Source of the DNA: Caulobacter sp. BP25
GTDB lineage: Bacteria; Pseudomonadota; Alphaproteobacteria; Caulobacterales; Caulobacteraceae
Length of the DNA: 64,000 nt
Direction of reading: 5' to 3'
Assembly: GCF_002737755.1 (NCBI RefSeq)
Contig: NZ_PEGH01000004.1
Location: forward strand, 186,001 to 250,000
The position numbers were made by a program, and so were the translations under genes. The notes below the pieces were generated by a model. The model made no database searches and was not told the origin of the DNA. It worked only from the letters and a program-made list of their open reading frames with translations. Below are positions 1 through 64,000 of the stretch, one piece after another (within the stretch, counting starts at the first letter, position 1; every line of letters begins with the position of its first letter).

Positions 1-2
1 TG

Positions 3-629
3 CCCGGCGAAAAGCCCTGGCGCGCGGTCTGGGACCAGCTGGCCAAGATGGTCAAGGACAAGGTCGACAACACCAACAATCGCTTCGGCGTCGGCTCGGA
101 GATCAACCGACGCCTGACCGGCGGGCCCTTCCCGTTCTGGGGGTGCCCGCCCAAGGACGCCCTGACGACGCTGCAGCCCAAGCGCGTCCGTGAGCACGGT
201 CCCGACGACCTTCCCGAGTTCCGCCAGGCCGATAAGGCCGCGAAAGGCGCGCATTCGATCTGGAAGCTCTATTACAACGGCTCGGTCGGCGGTCAGGCGA
301 TCGTCGGCATCCCGGCGGTGCGCCGCCTGAAGGACGCGCGCGGCGAGGCCGTCCGCATCTGGCCGTTCGAGACGGGCTTCAAGACCCTGACCGAGGCCGA
401 TCTCGAGGGCGTCGCCGTCGTCGCGGCCGAGGTCTATCCGTCGCTGCTGAAGGTCGTCCCAGCGCCTGGCGAGGTCAAGGACCTGGCGCAGGTGCGCGAG
501 CTGGCCGAACACTTCGCCAAGCTGGACGAAGCCGGCAAGCTGGCCGCCGCCTTCGCCGCGCCCAAGGGCCTGGACGAGGACGCCCTGGAGGTCGCCGAGA
601 CCGAGGAAGGCTGGATCCTGGGGGCCTAG
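3..629 (+). CDS. DUF429-like protein, 5' end cut by the window edge
   Basis: The frame is open from base 3, and the first in-window ATG (48) is internal because the preceding codons still read like the family (PGEKPWRAVWDQLAK). About 208 C-terminal residues are visible. The conserved stretch NNRF...EINRRLTGG.FPFWGCP matches proteins of the DUF429 (putative RNase H-fold nuclease) type, often mislabelled 'CbiG' in alphaproteobacteria. The catalytic N-terminal part expected to carry VDWSA-type acidic residues lies outside the window. The gene ends against an intergenic palindrome shared with the convergent MATE gene. Family recognition is from memory of the motif; function is unproven. Confidence 0.6.
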   Translation, partial: PGEKPWRAVWDQLAKMVKDKVDNTNNRFGVGSEINRRLTGGPFPFWGCPPKDALTTLQPKRVREHGPDDLPEFRQADKAAKGAHSIWKLYYNGSVGGQAIVGIPAVRRLKDARGEAVRIWPFETGFKTLTEADLEGVAVVAAEVYPSLLKVVPAPGEVKDLAQVRELAEHFAKLDEAGKLAAAFAAPKGLDEDALEVAETEEGWILGA

Positions 630-633
630 TGAA

Positions 634-736
634 CTGTCATCCCGGCCAAGCGCGCAGCGCGCCGAGCCGGGACCGACGGAAACTCAAGAGTCTGCCGAGG
701 TCCCGGCTCTCCGCTTCGCTACGGCCGGGATGACAG
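634..736. repeat. Long intergenic inverted repeat with a GANTC site in its loop
   Basis: The left arm (634-673) begins CTGTCATCCCGGCC and the right arm (697-736) ends GGCCGGGATGACAG; the arms pair over most of their roughly 38 bases, including GAGCCGGGACC against GGTCCCGGCTC. The loop holds GAGTC at 688-692, a CcrM methylation motif. The element separates two convergent genes, so it may act as a bidirectional terminator. The right arm runs into the MATE reading frame and supplies its last codons. Caulobacter is known to carry long inverted intergenic repeats associated with CcrM sites (CIR elements); membership in that family is my inference. Confidence 0.7.
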
Positions 737-2113
737 ACGCTTGTCCCGCAAGTCCAGAATCCTGAACCGCGCCAGCAGGAAGCCCGCCGACAGGAAACTG
801 GTGGCGATCACCGACAGCACCACGCCGTTGAGGCCCATGCCGCGCGGGATCGCCAGCCACCAGGCCAGAGGCCCCATGACCAGCGCATAGCTGATCAGGT
901 GGGTGATGGTCGGGACCCAGACCTCGCCCCGCGCCCGCAGCGCCTGGGCCGCGACCACCTGAACGGCGTCCGGCGCCAGGAAGAAGCAGGTCAGGACCAG
1001 GGCTGGCAGGATCAGCTGCAGCGCGGCCGGATCGGTCGTATAGGCCAGGGCCACCCAGTGCTTCGTCGGATAGAGGATCAGGGCCGCGACCACGCCGATG
1101 ACCGCGATCACCGCGAAGGCGATCCAGCCGGCGCGGGTCATGCCCGCCGGGTCGCGCGCGCCATAGGCCCGCCCGACCTGCACCGCCGTCGCCGAAGCCA
1201 CGCCCAGAGGGATCATGAAGATGATCGCCGCCACGTTCAGCACCACCGCCCAGGCCGCGACCGCCAAGGCGCCGATCCAGCCCGCGACGAGGTTCATGCC
1301 GGCGAAGGCCGACACCTCGAAGAAGTTCGACGCGCCGGCGCCATAGCCGATCCGGCGCTGCTCGATCTCGGCCGGCCGATCTCGGGCGGGCTTGTCGAAG
1401 ACGCCCAGTTCGCGGGCCTCTTTCATGCGCAGCACATAGATCGCCAGGGCGACGACCAGCGCCACACGCGCGGCGAAGGTCGACCAAGCCCCGCCCGTAG
1501 CGCCCAGCGCCGGCAGGCCGAAGGTTCCAGGAACCAGGAGCAGGTTGGCCGCCAGGTTCACCAGATTGGCCAGCCACATCATCACCGCGCCCGGCGTCGG
1601 CCGCGCCAGCCCCTCCAGCCAGAAGGTCAGGACGACCGAAACCGAATAGATCGGCAGGGATAGCGCGAACACAATGAGCGGCGAGGTCGCGCCTTCGGCC
1701 AGGCCATCCTTCAAGCCCAGACTGTGCAGGAACAACGGTCCCAGTAGCGCCTGCAGCGCCATGCCGCCCAGCCCCAGCCAGAGACTATAGGTCAGCCCCC
1801 GGCGCAGCACCGCGCCGGTTTCGTGCCGCTTGCCAGCGCCGATCGCGCGCGCGGTCATCACCTGCACCCCGACCAGCAAGCCAACGTTCATGGTCACGAA
1901 GATCGAGGACGGCGCCCAGGCCATGGCGTGGAAGCCCAGTTGCTGGGCCGAGTAGTGGCCGACCACGATCGCGTCGGTCAGGCCCATGACCATGATACCC
2001 AGACGCGACAGCACGACCGGCCCCGCCAGACGGAGCAGCTCGATCAGGTCAGTGAGGATGGGGCCGCGCGGCCGCTCCGGAAGAAGCGCCGTTCCGGCCG
2101 CGTCGCGCGGCAT
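719..2113 (-). CDS. MATE-family multidrug efflux transporter
   Basis: A 464-residue protein made almost entirely of hydrophobic helices (about 12), with the MATE N-terminal pattern LAGPVVLSRLGIMVMGLTDAIVVGHYS and a second symmetric half beginning near residue 245. Such pumps export cationic drugs and other xenobiotics in exchange for Na+ or H+ across the inner membrane. Length is normal for the NorM/DinF group. The ATG at 2113 has no strong Shine-Dalgarno, so the start is tentative. The last residues (DKRLSSRP) come from the repeat arm at the 3' end. Substrate cannot be deduced from sequence. Confidence 0.88.
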   Translation of the reverse strand: MPRDAAGTALLPERPRGPILTDLIELLRLAGPVVLSRLGIMVMGLTDAIVVGHYSAQQLGFHAMAWAPSSIFVTMNVGLLVGVQVMTARAIGAGKRHETGAVLRRGLTYSLWLGLGGMALQALLGPLFLHSLGLKDGLAEGATSPLIVFALSLPIYSVSVVLTFWLEGLARPTPGAVMMWLANLVNLAANLLLVPGTFGLPALGATGGAWSTFAARVALVVALAIYVLRMKEARELGVFDKPARDRPAEIEQRRIGYGAGASNFFEVSAFAGMNLVAGWIGALAVAAWAVVLNVAAIIFMIPLGVASATAVQVGRAYGARDPAGMTRAGWIAFAVIAVIGVVAALILYPTKHWVALAYTTDPAALQLILPALVLTCFFLAPDAVQVVAAQALRARGEVWVPTITHLISYALVMGPLAWWLAIPRGMGLNGVVLSVIATSFLSAGFLLARFRILDLRDKRLSSRP

Positions 2114-2220
2114 GGAGAGTCACCGATTTCAAAGAAGGCGCGCAAAGTGGCCCATGCCCCGTCGCCCAGCAACCCGTATTTGGCGGCGACTTAAGAACAC
2201 GCGGATTGGGATTGGCCGCT

Positions 2221-2703
2221 CTAGTGGGGCCAGACCTCGGCCAACACCTTGGCGCGGCCGTCCTTGAGGCTGACCTCCATCGACGGTTCTTTGGGCTTGC
2301 CGGCCGCGAACAGCTCGTAGATCACCATGCCGTCCGACTGGGTGCTCTCGATCACCCGCACCGGCGTTATCGCCTTGCCGGACGCCGCCGCCGCGTCGCG
2401 CACGGGCTTGGGGGCGTCACGCCAGGCGATGTCGCGTTGGGTCTCGACAATCCGCCAGCGGCTGTTCTCCTCCAGCAGGTCAAACTCAATCTCCGAGCCG
2501 TCCGGCATGACGCCCTCGACGTCGTAGTAGCGGCGCCCTTCCCGCTCTTTCAGCTCGGCTTCCTGAATGACCATGGCCGGCGCGACGGCCTTGATGGCCG
2601 CGACCACGGCGACTGGAAGATCCTTGGCGGCGACGGGCGTGACCTTGGTTTCGGCGAAGGCCGCTAGAGCCAGGGCCAGGGCGCAGAGGACATGTGAGCT
2701 CAT
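2221..2703 (-). CDS. Secreted PepSY-like small protein
   Basis: The reading frame extends further upstream, but translation most likely starts at the ATG at 2703, which gives a 160-residue protein opening with a short hydrophobic signal peptide (MSSHVLCALALALAAFA). The rest holds two weakly repeated units with the pattern 'AVKAIAPxxxIxEAELKExEGRRYYDVEGxMPDGSEIEFDLLE', typical of PepSY-like or YpeB-type periplasmic domains. No catalytic residues are evident. It is transcribed divergently from the VOC gene. Periplasmic location is inferred. Confidence 0.65.
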   Translation of the reverse strand: MSSHVLCALALALAAFAETKVTPVAAKDLPVAVVAAIKAVAPAMVIQEAELKEREGRRYYDVEGVMPDGSEIEFDLLEENSRWRIVETQRDIAWRDAPKPVRDAAAASGKAITPVRVIESTQSDGMVIYELFAAGKPKEPSMEVSLKDGRAKVLAEVWPH

Positions 2704-2834
2704 GACGATCTCCGAGAAAGCGGACGCCCGAACCCTAACGGCGCCAGCCGCCCGAAGGAAACAAAGTCTGCGGACGCCCCCCCTGACAGGCCGCCGACGC
2801 GTGATATGCAATGGGCCAGTCCAAGGAACCGCAA

Positions 2835-3221
2835 ATGGCCCGCCGCGTCGCCCTCGTCTCCCTGCTTGTCGCCGACTATGACGAGGCGATCGCCTTCTAT
2901 GTCGGCAAGCTGGGTTTCGACCTGGTCGAGGACACCGACATGGGCGGCGGCAAACGCTGGGTCGTCGTGTCGCCTGGAACCGACGGAACGAACTTCCTAC
3001 TCGCCCGGGCCAGCGGCGATCAGGCCGAGGCGATCGGCCGCCAAGGCGGCGGCCGGGTGTGGCTGTTCCTGCATACGGACGACTTCGCTGGCGACCATGC
3101 GCGGATGAGCGCCGCCAGTGTGAAGTTCTTGGAAGAACCTCGCCACGAAGCCTACGGTGCGGTGGCGGTGTTCGAGGATCTCTACGGAAACCGTTGGGAC
3201 CTTCTCCAGCCCGGGGCTTAA
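2835..3221 (+). CDS. VOC (glyoxalase/bleomycin-resistance) superfamily protein
   Basis: A protein of about 128 residues with a single VOC beta-alpha-beta-beta-beta unit pair: VSLLVADYDEAIAFYVGKLGF at the start and VFEDLYGNRWDLLQ at the end. The ATG at 2835 is preferred over the one at 2811 because AAGGA lies eight bases upstream and the fold begins straight after it. VOC enzymes bind a metal and act on glyoxal adducts, dioxygenase substrates or antibiotics; the specific substrate is unknown. It sits 8 bp before the ThuA gene and is probably cotranscribed. Confidence 0.8.
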   Translation: MARRVALVSLLVADYDEAIAFYVGKLGFDLVEDTDMGGGKRWVVVSPGTDGTNFLLARASGDQAEAIGRQGGGRVWLFLHTDDFAGDHARMSAASVKFLEEPRHEAYGAVAVFEDLYGNRWDLLQPGA

Positions 3222-3229
3222 AGACCGCC

Positions 3230-4273
3230 ATGACGCGCCTGCTCATTCTCGTCGCGACATTCCTCGCACTCGCGGTCCCCACCACGGCCGCGCCCAAGAC
3301 AGATCAGGTCCGCGTTCTCTATCTCGACCAGTCGGTGGGCTGGGTGCATGCGCCCGTCGCGCCTCCAAAAGCCAGCAACGGCCCGACCTTGTCGGAGATC
3401 GCCATGGCCGAGATCGGCGCGCGCTCGGGCGCCTTCAGCGTCCGCTCGACCCGCGACGCCCGCACGATCACGCCGGAAACGCTGAAGGAGATCGACGTCC
3501 TGGTCTTCTACACCACCGGCGCCCTGCCGATCGCGCCCGCGACCTGGGCCGCCATCCAGGACTGGATCAAGAGCGGCCGGGGCGGTTTCGTCGGTCTGCA
3601 CAGCGCCACCGACACTGGCTGGCCCTATGACGGCCCCGGCGAGACCTATACCGCCTTCATCAATGGCAAGTTCGCGGGTCATCCCTGGACGCAAGGCACG
3701 CCGATCAGCGTGCAGGCGCTGGGCAGCCCCGGCGAGCCGATGAACCAGGCCTGGCCGCGCCGCTTCGCCTATGCCGAAGAGATCTACCAGTACGAGGACT
3801 ATGATCCGACCCGCGTCCGCGTGCTGCAGGCGCTGGATTTCGGCGACATGGCGCTGAAACGGCCCTGGTTCGTGCCCGTCACCTGGACCCGCCAGATCGG
3901 CAAGGGCCGGCTGTTCTACACTAACCTGGGTCACACCCCGAGCACCTGGGATGATCCGCGCTATCGTCGGCAGATCGTCGACGCCGTGCGCTGGAGCGCG
4001 GGCCGCTTGCCGGGCGCGGCGAAGCCCAATCCCCAGGAACAGGCGGCCTGGGCCCTGCGCTCTCTGCTCGCCTACAGCGGACGCCCGACGGCGGAGGTGG
4101 AGCAACGGACCGCCCGCCTCGTCAAGGCCGACCCCACGTGGCTCCTGGACGCGGCGGCGCGCACGGCGGCGCTGCGCCCGCTCTGGCCGACCAAGCCCGA
4201 AAGCGACCGCGCGCCGTTCGAGGCGGCCTATTCGGCGCTGCTGGCCGACGTGCTGGCCAAGTCCGCGCCCTGA
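3230..4273 (+). CDS. Secreted ThuA-domain protein
   Basis: A 347-residue protein beginning with a signal peptide (LLILVATFLALAVPTTAA). The ThuA fold, a class I glutamine-amidotransferase-like domain, covers residues 25-260, with VRVLYLDQSVGWVH at the start, the GGFVGLHSATDT loop and a C-terminal GKGRLFYTNLGHTPSTW stretch. ThuA-like domains occur in trehalose and other sugar utilisation clusters. Here there is no sugar operon, and the domain is followed by an alpha-helical tail of about 75 residues of unknown role. The 3' end overlaps the convergent DUF2239 gene by 46 bp. Confidence 0.8.
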   Translation: MTRLLILVATFLALAVPTTAAPKTDQVRVLYLDQSVGWVHAPVAPPKASNGPTLSEIAMAEIGARSGAFSVRSTRDARTITPETLKEIDVLVFYTTGALPIAPATWAAIQDWIKSGRGGFVGLHSATDTGWPYDGPGETYTAFINGKFAGHPWTQGTPISVQALGSPGEPMNQAWPRRFAYAEEIYQYEDYDPTRVRVLQALDFGDMALKRPWFVPVTWTRQIGKGRLFYTNLGHTPSTWDDPRYRRQIVDAVRWSAGRLPGAAKPNPQEQAAWALRSLLAYSGRPTAEVEQRTARLVKADPTWLLDAAARTAALRPLWPTKPESDRAPFEAAYSALLADVLAKSAP

Positions 4274-4815
4274 TCGAACCCGAACGCCTCCGCCGCATAG
4301 GTTCGCATTTGCGCGGCGATATCGGTCGGCCAGGCTTCGATCCGCGCCTCGAACGCCGCATCGTGACCCGCGAACAGGGCGCGCATCGCCTCCTCGAAGC
4401 CCGGCAGGTCTCCGCCTATGGCTGAAGCGAACCGATACGCCGCCTCGCGAGCGGAGCGGATGCGATCTGGCCCCTCGGCGGCGCGGCTTGCCGCCTCGAC
4501 CAGCTTGCGTAGCGCCACCGACGCCCCGCCGGGCTGACTGGCCAGCCAATCCCAATGACGCGGGAGCAGGGTCACCTCGCGAGCGACGACGCCGAGCTTC
4601 GGACGCCCTCGCCCACGCGCAGACTGGGCTGGCGTCAGACGCGCGGCGATATCCTCGGGGCTTCCGCTCAGATCGAGGTCGATGACGCGACCATCTGGCC
4701 CGAAGACGAGCACGCCCGCCTGCGAGGCCAGCGCCCGGGTGGCGAGAGCCACCTCCAAGTGTGTTCCAACGGCAACGCGGTCGTGGCCGTGGAAGACGAC
4801 ATAGCGCTCTTCCAT
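4228..4815 (-). CDS. DUF2239 family protein
   Basis: A 195-residue protein carrying the DUF2239 signature GVVAREVTLLPRHWDWLASQ followed by GGASVALRKLVEAA. The ATG at 4815 overlaps the stop of the upstream GIY-YIG gene as TGATG, implying translational coupling. The family has no assigned biochemistry. Its N-terminal half resembles a small beta-rich domain and the C-terminal half is helical. The pair sits behind a promoter with two palindrome-like boxes (5172-5211). The 3' end overlaps the ThuA gene on the other strand. Confidence 0.82.
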   Translation of the reverse strand: MEERYVVFHGHDRVAVGTHLEVALATRALASQAGVLVFGPDGRVIDLDLSGSPEDIAARLTPAQSARGRGRPKLGVVAREVTLLPRHWDWLASQPGGASVALRKLVEAASRAAEGPDRIRSAREAAYRFASAIGGDLPGFEEAMRALFAGHDAAFEARIEAWPTDIAAQMRTYAAEAFGFDQGADLASTSASSAE

Positions 4816-5150
4816 CAATTCAGCCCCCGCGCGTTCAGCGTGCCGACCCAGTGATCACGGCGGTCCTTCAGACGGCTCGCGCGGCCAAAGGCGTCCAGCC
4901 CCTCGGCGTCGATGGTTTCGACCGGCTCGAAGACGAAGGCGTCAGCGCCATAGGCATTCCAGGCCGCCTGCAAGCTCGGCTCGCGATGCGAGCCCAGTCG
5001 CAGAGTGAACCATACACCGCTTTGTCGCGTGGAGAGGTCCGGGGTCGAGCCGACCCACACCTCGCCGCTCGCCTGACAGCGGACGGCGTAGACTCCCGCC
5101 TCCACTTTTCGTTCCTTGTATGCGCGCAACAGCGCCTTGCGTCCGGACAT
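4815..5150 (-). CDS. GIY-YIG nuclease family protein
   Basis: A 111-residue protein consisting of one GIY-YIG domain. GVYAVR around residue 18 stands for the GIY strand and VWVGSTPDL for the YIG strand, followed by the helix and the WNAYGADAF region. An Arg in the first helix and the C-terminal Glu needed in active nucleases cannot be confirmed by eye. A canonical GGAGG precedes the ATG by five bases. It is the first gene of a two-gene operon with DUF2239. Small proteins of this type are widespread and poorly characterised. Confidence 0.8.
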   Translation of the reverse strand: MSGRKALLRAYKERKVEAGVYAVRCQASGEVWVGSTPDLSTRQSGVWFTLRLGSHREPSLQAAWNAYGADAFVFEPVETIDAEGLDAFGRASRLKDRRDHWVGTLNARGLN

Positions 5151-5168
5151 GATCGCCTCCTGGACGCA

Positions 5169-5211
5169 TTTTTACCCGGACGATAATCCGAGTCAATATT
5201 ATCCGGGATAA
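5169..5211 (-). promoter_or_regulatory. Candidate promoter and operator pair of the GIY-YIG/DUF2239 operon
   Basis: On the minus strand a TTGACT (-35, 5191-5196) and TAAAAA (-10, 5169-5174) are 16 bp apart. A perfect odd palindrome TTATCCCGGATAA (5199-5211) lies just upstream of the -35, and a related imperfect copy TTATCGTCCGGGTAA (5172-5186) lies between the boxes and touches the -10. A GANTC site (5190-5194) overlaps the -35 box. This arrangement fits a dimeric repressor; the regulator is not identified in the window. Confidence 0.6.
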
Positions 5212-5212
5212 A

Positions 5213-5599
5213 TTACGCCGAGATGGGGCGATAGGCGATGTAGCCGCGCTCGACCATGCGGCGCATGGCCTCGTAAACCGAGGTCAGCTCCTCGTAGGTG
5301 GAGCGCAAATGCCGCAACCTGGCCACCTGAGCCTCGGACAGCGAGTGCCCGGCGTCGGCCATCGCCACCGCTTCCGTCACCCAGCGCGCCCGCGCGGTCG
5401 AGGCCGCGACGGCCAGATGCTGGAACTGGTCCCCCTCCACACGAGGGAGACTAACGGACAGAACCGCCTTGTTCGAAGCGAAGGCGGTGTAGTCGATCTG
5501 TTCGAGATAGCCGCGCATGCGGCGCTGAACCTGCGGGTCCGTGTCCGTAGGTTCGAAGTGGTCGCCTGCGCGACGCGTACCGGATGTCATGATCGACAT
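5213..5599 (-). CDS. Hypothetical helical protein
   Basis: A 128-residue soluble protein that I do not recognise. The start at 5599 is chosen because GGAGG lies five bases upstream; a TTG further upstream (5620) would add seven residues. The sequence is predicted largely helical, with a charged C-terminal segment (LRHLRSTYEELTSVYEAMRRMVERGY). No membrane segments, cysteines or enzyme motifs are visible. It stops immediately before the palindromic promoter of the next operon. Confidence 0.6.
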   Translation of the reverse strand: MSIMTSGTRRAGDHFEPTDTDPQVQRRMRGYLEQIDYTAFASNKAVLSVSLPRVEGDQFQHLAVAASTARARWVTEAVAMADAGHSLSEAQVARLRHLRSTYEELTSVYEAMRRMVERGYIAYRPISA

Positions 5600-5699
5600 G
5601 ACGACCTCCGACCCAGCCAAATTGGCTGCCTAGGAAAACAGCGTACGACAGACAGCTTAAGGACGTGTTGAGAGCCCGCTGATCTATCGTACACGGCCT

Positions 5700-8426
5700 C
5701 TAGAGCAGTTTTCGGAAGCCGATACGCACCGTGCGGCCCAGCGGATCCAAGTAATCGCGCTGGTAGGCCTGCGGCGTTTTGCCGTCCTGGTCTCGCACCG
5801 TCTGCTTGGCGTCCAGGATGTTGTCGAAGTTCAACGACACCTGCGCGCCCTTCAGGATCGGGAAGCGGTCCACGGCCTTCTTCCGCGCCGGGACGCTGAA
5901 GTTGGCGAAGAAGTTCACGCCCACCGTGGCGATGTCCGAGAAGTACAGCGTCTGTCCGCCGGTGGCGCCGCCGTCGACCCAGGTCGAGTCCTTCCAGGTC
6001 CCATTGAAGCGCATACCCAGGCCGTTCCTGAAGTAGCCGCCCTGCACCTGGACCTCGTGCCGCGCCTGGCCGGTTCGCGACGTGATGGCCGAACCATTCA
6101 ACTGGTCCAATGCGGGCAAACCATCGCGGATCGTGACCTCATCGGTGAGGCGCCACGTGTGATAGACGGACAGCTGGAACATGCCCTGACCGGGGCGCAT
6201 CATGCCCGCGGGCGGGCCAAACCCGCCGCCAGGACCGCCTGGGCCACCACCAGGACCACCGCCGGGAGGACCGCCCATCCGCATCCCACCGCCTCCCGGG
6301 CCGCCGAAGCCCCCAGGACCACCCGCCGCACCGCCGGTCGGCTGACCGATCGGCTTGAAGAGGTTGAAGCCCCACCGGACGTTCTCGCTCTCGGCGCTGG
6401 CGAAGTTCACCGGTCGCGCGTCGATCGCCACGAGCGTCCCCGTCGCGTCGCGCGTGAAGCGCTCCGGGAACGCGGCCTCCAGATCCGGCGTGATGGCCGG
6501 GAACGAGGCGATCATGTTCTTGGTCTCGGCGCGGGTATAGGTCGCGTTGAACGTCAGCTCGGTCTTGTCGAACGGCTTGAAGTTCACGGCCAGCCGCTGC
6601 ACCTGCCGATTGTCATTGCGCAGACTGGCGTTGCCGCCATCGGTTCGGGTGACCAAAACCGTCTGACCGGTCGTGAAGTCGAAAACCGAGACATTCGGGG
6701 TCACGACCACCGGATCGTTGATCTGGTTGGTGGTCGGCGCGCCCTGTTCGTCGGTGTAGCTGGCGATGAAGCTGATCTTCTTGATCGGCGACCAGTTCAG
6801 GCCGCCACCCAGCGTCGTCAGGCCTCCAAGATCAGACAGGTCGTCATAACCAAGATTGAAGTTCACCGAGAGGTCCCCGGCCTTGGCCAGAAAGTCCTGG
6901 CGGGTGCTGGTCAGCGGCAGATTGAAACTGCTTTGGAAGCTCTCGGTGGTGCGGGTGATGTCCCGCGTCGTCGTCACGCCTGATCGCACGGTCTTGGAGT
7001 CCAGCCCCTTGCTGTTGACCCCCACCTTCAGCGTCGTCTGCAAGGGGCCAGCGGGCAGTTGGAACAGGTTGCCATTCAGAACTAGGTCAGCGCTTGCCGA
7101 GGTCGAGACCGATTTTGCGGTATCGGCCGCCAGCGTCTTGTAGAGGTTGGTGGGGATCACGCCGAACGGATTGACGGTCGGATCGCCGGCCGCGACCGCC
7201 GCCTGGAAAGCCGAGGCGTCCAGACCCCGTCCCGTGGTCGTGTCCGTCGCGGTACGGTCGAAGTCGCCTGTGAAGGCCCAGCGCCAGTCCTTCACCCGGC
7301 CGTTGGCGGCCGCGCTGATCTGGGTGCGCAAGGTGTCGACGTCGCGGGCCAGGGACCCCGGCGCGTCGATATAGCGATAGCCCGTCACGGCCTGCGAGAA
7401 CGGCGAGAACGGACTGCCCGCCGGCAGGGTGAACGTCACCCCCGGCAGGCCCAGCAGCGCGTGGCTGCTTGTGTCTTCCAGATTGCCGCTGATGGTCAGC
7501 TGGGTCTGCTTATTGATGTCCCGGCTATAGGAGCCGCGCAGCGTGGCCTTGTCGGACTGCGAGATCAGCGACCGGTCGCGGGTAAGGTCGCCGGTGTTGT
7601 AGCTGTTGGCCAGGCGGGCGTAGTCCGAGAGGCTCGCCTTTCCGATCAGGGCCGAACTTGGAACGCCGGCATAGGTCACCGCGCTTCCCGTCAGCCCGGA
7701 CAGGTCGGCGATGCTGGCGCCGTTCACGCCCGCGATATTGCCCGTCAGATCATAGGGCTGACCGTTGGCCGCGCGGACAATGTTCCGGTCGGTCTCAAGC
7801 AGATAGGGCTCGTGGGAGAGCTGGACGTCCACGTTCCAGCGCTTGTCGCCGTCGATATGGACCCGGTTGCCGCCCGCGCTGGGAACAGTCCGGCCGCCAT
7901 CGGTGGCCACGGTGGCCGAGACTTGGGTCTGCAGCGCGTTGTAGTTCTTCTTGAGGATGATGTTCACGACCCGCTGATCGGCCTTGTAGCCGTAGCTGAG
8001 CGCGACCTCTTCGGGCAGGATCTGGAAGCGCTCGATGGCTTCCGGCGGTACGCCCTGAATCTCTTGCATGCCTGAGATGCGTCGCCCATTCACCAGCAGC
8101 ACGGGACCGCTGCTGGAGTCGCGACCGCGCGTGCTCGTGGTTTGCGCCGAGAGCAGGCTCAGCAACTCGCTGATGCTGGTCGCGCCGAAGCTTTGGATCT
8201 CCTCCTCGTTCAGCTCGAGGTCCGGCTTGATGTCGCCTTCGACCTTGCCCCGAGGATCGGCCTGGATGACCAGTCCTTCGACCTCGTTTGGAGCGTCGTC
8301 TTTGGCGGCGGATTGCTTCTGCTGCTCGATCACCGGCGACGCGGAAGACAACGGAGCTGTCGCGGCGGCGTTAGCGGGATCGAGCGCGGCGGCGGCCAGC
8401 CCGTAGAGAAGTACGGAAAGGGTCAT
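5700..8426 (-). CDS. TonB-dependent receptor with Gly/Pro-rich insert
   Basis: An outer-membrane receptor of about 908 residues. A signal peptide (MTLSVLLYGLAAAALDPANA) is followed by a plug domain with PVLLVNGRRISGMQEIQGVPPEAIERFQILP, then a long barrel domain rich in alternating aromatic strands and ending in IGFRKLL-type beta signal. Between barrel strands, near residues 695-750, lies a low-complexity segment of glycine, proline and methionine (plus-strand 6184-6349). The frame stays open to a TTG at 8504; the ATG at 8426 gives a cleaner signal sequence, but the start is not certain. No ligand-specific neighbour is present, so the substrate is unknown. Confidence 0.85.
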   Translation of the reverse strand: MTLSVLLYGLAAAALDPANAAATAPLSSASPVIEQQKQSAAKDDAPNEVEGLVIQADPRGKVEGDIKPDLELNEEEIQSFGATSISELLSLLSAQTTSTRGRDSSSGPVLLVNGRRISGMQEIQGVPPEAIERFQILPEEVALSYGYKADQRVVNIILKKNYNALQTQVSATVATDGGRTVPSAGGNRVHIDGDKRWNVDVQLSHEPYLLETDRNIVRAANGQPYDLTGNIAGVNGASIADLSGLTGSAVTYAGVPSSALIGKASLSDYARLANSYNTGDLTRDRSLISQSDKATLRGSYSRDINKQTQLTISGNLEDTSSHALLGLPGVTFTLPAGSPFSPFSQAVTGYRYIDAPGSLARDVDTLRTQISAAANGRVKDWRWAFTGDFDRTATDTTTGRGLDASAFQAAVAAGDPTVNPFGVIPTNLYKTLAADTAKSVSTSASADLVLNGNLFQLPAGPLQTTLKVGVNSKGLDSKTVRSGVTTTRDITRTTESFQSSFNLPLTSTRQDFLAKAGDLSVNFNLGYDDLSDLGGLTTLGGGLNWSPIKKISFIASYTDEQGAPTTNQINDPVVVTPNVSVFDFTTGQTVLVTRTDGGNASLRNDNRQVQRLAVNFKPFDKTELTFNATYTRAETKNMIASFPAITPDLEAAFPERFTRDATGTLVAIDARPVNFASAESENVRWGFNLFKPIGQPTGGAAGGPGGFGGPGGGGMRMGGPPGGGPGGGPGGPGGGFGPPAGMMRPGQGMFQLSVYHTWRLTDEVTIRDGLPALDQLNGSAITSRTGQARHEVQVQGGYFRNGLGMRFNGTWKDSTWVDGGATGGQTLYFSDIATVGVNFFANFSVPARKKAVDRFPILKGAQVSLNFDNILDAKQTVRDQDGKTPQAYQRDYLDPLGRTVRIGFRKLL

Positions 8427-8682
8427 TCGGCCCACGGAACATAGGGTGAAAGCAAGAAGAGACTTGGGTTGCCGCTGCTTACGGGCCAGCGTCCCGCGTC
8501 GCAACGCCGCCCAGCGTTATGAAGGGAGTATGTGTGATAAAGCGCGCACCAGTGTGTCCTTGGCGCGCCTCCCTTCGGGTGAAGCTTTGAAACCCGGTCA
8601 CATTCCCAGCGGACAACCCTCAGCCTCAGCAATGATGTTTCAGGATAGAAACAAATTACAGACTGAAAGGACCGCGCCTACC

Positions 8683-10053
8683 TCAGCGGACGCTTCGCCG
8701 AATCTCGACCATCAGGTCCTCGATCGCCTTGGCGTGCCCTCCGGAGAGGTCCTGCGACGGGAAGATGACCATGGGCGTATCCGGCGCCAGCCCCCTACCC
8801 TCCTGATCGCCGCCGTCCGGCGCCTTGTAGAGCTCGGCCGGAAGCGCAAAGGCCCAGCCGTTCGGTAGCGGTTTGAGCAGCTGATCGGAATAGGCGCCGC
8901 GCGTGACGCCGCCGACGTGCTTGACGTTCGGAAGCGCCTTCATCATCAGGCCGAAGGTCTCTCCCGCGCTGACGGTGATGTCGCTTGTGACCAGATAGAC
9001 CGGGCCAGTGAAGCGCGGGCCGTTCGCCGGCTCCACCGTCACCGCCTGCGACGCCGCCTTGGCGCCGACCGCGACCTTGGAATAGGCCTGACGCGGCTGG
9101 TCGGTGAAGCGGGCGGCGATCACGCGGCTGATCGTGTCATAGCCGCCGCGATTGTTGCTGACGTCAACGACCACGGCCTTGGCTCCAGCGAAGGCGCTCA
9201 AGGCCTCGTCCAGCACAGCGTCCAGCGGACGCGGATCATCGGGCGCGGCGTTGCGGGCGAAGGCGCCCATGGTCACGATGTTCAGGTAGCCGATGTCGTC
9301 GGCCCGCCCCCAGAAGATCCGGTTGTTGGCGGCCTGACGCCCTTTGCCCGCCAGAACCCGGGTCAAGATTCCTTCCCGATAGGCCTGCAGCCAGGCCTTT
9401 TCGCCGCCTTCGGGATCGGCGGCGTAAACGCGCGCGAGGGTCGGTGACACGCCCGGCTCCAGATCGCGCTGATCGCCGCCGACGACGCCGTGCAGCTCGA
9501 CATGGGGATCATCCACGCCAGCGAGCATGTCCGAGAGAGCCGCCCAGAGCTGTGCATCCGTGGCTTGAGGACTCAGCTTGGCTTGGGCGGCGGCTTTCCG
9601 CGCGGACCAGTCCAAGCCACGCTCAGCCGAGCGCGGATAGACCTCGGCGAAGGTGTCGGCGACGAAGGCCGTGGTCCGGTCAGGCGTCCAGGGCGCCGTC
9701 GAAGCGCAAACGGCTGGCAGGCTGGGAAGGCGGTCGAACAGATAGCGCGCGCTGGCGGGGTCGCCCGCGAGCGTGATCGCACCCTGCCCCTCCGCGCGCC
9801 AGACGGCCATGATCCTGTCCGGGTCGGGCTCCCTGCGGGGGTCGGCATAGCAGGCGCCGCCGGCCGTCTGGAACAGCTTGCCGCCATCGGGACCAAACTC
9901 GACGATCCAGCCATAGCCCCGGGATTTCCAGGCGCCCCTCAGTTCCGAAGCGACGGCGCCCTTGGCCTGCACCGGCCAGAAGGGACTTTCCGCTAAGGCA
10001 GGAACTGCCAAGGTCAGAACAGCAGCCGCAGCCAGGAGACTCAGACGTTTCAT
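8683..10053 (-). CDS. Secreted S41-family peptidase
   Basis: A 456-residue protein with a signal peptide (LSLLAAAAVLTLAVPALA). The C-terminal half has the S41 (tail-specific/CtpA-like) core: ADDIGYLNIVTMGAF, VVVDVSNNRGG and TSDITVSAGETFGLMM, in which the Ser of SAGE is the expected nucleophile. A recognisable PDZ domain is not evident, as in the interphotoreceptor-retinoid-binding-like subgroup. The start at 10053 is chosen because the signal peptide begins there. It lies upstream of, and in the same direction as, the receptor gene with 256 bp between them, so cotranscription is uncertain. Confidence 0.82.
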   Translation of the reverse strand: MKRLSLLAAAAVLTLAVPALAESPFWPVQAKGAVASELRGAWKSRGYGWIVEFGPDGGKLFQTAGGACYADPRREPDPDRIMAVWRAEGQGAITLAGDPASARYLFDRLPSLPAVCASTAPWTPDRTTAFVADTFAEVYPRSAERGLDWSARKAAAQAKLSPQATDAQLWAALSDMLAGVDDPHVELHGVVGGDQRDLEPGVSPTLARVYAADPEGGEKAWLQAYREGILTRVLAGKGRQAANNRIFWGRADDIGYLNIVTMGAFARNAAPDDPRPLDAVLDEALSAFAGAKAVVVDVSNNRGGYDTISRVIAARFTDQPRQAYSKVAVGAKAASQAVTVEPANGPRFTGPVYLVTSDITVSAGETFGLMMKALPNVKHVGGVTRGAYSDQLLKPLPNGWAFALPAELYKAPDGGDQEGRGLAPDTPMVIFPSQDLSGGHAKAIEDLMVEIRRSVR

Positions 10054-10111
10054 GGCGCGACGGTGAAGGGCTCCCCGCCGCCGCGCCAGTGAAATCACCG
10101 CAACTGAGGCC

Positions 10112-11962
<1,851 letters not shown>

Positions 11963-12039
11963 TCAAGCTTCCAAGGAGACCCGGACGTGCGTGCTTGAGT
12001 CGGTCTGACGGACGCCAAGAAGCTACGTCCGCGTTCCCT

Positions 12040-12128
12040 CCCTTCGCCGGCATGACCCGGATCAGGTTCTACGGGTCAGGGCCAAAGCCCAATCTCAGCC
12101 GCGCGCGCGGCCCCCCGGTGAACAAGGG
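12040..12128 (-). ncRNA. TPP riboswitch (THI element) in the thiC leader
   Basis: On the minus strand the aptamer core is plain: TTCACCGGGGG, then GGCTGAGA, CCCTGACCCGTAGAACCTGA, and GCCGGCGAAGGG, with the closing P1 helix CCCTT/AAGGG at 12124-12128 and 12040-12044. About 90 nt separate it from the thiC start. The leader contains GGGTCTCCTTGG shortly before the GAGGAG ribosome binding site, consistent with Shine-Dalgarno sequestration as the expression platform (inferred, no poly-U terminator seen). Confidence 0.95.
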
Positions 12129-12182
12129 TCCGAAACTAGGCCCGCTGACGCGGAGGTCAAGCGTTGATGCCGGTCAAGCCTG

Positions 12183-12383
12183 TCAGGCGTCGTCGCCAGC
12201 CTCGACCACGCCGCGCAGATGCGTCAGGACGTCCGGTAGGCCTCGCCCAACCTGGGTGAAGGTCTCGGCCAGCGCCTGGGTGGCGTCATGCAGGCTATAA
12301 CGGCCATCGCCAAAGCGCAGCAGGACGCTCTCGATATAGCGGTCCAGCAGAATGCGGTCTTCGCCTGTGAAGGTCATGGACAT
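12183..12383 (-). CDS. Small conserved-looking hypothetical protein
   Basis: A 66-residue acidic protein starting at an ATG (12383) and running MSMTFTGEDRILLDRYIESVL... with a second helix DATQALAETFTQVGRG. Small proteins with the pattern 'FTxEDRxLLxxYI' are frequent in Caulobacterales, which supports it being real, but no function is known. It follows the 12467 gene in the same direction; two short palindromes (CGCGCGAT/ATCGCGCG and GTTGAT/ATCAAC) lie in the gap before it. Confidence 0.55.
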   Translation of the reverse strand: MSMTFTGEDRILLDRYIESVLLRFGDGRYSLHDATQALAETFTQVGRGLPDVLTHLRGVVEAGDDA

Positions 12384-12466
12384 GGTTGAAGCCTCTCACC
12401 CGCGCGATGATCGCGCGTTGATAGAGATCAACGGTTCGCGGCTGAGAAGGCGCCGCATGCCGACGA

Positions 12467-12862
12467 TCAGCGTTTCGGTTCGCTCGCCGGGCGGATCGCC
12501 CGCATGCGGGCGTTGCTGCGCGTCAGAGCCTCTTGGGTCAGCTGGTCGATCCGGCTCATGGCGTTGACACGTTCGACCTCGCGGCGCGACGGATCGTCTA
12601 AGACCCGCGCGGGCGGAACGGTCATAGATGGCGGGGCCAGGACGGCGCCCGTCCTCTGTTGCTCAAGACCGCGCAGCAAGCCGTCGGTCCTGGCGCGCTC
12701 CTGGGCGTTGGAGGCTTCGATCTGGCTGGACAGCAGATCGCGCCGGGTATCCTCCAGCGCATGGGCGGCGGCGTTGCGGGCCTCGATCTCGCGCAGGCTC
12801 TGGGCATGGACATTGCCGCCCAGAGCCGCGAGACAAACCGATATGCAAAGGGCCTTGCGCAT
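12467..12862 (-). CDS. Secreted hypothetical protein
   Basis: A 131-residue protein with a signal peptide (MRKALCISVCLAALGGNVHAQ) followed by a charged helical region (residues 22-75, likely coiled coil) and a proline-containing tail. No family is recognised. It lies 50 bp downstream of the TPR gene on the same strand and is probably periplasmic. Confidence 0.6.
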   Translation of the reverse strand: MRKALCISVCLAALGGNVHAQSLREIEARNAAAHALEDTRRDLLSSQIEASNAQERARTDGLLRGLEQQRTGAVLAPPSMTVPPARVLDDPSRREVERVNAMSRIDQLTQEALTRSNARMRAIRPASEPKR

Positions 12863-12912
12863 GCGACGGGCCGCTCCTGGTTGGACAGCCCGCCGCGCCG
12901 GTCAGGCGAGGA

Positions 12913-13470
12913 TCAGGGCCGCTTGACGGTGAAACGCGCGAGCTCGGTCTTCGGCGCCGTCCAGTCGGGGTTAAGCTCTGCGGCCTTGGCGTAGTCCAGA
13001 TAGGCCGCGCGCAGGTCGCCGAGACCCTCATGGGCCAGGGCGCGGTTATATAGCGCGCGTTCGGGATCCTTGACGCCCATCGAGAGGCCCTTGTCGATCT
13101 GGGCCACGCCTTCGTGGTAACGCGCCTGGCCGACCAGGGTCGCCCCACGATTCACATAGGCTTCGCCGAGGTTGGGATCCAGACTCGAAGCCTGATCGAA
13201 ATCGGCGCGCGCGGCCTCGAATTGATGCTGGCGCATCTGCAGAACGCCTCGGTTTACATAGGTCTTCGCGCGATCGCGGAAGTTAAGGTTCTCAAGTTCG
13301 AGAGCCGTGGTGCAGGCCAGCACGGCGCGGTCGTCGGAGCGTCCTTTGAGGGCCGCATCGGAGCATTCGTTGGCCGAGGCTCCGCCTATGACGATCGTCG
13401 AGGCGCCGGCCGCGCCGGCAAACAGGAAAGCCGCCGCGCCCAGCGCGATGAACGGGATCATCCGGGTCAT
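12913..13470 (-). CDS. Periplasmic tetratricopeptide-repeat protein
   Basis: A 185-residue protein. Its ATG at 13470 has GGAGGA at optimal distance, so the upstream ATG at 13482 is rejected because it overlaps that ribosome binding site. A signal peptide (IPFIALGAAAFLFAGAAGAS) precedes three TPR units with typical 'AYVNRGxxLxxxxxxxxAxxDxxxALxLxP' spacing (residues about 70-170). Two cysteines (near residues 35 and 52) may form a disulfide. A protein-interaction role is inferred from the repeats only. Confidence 0.75.
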   Translation of the reverse strand: MTRMIPFIALGAAAFLFAGAAGASTIVIGGASANECSDAALKGRSDDRAVLACTTALELENLNFRDRAKTYVNRGVLQMRQHQFEAARADFDQASSLDPNLGEAYVNRGATLVGQARYHEGVAQIDKGLSMGVKDPERALYNRALAHEGLGDLRAAYLDYAKAAELNPDWTAPKTELARFTVKRP

Positions 13471-13726
13471 GTCTTCCTCCATGGGAGCCGGTCGTTGGAG
13501 CGCCGGTTCTCAAGGCCGATGATACCACCAAAGGCGCCTTTAGGCCGCACCTTATCGTCGCACCAGTCGCCGGGCGCGCGAGTAAGACCAGGTCCAAATC
13601 CGTCGCCTTTCTCCGCCTTGCCAGCCCAAGCTCTCACAGCTTGAGAATAGTGATCGCGGCCTTCAAAATCCCAGATTGCAGAAACCCGAGCCTGCGTTCA
13701 CGATCGGACGATCTCGGGAGAATGTC

Positions 13727-14110
13727 GTGATTTTGCTCTTCGCCCTCACAGCACTCCTGGGAGCCCAAGACGCCTCGCCGGCCACCGACGCGAATGTCGT
13801 CGATCCGCTGATCATCGAGGGCCGAAGAATCCCGACAACCGACGAAATCACGGCCCAACTGAACGATCTGCTCAAGCGCGAACCCAATCGAACGATATGC
13901 CTTCTGCGCAAGCCAACCGGATCTCGTATCCAGCGCTTTGAATGCTCCACGCTGGCGGGTTGGTACAGGTTTCAGGCTGCGGTGGGCTACCGGGAAGGCC
14001 CCGCTGAGACGATCCCTCCCACCGAGCTGATCACGGCTATACAGGAGCAATACGCCCGCAAAGCCGCTCAGCCCCGCGCTCCGCGGGAGATTAAGGATCC
14101 AAGGCCCTAG
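13727..14110 (+). CDS. Secreted hypothetical protein
   Basis: The frame is open from 13676, but a GTG at 13727 with GGGAG six bases upstream starts a protein with a clean signal peptide (MILLFALTALLGAQDAS). The mature part contains VVDPLIIEGRRIPTTDEI and two cysteines separated by 16 residues. It is otherwise unrecognised. A 255-codon open frame exists on the opposite strand (13634-14401), but it overlaps the well-conserved PLP enzyme and is regarded as a shadow. Confidence 0.5.
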   Translation: MILLFALTALLGAQDASPATDANVVDPLIIEGRRIPTTDEITAQLNDLLKREPNRTICLLRKPTGSRIQRFECSTLAGWYRFQAAVGYREGPAETIPPTELITAIQEQYARKAAQPRAPREIKDPRP

Positions 14111-14170
14111 CGCGCCCTTGGCGTCAAGCATGCTAGCAGAGACGAAGAGCCCCAAAAGGAACCGCGCCCC

Positions 14171-15172
14171 ATGCATCTCGCCCGTTTTCCCCGTGCGCGT
14201 TTCGCTCACCTGCCGACGCCCCTCGAGCCCCTGCCCCGTCTGAGCGCGGCGCTCGGTATCGACCTCTGGGTCAAGCGTGACGATTGCACGGGCCTTGCGG
14301 GCGGCGGCAACAAGACCCGCAAGCTGGAGTTCCTGCTGGGCGAAGCGCTGGCGCAGGGCGCCGACACCTTGGTCACCCAGGGCGCGGTCCAGTCCAACCA
14401 CGTCCGCCAGACCATCGCGGCGGGCGCGCGCTTTGGCCTCAAGACCGAGGTGATCTTGGAAGAGCGCACCGGCTCCAAGGCCGACGACTATGTCGGCAAT
14501 GGCAATGTTCTGCTCGACAAGCTGATGGGCGCGGCGATCCGTTTCGTTCCCGGCGGCAGCGACATGATCGCCGAGCTAGAGGCGACGGCCGAGAGCGTCC
14601 GCCAGCGCGGCGGCAAGCCGTACGTCATTCCGGGCGGCGGCTCGAACACGATCGGGGCGCTCGGCTACGTCGATTGCGCGCGCGAGCTGATCGTCCAGGC
14701 CGACCAGATGGATCTCAAGATCGACCGGTTGGTCACGGCCACCGGCAGCGCCGGCACCCATGCCGGCCTAGTCGCGGGCTTCACGGCCCTTTCGGTGGAT
14801 ATCCCGATCCTGGGCTTCGGCGTCCGCGCGCCGAAGCCCAAGCAGGAAGAGAATGTCTTCAACCTCGCCGTCGCCACCGCCGAGACGATCGGCGCGGCGG
14901 GCCGGGTCAGGCGCGAGGCCGTCGTGGCTGATTGCGACTATGTCGGCGAAGGCTATGGCCTGGTCGACCAGGGCGTGATCGACGCTCTGACGCTGGCGGC
15001 GCGCACCGAGGGCCTGCTGCTGGACCCCGTCTATTCCGGCAAGGCGATGAAGGGCCTGATCGACCAGGCGCGCAAGGGCGCGTTCAAGGGTGAGCGCGTC
15101 GTCTTCCTACACACCGGCGGCGCGCAGGGCCTGTTCGGCTATCAGAGCGTGCTGGAGCCGGCGCTGGCCTAG
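14171..15172 (+). CDS. PLP-dependent D-cysteine desulfhydrase / L-cysteate sulfo-lyase family
   Basis: A 333-residue fold-type II PLP enzyme of the ACC deaminase group. The lysine motif [11 protein letters not shown] places the Schiff-base Lys at residue 48, QSNHVRQT binds substrate carboxylate, and [14 protein letters not shown] and [13 protein letters not shown] form the phosphate cup. The sequence pattern resembles CuyA and DcyD more than true ACC deaminase. It is followed 11 bp later by an aspartate/glutamate racemase-family gene, which could supply or interconvert amino-acid enantiomers. Substrate assignment needs assay. Confidence 0.88.
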
Positions 15173-15183
15173 GGAGCTATCGG

Positions 15184-15873
15184 ATGAGCAAGGTGCTCGG
15201 CGTCCTGGGCGGCATGGGTCCCGCCGCCACCCTGGATTTCCTCGCCAAACTGCAGGCGGCCACGCCGGTCCAGCGCGAACAGGATCACCTGCGGGTCTTG
15301 GTCGACATCAACCCCAAGGTCCCCGACCGGAACCTGAACGACTCCGATCCCGGCCCTGTCTTGGCCGCCATGGCGACGGGCCTGAGAGACGCGGGCGCGC
15401 AGGTCCTGGCGATCGCCTGTAACACCGCCCACGCCTATGCCGATGCGGTGCGCTCCAGCGGCCTGCCCTTGGTCGACATGCTGGAGACGGCTGGCTTGGC
15501 CGCAAGGGCGCAAGGCGCGACCACGGTCGGCGTTTTGGGCACCAGCCTGGCCTTGGGTCTCTATCGCGACCGACTCTTCCCCATGGGCTTGGAGGTCGTC
15601 ACGCTGGACGACCACGAGCAGGTCGAGTTCATGGCGCTGCTCTATCGCATCAAACACGGCGATGTCGGTACAGCCTCGCGCGAGACCATGGCCGCGCTGG
15701 CCCATCGCCTAGTCGGCAAGGGCGCTCAGAGCGTGGTGGCCGGCTGCACGGAAGTACCGCTCGTTTTGTCCGCTGACGACCTGTCGGTTCCATTCCTGGA
15801 CGCCACCGAAGCGCTGGCTCGGCGTTGCGTGGCGGTCTGCCTGGGCCAGGAAGAGACGCCCTCGGGTCTTTGA
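15184..15873 (+). CDS. Aspartate/glutamate racemase family protein
   Basis: A 229-residue protein with the family start VLGVLGGMGPAATLDFLAKL. Both catalytic cysteines are present, in IACNTAHAYAD and VAGCTEVPLVLS, as needed for two-base, cofactor-free racemisation. AGGGAG precedes the ATG at 15184. It forms a two-gene operon with the PLP lyase, which makes amino-acid stereochemistry or sulfonate catabolism the likely context. Length is usual for the family. Confidence 0.9.
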   Translation: MSKVLGVLGGMGPAATLDFLAKLQAATPVQREQDHLRVLVDINPKVPDRNLNDSDPGPVLAAMATGLRDAGAQVLAIACNTAHAYADAVRSSGLPLVDMLETAGLAARAQGATTVGVLGTSLALGLYRDRLFPMGLEVVTLDDHEQVEFMALLYRIKHGDVGTASRETMAALAHRLVGKGAQSVVAGCTEVPLVLSADDLSVPFLDATEALARRCVAVCLGQEETPSGL

Positions 15874-15915
15874 GCGGACCCAAGGGCGTCATCCGGGTTT
15901 CGGATCCGGATCGCG

Positions 15916-16917
15916 TCAGTCGATGGTCGCCAGATAGGCCTGAACGCCGCCCTTGCTGGCCACGATGCCCATCAGGTTATTGTCGATGACGGTATTGCCA
16001 GTGCAGGGGCCCGTAGCGCCGGGGTACAGGACGGGAACCCATTTGGCCGACCCGAAGCCGCCCTTGGGAGACCGCTCGACAACGGCGTAGGCCGCGCCCG
16101 CCTCGGTGGTGGCCGCCAGGCTATAGCCGTTCGGGATGGCGCTGACCCCTTCGAAGTGCGTGATCGTTTTCGGGTCGCCGTTGTAGTTGTAGGGGGTGAC
16201 GTTGGTGATCGCCTGCGTCGCCGCGTCGTAGTCGAGCATAAAGCCGACATTGATCGCCCCCTGCCCCAGATAGCCGCCCACGATGGTATAGGCCTCGCTG
16301 CCGTCCCCGCCATTCTGCCAGATGCCGTAGGCGGTCGTGAGCGGCCCCAGGCTGAGCTTGGTGAACTTCTGGGTGCGCAGGTCGTAGATGAAGGCGCTGG
16401 CCGAGCCCGGATCGTCGGAAAGATCGAAGTTTCCGACCACCAGGTCGCCCATCGTGCTGTGCGGAATGGTCGAGAACACAGCGCCGCCGGCGACGTCCTT
16501 CGGAACGTCCAGGACGGTCCAGGCCCCGGCGCCGTCCAGCGCGCCCTCATACATCATGCCGTGGTCTGCTTGGGGGTTCGAGGCCTCGGCGTATTTGTAG
16601 CTGCCGACGGCGCGGATGTTGTTCTTGCCGATGTCCGGATTGAACAGTGGCGTGTTCGGTCCATAGAACGTCGAGGTCGTGACAGTCTGCCCAGCGAACA
16701 CGGGCGTCAGGAAGGCGTAGCCATCATTCGAAGAGGGGAACAGAGGCCCCTGATAGGTGAGCGCCTGCAAGGCCCCGTTCTTGTCGGGATGATTGCCGGT
16801 CAGGACGACGGGATTGTTCGCTCCGCTCGCCTGACGCACGCCGGTGACGAAGTCGCCCGGTGCCAAGATGTCATTGTATGTGATCGTGGTCTTCTCTGTG
16901 AGAGTGGCGTCGCTCAT
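15916..16917 (-). CDS. Hypothetical beta-rich protein
   Basis: A 333-residue protein without signal peptide or membrane segment, made of repeated short strands rich in Gly, Thr, Asn and aromatics (for example the YGPNTPLFNPDIGKNNIRAVG and VGGYLGQGAINVGFMLDYD regions). This suggests a beta-propeller or autotransporter-like beta solenoid. The ATG at 16917 has AAGG upstream. The leader contains a short hairpin ATGGC/GCCAT. I do not recognise the family. It converges on the racemase gene. Confidence 0.6.
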   Translation of the reverse strand: MSDATLTEKTTITYNDILAPGDFVTGVRQASGANNPVVLTGNHPDKNGALQALTYQGPLFPSSNDGYAFLTPVFAGQTVTTSTFYGPNTPLFNPDIGKNNIRAVGSYKYAEASNPQADHGMMYEGALDGAGAWTVLDVPKDVAGGAVFSTIPHSTMGDLVVGNFDLSDDPGSASAFIYDLRTQKFTKLSLGPLTTAYGIWQNGGDGSEAYTIVGGYLGQGAINVGFMLDYDAATQAITNVTPYNYNGDPKTITHFEGVSAIPNGYSLAATTEAGAAYAVVERSPKGGFGSAKWVPVLYPGATGPCTGNTVIDNNLMGIVASKGGVQAYLATID

Positions 16918-17102
16918 GACACACCTTTTTGTGGTTTTTTATGGCGATAAAGCCATAGGTTGTCATAACACCGTTCTGCCGCCATCACTACGACGCCGCC
17001 CGCGCGGGAGACCCGGGATCGTGCTCAGGCGCCCCAAAATGGGGGATTGCTGAAGGGAGGCGCGGCGATCGGGCTAGACGTCAACGCGATGAGCCGGACA
17101 TG

Positions 17103-17136
17103 AAAACGCCCCCAGATCCAAGGGACCCGGGGGCGT
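17103..17136 (-). terminator. Minus-strand intrinsic terminator with no gene upstream
   Basis: On the minus strand an ACGCCCCC stem pairs with GGGGGCGT across a 15-base loop and is followed by TTTT. A second perfect hairpin with a 9-bp stem (CGTCCTGTT / AACAGGACG, 17137-17158) lies immediately upstream of it. No minus-strand ORF ends here. Confidence 0.55.
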
Positions 17137-17298
17137 CGTCCTGTTCCCCAACAGGACGGCGTCGATCGCCGCCGCTCCGGGCGCGGTCTCGCCTCAAGAC
17201 TACGGCGGTATTGGCCCGAATAGCGATGGGCAGCAACGCGTCGCCCTGTCGCAGTCGTCCCGCGCGCGCCCCACCACGCCCATCAAGCCATTGTCTTT

Positions 17299-17336
17299 AA
17301 AAAGAAAAGCCGCCTGACGCGACCTGCTGTCGCGGC
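17299..17336 (-). terminator. Second minus-strand terminator-like hairpin
   Basis: Reading the minus strand, GCCGCGACAGCAGGTCGCG with a distal GCGGC forms nested stems (GCCGC/GCGGC or CGCGAC/GTCGCG), followed directly by TTTTCTTTTT, which is very unusual in this GC-rich sequence. It is oriented away from the pectate lyase gene. Confidence 0.5.
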
Positions 17337-17384
17337 ATAAGGCGCTTGGGTGAAGTCCTGACGGAAAAAGGGATGGTCAATTCA

Positions 17385-17398
17385 TGACACCGGTAGCA
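17385..17398. promoter_or_regulatory. LacI-like operator upstream of the pectate lyase
   Basis: TGACACCGGTAGCA is a 14-bp palindrome with a central CG and five of seven paired positions matching. It shares TGACA-N-CG-N-T with the zwf, lacI and bglX operators. It lies 117 bp before the lyase start. Promoter boxes are not obvious. Control by a LacI-family sugar regulator is inferred. Confidence 0.4.
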
Positions 17399-17514
17399 AA
17401 ATGACCTGAAGTCGTCACCATAAGGCGGCGGGCCAGCCTACGGCCGGGAGGAAACCGCGACCCTCAAGGGATCGCCTTCCGTCGTGCGCGGCTTGCCTTC
17501 ATCTGGAGTTCCGC

Positions 17515-19164
17515 ATGCCGCTCAGCCCTATTTCCCGCCGCCGCCTGATGGCCAACTCGGCCGCCGCCTTCGCCGCCGCCGGCGCGCTGGCGCCGCTGAA
17601 AGCCCTGGCCGCGCCGACCAAGGCTCAGGCGCTGGACACCATGAAGAAGGCCACGCGGTTCATGGTCGAGAAGGTCGCCTATAAGGGCGGCTATGTCTGG
17701 AGCTACCTGCCCGACTTCTCGCGCCGATGGGGCGAGATGGAAGCGTTCCCGACCATGATCTGGGTGCAGCCCCCCGGCACCGGCACGGTGGGCCACCTGT
17801 TCCTGGACGCCTATCACGCCACCGGCGACACCTATTACTACGACGCGGCCTGCAAGGCCGCCGACGCCCTGATCGCCATCCAGAACCCGGCCGGCGGCTG
17901 GAACTATCTGGGCGACCTGGCCGGCGAGGCGTCGCTGAAGCGGTGGTACGACACCATCGGCAAGAACGGCTGGCGGCTGGAGGAATTCCAGCACTACTAC
18001 GGCAACGCCACCTTCGACGACGAAGGCACTGCCGAGTGCTGCAAGTTCATGCTGCGCATGTATGTCGAGAAGAAGGACCCCAAGTACAAGGCCGCCTTCG
18101 AGAAGGCGCTGAAGTTCGTCCTCGACAGCCAGTACCCGGTCGGCGGCTGGCCCCAGCGCTATCCGCTGAAGGACGAGTTCCACCACCACGGCAATGCCGA
18201 CTACACCAGCTACATCACCTTCAATGACGACGTGGTCGGCGAGAACGTCGAGTTCCTGATCATGGTCTACCAGGCCCTGGGTGACGAAAGCGTGCTGGAG
18301 CCGATCCGCCGCGCCATGAACTGCTATGTCGCCTGCCAGCAACCCCAGCCGCAGCCGGCCTGGGGACTGCAGCACACCGTGGGCGACCTCAAACCCGCGG
18401 CCGCGCGCACCTACGAGCCCAAGGCCTTCGCCACCCACGCGACCGCCAGCTGCCTTTCGCAGCTGATGACCTTCTACCAACTGACAGGCGATCCGAAGTA
18501 TCTGGCGCGGGTCCCCGAGGCTCTGGAGTGGCTGGACTCGGTTCGCCTGCCCGACACCGTGGCCCCTGGAAAGCCGCGCTACCCGACGTTCATCGAGGTG
18601 GGCTCCGGCAAGGCGCTGTTCGTGCATCGCACGGGCTCCAACGTGGTCAACGGCCGCTACTTCACCGACGAGAACCCCAACAACACGGTCACCCACTACT
18701 CGTCGTTCCGGAACATCAATGTCGCCGGCCTGCGGGCCCGCTACGAGAAGCTGAAAGCGACCTCGCCCGAGGAGGCCAGCAAGCATTCGCCTCTGAAGGG
18801 GCGCCGCGCGCTGCCCAAGTACTTCATGGTCAAGGATCTCTCGGTCGAGGACCTGAGCGTCGGCGGCGATCTCAGCAGCTCCGCGCCCCAGGGTGTCACC
18901 GCCGATCCGGCCAGGGTCGCCAAGCTGACCGCCGAACTGAACGCCGAAGGCTGGTGGCCGACGCCTCTGACAACGACCAGCAACCCGTACGCGGGCGACG
19001 GCTCGCCCACCCCCGCGCCGGGCGACTTCTCTGAGACCAAGGTCGGAGACAAAACCGACACCTCGCCCTACCCTGATCCGAACCCCAAGATCGGCATTTC
19101 GACAGGCGACTTCATCGCCAACATGGCGACGCTGATCAAATACGTGGACGCCCTGCTGGCCTAG
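17515..19164 (+). CDS. Secreted pectate lyase, polysaccharide lyase family 10
   Basis: A 549-residue protein with a Tat-type leader (SRRRLMANSAAAFAAAGALA). The catalytic region, residues about 40-400, is an (alpha/alpha) toroid with the PL10 signature GGWPQRYPL followed by YTSYITFNDDVV, which bind Ca2+ and polygalacturonate. PL10 enzymes cleave polygalacturonic acid by beta-elimination using an Arg base. A C-terminal region (residues 400-549) with a Ser/Pro/Thr-rich linker precedes a final helical segment. The gene stands alone, with no pectin transporter or oligogalacturonate genes adjacent. TGGAG lies just before the ATG. Confidence 0.88.
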   Translation: MPLSPISRRRLMANSAAAFAAAGALAPLKALAAPTKAQALDTMKKATRFMVEKVAYKGGYVWSYLPDFSRRWGEMEAFPTMIWVQPPGTGTVGHLFLDAYHATGDTYYYDAACKAADALIAIQNPAGGWNYLGDLAGEASLKRWYDTIGKNGWRLEEFQHYYGNATFDDEGTAECCKFMLRMYVEKKDPKYKAAFEKALKFVLDSQYPVGGWPQRYPLKDEFHHHGNADYTSYITFNDDVVGENVEFLIMVYQALGDESVLEPIRRAMNCYVACQQPQPQPAWGLQHTVGDLKPAAARTYEPKAFATHATASCLSQLMTFYQLTGDPKYLARVPEALEWLDSVRLPDTVAPGKPRYPTFIEVGSGKALFVHRTGSNVVNGRYFTDENPNNTVTHYSSFRNINVAGLRARYEKLKATSPEEASKHSPLKGRRALPKYFMVKDLSVEDLSVGGDLSSSAPQGVTADPARVAKLTAELNAEGWWPTPLTTTSNPYAGDGSPTPAPGDFSETKVGDKTDTSPYPDPNPKIGISTGDFIANMATLIKYVDALLA

Positions 19165-19215
19165 GCGATCAGGCGTTGCTCGGCCGGAGCGGCTTACGCC
19201 AATCGCAAGCGGCTT

Positions 19216-19794
19216 CTACTGGCAGACGCGCCGAAGGTTCATCAGGACCTTCGGCGTATCGCGGCGAAGCGCTTCTCGCATCAGGGCCTTCGGGACGGGC
19301 CAGTCCACGGCCAGCCGGTTCTCGTAGAACACACGGGTGCGACGACCGCCATCCAGGGCCTGCAATCGCCATTCGCCCTGCTGGACTTTCAGGTCGCCTT
19401 CGACCAGCCGGAACCGGATCAGGCCGTAGGGCTCGTAGTCGGAGCGGAATACGATCCGCATGCCGGGGAAAACCAAGTTCCGACGGGTGATGTGCTCGCG
19501 GATGTCCCAGCCCCGCGCCTGATCGCCCTCCACCACCCGGCAGCCGGTCAAGGTTGAGATCATGGCCTTGGCGGCCGCGCAGTCGGTCATGGTGCGCCAG
19601 ACACGCTGGATGGGGGCGTCGATGTCGATGACCGCCTTCACGTGGCCGGAGACGCCATCGGCGTCGGGCGTGACCTCCGCATACGCTTCACCGCGCTTGA
19701 GCGCCGCACTGGCCTTCGGCGTCAGGTCGAACGCGTTGGCGCCGAAGGCCGAGATGGCCCAGATCGCCAGGACAAATGAGACTAAACGGCGCAT
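19216..19794 (-). CDS. Secreted SRPBCC/START-like protein
   Basis: A 192-residue protein with a signal peptide (LVSFVLAIWAISAFGANA) and a helix-grip fold typical of the SRPBCC superfamily: AVIDIDAPIQRVWRTMTDCAA and then repeated beta strands ending FYENRLAVDWPVPKALM. Such domains bind hydrophobic ligands such as lipids or quinones. No active-site chemistry is implied. It is convergent with the pectate lyase, with 51 bp between stops. Confidence 0.72.
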   Translation of the reverse strand: MRRLVSFVLAIWAISAFGANAFDLTPKASAALKRGEAYAEVTPDADGVSGHVKAVIDIDAPIQRVWRTMTDCAAAKAMISTLTGCRVVEGDQARGWDIREHITRRNLVFPGMRIVFRSDYEPYGLIRFRLVEGDLKVQQGEWRLQALDGGRRTRVFYENRLAVDWPVPKALMREALRRDTPKVLMNLRRVCQ

Positions 19795-19860
19795 TAAGCC
19801 ACTCCACTTCCGGAGCGATACGTTCTGACCGGAGGAACGGATGGGTGGCGATCCGCTCAG

Positions 19861-20121
19861 CTAGGAGGCACGCCCCAGAGCGGCGCGGACGACGTCAGGG
19901 GCATGGTCGATGACGCGCAGGTAGGCCGCCAGCGCTGGATCCAGCCGCGCTTCGCCGTGCTCCAGGTCCTGCAGCAGACTGAGGTCGATGTGGAACACAG
20001 CCGCGAAATCGGCTTGCGAGAGTCCGGTGCGCCATCGGACAGCCTGAACCAGGGCGCGCGCAGAACGGGCCCGGGCGGGGGTCGCGGCTTCGTCGATCGC
20101 GGGGTCGGCATGTCGGGTCAT
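19861..20121 (-). CDS. XRE-type helix-turn-helix protein
   Basis: An 86-residue protein, nearly all of it one HTH domain: VQAVRWRTGLSQADFAAVF forms helices 1-3 and HIDLSLLQDLEHG the next. It resembles the C-terminal HTH of YiaG/HigA-type regulators. AGGAG lies upstream of the ATG at 20121, which is preferred over 20151. No toxin partner is adjacent, so this looks like a solitary regulator. DNA target unknown. Confidence 0.75.
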   Translation of the reverse strand: MTRHADPAIDEAATPARARSARALVQAVRWRTGLSQADFAAVFHIDLSLLQDLEHGEARLDPALAAYLRVIDHAPDVVRAALGRAS

Positions 20122-20198
20122 GGGTACGCTCCTGAACTGGCCCTCCCCCATGGCGGACTTCTAGGACATCCCCATTGCAGAAATTGGACGGCTTTGAG

Positions 20199-23054
20199 TC
20201 AGGAAGCCGCCGAATCACCGACGGGCCCGCCACGATCCGGTTTGGCGAGAAAGGCGGTGGTCGCTTCGATGGCCTCGACCAGCCCGAGCCGTTCGATCTG
20301 GACGCCCTCCGGCAGGCTGGAGAAGAGGCGCGTCGGCGCGGCGGCGTCCAGCATCACGAAGACCCCGCGGTCGTCGGCTCGCCGGATCAGGCGCCCGAAG
20401 GCCTGGCTGATCCGGGCGCGCGCCACGGCGTCGTCATAGCCCTTGCCCCCGAAACGCAGGCGTCGCGCCTTGTGCAGCACGTCGGGACGCGGCCAGGGCA
20501 CCCGATCGAAGACCAGCAGGCGCAACGACCGTCCCGGCACATCCACGCCGTCGCGGATGGCGTCGGTGCCGAGCAGGCACGCGTCCTCCTCTGCCCGGAA
20601 GATGTCGACCAGCGCCCCGACCTCCAGCGGATCGACATGCTGGGCGTAGAGCGCCAGGCCCTGGTCAGCCAGCGGCGCAGCGATCCGCTCGTGCACGGCC
20701 TTCAGGCGGCGGATGGCTGTGAACAGGCCAAGCCCCCCGCCACCAGCCGCCAGGAAAAGTTCCCGCATAGCCGCCGAGACCTGGCGCGGGTCCTCCTTGT
20801 TGACGTCGGTGACCACGAAGGCCTTGGCGTTGTTGGCATAGTCGAACGGCGAGACCAGCCGCAGCACCTTGGGCGCGGATGGCAGCCGCGCCGCGCCCGT
20901 GCGCATCTCGGCCAGGGCGAACGGGTCCTCCAGAGCGGGGTCGACCAGGGTGGCGCTGGTCACCAGCACGCCATGGGCCGGTGACAGCACCGCCGCGCGC
21001 AGCGGCTCGGTCGGGTCCACCCAGTGGCGGCGACAGGCGGCGTCGACCACGCGGCCGTACAGGAAGGTGGCCTCGAACCAGTCGACGAAGTCGGGGTCCG
21101 TTTCGCTGGGGTCGACGTCGTCCTCCTCAAGCGCCTTCAGGATCGAGCGCCAAGCCGGCAAGGTCATGCGGGCGCGGCGATCAAGGCCCCGCAGCGCGCC
21201 CTCGATGCGGGCGCGTTCGGACGGGGCCAGATGCTCGGCCTCCTCGTCGAGCACGTCCTCCAGCGCGCGGGCCAGCGCCAGCAGCGGCGCCTCGATCGAG
21301 GCCAGGGCCTTAGCGGCTTCCGGCGCGCGCTCGCGAACGAGGTCGATGGGCGGGCGAGCATCGCACTGCAGCCCAAGATCGGCGCCGCCCCGCTCGCTGG
21401 TGCGGGCGCGTAGCTGCTCGATCACCGCGACCAGGAAGTTCTCGATCGGCCCGATCGGGTTGATCTGGCCATCGGGGGGCGCGACCCGCCCGGACCAACC
21501 TTCGCCCGGCAAGGCCGCGGCGGCATGGATGGCCTGGCTCATCGCCTGCCGCGCGCCCTCGCGGTCGCCCAGGATATCGAGCAGACGGGCCTCCAGCCCC
21601 CTGCCCCGCCGGCCGCGCCCCTCCGGCCCTCGGATCCAGCGTCGCAGTTCGGCCGCCTCGGCGCCCGACAGGGCGGCCGAAAAGGCGCTGTCGGCGGCCT
21701 CAAACAGGTGGTGCCCCTCGTCGAAGACGATGCGCTTGAGGCTGGTGGTCTCATTGTCGCCCTTCAGGCCCCGCGCCGTCCGCGCGCCATCAAAGGCGGC
21801 TTGGGTCAGGACCAGGGCGTGGTTGGCGATAACGATGTCGGCGCGCTTGGAGGCCCGTACAGCCTTTTCGATGAAGCAGATGCGATAGTGCTGGCAGCCG
21901 GCGTGGATGCACTCGCCGCGGCGGTCGACCAGGTTGGCGGGGCTGGCCTGGGCGGAGGGCGGCACGGCCGATAGGGTGGGCAGCCAGGCGGGAAAGTCGC
22001 CGCCGGTCATGTCGCCGTCGCGCGTCGCCCGCGCCCAGCGCGCGGTCAAGGCCAGGCCGATGAGGTCGCCATTGCCCAGCTGGGCGCCGTTGATCTGCTC
22101 CTGAAAGTTCAGCAGGCACAGGTAGTTTTCACGACCCTTGCGGACCACCGCCTTCTTCGCCCGCTCCTTGGGATCGGGATAGATCGAGCGGCTCTCGCGC
22201 TCGATCTGGCGCTGCAGGGCGCGGGTGTATGTGCTGACCCAGACGGACGGCCCGTTGGCCTCGGCCCACAGCGAAGCCGGCGCCAGATAGCCCAAGGTCT
22301 TGCCGACGCCCGTGCCGGCCTCGGCCAGCATCATGCGCGGCTCGCCTTCCCGCTCGCGCGGCTGGAAGGCGTAGGACGCCTCCTTGGCGAAGGTCGCCTG
22401 CGCCTCACGGATCTCCGTCAGGCCAGAGCGTTGCAACAGTTCGGTCAGGCGTTGGCCGACGCGTTCGGGGTCGATCGGTCGCGATCCGGCCTCGCCCGGC
22501 GGGGCCTGGTCCTCCCACTCGGCAAGCCGCGCCCAGACGTCGAGACCCGAGCCCCGGAACTGATTGCCAACCGGGACCGAACGCAGCGCCCCAATGACCG
22601 CCGCTCCCCACGACCAGCCGGCCTTGGCCAGGGTCTCGGCGACCGCCAGAGCCTCCTCCCGCGAGGGCGTCGGCGTCAGCGCCAGTTCGCGCAGCAGAGC
22701 GTCGGCGCTTTCGCGCAGGCTTTGGGCCTGCTGGGCCGCGCCATGCGGTTCAGCCAAGCCGAGCGCCATGGCCAAGCCAACCGCCGACGGCGCGCAGAAG
22801 GCGCCGGGGCGGACGAAGGCGTGAAGCTCCAGCACGTCGAACAGTCGCGGCGATCGCGGCGGCGGTGACAGATTCAGTCGCCGGGCGGTCATCGCCCCAT
22901 GCGCGACCAGGATCGGCCCATGTTCGAACAGCTCGCGAGCGTCAGGCGCGCGTAGCATCCGTCCCTCACCGCTACCATCGGCCACGCCAGCGCGGGGTCC
23001 GGGCAGGACGACCAGAGCCGGAGCTAGGTCCAGGGTCTGCGGGGACGCGCTCAC
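20199..23054 (-). CDS. DinG/Rad3-like ATP-dependent helicase with Fe-S cluster
   Basis: A 951-residue superfamily 2 helicase. Walker A AGTGVGKTLGYLAP (about residue 270), the DEGH box IVFDEGHHLFE, and cysteines in YLCLLNF plus GECIHAGCQHYRICF, which together give the four Fe-S ligands of XPD/DinG enzymes. The C-terminal helicase motif GTDAIRDGVDVPGRSLR is intact. Translation is placed at the GTG at 23054, overlapping the stop of the M28 peptidase gene as GTGA. The N-terminal 220 residues are an additional domain. Expected role: 5'-3' unwinding of damaged or R-loop DNA. Confidence 0.9.
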   Translation of the reverse strand: MSASPQTLDLAPALVVLPGPRAGVADGSGEGRMLRAPDARELFEHGPILVAHGAMTARRLNLSPPPRSPRLFDVLELHAFVRPGAFCAPSAVGLAMALGLAEPHGAAQQAQSLRESADALLRELALTPTPSREEALAVAETLAKAGWSWGAAVIGALRSVPVGNQFRGSGLDVWARLAEWEDQAPPGEAGSRPIDPERVGQRLTELLQRSGLTEIREAQATFAKEASYAFQPREREGEPRMMLAEAGTGVGKTLGYLAPASLWAEANGPSVWVSTYTRALQRQIERESRSIYPDPKERAKKAVVRKGRENYLCLLNFQEQINGAQLGNGDLIGLALTARWARATRDGDMTGGDFPAWLPTLSAVPPSAQASPANLVDRRGECIHAGCQHYRICFIEKAVRASKRADIVIANHALVLTQAAFDGARTARGLKGDNETTSLKRIVFDEGHHLFEAADSAFSAALSGAEAAELRRWIRGPEGRGRRGRGLEARLLDILGDREGARQAMSQAIHAAAALPGEGWSGRVAPPDGQINPIGPIENFLVAVIEQLRARTSERGGADLGLQCDARPPIDLVRERAPEAAKALASIEAPLLALARALEDVLDEEAEHLAPSERARIEGALRGLDRRARMTLPAWRSILKALEEDDVDPSETDPDFVDWFEATFLYGRVVDAACRRHWVDPTEPLRAAVLSPAHGVLVTSATLVDPALEDPFALAEMRTGAARLPSAPKVLRLVSPFDYANNAKAFVVTDVNKEDPRQVSAAMRELFLAAGGGGLGLFTAIRRLKAVHERIAAPLADQGLALYAQHVDPLEVGALVDIFRAEEDACLLGTDAIRDGVDVPGRSLRLLVFDRVPWPRPDVLHKARRLRFGGKGYDDAVARARISQAFGRLIRRADDRGVFVMLDAAAPTRLFSSLPEGVQIERLGLVEAIEATTAFLAKPDRGGPVGDSAAS

Positions 23055-24721
23055 GGGTGTTCGCGGGCTCCGGCGGTGCGGGCCCTGATCGGCTTGAACT
23101 CCGAGCTGGCCTTCCAGTCCGGCCAGGCGCGGCTGTTGGCGAGATCGCTTCCGATCTCGACCGTCAGGGCGACGTCGGCGGCCGCGCCGCGCAGGTCCCA
23201 GTCCGAGCGCCAGGCGTCGCAAGGCTGGTGGTAACAGCGGGCGGTGTAGTCGGCGACCCAGGCCTCGCCCGCAGCGCGGCCTCCATCCACGAGATCGGCG
23301 CCGCCGCCCAGGCCCATCAGCAGCATGACGGGCACGCCGCGCTTGGCCAGGGAGAAGTGGTCTGCGCGATAAAACAGCGCCCGCTCGGGCTTGGCGTCGG
23401 GCGTCACGACGCGGCCGTACTTGGCCGCAGCCGCCGCCAGGGCGTCTTCCAATTCGTTCTGTCCCGAGCCGACCAGCACGATGTCGCGTGACGGTCCCTT
23501 GGTCTGCAGAACGTCGAAGGTGAAGTTGGCGACCATCTTGCCCAGCTTTTCCGGACCGGCGGCCTCTGCATAGGCCTCCGAGCCCAGAAGGCCGCGCTCC
23601 TCAGCGGTCCAGGCGGCGAACAGGATCGAGCGCGCGGGCGGCGGGCCGGCCTTGAAGACACGGGCAGCCTCGATCACGGCGGCGACGCCGATCGCGTCGT
23701 CGGCCGCGCCCGCGCGGATCGTCCGCCCTTGGGCGTCGGGCGCGCCCACACCATAGGCGTCCCAGTGGGCGGCGTAGAGGATCGACTCGTCCGGATGGGT
23801 CGCGCCCGGCAGGCGGGCGACCACGTTGCGGCTGACCAGGCGTTCAGTCTGCAAGCCGTACTGAGCGTCGAACCGCGTGTCCTTCAGCGCGACGGGCTTG
23901 AAGGCTGGCGAGCGGGCGGCGGTCTTCAGAATCTCGAAGTCGAGACCCGCCCGGCGAAACAGGTCCTCGGCGACGGGACGTTGCATCCAGCCCTGCACCA
24001 GAAGCTTGTCCTTGGCCGGATCGGCGCGGACGATGTCGTAACCCTCGCCGTTCGAGGCCTTGACCGTCGACCAGCCATAGCCGGCCCCGAGGGTCTCGTG
24101 AACGATCAGCGCCGCGATCGCGCCGCGCTTGGCGGCTTCCTCGTACTTGTAGGTCCAGCGGGCGTAGTAGGTCGCCGCCGCGCCCCCGAACTTGCCATAG
24201 GCCGGCTCGCCAGGCTTTGCCTCCAGGTCCGGATCGCCGATCAAGAAGACCGCGACCTTTCCCTTCAAGTCGACGCCCTTGAAGTCGTCCCAGCCGCGCT
24301 CGGGCGCATGGACGCCATAGCCGACGAACACCACCGGCGCGGCGGCGATCCTGGCCTCGCTAACCGGGCGCAGGGTCATCACCTGAACGTCCTCGCCCTG
24401 GCGCAGTGGCAGGGCGCCGGCCGACGTGGAGAAGCCCAGCACGGGCGTTCCCGTCACCCGCGTGCGGATCAGGTTGACGGTCTGGGTCCAGCCGCCGTTG
24501 TCGCCGGCCGGCTGCAAGCCCAGGGCCTTGAACTGGTCGGCGATGTAGTCGGTGGTCTTCTGTTCGGCCGGGCCGCCGGGCGCGCGCCCCTGGAATTCGT
24601 CCGAAGCCAGCACGCGGGTGATCTCGGACAGCCGCGCCGGATCGACGGACGGTCCCTGCGCCCAAGCAAGGGCGGGCATGGCGAGGGCGGCGGTGAACAG
24701 CAGGGCGGCGCGAACGGACAT
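23051..24721 (-). CDS. Secreted M28-family zinc aminopeptidase
   Basis: A 556-residue protein with a signal peptide (ALLFTAALAMPALAWAQ). A PA insert domain is present around residues 130-260 (VVFVGYGVHAPERGWDDFKG), followed by the M28 core with AHWDAYG, GAADDAIGVAAVIE, TAEERGLLGSE and NFTFDVLQ, which supply the two-zinc ligands and general base Glu. These enzymes release N-terminal amino acids in the periplasm or outside the cell. Its stop overlaps the start of the helicase gene. It diverges from the Lhr-like helicase across a 122-bp gap. Confidence 0.92.
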   Translation of the reverse strand: MSVRAALLFTAALAMPALAWAQGPSVDPARLSEITRVLASDEFQGRAPGGPAEQKTTDYIADQFKALGLQPAGDNGGWTQTVNLIRTRVTGTPVLGFSTSAGALPLRQGEDVQVMTLRPVSEARIAAAPVVFVGYGVHAPERGWDDFKGVDLKGKVAVFLIGDPDLEAKPGEPAYGKFGGAAATYYARWTYKYEEAAKRGAIAALIVHETLGAGYGWSTVKASNGEGYDIVRADPAKDKLLVQGWMQRPVAEDLFRRAGLDFEILKTAARSPAFKPVALKDTRFDAQYGLQTERLVSRNVVARLPGATHPDESILYAAHWDAYGVGAPDAQGRTIRAGAADDAIGVAAVIEAARVFKAGPPPARSILFAAWTAEERGLLGSEAYAEAAGPEKLGKMVANFTFDVLQTKGPSRDIVLVGSGQNELEDALAAAAAKYGRVVTPDAKPERALFYRADHFSLAKRGVPVMLLMGLGGGADLVDGGRAAGEAWVADYTARCYHQPCDAWRSDWDLRGAAADVALTVEIGSDLANSRAWPDWKASSEFKPIRARTAGAREHP

Positions 24722-24843
24722 AACGACTCCAAGTCAGGCGGCCGGACCATAGGCCGCCTCCTCCCCACGACCAAGCTGCGCGAGGCCATAGGATGCGTCG
24801 GATTCTGAATGAAACAGAAGGGGAACATGTTATAGCCGTGTCA

Positions 24844-27471
24844 ATGTCCGCGGAGACTTCCCTCCCCCCTCGCTTCCAGCAATGGTTCGCCGATCGCGGC
24901 TGGAGCCCGCGCGCCCACCAGTTGGCCATGCTGGAGAAGGCGCGGCAGGGGCGCGGCGCCCTGCTGATCGCGCCGACGGGCGGGGGCAAGACCCTGGCCG
25001 GCTTCCTGCCTAGCCTGATCGACCTGACGGAGCGCCCGCCGCGCAACACGCCCGCCGGCGTCCACACCCTCTACATCTCGCCGCTGAAGGCGCTGGCCGT
25101 GGACGTCGAGCGCAACCTGCTTACTCCCATCCGCGAGATGGGCCTGCCGATCGTGGCCGAGAGCCGTACCGGTGACACCGGCGAGAGCCGCAAGGCGCGC
25201 CAGCGCGTCCGTCCGCCGGACATCCTGCTGACCACGCCCGAGCAGCTGGCCCTATTCTGCGCCTGGGAGGGCGCGCGGGAGTATTTCGCCGACCTCTCCT
25301 GCGTGATCATCGACGAGGCCCACGCGATCTGGCCGTCCAAGCGGGGCGACCTCCTGGCGCTGGGTCTGGCGCGCCTGCAGCAGTTCGCGCCGCGCATGCG
25401 GCGCGTGGGTCTGTCGGCGACGGTCGACGATCCGGACTTGGTAAGGCGGTGGCTGGGATGGAACTCCCCTCCCCCTTGCGGGGAGGGGGCAGGGGGTGGA
25501 GGTGTCAGCACCGCCGCCTCGGAGAAAACACCCCCATCCCCAACCCCTTCCCCGCAAGGAGGAAGGGGCTCGAATATAGACCTCGTCCTCGGCTCGGGCG
25601 GCGCGCAGCCGGTGGTGGAAGTGCTCATCTCCGGCGGCCAGGTACCCTGGGCCGGCCACACGGCCGAGCACGCGATGGCCGAGGTCTACGAGATCATCAA
25701 GGCGTCGAAGACGGCGCTGGTCTTCGTCAACACCCGCTTCCAGGCCGAGTTCGCGTTCCAGCGCCTGTGGGAGCTGAACGAGGACGACCTGCCGATAGCG
25801 CTACACCACGGCAGCCTTTCGGCCGAGCAGCGCCGCAAGGTGGAAGCCGCCATGGCGCGCGGCGCGCTGCGGGCCGTGGTCTGCACCTCGACGCTGGACA
25901 TGGGCATCGACTGGGGCGACGTCGACCTCGTCATCCAGCTGGCCGCGCCCAAGGGGGCCTCGCGGATGGTCCAGCGGATCGGCCGCGCCAACCACCGCCT
26001 GGACGAGCCCAGCCGGGCTCTGTTCGTGCCCGCCAGCCGCTTCGAGATGCTAGAATGCCGCGCCGCCGCCGACGCCATTCTGGAGAACCATCTGGACGGC
26101 GATCCGCCTCGGATTGGCACGCTGGACACCCTGGCCCAGCACATCATGGGCTGCGCGTGCTCCGAGCCCTTCGCGATGACCGCGCTCTACGAGGAGGTTC
26201 GCTCGGCCGGCCCCTACGCGGAGCTCACCTGGGAAGACTTCGAGACCGTCGTCGACTTCGTCTCGACCGGCGGCTACGCGCTTCGCACCTACGACAAGTT
26301 CCGGCGGATCGTGAAGAACGCCGACGGCCTCTGGACCGCACGCAACGCCCAGGCCCGGCAGCAGCACCGGATGAACGTCGGCGCGATCATCTCGCCGGGC
26401 ATGATCAACATCCGCATCGGCGGCGGGCGTCGTCCGTCGCGCCTGGGAGGCGCGCCTACTCATAGTGGCGCGCAATCAGCCGCAAAACCGGCTTCCACTT
26501 TTGCTGACCGCGCGCGCGGCGGGCGCAAGATCGGCGAGGCCGAGGAAGGCTATTTCGAACAGCTGACGCCCGGCGACACATTCGTCTTCGCGGGACAGGT
26601 CTGGCGCTACAACAGCCTGGTCGGGGCCGACGCCTTCGTCACGCCCGCCCCGAACGACGACCCGAAGATGCCCAGCTGGGGCGGCTCGAAGTTTCCGCTG
26701 TCGACCTATCTGGCCAGCCGCGTTCGCCAGATGATGCACGACGAGGCCGAGTGGACCGCCCTGCCCGGCGACGTCCAGGAGTGGCTGGCCTGGCAGAAGA
26801 TTCGCTCGGCAATCCCGGGCGAGGGCGAGATGCTGCTGGAGACCTTCCCGCGCGGGAAGCGTCACCATCTTGTCTGCTATCCGTTCGATGGGCGCCTGGC
26901 TCACACCACCTTGGCCATGCTGCTGACCCGGCGGCTGGACCGGCTGGACGTCGGACCGCTGGGCTTTGTCTGCAACGACTACGCTTTGAACATCTGGTCC
27001 CTGCGGCCGATGGACGGCCTCGACCTCGACGCGCTGTTCGCTCAGGACATGCTGGGCGACGATCTGGAGGCTTGGCTGGACGAGAGCTTCATGATGAAGC
27101 GGGCCTTCAAACACTGCGCCCTGATCGCTGGCCTGATTGAGCGCCGCCACCCGGGCGCGGAGAAGTCCGGGCGCCAAGTGACCTTCTCGACCGACCTGAT
27201 CTACGACGTGCTACGCAAACACCAACCCGACCACCTGATGCTGCGCTGCGCCCGCCACGACGCGGCCACCGGCATGCTGGACATCGCTCGGCTGGGCGAC
27301 ATGCTCTCGCGCGTGAAGGGCAAGATCCGTCACATGGCGCTGGACCGCGTCTCGCCCTTCGCCGTGCCGATCATGCTGGAGATCGGCCGCGAGCGCGCGC
27401 CGGGCGACGCCGCCGGAGAGGCGATCCTGGCCGAGGCCGAGGAAGACCTGATCGCCGAGGCCATGTCGTGA
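24844..27471 (+). CDS. Ligase-associated Lhr-like DEXH-box helicase, with two in-frame repeat insertions
   Basis: An 875-residue helicase. Walker A APTGGGKTLAGFLP, DEAH in CVIIDEAHAIWPSKRG, STLDMGIDWGDVDLVIQ and QRIGRANHR match the Lhr-core proteins that accompany repair ligases. It overlaps pdeM by four bases (GTGA), the usual partner. Two stretches do not belong to the family: a Pro/Gly-rich segment encoded by 25464-25572 between LVRRWLG and NIDLVLGSGG, and PSRLGGAPTHSGAQSAAKPA-type sequence encoded by 26430-26516. Both keep the frame. The ATG at 24844 is chosen because family homology begins there; an ATG at 24793 with GAGG upstream would add 17 residues. Confidence 0.9.
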   Translation: MSAETSLPPRFQQWFADRGWSPRAHQLAMLEKARQGRGALLIAPTGGGKTLAGFLPSLIDLTERPPRNTPAGVHTLYISPLKALAVDVERNLLTPIREMGLPIVAESRTGDTGESRKARQRVRPPDILLTTPEQLALFCAWEGAREYFADLSCVIIDEAHAIWPSKRGDLLALGLARLQQFAPRMRRVGLSATVDDPDLVRRWLGWNSPPPCGEGAGGGGVSTAASEKTPPSPTPSPQGGRGSNIDLVLGSGGAQPVVEVLISGGQVPWAGHTAEHAMAEVYEIIKASKTALVFVNTRFQAEFAFQRLWELNEDDLPIALHHGSLSAEQRRKVEAAMARGALRAVVCTSTLDMGIDWGDVDLVIQLAAPKGASRMVQRIGRANHRLDEPSRALFVPASRFEMLECRAAADAILENHLDGDPPRIGTLDTLAQHIMGCACSEPFAMTALYEEVRSAGPYAELTWEDFETVVDFVSTGGYALRTYDKFRRIVKNADGLWTARNAQARQQHRMNVGAIISPGMINIRIGGGRRPSRLGGAPTHSGAQSAAKPASTFADRARGGRKIGEAEEGYFEQLTPGDTFVFAGQVWRYNSLVGADAFVTPAPNDDPKMPSWGGSKFPLSTYLASRVRQMMHDEAEWTALPGDVQEWLAWQKIRSAIPGEGEMLLETFPRGKRHHLVCYPFDGRLAHTTLAMLLTRRLDRLDVGPLGFVCNDYALNIWSLRPMDGLDLDALFAQDMLGDDLEAWLDESFMMKRAFKHCALIAGLIERRHPGAEKSGRQVTFSTDLIYDVLRKHQPDHLMLRCARHDAATGMLDIARLGDMLSRVKGKIRHMALDRVSPFAVPIMLEIGRERAPGDAAGEAILAEAEEDLIAEAMS
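25464..25572. repeat. Palindromic repeat element inserted inside the helicase gene
   Basis: The left arm has CCCCTCCCCCTTGCGGGGAG and the right arm, read on the minus strand, has CCTTGCGGGGAAGGGGTTGG; the arms match for about 38 bases each. This is the look of dispersed intergenic palindromes, here translated as a proline/glycine-rich insert of about 36 residues without a stop in this frame. Confidence 0.75.
26421..26525. repeat. Second repeat insertion in the helicase gene, flanked by 9-bp direct repeats
   Basis: CGGCGGGCG occurs at 26421-26429 and again at 26517-26525. The 96-base offset (32 codons) keeps the frame. The inner part, CGCAAAACCGGCTTCCACTT followed by TTGCTGACCGCGC, resembles a short repeat common in alphaproteobacterial intergenic DNA (recalled, not searched). 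Removing one copy and the insert restores the plausible protein INIRIGGGRKIGEAEEGYF. Confidence 0.7.
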
Positions 27472-28175
27472 CGCGCTTTTCCCCCTCCCCCTGCGGCGGC
27501 CTGCGGATCGCGCTTTCCAACGTCGAGGTCATGCTGCGCTGGTCGGGCGCCTTGTGGCTGGAGACCGAGCGCACCCTGGTGGTCGCCGATCTGCACTTCG
27601 AGAAGGGCAGCAGCTACGCCGCGCGCTTTGGCCAGATGCTGCCGCCCTACGACACGCGCGAAACCTTGGACCGACTGGACCGCGAGATCGCCCTTCTCTC
27701 GCCCGAGCGCCTGATCTTCCTGGGCGACAGCTTCCACGACGGCGCTGGCGAAGCGCGTTTGGCGGCGGACGACTATCGACGGCTGGAAGGTTTGGCGCTG
27801 GGCCGCGAGCTCGTCTGGGCGGTCGGCAACCACGACGCCGATGGCCCGAAGGCCTTGCCAGGCGACGTCATCGACGAAGCGGCCTTGATGGGCCTCACCC
27901 TACGTCACGAGCCTCAGCCTGGCGTACAATTAGGCGAAGTGGCCGGCCACCTGCACCCGGCGGCCAAGGTTTCCAGCGGCCGCGCAACGGTTCGGCGGCG
28001 GTGCTTCGTCACGGACGGCCAGCGGCTGGTGCTGCCCGCGTTCGGCGCCTTCACGGGCGGACTGAACATCCTGGACGAAGCGTTCTCCAACCTGTTCGGC
28101 GGACCGATGCTGGCTGGCGCGTTGGGCCCCAAGCGGGTCCACGCGGTGGGGATGAAGTCCCTGCGGCCTGACTAG
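27468..28175 (+). CDS. pdeM: Ligase-associated DNA repair phosphodiesterase PdeM
   Basis: A 235-residue calcineurin-like metallophosphoesterase. The metal-binding blocks are all present: VADLHFEKG (DxH), FLGDSFHDG (GD), VGNHDADG (GNHD) and AGHLHPAA (GHxH). PdeM homologues work with Lhr-core, an exonuclease and a repair ligase; only the helicase partner is next to it here. It starts at a GTG overlapping the helicase stop, so translation is coupled. Confidence 0.92.
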   Translation: MTRFSPSPCGGLRIALSNVEVMLRWSGALWLETERTLVVADLHFEKGSSYAARFGQMLPPYDTRETLDRLDREIALLSPERLIFLGDSFHDGAGEARLAADDYRRLEGLALGRELVWAVGNHDADGPKALPGDVIDEAALMGLTLRHEPQPGVQLGEVAGHLHPAAKVSSGRATVRRRCFVTDGQRLVLPAFGAFTGGLNILDEAFSNLFGGPMLAGALGPKRVHAVGMKSLRPD

Positions 28176-28185
28176 GCCGTAGGCG

Positions 28186-28647
28186 CTACATGTGAAGCGC
28201 CTGCTCCAGGGAGAAGGCCAGCGAGACGGCCGCGCCGGCGGTCAGCAGGGTTCGCATGCGGGGACGCCAGGTCGGGCCCTCGTGATTGGTCACGTCCCAA
28301 ACCCATTGCAGCAGCAGGACCAGCAGGAAGCCCGAAAGCTGCCAGGCCGGCTCGAATCTCAACTCACCCAGCAGAAGGCCGAAGCCGGCCAGCGGGAAGA
28401 GCAGCGAGAGGCCAAGGACCGACCAGCGGGGACTGGGATTTTCGATCTCCAGGCCCGTCCGCACGCCGCCAAAATAGGACACCATCGCGGTCGAATAGGC
28501 CAGAAGCGCTACGAGCGCGGGGCCCTTGGCGTCGGCTGGGCCGTAGCAGAAAAAGGCCGACGAGACGAAGAATGGGATGAGGGTCGATAAACCAAAGACC
28601 CATACCGCCGGAGGAACCGGCGTCCGCCCGCCCACGGACTCGTTCAT
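28186..28647 (-). CDS. DUF3429-like small membrane protein
   Basis: A 153-residue integral membrane protein with about five hydrophobic helices and the conserved stretch LLAYSTAMVSYFGGVRTGLE, which matches DUF3429 proteins. GAAGGAG precedes the ATG at 28647. A stem (GGAAGGC/GCCTTCC) immediately upstream of the ribosome binding site could influence translation. Function unknown. It converges on pdeM with ten bases between stops. Confidence 0.75.
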   Translation of the reverse strand: MNESVGGRTPVPPAVWVFGLSTLIPFFVSSAFFCYGPADAKGPALVALLAYSTAMVSYFGGVRTGLEIENPSPRWSVLGLSLLFPLAGFGLLLGELRFEPAWQLSGFLLVLLLQWVWDVTNHEGPTWRPRMRTLLTAGAAVSLAFSLEQALHM

Positions 28648-28788
28648 GATCTGCTCCTTCGGAAGGCAAGCGAAGCCGCCTTCCCTGCCCCGGCGCGACT
28701 ATTACCGACACGAAGCGATAGGTCCACGGACGATCTTTGGGGAAAGAACGCGGCGCGCGCACGGTCAGGGGGCAAAGGGCGCCGCCAA

Positions 28789-31659
28789 TTAGTGGGCGGC
28801 GGTCGCCAGGCGGCTCAGGGTTTCACCCTCGACCTCGCCGGAGGCCAGAAGCCCCTGGTCGCGCTGGTAGGCGGCGATCGCCATCCGCAGCGCGGGCGAC
28901 GCCAGGCCGTCCCGAGGACCCTGATAGTAGCCAAGCTTCGACAGGGCCTGCTGCGCCGTCACGAGACCGTCGCGGGCCACACTGGCCGGCTTAGCCAGGG
29001 CCGCAGTCTGAATAGGCGATTGGGCGCGGAAGGCCTGAGCCGAGCGATCCGCCGTCTGGAGGGCTTCGGCGGTCAGTTGCGGGCGCAAAGCGTTGGAGCG
29101 GCTGCGAGCCGTCGAGTCGCCGGCCCGGCCTGCGATCACGTACCACTTGTAGGCCTCGGCCGCGTTCTGGCTGACGCCAAGACCGCTCTCGTAGAGCTGG
29201 GCCAGATTAAACTGGCTGTCGACGAGACCAGTCTCTGCGGCCTTACGGAACCAAAGGGCCGCCTGGGTGGAATTGCGCGAGCCGCCCTCGCCCTTGAAAT
29301 AGTAGAGCGCCAGGTTGTGCATGGCGCGGGGATCGCCGCCGTTGGCCGCTCGCTCGCTCCAGCGACGGGCCTCGACCATATCGCGCTTGAGGCCGCCCTT
29401 GCCGCTTTCGAGCAGCTTGGACAGATAGAATTGCGCGGGCGGATAGCCATCGTTCGCGGCCCGCTTGAGACCTTCAAGGCCGCTCCGATCGCCCGTCTCG
29501 ATCTTACGGATGGATTCGGCGAACAACGCCTTGGAGTCGTCCGACGGGGTCGCAGCGATCTCAGAAAGGGCCGGCGCGGCGGGGGTGGCCGTTAGGGCCA
29601 CCGAGGCGCGCGAGCTGCTGTGCGGAGCGCCGGCCTGGACCGACTTTTCGGTCACGAGGGCTTTCGCGGCGCGGATCTCGCTGGCGCTGGCGCTAGCGTT
29701 CTGATCGCCCAGCAGCAGCAGGCCGCCGACGCAAGCGCCGACGACGGCGGCGCTGCCGATCGCGACCGCCACGCTGGCGACCGTCGTCCCGATGCGGCGC
29801 TTGGGCTTGTTGGCCGAGAAGGCGCCAAAGCCGCCAAAAAGCGACCCGCCGCCGGTCTTCTCGCTCTTGGCCTTGCGGCCAGCGCCAAGACCCTTGGCGT
29901 CCTCTGCGGCGGCGGCGCGGGCGGCCGCGCGGGCTTGCTCGATGATCTCGCGGGTCGACAGCGGACGCTCCGGCTCGACCGGCGCGGCTATGGAAGCCTC
30001 GGCCAGCTCGTCCTCGTCGTCTATCGCCTCCTCAAAGGCGAAGTCCTGTTTGTCGAACCCATCGTCCTCAGGCTCGTCGAGGGGGAACTCCGCCGCGTCG
30101 ATGTCGCGGTCGGCCGGCGGCGGTGCGTCGAAGACGTCGTCACCGGTGAAGGGCGAGGCCTCGCCAAGGACCATGTCATCTTCGAAGGGCGCGGCGGGCG
30201 GGGGCGTGAACTCGGTGACGGGTTCTGGCTCGGGTCCCGGCGGCGGCGGCGCGACGGGCTCCTGCTTGCGCTGGGCCTCCAGCAGGCGATTGTCGATCTT
30301 GTCGCGCGCTTCCTCCAGCATGCGAAGCGTGCGCTCTTCGCTTTGACGGATGCGGTCGAGGAGCTCCTGGCTGGAGCGCTCGTGACGCTGGTTCAGGCGC
30401 TCGGTGACTCGCGCGACCTGTTCGCCGACATCGTCGATCGCCAAGGCGTTCCGGCGCTCTGCGCTGCCAATGCGTTCAGTCAGCCGTTCGGTGATGCGCG
30501 CGATCTCCGCGCCAAGCTTTTCAAGCGCTTGACCCTGAACGCTGTCGGCGCGGTTCAGGCGGGTCTCGACGCTGGCGGCGATGCGAGCGACTTCGCCGCC
30601 GACCTGCTCGATCGCGGCGGCGCTGCGGCTTTCCGCAGTCTGGACGCGGCGGTTGAAGGCGTCGGCGACGTTGACGACTTCACGCCCCATGCGCTCGATC
30701 GCCTGAGCCGAGCGCTGCTCGGCGGCCTCGACGTGGGCGGCCATCTCGCCCAGCTTGCGCTCCATCCGGTCAAAGCGGCCGTCGGCGCTATCGCGCAGCC
30801 TTTCGGCCATCTCCAGGCGCGCGGCGTCCATCTTTTCGCTGAGTGTGGCGGCCAGGCTGTCCAGGCGCTCTTGCATGCCAGCGGCCGGGTTGGCGTTCTC
30901 GACGACGCCCAGTCGCTCGTCCAGCGTGGCGAACGACGTGCTGAGTTCACGCAGGGCTTCACTCGTGCGGGTCTCGGCGGCCTCGAGCCGCTCGCCCAGC
31001 CGGGCCACGACGGCCTCGACCAGCTCGTTTGGGTCTTGCGGTTGCGGCGCGGCCTGGGCGTCCAGTCGAGCCTCGAGGGCGGCGATGGCTTCGCGGGTGC
31101 GGGCCTCGCCGTCATAGAGGTGGCCCGCGACCTTGCCCAAGGCGCCTTCCAGCGCGCGCAGGGCTTCTACCGAGCGCGGCCCCGCCGCCTCGGCCTCGAT
31201 CCGACGCACGCGCTCGGCGGTGCGAAGCTGTTCGGTCTTAAGGTCGTCCACCGCGCCTTCGAAGCGGGCGGCGACAGCGATGTGCTCGCGCTCGGTGCGG
31301 CCAAGGCGCGCGATGGCGTCACGGACGGAATGGTCGATGCCAGAGATGGCGGCGGCGCTACGCCCCTCGGCCACTTCGATCCGGCGGGTCAGGCGGTCCA
31401 GCGCCACGGCGACGCGGCCGACTTGATCGGTCTGTTCGGCGATCTCGGCGCGCGACGGCCCGTCCCGAACGACTTCCAGATGATCGCGGCTGTGCGCATC
31501 GTCTTGGGCAGCGCGATAGTCGGCCTGACCATCGCCCTCGATGATCATCCGGTTCAGCCATTCGCCCAAGGTCATGCCGGAGCGACGCGCGAGGTCCTTT
31601 GCGACCTCCCGTGCCTTGGGGTCTATCCCCTTAACGCTCCATGGCGAAGCCGCCGTCAT
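28789..31659 (-). CDS. podJ: Polar localisation factor PodJ
   Basis: A 956-residue bitopic protein. The N-terminal MTAASPWSVKGIDPKAREVA and GMTLGEWLNRMI are followed by long coiled coils (about 55-465), an acidic proline-rich disordered region (about 466-590), and one membrane segment (about 625-650, after KPKRRIG). The periplasmic part has Sel1-type TPR repeats (about 715-845) and a C-terminal peptidoglycan-binding-like domain with LSKLGYYQGPRDGLASPALR. In Caulobacter PodJ marks the new pole, recruits PleC and scaffolds pilus and holdfast assembly; periplasmic processing yields a short form. Three GANTC sites upstream agree with CcrM/GcrA control. Confidence 0.95.
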   Translation of the reverse strand: MTAASPWSVKGIDPKAREVAKDLARRSGMTLGEWLNRMIIEGDGQADYRAAQDDAHSRDHLEVVRDGPSRAEIAEQTDQVGRVAVALDRLTRRIEVAEGRSAAAISGIDHSVRDAIARLGRTEREHIAVAARFEGAVDDLKTEQLRTAERVRRIEAEAAGPRSVEALRALEGALGKVAGHLYDGEARTREAIAALEARLDAQAAPQPQDPNELVEAVVARLGERLEAAETRTSEALRELSTSFATLDERLGVVENANPAAGMQERLDSLAATLSEKMDAARLEMAERLRDSADGRFDRMERKLGEMAAHVEAAEQRSAQAIERMGREVVNVADAFNRRVQTAESRSAAAIEQVGGEVARIAASVETRLNRADSVQGQALEKLGAEIARITERLTERIGSAERRNALAIDDVGEQVARVTERLNQRHERSSQELLDRIRQSEERTLRMLEEARDKIDNRLLEAQRKQEPVAPPPPGPEPEPVTEFTPPPAAPFEDDMVLGEASPFTGDDVFDAPPPADRDIDAAEFPLDEPEDDGFDKQDFAFEEAIDDEDELAEASIAAPVEPERPLSTREIIEQARAAARAAAAEDAKGLGAGRKAKSEKTGGGSLFGGFGAFSANKPKRRIGTTVASVAVAIGSAAVVGACVGGLLLLGDQNASASASEIRAAKALVTEKSVQAGAPHSSSRASVALTATPAAPALSEIAATPSDDSKALFAESIRKIETGDRSGLEGLKRAANDGYPPAQFYLSKLLESGKGGLKRDMVEARRWSERAANGGDPRAMHNLALYYFKGEGGSRNSTQAALWFRKAAETGLVDSQFNLAQLYESGLGVSQNAAEAYKWYVIAGRAGDSTARSRSNALRPQLTAEALQTADRSAQAFRAQSPIQTAALAKPASVARDGLVTAQQALSKLGYYQGPRDGLASPALRMAIAAYQRDQGLLASGEVEGETLSRLATAAH

Positions 31660-31661
31660 GC

Positions 31662-31832
31662 GAATCTATCTCCCCGCATCTGGGGAAAACGCTAGTCAGC
31701 GATTCCTAGAGTGTAAACGCGACCTAAACGCTAGATATAGCGTGCCAAGAATTCACTGTGGAGGAATCGGGACACGGGTCCGTAGTTCTGTAGCGTGGTT
31801 CAAAAGCAAGAGGGTTAACGCGACTTAACCAT
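31662..31832. promoter_or_regulatory. podJ promoter region with three GANTC sites and a CtrA-type box
   Basis: GANTC occurs at 31662-31666, 31701-31705 and 31764-31768, upstream of podJ. At 31815-31832 TTAA-N6-TTAACCAT combines the two known CtrA motif forms, although the canonical spacing is seven. The box lies about 160 bp from the podJ start and 36 bp from the divergent small gene at 31868, so it could serve either. Binding is inferred. Confidence 0.6.
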
Positions 31833-31867
31833 TTGCCAGGCATATTGTCGCAGGCCTAGAAGCCGCC

Positions 31868-32083
31868 ATGGACCTGACCCTGACCCTTGTGGCCTGTGCC
31901 CTCTTCCTTGTCCTCGCCATCGTCTGCGGCTGGCGCGGCGCGCGTCCGATCAATATTCTAAAGGGCCCGCGCCTGATCCCCTGGCGGCCGCTGATGATGA
32001 TCTGCGTCGTCGCCCTGATGCTGATGTTGGTGCATCTGGCCAACCTTCTGGGGTTCCAGACCGGTAACCCACCGCGCTACTAG
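31868..32083 (+). CDS. Small two-helix membrane protein
   Basis: A 71-residue protein with two hydrophobic helices: LTLTLVACALFLVLAIVCGW and PLMMICVVALMLMLVHLANL, separated by a basic loop (RGARPINILKGPRLIP). The start at 31868 follows a CtrA-type box by 36 bp, suggesting cell-cycle control. The stop overlaps the mprF-like gene by four bases. Function unknown; size and topology suggest a small regulatory or assembly protein. Confidence 0.65.
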   Translation: MDLTLTLVACALFLVLAIVCGWRGARPINILKGPRLIPWRPLMMICVVALMLMLVHLANLLGFQTGNPPRY

Positions 32084-33732
32084 GTCGCGGCCTTCTTCGG
32101 GCGCTTTGTCAGGCCCGAGACCCCTCCGGACGACAGCAAACCGATATCGGCGAGCAGGAATGGGATGGCCCATTTCTGGGGCGCGGCAATGTAACGCGGC
32201 TGCCAGACAGGGTCATATTTATCTTTGTACCGTCGAACACCCTGGAAATTGTAGATTTCCTCGCCGCGCTCGTAGAGCAGCCGGCCGACCCGGGACATGA
32301 TCGGCGCCAAGCGGCGGTCCTCCAGCCCGGCTAGCGGCGCCACGCCGAACTCGAACGCCTGATAGCCCTCGTCCTTGCCCCACTGAAGCAACTCGACGAA
32401 CAGGTAGTCCATGACGTTCTTGGGCGCTTCGTCGGAATAGCGCATCAGGTCCATCGAGAAGGCGGTCTTCGAGGCCGTCAGCCACAAGGTGGCGAAGGCG
32501 ACGATCTTGCCTTCCTCACCACGCACCACGGCCACGGGGAACTCGGCGACATAGCGCGGGTCGAACCCGCCCATCGAGAAGCTCTTCTCGCCGCCGGCGT
32601 GATGCCCCAGCCAGGAGTCGGAGATCGCCTTCAGCTCATCCATGATCGCATTGGCCGCGCCCACCGGCAGGACCTCGAAGGCGGCGCCGCCCTCCCCGGC
32701 CTTGCGCCAGTTGCGGCGCAGGACCTCGCGACGGCGGCCGACCAGGCTGAACGCCTCCAGCGGCACGGCAGCGCTCTCGCCAGTCTTCTGGATGGCGAGG
32801 CCAAGGTCCACGGTGTCGGGCAAATCGTCAGGCCCCAGGCCGTAGAAGCCCGCCCGCGCGGCGTGGGCGTCAGCCAACTCACGGAAGCGCCAGAAGAGCT
32901 CCATCCGTTCGTCGCTCTTGCCCACCGGCGCGCCCAGCGCGATCCACGAACGCCCGCGCACGCCGAACATCAGGAAGCTTTCGCCCGACGCTGAGAATAA
33001 GAAACGCTTGTCGCCCAGCAGAGCGAGATTTGCGCTGGGCTCGGCATCCTCGGCCTTGGCGAGGATAGCCCGCACCCGATCGAACTCCGGATCGGTGTCA
33101 TCGACCACGGCGGGCGTCGCGGCGGTCGAGATCAACCGCCAGATCCCCACCGCCAGGAGCACGATGGCGGCGGCCACCGACGAGCGGATGGCGCGGGCGG
33201 CCTCATTGTGGTCCTGAAGGATGCGGATCCAGGACTTGTCGGCGAACTCCGTATGCTGGAACGACCACCAGCCCAGCAGCCCCGCTCCTCCGATCGCCGC
33301 GGCGGCCGAGAGAAGCCACCCGGGGGTGATCTCCATCTTGGACAGCGCCGCCTTCCGCGGGAAAGCCTCTCGGAACGGCAGGATGGCCAGGAAGCACAGC
33401 AGCAGCATCGCCGTCTCTTCCCAGTTCAGCCCCTTGAAGATCGCAAGCACCGCTGCCGAGGCCAGCACGATCAGGGCCGCCCACCACGCCGCGCCCAGGC
33501 GTGAGCGCAGGCCGAAGGCCAGAAGCAGCAGCACCAACCCCAGGATCGAAGAAAAGAAGTGGCTGATCTCAATCAGCAGGTCAGGCGCGAAGGCGAGAAG
33601 CAGCAGAAAGCGGGTAGGCTCGGAAGGCGTGGCCCCCGAGGCCAGAAGCATGACCCCGGCCGACGCGGTCAGGATCGCCGCCAGGGTGGGGGCGATCGCC
33701 AGGGCCGCGGGCCTGAAAACTGTCGAGGACAT
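32080..33732 (-). CDS. MprF/LpiA-like phosphatidylglycerol aminoacyltransferase
   Basis: A 550-residue protein: five or six membrane helices (residues 10-210) followed by a DUF2156 GNAT-fold catalytic domain (residues about 230-520) with FSMGGFDPRYVAEFPVAVV and FEFGVAPLAGLEDR. Full-size MprF is about 850 residues, so this lacks part of the N-terminal flippase bundle. MprF enzymes add lysine or alanine from tRNA to phosphatidylglycerol, lowering surface charge. The acvB partner usually next to alphaproteobacterial lpiA is absent here. Amino acid used is unknown. Confidence 0.85.
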   Translation of the reverse strand: MSSTVFRPAALAIAPTLAAILTASAGVMLLASGATPSEPTRFLLLLAFAPDLLIEISHFFSSILGLVLLLLAFGLRSRLGAAWWAALIVLASAAVLAIFKGLNWEETAMLLLCFLAILPFREAFPRKAALSKMEITPGWLLSAAAAIGGAGLLGWWSFQHTEFADKSWIRILQDHNEAARAIRSSVAAAIVLLAVGIWRLISTAATPAVVDDTDPEFDRVRAILAKAEDAEPSANLALLGDKRFLFSASGESFLMFGVRGRSWIALGAPVGKSDERMELFWRFRELADAHAARAGFYGLGPDDLPDTVDLGLAIQKTGESAAVPLEAFSLVGRRREVLRRNWRKAGEGGAAFEVLPVGAANAIMDELKAISDSWLGHHAGGEKSFSMGGFDPRYVAEFPVAVVRGEEGKIVAFATLWLTASKTAFSMDLMRYSDEAPKNVMDYLFVELLQWGKDEGYQAFEFGVAPLAGLEDRRLAPIMSRVGRLLYERGEEIYNFQGVRRYKDKYDPVWQPRYIAAPQKWAIPFLLADIGLLSSGGVSGLTKRPKKAAT

Positions 33733-33927
33733 CCAGATCCCGGAAGGACGAATCCCTGACGGGATCCAGCAGTGTCCTCATATAGCCTGCAAGTTTGAAG
33801 CGGTCGTGGCTCTTGAAGCGAACGAACGTTTGAATCGACTTGCCCAAGCCGAAGCGAGGCGTAGTGTGGGTGGTGGCGCGCCACGAGACGCGCCCGACGA
33901 AGAATGTTCGCTTAGGGAGATGAGACG

Positions 33928-35132
33928 ATGGCCGATTTCGGGGAACCGAACTCGACGCCTTCCGCGCCGAGACCCGCGCCTGGCTGGAAGCCAACTATCC
34001 CAAGTCCCTGAGCGCGCCGATGGCCGAGGACGAGGCGCCGTGGGGCGGCCGCAAGATGGTCTGGCAGAACCCCGACGCCAAGCTTTGGCTGGAGCGCATG
34101 GCCGAGCGCGGCTGGACCGCGCCCATGTGGCCCAGGGAATATGGCGGCGGCGGGCTCTCCAAGACCCAGAACAAGGTGCTGGAGCAAGAGCTGCGTCGCC
34201 TCAAGGCTCGCCCGGCCCTGATGAGCTTCGGCGTCTGGATGCTGGGCCCGGTCCTTCTCGAATACGCAACCGAGGAACAGAAGCAGCGCTTCCTGCCCCA
34301 GATCGTGCGCGGCGAAATCCGCTGGTGCCAGGGCTACAGCGAGCCCGGCGCGGGCTCGGACCTGGCCTCCCTTCAGACCAAGTGCGAAGATAAGGGCGAC
34401 CACTATCTGATCAACGGCCAGAAGGTCTGGACCAGCTATGCCGACCAGGCCGACTGGATTTTCTGCCTGGTTCGCACGGACACGACCAAGAAGCACGAGG
34501 GCATCTCGTTCGTGCTGTTCGACATGACCTCTCCCGGCGTCGAGGCCCGCCCAATCAAGCTAATCAGCGGCTCCTCGCCCTTCTGCGAGACCTTCTTCGA
34601 CAATGTGAAGGTCCCCAAGGAACAGCTGGTCGGCAAGCTTAACGGCGGCTGGGACATCGCCAAGCGCCTGCTCCAGTACGAGCGTCAGAACATCAGCGCC
34701 TCGGGTTTCGGCGGCGGCGGTGGTCTGTCGCCCGTCGAGGCGGCCAAGGCGGAGCTCGGCGTCGACGCCGAGGGCCGGATCGCCGACGGCGACTTCCGCG
34801 CGCGCCTCGCGGCCCATTCAATGGACGCCCACGCCTTCATGCTGACCGTGCGCCGGGCCGAGGCGGAGTCCAAGCAGGGCTCGGGCCCCAGCGCCGCCGT
34901 CTCGATCATCAAGTACGCCGCCGCCAAGATGAACCAGGAGCGCACCGAGCTTCTGGTCGAGGCGCTGGGTCTCCAAGGCCTGGGCTGGGAGGGCGAAGGC
35001 TTCAGCGCCGAGGCGCTGGCCGCGCCGCGCGCCATGCTGCGCGCCAAGGGCAACTCGATCGAGGGCGGCACCAGCGAGGTGAACCTCAACGTCGTCGCCA
35101 AGCGCGTCCTAGGCCTGCTGGACCACCAATAG
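33928..35132 (+). CDS. Acyl-CoA dehydrogenase, N-terminus displaced by an apparent one-base deletion
   Basis: The uninterrupted frame starts at 34020 (370 aa). The preceding bases 33945-34019 encode TELDAFRAETRAWLEANYPK, a typical dehydrogenase N-terminal helix, in the same frame but without a start codon. The ATG at 33928 with GGGAGA upstream is one base out of phase. Adding one G to the run at 33940-33943 would join them into a 401-residue protein starting MADFGGTELDAF. Family motifs include WCQGYSEPGAGSDLASLQT, QKVWTSYADQADW and GTSEVNLNVVAKRVLGLL. It probably works with the next gene in fatty-acid or side-chain oxidation. Confidence 0.88.
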
Positions 35133-35204
35133 CCCTCCGCGCCGCAAGCCGCGCGCGCCGTCCGCACGGCGCGACAAGACCAAGACCTTTCTAGGAGCCT
35201 GAAC

Positions 35205-36338
35205 ATGGCCGTCCTGACCGAAGAACAGACGATGCTGCGCGACGCCGCCAAGGGCTGGGCCAGCGAAAGCGCCCCCGTCGGCGCCCTGCGCAAACTGCGC
35301 GATGGCAAGACCGGCTACAGCTTCGATCCCGCCGCCTGGGCGGAGATGGGCCAGATGGGTTGGGCCGGGGTGATCGTGCCCGAGGCCTATGACGGCTCGG
35401 CCTTCGGCCATCTGGGCCTTGGCCTGATCCTGGAGGAGACCGGGCGCACCCTGGCGGCCTCGCCCCTGCTCTCCACGGCCATGATCGCTGCTTCGGCCCT
35501 GCAACTGGCCGGCTCCGACGAGCAGAAGCAGGCCTGGCTGCCGCGCATCGCCAGCGGCGAGATCGTCGCCACACTGGCCATCGACGAAGGCTCGCACCAC
35601 GCGCCAGCCCGCACGGCGCTGACCGCCACCAGGAGCGGTTCGGGTTACGCTCTGAACGGGACCAAGAGCTTCGTACTGGACGGCGAGGCCGCCGACCTGC
35701 TGATCGTCGTCGCCCGCACGGGCGGCGTGGCGGGCCAAACCGACGGCCTCACCCTGTTTCTGGTTCCCAGCGACGCGCCGGGCGTAGAGCGCAGGCATCT
35801 AGCCTTGATCGACTCCCGCGGGGCGACCCAGATCGCCTTCGACGCCGTCGAGGTCGCGGCCGACGCCGTCCTGGGCGAGGTCGACAAAGGCTGGGCGGTG
35901 CTGGAGCCGACGCTGGACCGCGCCTATGCCGGCCTGGCCGCCGAGATGCTGGGCAGCGCCAGCGCGGCCTTCGACATCACTTTGGACTACCTGAAGACCC
36001 GCACCCAGTTTGGTCAGGTGATCGGCTCGTTCCAGGCGCTGCAACACCGCGCCGCCAAGTGGTTCACCGATCTGGAGACGACCCGCTCGTGCGTCGAGGC
36101 GGCGCTGGAAGCGTTCGATGCGGGCGCCGACACCCGCGCCCTCGCCTCACTGGCCAAGGCCAAGGCCTGCGAGCTCGTACACCTGGCCAGCAACGAAATG
36201 GTCCAGATGCACGGCGGCATCGGCATGACCGACGCCCACGACGCCGGCCTCTACATGAAGCGCGCGCGCGTCACCGAAGCGCTCTTTGGCGGCGCCAGCT
36301 TCCATCGCGACCGCTATGCGCGACTGATGGGTTTCTGA
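35205..36338 (+). CDS. Acyl-CoA dehydrogenase, second subunit-like
   Basis: A 377-residue flavoprotein family member with GWAGVIVPEAYDGSAFGHLG, NGTKSFVLDGEAADLLIVV, LKTRTQFGQVIGSFQALQHR and MHGGIGMTDAHDAGLYMKRA. It follows the first dehydrogenase by 72 bp. Tandem unequal dehydrogenases of this sort often form alpha2beta2 enzymes for CoA esters with bulky side chains, in which only one subunit keeps the catalytic Glu. I cannot assign that residue with confidence. AGGAG precedes the ATG. Confidence 0.9.
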   Translation: MAVLTEEQTMLRDAAKGWASESAPVGALRKLRDGKTGYSFDPAAWAEMGQMGWAGVIVPEAYDGSAFGHLGLGLILEETGRTLAASPLLSTAMIAASALQLAGSDEQKQAWLPRIASGEIVATLAIDEGSHHAPARTALTATRSGSGYALNGTKSFVLDGEAADLLIVVARTGGVAGQTDGLTLFLVPSDAPGVERRHLALIDSRGATQIAFDAVEVAADAVLGEVDKGWAVLEPTLDRAYAGLAAEMLGSASAAFDITLDYLKTRTQFGQVIGSFQALQHRAAKWFTDLETTRSCVEAALEAFDAGADTRALASLAKAKACELVHLASNEMVQMHGGIGMTDAHDAGLYMKRARVTEALFGGASFHRDRYARLMGF

Positions 36339-36344
36339 CGCGGC

Positions 36345-37778
<1,434 letters not shown>

Positions 37779-37800
37779 GCCGTCGCTCCTTGGCCGAAGG

Positions 37801-40275
37801 TCAGTTGGCTGGGCAGACCGCGTCGCCCTCGTTGGAGGCCAGCCGGATCTCCGTGAAGGTCATGGACATGCGGCCGGAGGTCATGAGCGCGAACGGTGCG
37901 GTCACCCGCGCCATATCCGCGCCCTTTGCCTTGAAACAGGACAGTTTGATCTTGGCCGTACGCCATTCGCCGATTTTCGCACCTGAAAACGTTGACGTTA
38001 CGTCTACCGTCGCCCCGCAGGATTCGCCACAGCCGATGGCCATCGAGACGGGTTTCTCTGGGGAAGCATCGACGCGGTAACGGAGCATCACGGCCATGTC
38101 GCCCGTGGTCTGACGCGACAGGTCGACGGGCCGGCCGGACACGCCAAGCAGCCCCTGCCCCTCCCCGGTCCAAACCGCCTGGCGAGCATTCTCTTGCGCG
38201 CCAGCGTCGATCGCCTTGGTGGTGACGGCGCCGGAGGTGGTCAGAAGCCATGGCGCCGGCGCGCGGCCGGCGATGAAATAACGGTCTACATTCGTGGCCG
38301 CCGCCGACGTCACGCCGGACTCCTCAGACAGCACGGCCACCTTGCCCGGCTTGGCGTAGCTCAGGCCATAGCCATAGGCGAACAGCGGGTCATAGCCCTT
38401 GTCGCCGACATTGATCGGCTCCTGGTCGGCGCGCTTGGGCCACGAGAACGACAGCTTGCCCTTGAAGTCGAAGCGCGGCTTGCCGGCCTTGTCGCCGATC
38501 AGAACGTCCGCGACCCCGCCACCTTCCGAGCCCGGCAACCACGCCGCCACGAAGGCGTCGGACGCATTGATCTCGGGATTGGTCCAAAGCGGGCGACCGC
38601 TCAGGAACACCGACACCACCGGGATTCCCTGGGCCTTCAGCTTCTTCAGCAAGGCCAGATCGGTCTTGTCGCCCGGCTGGTACTCGGCCGTGGCGATGTC
38701 GCCCTGGAACTCGGCGTAGGGGTTCTCGCCGAAGACGACGATCGCGACATCGGGCTTTTGCTTGTAGTCGCCCGAGACCGACAGCTCGGCGCTGCCGCCG
38801 CCGGCCTTCACGGCCTCGGCGATCCCGCCGAAGATCGACTGGCCGTTCGGGAAGTCGCTGTTCTTGTTGCCCGTACCCTGCCAGGTCAGGGTCCAGCCGC
38901 CAGAGGCCTTGCCGATGTCGTCGGCGCCGTCGCCGGCCACCAGCACCCGCGCCGAGCTCTTCAGCGGCAGCACGCCTTCGTTCTTGAGCAAAACGAGCGA
39001 CTTGCGGACCGCCTCGCGCGCGATCGCCCGGTGCTCGGGCGCGCCCAGCAACTCAAGCTTGCCTTCCAGCGGACGCTTGTTCTCGAACAGGCCCGCCTTG
39101 ACCTTAACACGCAGGATACGGCGGACGGCGTCGTCGATCCGCGCCATCGGGATCTGACCAGCCTTCACCTGGGCCAACGTATTGTCATAGAGGCCCTTCC
39201 AGCTGTCGGGGGCCATCATCATGTCCATGCCGGCGTTGTAGGCCTGGGCGCAGCTGGTGTTGGTGCAACCCTCGACCTGGCCGTGGGCGTTCCAGTCGCC
39301 GACCACAAAGCCCTCGAAGCCCAGGCGGCCTTTCAGCACGTCGGTCAGCAGGCCCTTGTTGCCGGTATGCTTGACGCCATTCCAGCTGGAGAACGAGACC
39401 ATCACCGACAGGATGCCGGCTTCGATCGCGGGCGGGTAGCCGGCGTTGTGCAGGCGGATCAGCTCGGCCTCGGGCAACTGAGCGTCGCCCTGGTCCTTGC
39501 CGCCGTCCGTGCCGCCATCGCCCAGGAAGTGCTTGGCCGAACCGGCGATGTGGCCGGTCGCCAAGGGCTTGCCTGCGACCAGAGCGCCTTGCAGGCCCAG
39601 CGTCATCGGACCGGCATAGGTCTTCACCACCTCCGGATCCTCGGCATAGCCCTCATAGGTACGGCCCCAGCGCACGTCGCGCGGCACAGCCACGGTCGGT
39701 CCAAAGGTCCAGTCGGCGCCGGTGGCCGCCATTTCCTTGGCGGTCGCCTCGCCGATGCGGCGGATCAGGTCGGGATCGCGCGCAGCGCCCAGGCCGATGT
39801 TGTGCGGAAAGATCGTCGCGCCAACGACATTGTTATGGCCGTGGACCGCGTCCACGCCGAAGATGATCGGGATTTCCTGGTGGCCGCCGCGGCTCTCCAG
39901 GGCCGCCGCGCGAAAGGCGTTGGTCCACTCGATCCAACGCTGGGCCGAGGCCCGGTCATTGCCGTCTGGCGCGCTGTTGCCGCCCACCAGAACTGAGCCC
40001 AAGCGGTACTTCTTAAGCTCCTCCGGCGTGATCGACGCACCGTCGGCTTGGATCGTCTGAGCGACCTTATCCTCGACGCTCATCTGGCCCATCAACTGGG
40101 TGACGAAAGCCTCGGCTTTGGCGTCGGTAATAGTCGCCGGGCTGGAGGTCTTCGGCCACAGCTCAGGATGAGTGGTCGCAGCGCCCGAAGGCGTCTGGGC
40201 CAGCACAGCTCCCGAAAATCCACCGGCGATCGCCAAGGCCAGGAAGGAAACACGAAGGGAGCGACGCGAAAACAT
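37801..40275 (-). CDS. bglX: Secreted GH3 beta-glucosidase (BglX-like)
   Basis: An 824-residue glycoside hydrolase family 3 enzyme. A signal peptide (VSFLALAIAGGFSGAVLAQ) precedes the catalytic barrel, whose nucleophile is the Asp of GFVVGDWNAHGQ (about residue 326). The second domain has SLVLLKNEGVLPLKSS and VFLSGRPLWTNPE. The last 160 residues form an extra beta domain, possibly sugar-binding. It would release glucose from cellobiose or laminaribiose in the periplasm. A LacI-type operator lies over its promoter, and a leader ORF plus terminator lie between promoter and start. Confidence 0.93.
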   Translation of the reverse strand: MFSRRSLRVSFLALAIAGGFSGAVLAQTPSGAATTHPELWPKTSSPATITDAKAEAFVTQLMGQMSVEDKVAQTIQADGASITPEELKKYRLGSVLVGGNSAPDGNDRASAQRWIEWTNAFRAAALESRGGHQEIPIIFGVDAVHGHNNVVGATIFPHNIGLGAARDPDLIRRIGEATAKEMAATGADWTFGPTVAVPRDVRWGRTYEGYAEDPEVVKTYAGPMTLGLQGALVAGKPLATGHIAGSAKHFLGDGGTDGGKDQGDAQLPEAELIRLHNAGYPPAIEAGILSVMVSFSSWNGVKHTGNKGLLTDVLKGRLGFEGFVVGDWNAHGQVEGCTNTSCAQAYNAGMDMMMAPDSWKGLYDNTLAQVKAGQIPMARIDDAVRRILRVKVKAGLFENKRPLEGKLELLGAPEHRAIAREAVRKSLVLLKNEGVLPLKSSARVLVAGDGADDIGKASGGWTLTWQGTGNKNSDFPNGQSIFGGIAEAVKAGGGSAELSVSGDYKQKPDVAIVVFGENPYAEFQGDIATAEYQPGDKTDLALLKKLKAQGIPVVSVFLSGRPLWTNPEINASDAFVAAWLPGSEGGGVADVLIGDKAGKPRFDFKGKLSFSWPKRADQEPINVGDKGYDPLFAYGYGLSYAKPGKVAVLSEESGVTSAAATNVDRYFIAGRAPAPWLLTTSGAVTTKAIDAGAQENARQAVWTGEGQGLLGVSGRPVDLSRQTTGDMAVMLRYRVDASPEKPVSMAIGCGESCGATVDVTSTFSGAKIGEWRTAKIKLSCFKAKGADMARVTAPFALMTSGRMSMTFTEIRLASNEGDAVCPAN

Positions 40276-40313
40276 AGGCGGTCCTCGAAGGCCTCTAAAA
40301 AGGCGACTGATCT

Positions 40314-40360
40314 GAAAGAAAAGCGCTCGGCGCGGCGCTTGCGGGGAACCGCGCCGAGCG
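40314..40360 (-). terminator. Strong intrinsic terminator in the bglX leader
   Basis: On the minus strand CGCTCGGCGCGG pairs with CCGCGCCGAGCG (12 bp) around a 13-base loop and is followed by CTTTTCTTTC. It stands between the leader ORF and the bglX start, so bglX requires read-through or an antiterminating fold. Confidence 0.75.
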
Positions 40361-40371
40361 AAAGAAAGCGG

Positions 40372-40449
40372 CTAGAAACACCGCTTGGAGGGGAGTGATC
40401 GTGCGCGCAGGACGGCGCGACGGGCGCTGGACTGGCCAGGCGAGGTCAT
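40372..40449 (-). CDS. 25-residue leader peptide candidate upstream of bglX
   Basis: The ATG at 40449 has AGGAGG seven bases upstream, the best ribosome binding site in this region. The peptide is basic: five Arg, one Lys, ending SLPSKRCF. Its stop codon falls in the loop of a small hairpin (AAGCGG/CCGCTT, 40366-40386), and the terminator follows 11 bases later. It lies downstream of the TTGACA promoter that carries the LacI-type operator. The geometry suggests a cis-acting leader; a functional small protein is the alternative. Confidence 0.55.
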   Translation of the reverse strand: MTSPGQSSARRAVLRARSLPSKRCF

Positions 40450-40502
40450 GGCGTTTCCTCCTGACGCCGCCTTTCCGTGGGCGTCCGTCTTGATCACGGG
40501 TG

Positions 40503-40531
40503 ATCTCATGTTGAACGGACAGCGCTGTCAA
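40503..40531 (-). promoter_or_regulatory. bglX promoter with LacI-type operator over the -35 box
   Basis: On the minus strand a consensus TTGACA (40526-40531) is 17 bp from TGAGAT (40503-40508). The 14-bp palindrome TGACAGCGCTGTCC (40517-40530) overlaps the -35, so a bound repressor would block RNA polymerase. Confidence 0.7.
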
Positions 40532-40565
40532 GAATAATCTGAATCTCGTCCGTCTATTTATCGCA

Positions 40566-41585
40566 CTAACCGGGCGCCTTGCCGGTGGACTCCCGGACGA
40601 CGAGCTCGAAATCCAGTAGCCGGGACGGCGGCGGATCACCCTCCTCATGCTGGACGCCGCTCATCAACATATCCGCCGCCGCAGCGGCCATGGCGGCGAT
40701 CGGCTGCCTGACTGTCGTCAGCTGGGGCCAGGTGATCCGCGCTCCGGGCGTGTCGTCGAACCCCGCGATCGACAACTGGGCCGGGACGTCCAGCCGCATG
40801 CGGTTGGCGACGGCCATGACCCCCAGCGCCATGTCGTCGTTGGAGGCGAAGATCGCGGTGGGTCGGTCGGCTCCGCCAAGCAAGCGTTCGGCGGCCTCGA
40901 AACCCGAGCGGAACGAGAACCACCCCTGCTCCACCCGATCCTGGCGCACGGGCAGGTCCGCGTCGCGCATGGCGTCCACGAAACCTTGATGTCGCCGCGC
41001 CGAGGCGCCGTGATCGGGGTGCCCAATGATGAATCCGATGTCTCGATGACCCAGGCCGATCAGGTGGTTGGTCATCTCATAGGCGGCCTCGCGGTCGTCC
41101 ATGCTGACCCAGGGGGCACGCTCGACGTCGTCGCCCGGGGCGATGCGGACATAGGCGACACCCTCGCGCTCAAGGGCGTCCAGCACCACCGGGTGGTCGC
41201 TGAGCGGCGGCGTCAAGATCACTCCATCCATGCGTAAGGTCGCCAGCATCGGGGCGACCTGATCTTCGACGTCGCTCGTGGAGTCGATCGGCTCGACAAT
41301 CAGGTGGTAGCCCTCCTGCCGGCAGCGCGAGATCGCCCCCAGCTGCACGTCGGTGACGTAGCCGGGGCTGGGATTGTCGAAGAAAACGCCGATCAGATAG
41401 GCCTTCGCGCCAGCGAGGCTGCGGGCCGAGATATTGGGCCGATAGTTCAAAGCGGCCACCGCCGCCTGCACCCGATCGCGCGTATCGGCCTTGACGTTGG
41501 GCTCGCGATTGAGGACCCGCGAGACGGTCTTGATCGAAACGCCGCTCTCGCGGGCCACGTCGTGGATCGTGATCTTGGCGCTCAA
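40566..41585 (-). CDS. LacI-family transcriptional regulator, probably of bglX and the ED operon
   Basis: A regulator of about 339 residues. The HTH plus hinge, ITIHDVARESGVSIKTVSRV and NISARSLAGAK, is followed by a periplasmic-binding-like sensor domain. The frame remains open to 41834, but that would place the operator at 41631-41650 inside the gene, so the TTG at 41585 (GGGGACGGAA upstream) or the GTG at 41597 is the likely start. Operators with the same core occur before zwf, bglX and this gene. The inducer is probably glucose, a phosphorylated sugar or a glucoside (inferred). Confidence 0.88.
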   Translation of the reverse strand: MSAKITIHDVARESGVSIKTVSRVLNREPNVKADTRDRVQAAVAALNYRPNISARSLAGAKAYLIGVFFDNPSPGYVTDVQLGAISRCRQEGYHLIVEPIDSTSDVEDQVAPMLATLRMDGVILTPPLSDHPVVLDALEREGVAYVRIAPGDDVERAPWVSMDDREAAYEMTNHLIGLGHRDIGFIIGHPDHGASARRHQGFVDAMRDADLPVRQDRVEQGWFSFRSGFEAAERLLGGADRPTAIFASNDDMALGVMAVANRMRLDVPAQLSIAGFDDTPGARITWPQLTTVRQPIAAMAAAAADMLMSGVQHEEGDPPPSRLLDFELVVRESTGKAPG

Positions 41586-41630
41586 TTCCGTCCCCACCGC
41601 CCCGATTCGTTCGGTTTGGCGCGTACTTAG

Positions 41631-41650
41631 CCATGACAAGGCTGTCATGG
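41631..41650. promoter_or_regulatory. Operator upstream of the lacI-type gene (autoregulation)
   Basis: CCATGACAAGGCTGTCATGG is a 20-bp palindrome with mismatches only at its centre. Upstream on the minus strand TTGATG and CATAAA are 18 bp apart, so the palindrome would sit just downstream of the -10. Confidence 0.65.
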
Positions 41651-41758
41651 CGATCCCTTTATGCCCCTCCCCTTCGGCGAGCATCAACGGCGCTTCTAAC
41701 TCAAAAATTGACGATCTATCATCCCTCGAGGCCCTTTTCGGCCGCTTAGGGGGTATCT

Positions 41759-42526
41759 GTGCGAAATTGGAGAAACTTGGTCGTAACGGCCATGCTTGGC
41801 GCCCTGTGGGCGAATTCGGCTGAGGCTCAGGCAACGACGGATCTGGCCAAGCGGCTAGACCAAATCGGCTACCACATGGGCCGGGGCCCGAGCTGCGGTG
41901 AGTTTGGGTTCAAGGTTCACGGGGAAAATGTCGGCGCGATGGCCGGTGAAGTCATCGCGGACGCCATGGGCAAAGGGTTCTCGGAAGATCTCGCCGTTGG
42001 TCGCCTTACGAACGCCAGGGACAGGGGCATGCAGGAATTTGAACAGGAAATGGAGCAGATGACGGCGTTCGACATGAGCGACGAAGCCCGTTTCGCCGAA
42101 AACACTCGAAGAGGCGTGGAGAAAATCGTCAAATCCTGTCGAGCGATCGCGAAGGATCCCGTGACCCGCGTGCTCGTCGAGAACCCGTCGGTCAGCGACG
42201 AGGACTTGGTGCGCGAACTCTCGGACGAGATGCTCGCGCCCGCCGGCCTAGCCAGCTGGCAGACGCCCTATATCCGGGCTGGTGGCGATATGATCAGGGC
42301 CGTCACCTACTGCGCCGCTTACCTGACCCGCCCTCAATCGGACGCCTATGTCGCGGAACTGTACGCGCCAAGCCGCTTTCCGGCGGGCGTGCGCAACAAG
42401 GCCGTGGCCTATTTCGACCAATTGAAGCGGCGAGCGCCGCGAAACAGCGGCAACAGCAGGTTCGACGCGACGGAGTGCAAAGGCATGCTAGCCCGCGACG
42501 CGGAGGCGCTTAAGGCGGCTCGCTAA
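41759..42526 (+). CDS. Secreted hypothetical protein
   Basis: A 255-residue protein starting at a GTG (41759) with AGGGGG upstream and a signal peptide (LVVTAMLGALWANSAEAQ). The mature part is helical, with five cysteines, including one in GPSCGEFGF and one near the C-terminus (ATECKG). No family is recognised. It diverges from the lacI-type gene, so the intergenic operator could affect it as well, and it is convergent with glk. Confidence 0.6.
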   Translation: MRNWRNLVVTAMLGALWANSAEAQATTDLAKRLDQIGYHMGRGPSCGEFGFKVHGENVGAMAGEVIADAMGKGFSEDLAVGRLTNARDRGMQEFEQEMEQMTAFDMSDEARFAENTRRGVEKIVKSCRAIAKDPVTRVLVENPSVSDEDLVRELSDEMLAPAGLASWQTPYIRAGGDMIRAVTYCAAYLTRPQSDAYVAELYAPSRFPAGVRNKAVAYFDQLKRRAPRNSGNSRFDATECKGMLARDAEALKAAR

Positions 42527-42557
42527 CCGCCTGTCCGCTTCATCAAGGAGGCGTCGA

Positions 42558-43553
42558 TCACGAAACCGACGCCCTCCCCTCCGGCGTCAGCGCCACCGCC
42601 GCGCCGATCAGCGCGGTGTGCGGGTGCAGGATCACGTGGGTCGGGATCGCCTGGGTGAAGCCCGACAGGCGTCCCTTGGCTTCGAAGCGCGCGCGGAAGT
42701 CGCTCTTTTCCAGGATGTCGATGATCCGAGGCGCGATGCCGCCGGCGATGAACACGCCGCCGCGCGCGCCCAGGGTCAGGGCGATGTCGCCGGCCGTCGA
42801 GCCCAGCACCGCGCAGAACCGGTTCACGGTCGCCAGGCAGTCAGGACAGTCCTCGGTGGCGCGTTCGGTGATCTGCTTGGCGGTCAGGCTGTCGACCTTG
42901 CGGCCCTCCGCCTCGCCCAAGGCGACGTGCAGATCCTCCATGCCGGGACCCGACAGAATGCGCTCGACCGAGACGCGGCCGCCATCCAGTTGCTTGGTCA
43001 GCAAACGCAGTACCTCGATCTCGACCGCGTCGACCGGCGCGAAGGCGACGTGGCCGCCCTCGGTCGCCAGCGGCAGCTCATGGCCGTGCCGGCGGACCAG
43101 GCCCGCGACGCCAAAGCCCGTGCCCGGGCCAAGAATGGCCAAGTCCCCCTCCCCCGAGGTCGGCAGCGTGCCGACCTGACGCAGATCCTTGGGCGCCAGA
43201 CGCGGCGCGGCCAGGGCTTGGGCCGTGAAGTCGTTGATCAGCTTGGCCGTGCGGAAGCCGCCGGCGCGCCGCAGGCCATCCTCGGAGATCGTCCAGTCCA
43301 GATTGGTCATGTGGACCTGACCGTGGTCGATGGGCCCGGCCACCGCCACCACCGCCTGGTCGGCGTGCTTAACGCCAACCTTGTGCATATAGGCCTCGAT
43401 GGCGTCCTCGGCCGTGCCGTAGTCCTCGCCCTTGAAGGCGGCGGGTTCGATCAGGCGCGGATCGGCCCCATCAAACTCGACCAGGGCGAAGCGGGCGTTC
43501 GTGCCGCCGATATCGCCGACGAGGCCGAGACCCCCGCTGTGATTGCCGTCCAT
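42558..43553 (-). CDS. glk: Glucokinase
   Basis: A 331-residue ROK-unrelated bacterial glucokinase with GLVGDIGGTNARFALVEF (phosphate binding), VAVAGPIDHGQVHMTNLDW, LINDFTAQALA, the acidic GPGTGFGVAGLV and ATEGGHVAFAP. It phosphorylates cytoplasmic glucose to glucose-6-phosphate, the substrate of Zwf encoded in the same operon. It is the last gene, 14 bp after edd. Confidence 0.96.
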   Translation of the reverse strand: MDGNHSGGLGLVGDIGGTNARFALVEFDGADPRLIEPAAFKGEDYGTAEDAIEAYMHKVGVKHADQAVVAVAGPIDHGQVHMTNLDWTISEDGLRRAGGFRTAKLINDFTAQALAAPRLAPKDLRQVGTLPTSGEGDLAILGPGTGFGVAGLVRRHGHELPLATEGGHVAFAPVDAVEIEVLRLLTKQLDGGRVSVERILSGPGMEDLHVALGEAEGRKVDSLTAKQITERATEDCPDCLATVNRFCAVLGSTAGDIALTLGARGGVFIAGGIAPRIIDILEKSDFRARFEAKGRLSGFTQAIPTHVILHPHTALIGAAVALTPEGRASVS

Positions 43554-43567
43554 GACCTAGCGTTTCC

Positions 43568-45376
<1,809 letters not shown>

Positions 45377-45380
45377 GGCG

Positions 45381-46067
45381 TTACTCCGCCCAAAGGATGC
45401 GGACCTTGGCGCGGTCCTGCTTCAGGATGGCGGCGACCGGCAGGGCCGGATCGACGTCGCCTTCCAACAACGCCTTCTTGGCCGCTCCGGTGACTAGCAG
45501 CATGATCAGATCGGTGCGGGTCAGGGCGGCGAAGGTCAGGCTGAGACGAGGAAGGTCGGGCGCGGGATCGCTGGGCGGCACATCCAGAACCAGTCGGTCC
45601 GAGCGCGGATCTAGGCCTTGAGCCAGGACCGGATTGCCCGGGAACAGCGAGGCGAAGTGGCCGTCGGGACCCACGCCCAGAAGCACCGCACCAAACGGCG
45701 TGGCGGCCTCGACGCCGGCTTCGGCGGCGCGGGCGCTTTCGGCATGGCTCAGGCCGTCGAAATACAGCGGCGCGAACTGGGCCTTGGCCGCCTCTCCCAC
45801 CAGCAGGTGACGACGCACCAGGCCCTCGTTGCTGCTCGGATCGGTCGGCGGGACAAAGCGTTCGTCGGTCAGGGTGACGGTGATCTTGTCCCAAGGCGCG
45901 GTGAGCGCAGCCAGGCGGTCATAGACCGGGGCCGGCGTCGTGCCGCCCGTCGCGGCGAACCCCGTCCGCCCCGAAGCGGCCACCGCATTGGTCAAGGCGT
46001 CCACCAGGATCGACGCGGTGGCGTCGTAGAGGGCTTCGCGAGAGCCGAAGGCTTCCAGTTTCGGCAT
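45381..46067 (-). CDS. pgl: 6-phosphogluconolactonase
   Basis: A 228-residue DevB-type lactonase with [37 protein letters not shown], and [16 protein letters not shown] carrying the catalytic His. It hydrolyses 6-phosphogluconolactone made by Zwf. It begins three bases after the zwf stop codon, consistent with translational coupling. Confidence 0.95.
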
Positions 46068-46070
46068 CGC

Positions 46071-47531
46071 CTAGGCTTTCCAGGACCGGCCGCCGGGCGA
46101 GATCAGCGCGTTGGCCGTCTGCGGCCCCCAGGTGCCGGCGGCGTATGGCGCGGGATCAATGCCGGCCTCAACCCAAGCGGCCGAGACGCCGTCGATGAAG
46201 CGCCAGGCCTGCTCGACCTCGTCGCGACGCACGAAAAGCGTGCGGTCGCCGCGGAAGGCGTCCAGGAACAGCTTCTCGTAGGCGATCCGGCGGCGGCCGC
46301 CGGTCTGGCCGAACGACAGCGACAGCGGCAGCGACTGCAGGCGCATGCCCTCGTCCGACAGGCCAGGACGCTTGTTCATGATCGTCAGCGAGATGTCTTC
46401 ATCGGGCTGCAGGTCGATGACCAGGCGATTGGCGACCAGCTCGCCGTCCGTCGCCGGGCCGAAGATGTTGTGCGGCAGAGGCTTGAACTGCACGACAATC
46501 TGGGTGCGACGGTCGGGCAGGTTCTTGCCGGTGCGCAGGAAGAACGGCACGCCATCCCAGCGCCAGTTGTCGATCGCCACCTTCATCGCAACGAAGGTCT
46601 CGGTCTTGGTGGGCTTGCCCACTTCCTCGACATAACCAGCCCGCGCGCTGCCCTCGACCACGCCGGCGACGTACTGGCCGCGCACGGTGTCGTGGGCGAC
46701 CGTCTCCTTAGTAAAGGGGCGCAAGCTACGGAGAACCTTGACCTTCTCGTCGCGGACTGCATCCGGGTCGAAACCCGACGGCGCCTCCATGGCGACCAGG
46801 CAGAGCAGCTGCAGCATGTGGTTCTGCACCATGTCCCGCAGCGCGCCGTACTCGTCGTAATAGGGCCAGCGATCGCCGACCTTCTCGGTCTCGGCGATGG
46901 TGATCTGCACGTGGTCGATCGTGTTGCGGTCCCACAAGGGCTCGAACAGCACGTTGGCAAAGCGCAGGGCGGTCAGGTTCTGGACCGTCTCCTTGCCCAG
47001 ATAGTGGTCGATCCGGAAGACCTGGCTTTCGTCCACGACGGCCGCGACGGCGGCGTTGGTGGCCTTGGAACTCTCCAGGTCGCGACCCAGCGGCTTTTCC
47101 AGGATTAGGCGTGCCTTGGGACCGGTCAGGCCGGCCGCCTGCAGCGCCTGGCAGGCCGGGCCGTAGAGGCTTGGCGACAGCGAGAAGAAGATCACCAGAT
47201 CGCCGTGCTCGCCGATCCGCTCGGCCAGCTTCTTGGCGTCATCCTCGCTGGTAATGTTGGCCGGCACATAGTCGAGGCGGGCCGCGAGGCGATTCCAGGC
47301 CGCCTCCTCCACCGTCGCGCGCTTGCCCAGTTGTTCGCGCACCAGGGCCTTGTAGCCGGCGGCGTCGTGATCCGCGCGGGCCACGCCGATGATGCGGAGA
47401 TCATGCGGCAGAAGTCGATCGACTTCGAGGAAGTACAGCGAAGGTAGCAGCATCCGCAGGGCCAAATCCCCCGCGCCGCCCAGCAGTACAAGCACTTCGC
47501 GGCCATTCTCGCCGTCGTTGTTCTTCGTCAC
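46071..47531 (-). CDS. zwf: Glucose-6-phosphate 1-dehydrogenase
   Basis: A 486-residue enzyme with the nucleotide motif LLGGAGDLALRMLLPSLY, EKPLGRDLESSK and the catalytic FRIDHYLGKETVQN. The frame stays open to 47624, but that start would put the LacI operator inside the gene; the GTG at 47531 (GGAAG six bases upstream) or the adjacent TTG at 47534 is preferred and gives the usual length. It commits glucose-6-phosphate to the Entner-Doudoroff route. First gene of the operon. Confidence 0.96.
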   Translation of the reverse strand: MTKNNDGENGREVLVLLGGAGDLALRMLLPSLYFLEVDRLLPHDLRIIGVARADHDAAGYKALVREQLGKRATVEEAAWNRLAARLDYVPANITSEDDAKKLAERIGEHGDLVIFFSLSPSLYGPACQALQAAGLTGPKARLILEKPLGRDLESSKATNAAVAAVVDESQVFRIDHYLGKETVQNLTALRFANVLFEPLWDRNTIDHVQITIAETEKVGDRWPYYDEYGALRDMVQNHMLQLLCLVAMEAPSGFDPDAVRDEKVKVLRSLRPFTKETVAHDTVRGQYVAGVVEGSARAGYVEEVGKPTKTETFVAMKVAIDNWRWDGVPFFLRTGKNLPDRRTQIVVQFKPLPHNIFGPATDGELVANRLVIDLQPDEDISLTIMNKRPGLSDEGMRLQSLPLSLSFGQTGGRRRIAYEKLFLDAFRGDRTLFVRRDEVEQAWRFIDGVSAAWVEAGIDPAPYAAGTWGPQTANALISPGGRSWKA

Positions 47532-47547
47532 CAATGTCTTCCACCCT

Positions 47548-47563
47548 ATGACAACGTTGTCAT
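47548..47563. promoter_or_regulatory. LacI-type operator of the zwf-pgl-edd-glk operon
   Basis: ATGACAACGTTGTCAT is a perfect 16-bp palindrome 16 bp before the zwf start. A TTGCCA lies upstream on the minus strand at about -35 spacing, so the operator would cover the -10/+1 region. Its core matches the lacI and bglX operators. Confidence 0.75.
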
Positions 47564-47821
47564 GACATGCCTGCGGTAGAATGGCAAGCGCGAGCGTGAG
47601 CGCCGAGCTGGAGAGGCTCTCCAACGCGAACCGGAGTCGCCTGGCCAGAAGCCGAGCGAGCGCGCCTTAACTAGGGCAAACCCCGCGCCGCCGCCATAAG
47701 ACCAATGGAGTTTCGGCGGAGGTTTGTTCATCCAGCAAGGCGCGAACGAAAGACCTTGCCTTGAATGCGCGCGAAAAGGTCAAGGCGGCGAACGGGCATG
47801 CCTTGAGCGCCTCCGACGCCC

Positions 47822-50695
47822 TCAGCCGCCGGCCCGCGCCGCCGCGCCCGCCGGCTGGCCGGTTCGGAACTTGTCCTTCATGCGAGCGACCCAGCCGCTG
47901 AAGGCTTCGTTGTCGGCGCTGACCTTGCCGAAGTCGGACGGCGAGACCGCCTCGGAGCCCAGCCCCTGCAGCGCCACGCGCAGGCCGTCGGGATTGCGGG
48001 CGTTGTCAACGAAGCGGGTCCAGCGCAGGCGCAGGCGCGCCAGGGCCGCGTCGTCGTCGGCCAGGCTGTAGGCCACCGCCGAGCGCAGCAGACGCGCCTC
48101 CTCGGGCGCCGACAGCCCGCCCTGCCCCTTCCAGCGATCACCCAGCATGCGCTCGTAGAGCGACCCGGCCAACGGCCAGGCCCGCTGCTTCCAGGCGATG
48201 TCGGCGCGAATCTCCTGGCCATCCCTGCTGTTGTCGCGCTCCACCAACTCCTGAGCGTCATCGTAACGCCCAAGGCCGATCAAGGCTCGCGCGGTGGCCA
48301 GACGACGCTCGGCGTTCAAAGCCGGCGGCAAGATCGTCGTGCGCGTGGCGTTGATGGTGTTCAGCGCGTCCTCGGGACGCTTGTTCATCAGATAGATCCA
48401 GGCCAGGTCGGTCGCGACCTGGGCCTTGGGCACGCCGTTCAGGCGATTGTCGACCTGGTACTTGAGGAGTTTGGCCGCGTCGTCCAGCAGATCAACGTCC
48501 ACCAGGCGACGCACCAGGTTGCGGACCATCTGGTCGCCGTCGGCGCCGATCGGGGTCAGCTCCTGGAAGTCGTAGAACAGGCCCACGGCCTGGATCGGCT
48601 GCATGCCGTCCGCTAGCCCATCCAGGAACAACGCCCGGAAAGTGCTGGAGATCTCGTTCTGCAGGGCCAGGGCTTCTGGACGGTCCGAACTTGGCCGGCC
48701 CGCCGAGCGCATGACCTCCAGCGCCTCGCGATATCGACCTTGGTCGATATAGAGTTTTCCGAGGGCGCGGATGACCTCCATCTCGACGCCGTCACCGCGC
48801 CAGCGGTAACGGAGCTGGTTCAGGGTGTCAGCCGCCTTGACCGCGTTGATCTCGCGCTTCTCGTACTGCAGACGCGTGGCGTGCAGGAGCGCGGGCGCGG
48901 CCAGATCGTCGTAAGGCGCGCGGGCGATGGCCTGGAACATCTTCTTGGCGCGAACCTTCTCGCCCTTGGCTTCGAAGATGCGGGCTTGGACCAAGCGTAT
49001 GGCCAACTGATCCTTCACGGGGATCTTCGGCTGCGCTAGCGCCTTGGCGGCGAACTGCAAGGCGCCGGTCTGGTCTCCAACGCCCAAGGCGGCCTCGGCC
49101 TGAGCGCCCAGGAACCTCGCCTTCCAGATCGGCGGAAAGAGATCCAGCGCCCGGCCGCCGCTGGCGAACTTGGTGCGCGCGTCCAGCCATTGGCCGTTCT
49201 TGGTCGAGATGTAGCCCCGCCAAAGCGCGCTGGAGGGCTCGTCCGCCAGGACAGGCGATGAGAAATCGGCATCGGCTTCCGCATAACGGCCGGCCAGCAC
49301 CCGCGCGATGCCGCGCAGTCCCCGGAACTCCGGATTGGCCATCATCGTCTGATGTTGGCGAGCGCCCGCGTTGAGCACGCCGATGGCTTCGAGCGACATC
49401 TGCGAGCCAACCAGGAATCGCGCCAAAGCGAGGCGCGCCGCGATGTCGGCGTCTTCGTCCGGCGCCGCGCTGATGGCCTTCTGCAGAGCGTTGTAGCGGG
49501 CCAGGAAGCCGCCCGATCCGAGCTTGGGCCACTCTTCCAGGTCGATCAGGGCCGGCATCGCCAGCGGCTGAGGCGCGCCCGCAACGGCCTCTTCCGGCGG
49601 CGCGGCGGCCGAGGCAGGCGACAGCGCCAGTCCCTTGGGCCGGCCGACGCGCACCTGATCAGCGGCCGCCTGGACCATCAGGTCCGACGCATAGGCTTCC
49701 GCCGCCAGGCCTTGCGCCGATTGCAGCAGGGCGAACTCGACATAGTCCCGGCGAGAGGACAGACCCTTGGCTGGGGGCAAGGCGGGCGCGACGATGATCT
49801 TGTCGCCGACGGCCGGATCGTCGACCCAGATGGCGCGCGTGACGCCCGCTACGGCCGCCGTGAGCGCGGCGGAGGGCGCGGCCTCGTCGCGGTTGATCTG
49901 GATGATGTCGGGGCTCTGCTGCGGCCCCGGACCGAAACTGATGCGCCAGGTCGGCCCCGCGCCGACCGCCACATAGGGCTCCCCCACCGGCGCCACGATA
50001 CGCAGGGCCGAATAGTCAGCGCCCTTCAGCGCCTGGATCCGGGAGTAGCGGGGGGTGTTGGCGGGTAGCTTGGAGATGTCGATCCGCGCGGGCGTGTCAA
50101 AGACGATCCAGACCGCCTCCCCGCGCCGGAACACGGCCGCCCCAGCGGGCGCGGCCCAGGTGAACGACAGAGTGACCTGTCCATCGCCGCGCTCGATCCC
50201 GGCGCGCACGACGCCGTCGCGCGGCATCGGGTTGGCACGCCCAACCGGCGGCGGCGGCGCGGTGGCAGTCGAGGCCTGGGCGGCGGCGAGCGCTCCGTCC
50301 TTGGCGAAGATGTTGACGAAATTGACGCCGTCGGCCGCGCCGACCTTGAAGTCGGCGTCGTCGGCCAGGGTCAGGACCAGTTCAAGCGCCCCGCCTACGC
50401 GACGAGCATCTGCGCCCTTTACCCAGCGCGGGGGCGCGATCTTGAGACTGGAGAGATCGGGATTGGCGTCGCGGCTGAACCGCAGAATCAGGTTGGCGCC
50501 CTCGCGGCGCGAAGTCATGCGGGCCCCGCCGCTCCAATGAAACTCGACCCGGGAGAAGTCCGCAGCCTGCGCGACACGCACGTCCAAGGCCGACCGCGCC
50601 GCGACGGGCGGCGGCGCAGCGTAGCCGGACGGCGCCAGCACGCCCACGATGCACGCGGCGGCGACGCTGGATCGCAGGAACTGGCGAAGGGTCAT
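47822..50695 (-). CDS. Large secreted TPR protein at the end of the flagellar fliL operon
   Basis: A 957-residue protein with a signal peptide (SSVAAACIVGVLAPSGYA). Residues 30-260 have two AMIN-like beta segments (FSRVEFHWSGGARMT, then QVTLSFTWAAPAG); residues about 395-900 are TPR-like helical repeats (AEADADFSS, LAIRLVQARIFEAKGEK, RYREALEVMRSAG, RPEDALNTINATR). It follows the MotE-like gene by nine bases with GGGAGG before the ATG. A periplasmic role in flagellar motor or cell-envelope assembly is inferred from position only. Confidence 0.78.
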   Translation of the reverse strand: MTLRQFLRSSVAAACIVGVLAPSGYAAPPPVAARSALDVRVAQAADFSRVEFHWSGGARMTSRREGANLILRFSRDANPDLSSLKIAPPRWVKGADARRVGGALELVLTLADDADFKVGAADGVNFVNIFAKDGALAAAQASTATAPPPPVGRANPMPRDGVVRAGIERGDGQVTLSFTWAAPAGAAVFRRGEAVWIVFDTPARIDISKLPANTPRYSRIQALKGADYSALRIVAPVGEPYVAVGAGPTWRISFGPGPQQSPDIIQINRDEAAPSAALTAAVAGVTRAIWVDDPAVGDKIIVAPALPPAKGLSSRRDYVEFALLQSAQGLAAEAYASDLMVQAAADQVRVGRPKGLALSPASAAAPPEEAVAGAPQPLAMPALIDLEEWPKLGSGGFLARYNALQKAISAAPDEDADIAARLALARFLVGSQMSLEAIGVLNAGARQHQTMMANPEFRGLRGIARVLAGRYAEADADFSSPVLADEPSSALWRGYISTKNGQWLDARTKFASGGRALDLFPPIWKARFLGAQAEAALGVGDQTGALQFAAKALAQPKIPVKDQLAIRLVQARIFEAKGEKVRAKKMFQAIARAPYDDLAAPALLHATRLQYEKREINAVKAADTLNQLRYRWRGDGVEMEVIRALGKLYIDQGRYREALEVMRSAGRPSSDRPEALALQNEISSTFRALFLDGLADGMQPIQAVGLFYDFQELTPIGADGDQMVRNLVRRLVDVDLLDDAAKLLKYQVDNRLNGVPKAQVATDLAWIYLMNKRPEDALNTINATRTTILPPALNAERRLATARALIGLGRYDDAQELVERDNSRDGQEIRADIAWKQRAWPLAGSLYERMLGDRWKGQGGLSAPEEARLLRSAVAYSLADDDAALARLRLRWTRFVDNARNPDGLRVALQGLGSEAVSPSDFGKVSADNEAFSGWVARMKDKFRTGQPAGAAARAGG

Positions 50696-50704
50696 GAGCC
50701 TCCC

Positions 50705-51472
50705 TTAACCACCCCGGTTGGGCGCGCCCGCCAGAGGCGCGCCAGCGGCCTGCTGGGCAGCCGCCGCAGCGTTATCGGCAACCGCGGCTCTGCCCTTTTC
50801 CACCACGGGGTTGGCGAGACGGGCGGCCAAGCGCTCGGTCAGGATCTTGGCGTCGGCCGGGGCCATGTTCGACAGGATCATCGCCAGGGTGCGTTCTTTC
50901 ATCTTGGCGGCGATCGGCAGGCGAACCTCATCCGACAGAAGGGTCATGCGGACGGCGGCGTCCTTGGGCTTCATGCCCTGATAGACGGTGACCAGACGAT
51001 CGACCTCGGCCTGCTTCTGAGCGTCGACCTGGCCCAGCAGCCCCTGGATCTCGCCCTTGAGGCCGGTCAGGGCCTTCATCTTGGTGTCGAGCTTGGCCTC
51101 GGCGGCGGCAAGCAGCTGCAGTTGGACGTCGATATCCTGCTCGCGCTGGTCCAGTTGACCGCGACGAGCGCCCAGGCTCTGGAGAACGCGCAGTTCTGCG
51201 GGCGAGAGACCAGCCTCCTTAGCCAGCGCGTCGGCCGACGGGGCGCAGGCGCGCGGCAAGGTCTTGGCGGCGGCGGGCTGACCCGCGCCTTCGGCTGAGG
51301 GCGCGCCCTCGCCTTCAGCTGCCTTCTCGCCCGGCTTGGCGGCGCCCTCGGCGAAGGCCTTGGCGCCGGCCAGCATGTCAGGCAGCGATTTCGCGCCGGC
51401 CATGGCGTTGATGGCCAGGACGCCGCCGACGGCGACGCCGACCAGGGGCAGGATGCGCGGAATGTTCTTCAT
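50705..51472 (-). CDS. MotE-like flagellar protein
   Basis: A 255-residue protein with one N-terminal membrane helix (ILPLVGVAVGGVLAINAMAG), an Ala/Glu/Pro-rich linker, a coiled coil (residues about 100-165: RRGQLDQREQDIDVQLQLLA) and a C-terminal MgtE-N/MotE domain with VYQGMKPKDAAVRMTLL and LAMILSNMAPADAKILTERL. MotE chaperones motor components in alphaproteobacteria. Its start overlaps the stop of the DUF6468 gene as ATGA. Confidence 0.82.
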   Translation of the reverse strand: MKNIPRILPLVGVAVGGVLAINAMAGAKSLPDMLAGAKAFAEGAAKPGEKAAEGEGAPSAEGAGQPAAAKTLPRACAPSADALAKEAGLSPAELRVLQSLGARRGQLDQREQDIDVQLQLLAAAEAKLDTKMKALTGLKGEIQGLLGQVDAQKQAEVDRLVTVYQGMKPKDAAVRMTLLSDEVRLPIAAKMKERTLAMILSNMAPADAKILTERLAARLANPVVEKGRAAVADNAAAAAQQAAGAPLAGAPNRGG

Positions 51473-52023
51473 CGGCGGGCTCTGGATTGGGGTCCGGGAC
51501 GCGGGGGTTCGCCCGGCCCGTCGAAGAGGTCATCATCGACCCGCGCCCGTGAACGCGGGGTTTCGCGAGACGCGGCGGGCGCGCTCGGCGTTGGGCGAAC
51601 ACCGGGCGGAAGACGCGATTCGCGCTCCAGCAGGCGCTCGAAGTCCTCGGCCTTCAGGCGGCGTCCGGCGGACGGCGGGACTTCGTCCACGCGGCCCCGC
51701 ACGGCAGGCGGCTTCGGCGCCTCGCGCTCGGGCCGCGTCGGCGCGGGCCGGCTGACCCGCTCATCCAGCTGGGCGGCCAGGGCCTGGGCCCGTTCGATGC
51801 GGATGGCCAAGGTCTCGGCCGCTTCGTCGGTGGCGGCGCGCAGGTCGGCGAGACCCTGCTCGGCGCGGGCGGCGGCCTGGTCCAGGTCCTTGACGGCCTT
51901 GGCGAAGCCCTCGTGGCTGTCGCGCAGCGCCTTCAGGCGGCGTTCAAGACGCCAGCCGAAGCCCAGGGCCACGATCAGCAGCACCGCCAGCAAACCGTTC
52001 ATGGCGAAAGCGATAAAACTCAT
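51469..52023 (-). CDS. DUF6468-like flagellar-operon protein
   Basis: A 184-residue protein whose ATG at 52023 overlaps the fliM stop. One N-terminal membrane helix (FAMNGLLAVLLIVALGFGW) is followed by a coiled-coil stretch (RRLKALRDSHEGFAKAVKDL) and a long Pro/Arg-rich disordered tail. The family is found between fliM and motE-like genes in alphaproteobacteria, which supports a flagellar role, but biochemistry is unknown. A longer upstream frame reaching 52293 overlaps fliM and is rejected. Confidence 0.75.
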   Translation of the reverse strand: MSFIAFAMNGLLAVLLIVALGFGWRLERRLKALRDSHEGFAKAVKDLDQAAARAEQGLADLRAATDEAAETLAIRIERAQALAAQLDERVSRPAPTRPEREAPKPPAVRGRVDEVPPSAGRRLKAEDFERLLERESRLPPGVRPTPSAPAASRETPRSRARVDDDLFDGPGEPPRPGPQSRARR

Positions 52024-53129
52024 TTCAGCTTCTGCACGGCCTTCTTGGCGGCGGGCGTCAGAGGCGCCTCGGCGCGGATGGCGATCGAGTGGTTGCGACG
52101 ACCCATGCGGCCGCGCGTCAGCGGGATAGCCCCAGCGCGCAACTCGACCAGACTGTCGGGCGTGGCGTTCAGCATCAGGGTGTCGCCGACCTGCATGTTC
52201 AGCACGCGTGACAACGGCAGCTGCTGCTCGTCGAGCACGGCGCGGACCTCCATCTGGGTGGTCCAGAGTTCGGTGGCCAAGTGGCCTTCCCAAATGTTGT
52301 CGCGGCCGAACTTCTCACCCATGAACTGCTGCAGCAGCATCTTCCGGATGGGTTCCAGCGTGGCGTAGGGCAGCAGGAGCTCGATGCGGCCGCCGCGGTC
52401 TTCCATGTCGATCCGCAGCTTGACCAGGATAGCAGCGTTGGCCGGGCGGGCGATGGCGGCGAAGCGCGGGTTGGTCTCCAGACGATCCAGCGAAAAGGCG
52501 ACCGGATGCAGCGGCTCGAAGGCGCTCTTCAGGTCGTGCAGCACCACCTCGATCATCCGCTGCACCAGCACGCGCTCGATCGTGGTGTAGGGACGGCCCT
52601 CGATGCGCATCGCCGCCGTGCCGCGACGCCCGCCCAGCAGCACGTCCACGATCGAGTAGATCAGGTTGGAGTCGACCGTCAGCAGGCCGTAGTTGTCCAG
52701 CTCCTCGGCCCGGAACACCGCCAGGATGGCCGGCAGCGGGATCGAGTTCAGATAGTCGCCGAAACGGATCGAGCTGATGTTGTCGAGGCTGACCTCGACG
52801 TTGTCGGACGTGAAGTTCCGCAAGGACGTCGTCATCAACCGCACCAGGCGGTCGAAGACGATTTCCAGCATCGGCAGGCGCTCGTAGCTGACCAGCGCCG
52901 AGTTGATGATCGCCCGGATGCCCGTGCGGTCCTCGGAGCCGTCGCCGGACAGATCGAAGCCCAGCAGGCTGTCGATTTCGTCCTGGTTCAGGATGCGCTC
53001 GGACGCGCCGTCGGCGCCGGCGCCGCCGCCGTCGTCCCAGCCGGCCATGCCGCCCGAGAAGTCGCCAAACTCGTTGACGCCGCCGCCGCCTTCCGCGCCC
53101 CACTGGGCCTGATCGTTCTCGTCCGCCAT
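52020..53129 (-). CDS. fliM: Flagellar motor switch protein FliM
   Basis: A 369-residue C-ring protein. The CheY-P-binding peptide ILNQDEIDSLLGFD lies near residue 48 after a Gly-rich leader. The middle CheC-like domain (MLEIVFDRLVRLMTTSLRNF, LLTVDSNLIYSIVDVLLGG) and C-terminal SpoA domain (VGDTLMLNATPDSLVELRAG) are complete. It forms the rotor switch with FliG and FliN. The start at 53129 is an ATG; a TTG at 53144 is possible. Confidence 0.95.
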   Translation of the reverse strand: MADENDQAQWGAEGGGGVNEFGDFSGGMAGWDDGGGAGADGASERILNQDEIDSLLGFDLSGDGSEDRTGIRAIINSALVSYERLPMLEIVFDRLVRLMTTSLRNFTSDNVEVSLDNISSIRFGDYLNSIPLPAILAVFRAEELDNYGLLTVDSNLIYSIVDVLLGGRRGTAAMRIEGRPYTTIERVLVQRMIEVVLHDLKSAFEPLHPVAFSLDRLETNPRFAAIARPANAAILVKLRIDMEDRGGRIELLLPYATLEPIRKMLLQQFMGEKFGRDNIWEGHLATELWTTQMEVRAVLDEQQLPLSRVLNMQVGDTLMLNATPDSLVELRAGAIPLTRGRMGRRNHSIAIRAEAPLTPAAKKAVQKLK

Positions 53130-53157
53130 GATCGTTCGCCCCAACCAGCCCGAGAGC

Positions 53158-53768
53158 TTAGTTGATTAGCATCTCCTCGATGAGGACCGCGTTCACCTTG
53201 GCCGGCGCGGCGACCAGGTTCACCCGGCGCAACAGCTCGACGCGCAGCTGATACGTGCCTTGGCTGCCATTCAGGTCTTCAGGACGCAGTTCGCGCAGGA
53301 ACGTCTGGAACATGTCCTGCAACCTGGGCAGATTCGGCGTCAAAGCCTCGGCCGTCTCTTCGTCCGGCAGCTCGAAAGTCAGCTTCAGCTTCAGGAAGGT
53401 CGACTTGCCGTCCGCCGTCTGCATGTTCACGACGATATCTGGCAAGGTGTAGAACACCACGCCGTCAGGGCCTTCCTTGATGACGGGAGCAGGACCGCCA
53501 GCGGCGGCGCCTTCCTTGCCCTTCTCGCCTTCCTTGCCCTTCTCTTCCTTCTTCTCTTCCTTCTTTTTCTCTTTCTTTTCAGCGCCATGCTCGCCCGCTT
53601 CCGCGGCCGGCTTGGGCTTCATCAGGAAGAAGGCCGCGGCGCCGCCGCCCCCAGGACGAGGACCCCGGCCGCGATCGCGATGATGAGAATAGGCGGCTTC
53701 TTCTTGGCGGAGGCTTCGCCTTCGGCGCCCTCTTCACCTTCGGGAGCTTCCTGATCGTTCTGAGCCAC
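53158..53768 (-). pseudogene. fliL: Flagellar basal-body protein FliL, split by an apparent one-base deletion
   Basis: Two overlapping frames encode one FliL. The first, starting at a GTG (53768) with AAGGA upstream, reads AQNDQEAPEGEE then the membrane helix PPILIIAIAAGVLVLG and runs off frame after the G5 run (C5 at 53648-53652). The second frame continues MKPKPAAEAGEHG, a Lys/Glu repeat region and the conserved domain FYTLPDIVVNMQTADGKSTF ending VNAVLIEEMLIN. Adding one G gives GGGGAAAFFLMKPKP and a 203-residue protein. FliL sits around the stator and supports motility. Sequencing error is as likely as mutation. Confidence 0.85.
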
Positions 53769-53812
53769 GCGCGCGGTTCCTTGGAATCTATATCCCTTAC
53801 TCATGCGCGAGC

Positions 53813-53872
53813 ATGGTTAACGATGTGTTTTGGCGGCCATTTGGTCGCAGGCTGAATCTGCCCGGCAGAGTC
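53813..53872. promoter_or_regulatory. Candidate CtrA box and two GANTC sites between fliL and flgF
   Basis: On the minus strand TTAACCAT (53813-53820), a recognised CtrA half-site form, lies 45 bp before the fliL start. GAATC (53854-53858) and GAGTC (53868-53872) are CcrM methylation motifs. GAATCTGCCCGGCAGAGTC between them is symmetric-looking and could be an FlbD (ftr) site, which is a guess. Confidence 0.5.
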
Positions 53873-53929
53873 CGACCAACACCCCCGAATTAACCTTTCT
53901 ATTTACTGTTTTTATTGAACTTTTCGATC

Positions 53930-53944
53930 TGGCACGAAGGTTGC
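53930..53944 (+). promoter_or_regulatory. Sigma-54 promoter of the flgF operon
   Basis: TGGCACGAAGGTTGC is an exact -24/-12 element (TGGCAC-N5-TTGC). Transcription would start near 53956, about 40 bp before flgF. Sigma-54 with FlbD is the known regime for Caulobacter class III flagellar genes. Confidence 0.9.
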
Positions 53945-53994
53945 TTCAGGAGGTGCGGCGCATTTGTCGCGCCAGCCGCCCGAGTTAACTCGCC

Positions 53995-54732
53995 ATGGAC
54001 AACGCGCTTTACGTCGGCCTTTCGCGCCAACTGACGCTTCGCCGTGAGCTGGACATCGTCGCCAACAACATCGCCAACGCCAACACAACGGGCTTCAAGG
54101 TCGAGGACCTGATGGTCCGCACCGAGCAGTCCAAGCCGGCCAAGACGCTGGACGGTGGCGCGCCGGTCAAGTTCGTTCTGGATTCCGGCGTCGCTCGCGA
54201 CTTCACGCAAGGGCCGATGACCAAGACGGGCGGCGATTTCGATCTGGCGATCGAGGGGCAAGGCTTCTTCCGGGTCCAGACGGCCGCCGGTGATCGCTAT
54301 ACCCGCGATGGCCGCTTCACCACCAACCCCGAGGGGCAGTTGGTCACCCAGGGCGGCCAACCCGTGCTGGACGAAGGCGGCGGCCCTCTGAACATCGACC
54401 CGACGCTGGGCCAGGTGAACATCGGCAAGGACGGCATCGTCACCCAAGGCGCGATCCGGGTCGGCAGGATCGCCGTGGTTCGTCCCGACAACCTGGCCTC
54501 GATGGCCAAGGATGGCGACAACCTCTACCGCAACACCACCAACGCCAACCTGCAGCCCGCGCCGGACGCCGTCGTCCACCAGGGCATGCTGGAATCCTCC
54601 AACGTCCAGTCCGTCATCGAGATCACGAAGCTGATCCAGGTGCAGCGCGCCTACGAGAGCATCACGAAGATGATGGACAACACCTCTGAACTGTCCCGGA
54701 CCGCCGTCGAGCGGCTGGGCAAGGCCAATTAG
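53995..54732 (+). CDS. flgF: Flagellar basal-body rod protein FlgF
   Basis: A 245-residue proximal rod protein. It starts LYVGLSRQLTLRRELDIVAN with the rod-protein motif NNIANANTTGFK, and ends VIEITKLIQVQRAYESI. It is the first gene of flgF-flgG-flgA-flgH. A 12-bp palindrome CGAGTTAACTCG lies immediately before the ATG, where no clear Shine-Dalgarno is visible. Confidence 0.95.
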   Translation: MDNALYVGLSRQLTLRRELDIVANNIANANTTGFKVEDLMVRTEQSKPAKTLDGGAPVKFVLDSGVARDFTQGPMTKTGGDFDLAIEGQGFFRVQTAAGDRYTRDGRFTTNPEGQLVTQGGQPVLDEGGGPLNIDPTLGQVNIGKDGIVTQGAIRVGRIAVVRPDNLASMAKDGDNLYRNTTNANLQPAPDAVVHQGMLESSNVQSVIEITKLIQVQRAYESITKMMDNTSELSRTAVERLGKAN

Positions 54733-54745
54733 GGAACGCTAGCCC

Positions 54746-55534
54746 ATGCAAGCTCTCCGCACCGCCGCTTCGGGCATGTCAGCGCAACAGCTGAACGTCG
54801 AAGTCATCTCGAACAACATCGCCAACATGAACACCGTTGGCTTCAAGCGTCAGCGGGCCGAGTTCCAAGACCTGCTGTACCAGACGATCGAGCGCGCCGG
54901 CTCGCAGTCGTCCAGCGACGGCAACATCGTTCCGACCGGCGTGCAGGTCGGCGGCGGCGTCAAGGCCGGTTCGGTCTATCGCATCACCGAGCAAGGCACC
55001 CCGACCCTGACCGACAACCCCTTGGACATCGCGATCCAGGGCAAGGGCTATCTGCAAATCCTGCTGCCCTCGGGCGAGACGGCCTATACCCGCGCCGGCA
55101 ACTTCTCGACCAACGACCAGGGCCAGATTGTCACCGAGGACGGCTATCTGGTCCAGCCGGGCATCACCGTCCCGCAGAACTCCACCGACATCATCGTCAG
55201 CAAGACCGGCCTGGTGCAGGTCAAGCTGGACGGCCAGACCGACCCGCAGACAATCGGCCAGCTGCAGCTCGCCAACTTCATGAACGAAGGCGGCCTCGAA
55301 GCCATCGGCGATAACCTGTTCCTGGAGACGGCCGGCTCGGGCGCCGCCAACCTCGCCGCGCCCGGCGAGCCTGGCTTCGGCACCCTGCTGCAACACTACA
55401 CCGAGGCCTCGAACGTCGACTCCGTCTCGGAAATCACGGCCCTGATCACCGCCCAGCGCGCCTACGAAATGAACTCCAAGGTCATCTCCACGGCCGACCA
55501 GATGCTGCAAACCACCTCGCAGATGAGGTCGTAA
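54746..55534 (+). CDS. flgG: Flagellar distal rod protein FlgG
   Basis: A 262-residue rod protein, exactly the usual size, starting MQALRTAASGMSAQQLNVEV with NNIANMNTVGFKRQRAEFQD, and ending ALITAQRAYEMNSKVISTAD. It builds the distal rod passing through the P and L rings, whose chaperone and L-ring genes follow directly. It starts 13 bp after flgF. Confidence 0.97.
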   Translation: MQALRTAASGMSAQQLNVEVISNNIANMNTVGFKRQRAEFQDLLYQTIERAGSQSSSDGNIVPTGVQVGGGVKAGSVYRITEQGTPTLTDNPLDIAIQGKGYLQILLPSGETAYTRAGNFSTNDQGQIVTEDGYLVQPGITVPQNSTDIIVSKTGLVQVKLDGQTDPQTIGQLQLANFMNEGGLEAIGDNLFLETAGSGAANLAAPGEPGFGTLLQHYTEASNVDSVSEITALITAQRAYEMNSKVISTADQMLQTTSQMRS

Positions 55535-55538
55535 GCCG

Positions 55539-56303
55539 ATGAAGACGCTCCTGATCGCCGCAGCGGCCCTCACCTTCGCCTCGCCCGCGCTCGCCGGAAC
55601 GCCGGTGAGCCTGCGGATGGACACCACCGACTCCGACGGCCGCGTCACCCTGGGCGAGCTGTTCGACGGCGTTTCCGGCGCGGCCGCCAACCTGGTAGTC
55701 GCCGCCCGCACGGGGCCGACCGTCGTTCTCGAGGCCGGCCAGGTGCAGGTCTTCGCTCGTCGCGCTGGTTTCGATTGGGACAACAGCCAGGGCATTCGCC
55801 GGATCATCGTCCGTGAAGGCGCGGACAAGGGCGGCGCCGCCTCTCGCGGCGGTCTCGCGGGCGCGCCGCGCGGCAACGTGGAAGTTCTTGCCTACGCCCG
55901 CAGCATCACGGTCGGCGAAATCGTCCAGCCGGAGGACCTGATCTGGGTGAAGATGGCCGGCGGTCCGGCCGACGCGCCCCGCGACTCCGACGCCGTGATC
56001 GGTCTGGCGGCCAAGCGCCCCCTGCGTGAAGGCGCCGCAGTCTCGATCCGCGACGTCGCCGCGCCCCAGGTCATCCGGAGCGGCGACCTTATCACCGTCA
56101 CCTACAGCGACGGCGGAATTTCCCTTTCGCTTCAAGGCAAGGCCATGGCCGCCGCCTCGACCGGCGATGTCTTCGCCGTTCAGAACACCGCTTCGAAGAA
56201 GATCATCCAGGCCGTCGCGACCGGCCCCGGCGCTGCGGCCGTCGGTCCGCAGGCCCAAGGCTTGCAAGCCCGCTCGCAACCCCTCCGTTTCGCCGCTCGC
56301 TAA
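55539..56303 (+). CDS. flgA: P-ring assembly chaperone FlgA
   Basis: A 254-residue periplasmic protein with signal peptide (TLLIAAAALTFASPALA). The C-terminal SAF domain reads ITVGEIVQPEDLIWVKM, KRPLREGAAVSIRDVAAP and GDLITVTYSDGGISLSLQGK. It assists FlgI assembly into the P ring. Start lies four bases after the flgG stop. The last 30 residues are a variable Ala/Gly/Gln-rich tail. Confidence 0.93.
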   Translation: MKTLLIAAAALTFASPALAGTPVSLRMDTTDSDGRVTLGELFDGVSGAAANLVVAARTGPTVVLEAGQVQVFARRAGFDWDNSQGIRRIIVREGADKGGAASRGGLAGAPRGNVEVLAYARSITVGEIVQPEDLIWVKMAGGPADAPRDSDAVIGLAAKRPLREGAAVSIRDVAAPQVIRSGDLITVTYSDGGISLSLQGKAMAAASTGDVFAVQNTASKKIIQAVATGPGAAAVGPQAQGLQARSQPLRFAAR

Positions 56304-56316
56304 GAGGCACTGACTC

Positions 56317-57051
56317 ATGCGTCGCCCCGCCCTGATCGCCGCCACCCTGCTGCTGGCCCCTCTGGCCGCCTGCTCGACCGTTAAGGAAGCTGTGAAGGGT
56401 CCGGACCTGGCCCCCGTCGGCTATCCGGCCACCCTGGCTCCAATCCAGCAGCAGTACGTCTCCGCCCGCGAGCCCGCCCCGCAGGCGGCCTCGGCCAACT
56501 CGCTGTGGCGCGTCGGCGCCCGCGCCTTCTTCAACGACCAGCGCGCCAGCCGCGTCGGCGACATTCTGACCGTGATGATCGACATCGACGACAGCGCCAA
56601 TACCCAGAACCAGACCGACAGCTCGCGCACCGCGACCACCAAGGCCGGCGTGCCGCATCTGCTGGGCCTGGAGTCGAGCCTTGGCAAGATCTTGCCGGGC
56701 GGCTTCGACGCCGCCAACGCGCTGGAGACCAACTCCACCACCACCAACGCCGGCGCCGGCAGCGTCCAGCGCTCGGAGCAGATTAGCCTGACGATCGCGG
56801 CCGTGGTCAGCCAGGTCCTGCCGAACGGCAACATGGTGATCCAGGGCACTCAGGAGGTCCGCACCAACGCCGAACTGCGCCAACTGACGGTTGCCGGCAT
56901 CGTGCGTCCCGAGGACATCTCCTCGGCCAACACCATCCGCCATACCCAGATCGCCGAAGCTCGCATCAGCTACGGCGGCCGCGGCGACATCAGCCGCGTA
57001 CAAAAGACGCCGGCCGGCCAGGCGCTGATCGAAAAGTTCTCGCCGTTCTAG
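56317..57051 (+). CDS. flgH: Flagellar L-ring lipoprotein FlgH
   Basis: A 244-residue lipoprotein: the lipobox LLAPLAAC places the lipidated Cys at residue 19. Conserved parts are SLWRVGARAFFNDQRASRVG, DILTVMIDIDDSANTQNQTD and NGNMVIQGTQEVRTNAELRQ. It forms the outer-membrane L ring. Last gene of the operon, followed by a bidirectional terminator. Confidence 0.95.
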   Translation: MRRPALIAATLLLAPLAACSTVKEAVKGPDLAPVGYPATLAPIQQQYVSAREPAPQAASANSLWRVGARAFFNDQRASRVGDILTVMIDIDDSANTQNQTDSSRTATTKAGVPHLLGLESSLGKILPGGFDAANALETNSTTTNAGAGSVQRSEQISLTIAAVVSQVLPNGNMVIQGTQEVRTNAELRQLTVAGIVRPEDISSANTIRHTQIAEARISYGGRGDISRVQKTPAGQALIEKFSPF

Positions 57052-57072
57052 GGCGCGATCGGCACGGCTATT

Positions 57073-57116
57073 AAAAAAGGGCGCGGCGGTCTTTCGACCC
57101 CGCGCCCATTCTTTTT
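57073..57116. terminator. Bidirectional terminator between flgH and dxs
   Basis: AAAAAA, then GGGCGCGG pairing with CCGCGCCC (57079-57107), then ATTCTTTTT. T-runs flank the stem on both strands, so it can end both convergent transcripts. Confidence 0.9.
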
Positions 57117-57133
57117 GACTGACTTGTAAGGCC

Positions 57134-59056
57134 TCAGGCCCGGCGCCCGGCCCCCGCCGCGCTGACATTGTCCATGCCCAGCGCCGACAGCGCGCCGCGC
57201 AAGATGCCCTCGGCGTCGAGACCGGCCTGGGCGTACATGGCGTCGGGCTTGTCCTGGTCCTGGAAGACGTCGGGCAGGCACAGGGTGCGGATCTTCAGGC
57301 CGCGATCCAGAGCGCCGTGCTGGGCCAGGGCCTGCAGCACGAAGGCGCCGAAGCCGCCCATGGAGCCCTCTTCCACGGTGACGATCGCCTCGTGCTCGCG
57401 CGCGAGACGCAGCAGGAGATCAAGGTCGAGCGGCTTGGCGAAGCGAGCGTCGCAGACGGTGGCCGACAGGCCGCGCGCGGCCAGCAGATCGGCGGCCTTG
57501 AGGCCTTCGGACAGGCGCGTGCCGAACGAGACGATGGCGACGCTGGTCCCCTCGCGGACGATACGGCCCTTGCCGATCTCCAGCGGATCGACGTTAGCCG
57601 GCATCTCCAGACCAAGACCCTCGCCGCGCGGATAGCGGAAGGCGCTGGGGCGGTCGTCGATCTCGGCGGCGGTGGCGACCATGCGGGCCAGCTCGACCTC
57701 GTCGGCGGCGGCCATCAGCACCATGCCGGGCAAAGCGCCCATGAAGCCGATGTCGAAGCTGCCGGCATGGGTGGGCCCATCGGCGCCCACGAGGCCGGCG
57801 CGGTCCATGGCGAAGCGCACCGGCAGACCCTGGATCGCCACGTCGTGGACGACCTGGTCGTAGCCGCGCTGCAGGAAGGTCGAATAGATCGCCGTGAACG
57901 GCTTCATGCCGTCGGCGGCTAGGCCCGCGGCGAAGGTCACCGCGTGCTGCTCGGCGATGCCGACGTCGAAGGTGCGATCGGGGAAGGCCTTGCCGAACAG
58001 ATCAAGGCCTGTGCCCGACGGCATGGCTGCGGTGATGGCGACGATCTTGTCGTCCTTTTCCGCCTGCTTGATCAGTTCCTGGGCGAAAACCTTGGTGTAG
58101 CTGGGCGGCCCAGCGGCGGCCTTCTGCTGCTGGCCGGTGACCACGTCGAACTTGGCCACCGCGTGCAGCTTGTCGTCCGCCCCCTCGGCTGGGGCGTAGC
58201 CCTTGCCCTTCTGGGTCACGCAGTGGACCAGGACCGGCTTGTCGGCGAAGGCCTTGGCGTTCTTCAGCACGCTGACCAGGGCGTCCATGTCATGGCCGTC
58301 GATCGGGCCGATATAGTAGAAGCCCAGCTCCTCGAAGAAGGTGCCGCCGGTGACCATGCCCCGGGCATATTCTTCGGCCTTGCGGGCCGCTTCGCGCATC
58401 GGGCTGGGCAGCTTCTCGACTACCGTCTTGCCCAGCTTGCGCACCGAGCGGTAGGCGCCGCCCGAAACGAGGTTGGCGAGATAGGCGCTCATGCCGCCCA
58501 CGGGGGGCGCAATCGACATGTCGTTGTCGTTCAGGATGACGATCAGGCGCTTGGTCGTGTCCGTCGCCGCGTTCATCGCCTCATAGGCCATGCCCGCGCC
58601 CAGCGAGCCGTCACCGATCACAGCGATGACGCTGTTGTCCTCGCCCTTGGCGTCACGCGCGGCGCAAAAGCCCAGCGCCGCCGAGATCGAGGTCGCCGCG
58701 TGGGCCGCGCCGAACGGGTCATATTGACTCTCCGCGCGCTTGGTGAAGCCAGACAGGCCCCCGCCCTGGCGCAGGGTGCGGATGCGGTCGCGCCGACCGG
58801 TCAGGATCTTGTGCGGATAGGCCTGATGGCCAACGTCCCAGATCAGAATGTCCTTGGGCGTCTCGAACACGTGGTGAAGGGCCACGGTCAGCTCGACCAC
58901 GCCCAGGCCAGCGCCCAGGTGGCCGCCCGTCACCGACACCGCGTCGATGGTCTCGGCGCGGACCTCGGCGGCCAGCTGTTTCAGTTCGCCGACGGACAGA
59001 CCTCGCGTATCGGCGGGCGAGGCGATCGAGTCGAGCAAGGGCGTTTTGGAAGGCAT
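57134..59056 (-). CDS. dxs: 1-deoxy-D-xylulose-5-phosphate synthase
   Basis: A 640-residue thiamine-diphosphate enzyme that condenses pyruvate and glyceraldehyde-3-phosphate in the MEP isoprenoid pathway. Motifs: [37 protein letters not shown] with the following ILNDNDMSI (ThDP-Mg site), and [20 protein letters not shown]. The ATG at 59056 is preferred over a TTG at 59065; the Shine-Dalgarno is weak. It follows ispA in the same operon. Confidence 0.97.
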
Positions 59057-59073
59057 GTTTGACAAAAGCGCGG

Positions 59074-59973
59074 TCAGTTGCGGCGGTCCAGCACGAAATC
59101 AACGCTTTCGCGCAGATGTTCGGCCCGTTCGCCAAAGATATCGAGATGGGAACGCGTCTGCTCGGCCAAAAGCGCCACGCGCTCCTTGGCCGCATCCAGT
59201 CCCAGAAGGGTGACGTAGTTGGCCTTGCCCTTGGCGGCGTCCTTGCCGCCGGCGGCCTTGCCCAAGGTCTTTTCGTCGCCCTCGGCGTCGAGGATGTCGT
59301 CGACGATCTGGTAGGCCAGACCAAGGTCCTGGGCGAAGGCCATCAGGGCGTGGCGCTCGGCCTCCTTGGCGCGGGCGATGATCAGCGGGATCTCGAAGGC
59401 GAAGGCGATCAGGGCGCCGGTCTTCAGGCGCTGCATCCGCGCCACCGCGCCCAGGTCGTCGCGGACGCCCAGGATGTCGATCATCTGGCCGCCGACCATG
59501 CCGCGCGCGCCGGACGCGATGGCCAGCTTGCGCACCAGCTCCGAGCGGATGTGAGCGTCGTCGTGGGTGTCGGGGTGGGCCATGATCTCAAAGGCGGCCG
59601 TTTGCAGGGCGTCGCCCGCCAGGATCGCGGTCGCCTCGTCATACTGCTTGTGCACGGTCGGACGCCCGCGACGCACGTCGTCGTCGTCCATGGCCGGCAG
59701 GTCGTCATGGACCAGGCTGTAGGCGTGGATGCACTCCAGCGCGCAGGCCGCGCGCAGCACCGGCCGCTCGGCCAGGTCAAACATCTTGCCGGTTTCCAGC
59801 GCGAAGAACGGCCGCAGGCGCTTGCCGGGGCCAAGCGCGGCATAGCGCATCGCCTCGGTCAGGCGGCTTTCCGGGCCATCGGCGCGCGGCAGCAGCTCGT
59901 CAAGCGCGACGGTGACGATGTCGGCGGCCTGGACGATCCGCCTGGCCAGATCCTTGGGGGCGAGATCGTTCAA
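59074..59973 (-). CDS. ispA: Farnesyl/geranylgeranyl diphosphate synthase (polyprenyl synthetase)
   Basis: A 299-residue trans-prenyltransferase with both Asp-rich motifs: [18 protein letters not shown] (FARM) and [17 protein letters not shown] (SARM). The start is placed at a TTG (59973) because GAGGGGAG lies six bases upstream and family homology begins there. Frames upstream overlap xseB. It supplies prenyl precursors; Dxs, encoded next, feeds the pathway. Confidence 0.94.
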
Positions 59974-60010
59974 GGGCGGCTCCCCTCGCTGTTCGGCCGA
60001 ACGCCGCTCA

Positions 60011-60277
60011 TCAGTTGAACTCAGCCGCTTCGGCGGCGACGGCGCCACCAGATACGCCCCCTTGGCCCAGGACGATCTTCTCGACCTTGAGGCGCGCGGC
60101 TTCCAGCTTCTTTTCGCAGTGGGCCTTCAGGGCCGCGCCGCGTTCGTAGATGTCGATCGAACGCTCCAGCGGAGCCTGGCCCGATTCCAACTCAGCCACG
60201 ATCCGTTCCAACTGCGCCAGGGCTTCCTCGAAGCTCAAGGCGGAGATGTCGGCGGAAGGGTTCGTAGCGTCGGTCAT
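60011..60277 (-). CDS. xseB: Exodeoxyribonuclease VII small subunit
   Basis: An 88-residue protein with the whole XseB signature: [40 protein letters not shown] and [16 protein letters not shown]. It combines with XseA to degrade single-stranded DNA. The ATG at 60277 is chosen over the upstream frame. The order xseB-ispA-dxs is common in bacteria. Confidence 0.95.
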
Positions 60278-60373
60278 TGCAACTCTCAGGTGTGCGGACT
60301 TCAACCTAGTGGCCCGCAAGCTCATCGACAACGGCCTAGAGCTTGCCGCGAGTTAAGGGAAGAGGGTTTGAAC

Positions 60374-60985
60374 TCAGGCGCGGTCGAAGCGCTTGATGCT
60401 CCAATAGCCGTGGCCCTGGTCTAACAGCTTGGTCAGTCCGCGCTTCTTCAAAGCGTCGGCGATCATCCAGTTGAAGAAGCCGTGGGCCAGCACCAGCACG
60501 TTCTGGCCGGAGGCCGAAAGCTCGATCAGCAGGTCCGCGGCCTGCCCGGCGCGGGCCTCGGCCGCCTTCCGCGTCTCCTGGCCGCCGTGATTGTCGAAGA
60601 ACCACCACCAGAACCGGGCGAAGAAGCCTAGCCGCTTGGGCGACATGCGGATCCAGGTCGGCCAGGGCGGCGGCGGCAGCGGCGCCTCGATAAAGGTCGG
60701 GTCGGTGGCGAAGGCGCGCTCTCCGACCACCGCCCGCGCCGTCTCGATCGAGCGACGGCGGGTCGAGGCGATAATCACGTCGGCGTTTTTCGCCAGCTCC
60801 ACCAGGCTCGGCGGCGGAACCTGGCCGTCCTTCAGGCCGCCCTCCTCGTAGCGCGCCCACCACAGACCGTATTCGGGCGCGTTGAGGCGCACCTTGCGCG
60901 ACAAGGCCGGTTCGCCGTGGCGAGCCAGCGTGATGACGCCAGGGCGGATGACGGGAGATGCGTGGTCGGCGGGAACGTCGGCCAT
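60374..60985 (-). CDS. Histidine phosphatase family protein
   Basis: A 203-residue protein with the phosphoglycerate-mutase-like motif TLARHGEPALSRK near residue 20 and the second His in VLVLAHGFFNWMIADAL. A hydrophobic aromatic stretch (LGFFARFWWWFFDNHGG) in the middle is unusual for a soluble phosphatase and may be a membrane-contact loop. Substrate unknown. Confidence 0.85.
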   Translation of the reverse strand: MADVPADHASPVIRPGVITLARHGEPALSRKVRLNAPEYGLWWARYEEGGLKDGQVPPPSLVELAKNADVIIASTRRRSIETARAVVGERAFATDPTFIEAPLPPPPWPTWIRMSPKRLGFFARFWWWFFDNHGGQETRKAAEARAGQAADLLIELSASGQNVLVLAHGFFNWMIADALKKRGLTKLLDQGHGYWSIKRFDRA

Positions 60986-61168
60986 GTTGAAGAGAAGGCC
61001 GGCGGACCGTCCTCTCGTTCCTCCTGAAGAACACTTGTGCGCGGCGGCGGTGATCGCCCCGGCGCCCGCAGGTCGTAGCCCCCCTGGCGCGGAGACACAA
61101 CCCGCCCCCTCGGCGCCGCCGGGGCTCGCCGGCTTGAAGGCGCCCAGTCCGGCGGCTACTCAAGCGCC

Positions 61169-61684
61169 ATGACCGACACGCTCCGCCGCGCCACGATCGA
61201 AGACGCCGACACCCTGTCCAGCCTGGGCGCGCGCACCTTCGCCGAGACCTTCGCGCACCTCTATCCGCCCGAGGACCTGGAGACCTTCCTGGCCTATGCC
61301 TACGGCCTGGAGCGGACGCGGAACGACCTGGCCCATCCCGAGAAGGCCTCTTGGATCCTGGAGGACGAGGACGGCGAGGCCATCGGCTACGCCCTCGCCG
61401 GCCCCTGCGACCTGCCCCACGACGACGTGATGCCTGGCGATGGCGAGCTCAAGCGGATCTATGTGCTCAAGACCCATCAGGGCGGCGGGCGCGGCTCGCG
61501 CCTGCTGAACACCGCCCTGGAATGGCTGGAGAAGGACGGCCCTCGCCCCCTGTGGATCGGCGTCTGGTCCGAGAACTTCGGCGCGCAGCGGCTGTATGGC
61601 CGGCTGGGGTTCGAGAAGGTCGGGGAGTACCACTTCCCCGTCGGTGAGACGCAGGATCTGGAGTTCATCCTGCGGCGGGGGTGA
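61169..61684 (+). CDS. GNAT-family N-acetyltransferase
   Basis: A 171-residue protein with RRATIEDADTLSSLGARTFA at the start, LKRIYVLKTHQGGGRGSRLL (acetyl-CoA binding Q/RxxGxG/A variant) and WSENFGAQRLYGRLGFEKVG at the end. It acetylates a small molecule or peptide amine; substrate unknown. The stop lies at the edge of a palindromic repeat. Confidence 0.88.
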   Translation: MTDTLRRATIEDADTLSSLGARTFAETFAHLYPPEDLETFLAYAYGLERTRNDLAHPEKASWILEDEDGEAIGYALAGPCDLPHDDVMPGDGELKRIYVLKTHQGGGRGSRLLNTALEWLEKDGPRPLWIGVWSENFGAQRLYGRLGFEKVGEYHFPVGETQDLEFILRRG

Positions 61685-61795
61685 GCCCCTCCCCCCACCT
61701 GACCGCTTCGCGATCGTCCGCCCCCAAAGGCGGGCGGAAGGCGATCCTTCTTCCCCCTCCGGGGGAGGAGCGCGAAGCGCGGAGGGGGCAAGTTT
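61685..61795. repeat. GC-rich palindromic repeat between GNAT and VWA genes
   Basis: The stretch begins AGCCCCTCCCCCC and ends GCGCGGAGGGGGC, with inner stems CCGCCC/GGGCGG and CCCCCTCC/GGGGGAGG. It belongs to the same C-run/G-run style as the element inside the helicase gene (25464-25572). It has no coding signal. Confidence 0.6.
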
Positions 61796-61861
61796 TCCAG
61801 CTTGGTTGCGTCCGCCCTCGGAACACAGCACAATCCGAACAACCGTTCGAAAGCCGCGCCG

Positions 61862-63051
61862 ATGTTCCTTCGCTTCTTCAGAGCTCCGCCAGGCCAAGGT
61901 TCCCGTCAGCCTGCGCGAGTACCTCCTGCTGATGGAGGCGCTGGACAAGGACGTGATCGACCGCACCGTCGAGGACTTCTACTTCCTGTCGCGCGCCAGC
62001 CTGGTGAAGGACGAGAAGAACGACAATCGACAAGTTCGACAAGTTCGACCGCGTCTTCGGCCACGTCTTCAAGGGCCTGGAGACCGTCAATGAGGGCCTG
62101 ACCGCCGACATTCCCGAGGAATGGCTCAAGGCCCTGACCGAAAAGTTCCTCACCGACGAGGAAAAGGCCCAGATCGAGGCCCTGGGCGGCTTCGAGAAGC
62201 TGATGGAGACACTGCAGGAGCGCCTGCGCGAGCAGAAGAAGCGCCACGAGGGCGGAAACAAGATGATCGGCTCGGGCGGGACCTCTCCGTTCGGTAACAA
62301 CGGCTATAATCCCGAGGGCGTGCGCATCGGCCAGGACAAGAGCCGCCACGGCCGCGCGGTAAAAGTCTGGGACAAGCGCGAGTACAAGAACCTCGACGAC
62401 TCGGTCGAGCTGGGCACCCGCAACATCAAGGTCGCCCTACGCCGCCTGCGCAAGTTCGCCCGCACCGGCGCGGCCGAGGAACTGGACCTGAACGGCACGA
62501 TCAAGGGCACCGCCGAGAAGGGCTATCTGGACATCCAGCTGCGCCCCGAGCGGCGCAACGCCATCAAGGTGCTGATCTTCTTCGACATCGGCGGCTCGAT
62601 GGACGGCCACATCAAGCTCTGCGAGGAGCTGTTTTCCGCCGCCAAGACCGAGTTCAAGAACCTGGAATTCTACTACTTCCACAACTGCCTCTATGAGGCC
62701 GTCTGGAAGGACAACAAGCGTCGGCACGCCGAGAAGATTCCGACCTTCGACGTGCTCCACAAGTTCCCGGCCGACTACAAGATCATCTTCGTGGGCGACG
62801 CGACCATGAGCCCCTACGAAATCACCTATCCGGGCGGCAGCGTCGAGCACTGGAACGAGGAGCCCGGCGCGATCTGGATGCAGCGCGTCACCGACATCTA
62901 TCAGAGCTGCGTCTGGCTAAACCCGACGCCCGAGCGGCACTGGGACTACACCCAGTCGATCGGCGTGATGAAGCAGATCCTGTCTGACCGCATGTACCCG
63001 CTGACCCTGGAAGGCCTGGACAAGGCCATGCGGGAGTTGGTGCGGGGCTGA
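61862..63051 (+). pseudogene. VWA-domain (CoxE-like) protein gene broken by two apparent frameshifts
   Basis: Three frames encode consecutive parts of one protein. The ATG at 61862 reads MFLRFF; from 61881 another frame continues ELRQAKVPVSLREYLLLMEA to KDEKN; from about 62026 a third reads IDKFDKFDRVFGHVFKGLE and onward to the stop at 63051. The VWA core IKVLIFFDIGGSMDGHIKL has a DxGxS MIDAS variant. The second break lies in a stretch with a tandem AAGTTCGAC duplication. The intact protein would be about 390-400 residues. Partner MoxR-type ATPase genes are not seen nearby. Confidence 0.85.
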
Positions 63052-63136
63052 GGGCCAGCCTCCCCGATCTCAGGCTAACGGCTTGACGAAGTCGCCGCGC
63101 TGAAGCCCACTGAATCTCCCAAGGGTTGATCCAGCC

Positions 63137-63640
63137 ATGCATCCACGCCTCCTGCCCCTCGGCCTCGCCTGCGTCCTGATGGCCGCATCCCAGCCAGCCC
63201 AAGCCGAGCGTCAGCGTGGCGATGAAAGCTGGGGCCAGACCGGGGTGTCGTTCCTTCAGTACCGCACCGACGCGGTCGAGTGCGCCTATCGGGTGGGTCA
63301 GGACGCGCCGGTCGACTATCCGAAGGTCGACCTGATCTTTTCGACCAACATCGTGATGCCGGGCGCGGAGACGGACGTCGACATGCCGATGCGCGAGATG
63401 GTCGACGCCGCCTCGCCCAATCCGCAGCGCATGACGCGGCCCTGGCGCGAGATTTCCAGCCAGCTGCAGGCGCCGCTGGCCAAGTGCCTGGGTGAGCGCG
63501 GCTACAAGCGCTTTCGCCTGACGAAGGACCAGATCAAGGACCTGGGATCGCTGGCGGTCGGCTCCAAGGCAAGACAGGCCTATCTCTGGAACCTGGCGGT
63601 CAATCCTCAGGTCCAGAAGCGTCAGGCCCTGCGCCGCTAG
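63137..63640 (+). CDS. Secreted hypothetical protein
   Basis: A 167-residue protein with a signal peptide (LPLGLACVLMAASQPAQA). The mature part has two cysteines (VECAYRVG and AKCLGERGYKRFRLT), spaced as if disulfide bonded. The CLGERGYKRFRLT stretch is common in small lipoproteins and secreted proteins of alphaproteobacteria. Function unknown. Confidence 0.6.
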   Translation: MHPRLLPLGLACVLMAASQPAQAERQRGDESWGQTGVSFLQYRTDAVECAYRVGQDAPVDYPKVDLIFSTNIVMPGAETDVDMPMREMVDAASPNPQRMTRPWREISSQLQAPLAKCLGERGYKRFRLTKDQIKDLGSLAVGSKARQAYLWNLAVNPQVQKRQALRR

Positions 63641-63644
63641 CCGC

Positions 63645-64000
63645 CTAGCCGCCGAGCGGCTTCATGCAGGCGGCCTCGATCACGCTTTCGTCGAAGGCGC
63701 CGGGCTCGGGCTTGGTCCACTGACGATCCTCGAAGGCGTAGGCCGTCTCGGCGCCCTTCAGATTGTTCTCCGGATAGCGATAGACCGCCAGACTGCGGAA
63801 GGCGCGCGCCTCGCAATCGACATCCTGGACCATTCGCTCGGACATAAAGGTAAGGCCCGCCTCGGTTCTCGGCTCGCGAAACTCGTGCCGCACCCAGACC
63901 TGGCGCCAGGCTTGCCCGGGCGGGCTCTTGCCGGCCTTGGCGAAGGCGATGACCGTCCTGTCCTGCCCCACGCCCAGATAGGGCCAGCCGATGCCTTCGA
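63645..64000 (-). CDS. Hypothetical protein resembling surface-adhesin E domain, 5' end outside the window
   Basis: The minus-strand frame is open through the window edge (GIGWPYLGVGQDRTV precedes the first possible GTG at 63971), so the start is missing. The visible part has VWVRHEF, VQDVDCEARAFRSLAVYRYP and a final EAACMKPL, similar to the strand and Cys layout of the E-protein-like (surface adhesin) family. Assignment is tentative. Confidence 0.45.
   Translation of the reverse strand, partial: EGIGWPYLGVGQDRTVIAFAKAGKSPPGQAWRQVWVRHEFREPRTEAGLTFMSERMVQDVDCEARAFRSLAVYRYPENNLKGAETAYAFEDRQWTKPEPGAFDESVIEAACMKPLGG

Follow-up and report, generated by a model that had tools for sequence, protein, structure and literature searches.

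A lineage-bound, structured leader RNA with an in-frame small open reading frame before a bglX-like gene in Caulobacter

Introduction

How is a glycoside hydrolase gene controlled when a putative repressor operator, a small open reading frame (ORF) and a terminator-like hairpin are stacked in front of it? The question is raised by a stretch of 64,000 nucleotides from Caulobacter sp. BP25, called the window here, which corresponds to G000:C4:186001-250000 in a host genome of 4,285,115 bases and 20 contigs. The earlier note on this DNA read the layout as translation-coupled attenuation before bglX; of that interpretation a conserved leader architecture stands, whereas attenuation of the classical, trp-like kind is not supported. 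What is solidly delineated is a new, lineage-bound, structured leader RNA with an in-frame ORF before bglX. The element, its fold, its in-frame ORF and the identity of 12 of its nucleotides with the RNA CrfA are established by comparison of sequences. No prior description of this bglX leader is found among the literature matches listed, a coverage outside which subscription journals mostly lie.

The locus

Genes on the minus strand follow the order 6-phosphogluconolactonase-like, Edd/IlvD-type dehydratase, glucokinase, LacI-family regulator, leader, bglX-like GH3 glycosidase and pyruvate kinase. Among named contigs, the best relatives of bglX belong to Caulobacter. The main features are these:

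40566..41834, minus strand: LacI-family regulator (Pfam PF00356, PF13377)
40518..40531, minus strand: putative LacI-type operator TTGACAGCGCTGTC, a palindrome that overlaps the -35 hexamer TTGACA (40526-40531)
40503..40508, minus strand: candidate -10 box TGAGAT, at a 17-nt spacer from TTGACA
40372..40449, minus strand: leader ORF of 25 codons, MTSPGQSSARRAVLRARSLPSKRCF, from ATG at 40449 to TAG at 40372
40366..40386, minus strand: H1, predicted hairpin enclosing the stop codon, with a U-rich tail
40314..40360, minus strand: T2, intrinsic-terminator-like hairpin of 12 bp (arms 40360-40349 and 40335-40324), with a U-rich tail
37801..40275, minus strand: bglX-like GH3 glycosidase with ExoP_C, 824 aa (Pfam PF00933, PF01915, PF18559)

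The start of bglX is at 40275, and its product carries the GH3 N and C domains together with ExoP_C. The true start of the LacI-family ORF probably lies inside the frame listed here, the HTH being found from residue 89. All the elements described earlier (operator, TTGACA, ORF, AGGAGG, stop hairpin and terminator hairpin) were found again on the minus strand at the positions given for them: the palindrome (40531-40518) does cover TTGACA (40531-40526), the 25-codon ORF is there with AGGAGG at 40462-40457 ahead of its ATG, H1 (40386-40366) encloses the TAG, and the 12-bp stem is complementary at 12 of 12 positions and followed by CTTTTCTTTC.

A 24-mer of the leader, searched with up to three mismatches, is present once in each of 20 of the 75 genomes of the genus, the reversed pattern used as a control being found in none of the 75. 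All 20 copies stand directly before a bglX relative.

A putative repressor site over the promoter

The sequence TTGACAGCGCTGTC is read as an operator because it is palindromic and a gene of the LacI family is adjacent. The operator is found in all 20 leaders, 35-36 nt ahead of the junction RNA described below; in the host genome TTGACAGCGCTGTC has a single exact copy, with seven more sites at one mismatch (three for the reversed control). A palindromic operator overlapping a promoter, with a LacI gene nearby, is the layout of a LacI-regulated promoter, at which binding of the repressor is predicted. TGAGAT is found at the 17-nt spacing in 15 leaders, and different hexamers take its place in the remaining five. 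The leader promoter is absent from the output of a simple promoter scan of 4 kb because TGAGAT is far from TATAAT. Upstream of the operator, a second conserved motif, TGTTACCG then mostly NAATCAT, is seen in 12 leaders; GGTACCGCAATCAT replaces TGTTACCG in two more, and the motif is missing in six, including the window and its closest kin G003, G072 and G089.

An ORF kept in frame

Relatives bear out the ORF, which is in frame upstream of bglX in 20 of 20 leaders. In each, an ATG follows GGAGG, and the frame ends at the same place with TAG, TGA or TAA, one or two codons past a conserved SKR or SRR. A further in-frame ATG at 40509 overlaps the -10 box. The length from ATG to CGATCA (39 to 123 nt) is a multiple of three in all 20 while the untranslated part of the leader varies (44-47 nt), and this preservation of the frame argues for translation. 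Two leaders, G030 (L154) and G032 (L149), have insertions with palindromic parts inside the ORF that make it 51 and 75-81 nt longer than in their kin, with the frame kept.

The encoded peptide had been described as Arg-rich and ending in RCF; it does end so, but this ending is private to the window genome, other leader peptides ending in KRP, KRT, KRYL, KRRL, KRS, KRA or RRS. RCF was dropped as a conserved part after a scan for ORFs ending in CF before bglX in 80 loci gave three matches in two loci, none of them like the leader ORF (the scan presupposed a gene at position 3001, so that a few loci were read at the wrong place). Within the seven codons CGA TCA CTC CCC TCC AAG CGG, five are invariant in all 20 leaders; the three changes seen (CTC to AAC, CTC to ATC and AAG to AGG) each alter the amino acid, and the GCA that precedes this stretch becomes GCG, silently, in two leaders. 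As far as the alignment tells, this last stretch of the ORF is constrained at base level. Another frame, of 32 codons on the plus strand (40395-40493) behind an SD-like GGAGGGG, was rejected: it is not kept, its lengths in relatives differing by non-multiples of three.

The junction RNA

The leader is predicted to fold into a multi-helix junction with the following parts:

40381..40495, minus strand: junction RNA, model R1, with helices PA, PB, PC and PD (RNAalifold, 20 leaders)
40492..40495, minus strand: 5' strand of PA, GATC (3' strand 40397-40400), invariant, its pairing thus untestable by variation
40480..40489, minus strand: 5' strand of PB (3' strand 40419-40427, in the ORF), with a double change, GC to AU, at one pair, seen in 5 of 16 distinct rows
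40439..40471, minus strand: PD hairpin (arms 40462-40471 and 40439-40448), all cells paired, its loop containing the SD and the alphaR8-complementary site
40450..40461, minus strand: GGAGGAAACGCC, SD core and spacer in the PD loop, perfect complement of alphaR8 GGCGUUUCCUCC and identical to the CrfA site
40403..40418, minus strand: PC hairpin, in the ORF (arms 40415-40418 and 40403-40406), with double changes at two pairs, one seen in 3 and the other in 1 of 16 distinct rows
40387..40395, minus strand: CUCCCCUCC, C-rich and predicted single-stranded, with an unpaired probability of 1.0 per base

In the RNAalifold architecture PA closes the junction, PD sits at the tip of PB and PC makes a second arm; the C-rich stretch, H1 and T2 follow. 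Folded alone, the window leader has the same junction in its lowest-energy fold, at -81 kcal/mol; shuffled sequences average -67.6 (z -2.91), and 2 of 200 of them fold as low. The model R1 was built from 18 of the 20 leaders, G030 and G032 being excluded for their ORF insertions and both recovered by search. Over these 18 (16 distinct), mean column identity is 90% in 116 columns, and 99.4% of 480 cells pair, possible SD/CCUCC pairing being counted, against 28.0-45.5% when slid. Double changes affect three pairs, in 9 cells. Of 500 shuffles, 14 attain three double-changed pairs and none attains either 9 cells or the covariation score, the structure having been derived from the very alignment on which covariation was scored. 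Further standard pair types are not in excess (10 versus 11.3 in shuffles). Judged by genome sharing, independent compensatory events are few, about three to four, the double change of PB belonging to one clade, and in PD variation is one-sided at five of nine pairs and two-sided at none. PB and PC fall in codons of the ORF, and some amino-acid replacements (R to C, A to T) accompany pairing; the codons CCC and TCC of CUCCCCUCC are invariant in the 20 leaders. A pseudoknot of GGAGG (the SD) with CCUCC would pair in 97.5% of cells, with zero compensatory changes. An early 5' hairpin, P1 (GACG/CGTC), tried as an alternative to PB, is broken in 5 of 16 distinct rows with no compensation and was rejected.

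As a covariance model, R1 returns the same 20 genomes at E <= 1.2e-9. At E up to 1 it gives weak matches in 12 further genomes of the genus, taken for chance, and at E <= 0.01 nothing outside the genus among 390 genomes of the family, with filters that lose weak matches. One weak match, at G022:C12:502449-502554 (L208, E 0.0033), is away from the bglX places listed for G022. None of the Rfam models reaches its cut-off on the leader locus (L145). Likewise, no known Rfam riboswitch or leader is above gathering in 39500-42000, where two matches (E 0.24 and 0.49, below gathering) fall outside the leader.

Hairpins and the antiterminator question

Both hairpins hold across relatives. T2 is kept in 20 of 20 leaders, pairing in 100% of 240 cells with one pair changed on both sides; H1 is predicted in 20 of 20, with the stop codon always inside it, 9-14 nt ahead of T2. 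A simple terminator scan of 4 kb found 2 candidates versus 2.6 expected and saw T2 merely as a 6-pair stem. The antiterminator once proposed, GCGCCG of the ORF with CGGCGC of T2, is present in its two parts but not as a conserved pairing: it shows no two-sided changes, 11 of 100 cells are broken, two of its six pairs meet gaps in 10 of 20 sequences, and the GCGCCG bases covary instead with the local stem PC. When folding was predicted for transcripts cut off ahead of the right arm of T2, the left arm in the free leader had a mean upstream pairing probability of 0.00-0.22 in 16 of 20 and of 0.38-0.55 in four (G082, G090, G097 and G071); placing a ribosome on the stop codon gives values of 0.00-0.01 in 19 and 0.17 in G077. 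As a shared feature this antiterminator is rejected, its pairing being broken without compensation and the left arm of T2 mostly unpaired upstream. In these predictions, upstream pairing of that arm may be a minority feature and not a shared one.

Known control systems offer partial counterparts. Antitermination of the bgl type (BglG/LicT with RAT) also has a terminator before a beta-glucoside gene, and the bglX leader has a terminator-like hairpin at that place. A BglG/RAT system is nonetheless rejected: the CAT_RBD antiterminator has 0 matches in the host genome (control matches in 4 of 14 named genomes), and the RAT motif has 0 in the window at up to three mismatches. With attenuators of the trp/ilv type the leader shares an ORF, in frame in all 20, hairpins and a predicted terminator, T2, behind that ORF. 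It differs from them in lacking both control codons, there being no run of codons for a regulating amino acid in the leader peptides, and a conserved antiterminator, since no pairing with the terminator arm holds across the 20 leaders. Attenuation in cis is kept as a candidate reading because attenuation by a leader ORF is reported for the Caulobacter ilv operon in the accessible text of PMC4117421.

A site shared with CrfA

According to the accessible text of PMC12559287, the C. crescentus sRNAs SisA-D, of the alphaR8 family, have a common single-stranded core, UUUCCUCCCU, with an anti-Shine-Dalgarno signature; CrfA, induced by carbon starvation, is a sponge of alphaR8 sRNAs, its GA-rich stem loop being the verified binding site in C. 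crescentus. The same source places alphaR8 sRNAs in nearly all orders of Alphaproteobacteria and links them to carbon use in Caulobacter; its main text contains neither 'glucosidase' nor 'CCNA_021'. The host genome has four alphaR8 (mmgR/Sis) genes (RF00519; 64.6, 61.2, 55.9 and 45.5 bits) and CrfA (RF01527, 160 bits). On the leader locus, neither the CrfA model (RF01527) nor that of alphaR8 / suhB-mmgR (RF00519) has a match at E <= 1. What the leader has in common with CrfA is the identical GGAGGAAACGCC in the sense strand, placed in CrfA within the GA-rich hairpin; it differs by its ORF, its LacI-type operator and the bglX downstream.

This 12-nt identity was found by looking and had not been predicted beforehand. 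The 4.29-Mb host genome contains six copies of GGAGGAAACGCC: opposite the four alphaR8 genes, in CrfA and in the leader; at one mismatch there are 36 sites versus 20 for the reversed control. As a sponge site should, the leader site is complementary to alphaR8 at 12 of 12 positions, for a predicted duplex of -24.7 and an opening cost of 4.3 kcal/mol. The predicted interaction (local score with opening cost) reaches -20.4 kcal/mol with the leader and -19.8 with CrfA. None of 600 host windows is as low, though these background windows were drawn from host loci fetched for near matches and do not sample the genome at random. Four of the nine bases GGAGGAAAC, among them the leading two Gs of the site, are mostly engaged in pairs in the fold predicted for the window leader (unpaired probability 0.02-0.14), and the opening cost reflects this. 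The PD loop is the best alphaR8 site in all 20 leaders, at -15.8 to -22.7 in 19 and -8.6 in G077, and it lies below all 12 of its own shuffles in 19 of 20, that of G077 being no better than shuffles. A site below all 12 shuffles is found in 13 of 25 other leaders. Compared as whole molecules with RNAduplex, leader and alphaR8 give values that 29-35% of shuffles reach.

Twelve of the 20 leaders retain the complete 12-mer. In 12 others of the 20 genomes there are 87 exact copies, against two of the reversed control: 50 opposite alphaR8 (assigned by Rfam or by core match), 10 in CrfA, 11 in the leader, 10 elsewhere and 6 not classified (G066, G071). Those elsewhere comprise one before TTG, six with no nearby start codon and three directly before the ATG of other genes (two in G027, one in G066), which counts against the reading preferred below. 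The exact 15-nt alphaR8 core is found in 68 of the 75 genomes of the genus and in 59 of the 60 of good quality. At L333 (G027:C1:4636840-4637340), an open frame has the same 12-mer as its ribosome-binding site, behind a ACAACGTTGTC stretch.

Taken together, these sequences make it likely that the leader pairs with alphaR8 sRNAs. The site equals that of CrfA but is a good Shine-Dalgarno sequence as well; since the alphaR8 core has an anti-SD signature, partial pairing with it is a property of any strong SD, and this weighs against specific pairing.

Palindromes of the LacI type are also seen upstream of alphaR8 genes at L254 (G000:C6 ~98817) and L249 (G000:C4 ~326841). One gene has the perfect palindrome GACAACGTTGTC just upstream, and a second has GTTAGCGCTATC, with two mismatches to its own complement. 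The loose scan behind these two gave two more palindromes, GC-rich and chance-like.

Other bglX leaders

A subset of the listed bglX relatives provided 31 further upstream regions from the genus. An operator-like palindrome is present in 30, G036 being the exception; a custom scan finds a terminator-like hairpin between palindrome and gene in 24, and a regular expression finds a GA-rich motif in 22. G083, G024, G009, G013 and the second copy of G097 have a short leader with neither motif nor hairpin, and G062 has the motif and no hairpin by scan. Twenty related leaders carry GGAGGAGAC, AGGAGGAA, GGGAGGAA, GGGAAGGAA or GGGAAGGGAA: 14 have no close ATG, GTG or TTG, five have TTG and one has ATG; two more, with GGGAGGCC, have ATG. 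Hairpin and GA-rich motif are kept more widely than the start codon. Two loci, L186 (a second bglX copy, in G020) and L188 (G004), have the different palindrome GACAACGTTGTC, a terminator-like hairpin and an ATG behind GGGAGGCC. Longer bglX leaders are seen at L134, L136-L140 and L169-L180, with the GA-rich motif, CCCCTCC-like stretches, inner palindromes and strong terminator-like hairpins.

Weighing the explanations

The reading that we prefer, tentatively and with a probability slightly short of even, is that of a LacI-controlled, prematurely terminated leader that pairs with alphaR8 as a target, a sponge or both, bglX being expressed by read-through. As we infer it, transcription would start once the bound repressor is released, and polymerase would make a leader RNA of about 180 nt; part of the transcripts would end at T2, the remainder reading through into bglX. 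The leader would fold as the multi-helix junction, its PD loop presenting GGAGGAAACGCC, at once the SD region of the 25-codon ORF and the complement of the alphaR8 core. Pairing of alphaR8 sRNAs with this loop would block the ORF, while terminated leader, once released, would titrate them in the manner of CrfA. Precedents exist in E. coli: in the accessible text of PMC7815308, ChiZ (from chiP) and IspZ (from ispU) are sponges derived from 5'-UTRs, the former through Rho-dependent termination and the latter probably through intrinsic termination. The bglX leader resembles them as a gene leader, here with predicted premature termination, that carries a site for pairing with an sRNA, and ChiZ, like it, belongs to sugar use (same text); it differs by its structured junction and in-frame small ORF, and its sponging is putative. 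A sponge is favoured over a plain target because of the terminator-like hairpin, the GA-rich motifs without start codon in related leaders and the ChiZ/IspZ precedent. A more elaborate version, in which leader released at T2 titrates alphaR8 as a sugar-gated sponge and has its 12-nt site contested by the ribosome that translates its ORF, is unlikely as it stands.

The same ORF could instead act in cis, its translation setting read-through into bglX by refolding of junction, H1 and T2. The frame kept in 20 of 20 leaders, with its multiple-of-three spacing beside an untranslated part of 44-47 nt, speaks for such an attenuator, as do the stop codon always within H1 at its short distance from T2, the hairpin that stays with bglX in 24 of 31 further regions, and a degree of upstream pairing by the left arm of T2 in four of 20. 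Against it stand the want of a shared antiterminator and of a regulatory codon run, a peptide end that is not conserved, and leaders of other lineages that mostly keep the terminator without a start codon behind the GA motif; we regard it as somewhat unlikely. Should the locus be a LacI-controlled sRNA gene whose CCCCUCC seed blocks SD sites in trans, as alphaR8 does, the ORF being a second function or a passenger, one would understand why CUCCCCUCC is predicted fully unpaired between junction and H1, why the codons around it are either invariant or changed with the amino acid, and why a terminator-like hairpin ends the RNA. But the seed complements 35 sites at up to two mismatches versus 27 for the reversed control, and among 20 sites examined, one being the leader itself, two before ATG and four before GTG (frames of at least 60 codons), there is no convincing case; with attachment to bglX in 20 of 20 as well, this reading is distinctly unlikely.

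Two others fare worse. An ordinary partial terminator with a spurious ORF, conserved through close kinship, would fit a distribution in one genus, where some of the paired changes arose once and were passed on within a clade; the identity of 90% with changes that keep pairs, and indels in frame in 20 of 20, make this very unlikely. A riboswitch-like leader, with T2 governed by a junction that senses a sugar or metabolite, would account for a compact junction with many invariant bases outside helices, but no Rfam family reaches the cut-off, the predictions give no common alternative fold in which T2 is open, and the 20 genomes belong to a single genus: the probability is slighter still.

What the leader may mean

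The leader RNA, supported by covariation, is outside all models of Rfam 15 and adds a small ORF with codons bound by RNA pairing. If its pairing is real, a second identical 12-nt site, this time in the leader of a sugar operon, would tie a specific sugar repressor to the alphaR8 hub. Were the contest with the ribosome true, a ribosome translating the ORF would inactivate the sponge and open up the junction, the LacI-type palindromes by two alphaR8 genes, one perfect and one imperfect, could close a circuit from sugar to sRNA, and supply of sugar and translation would jointly set the activity of alphaR8.
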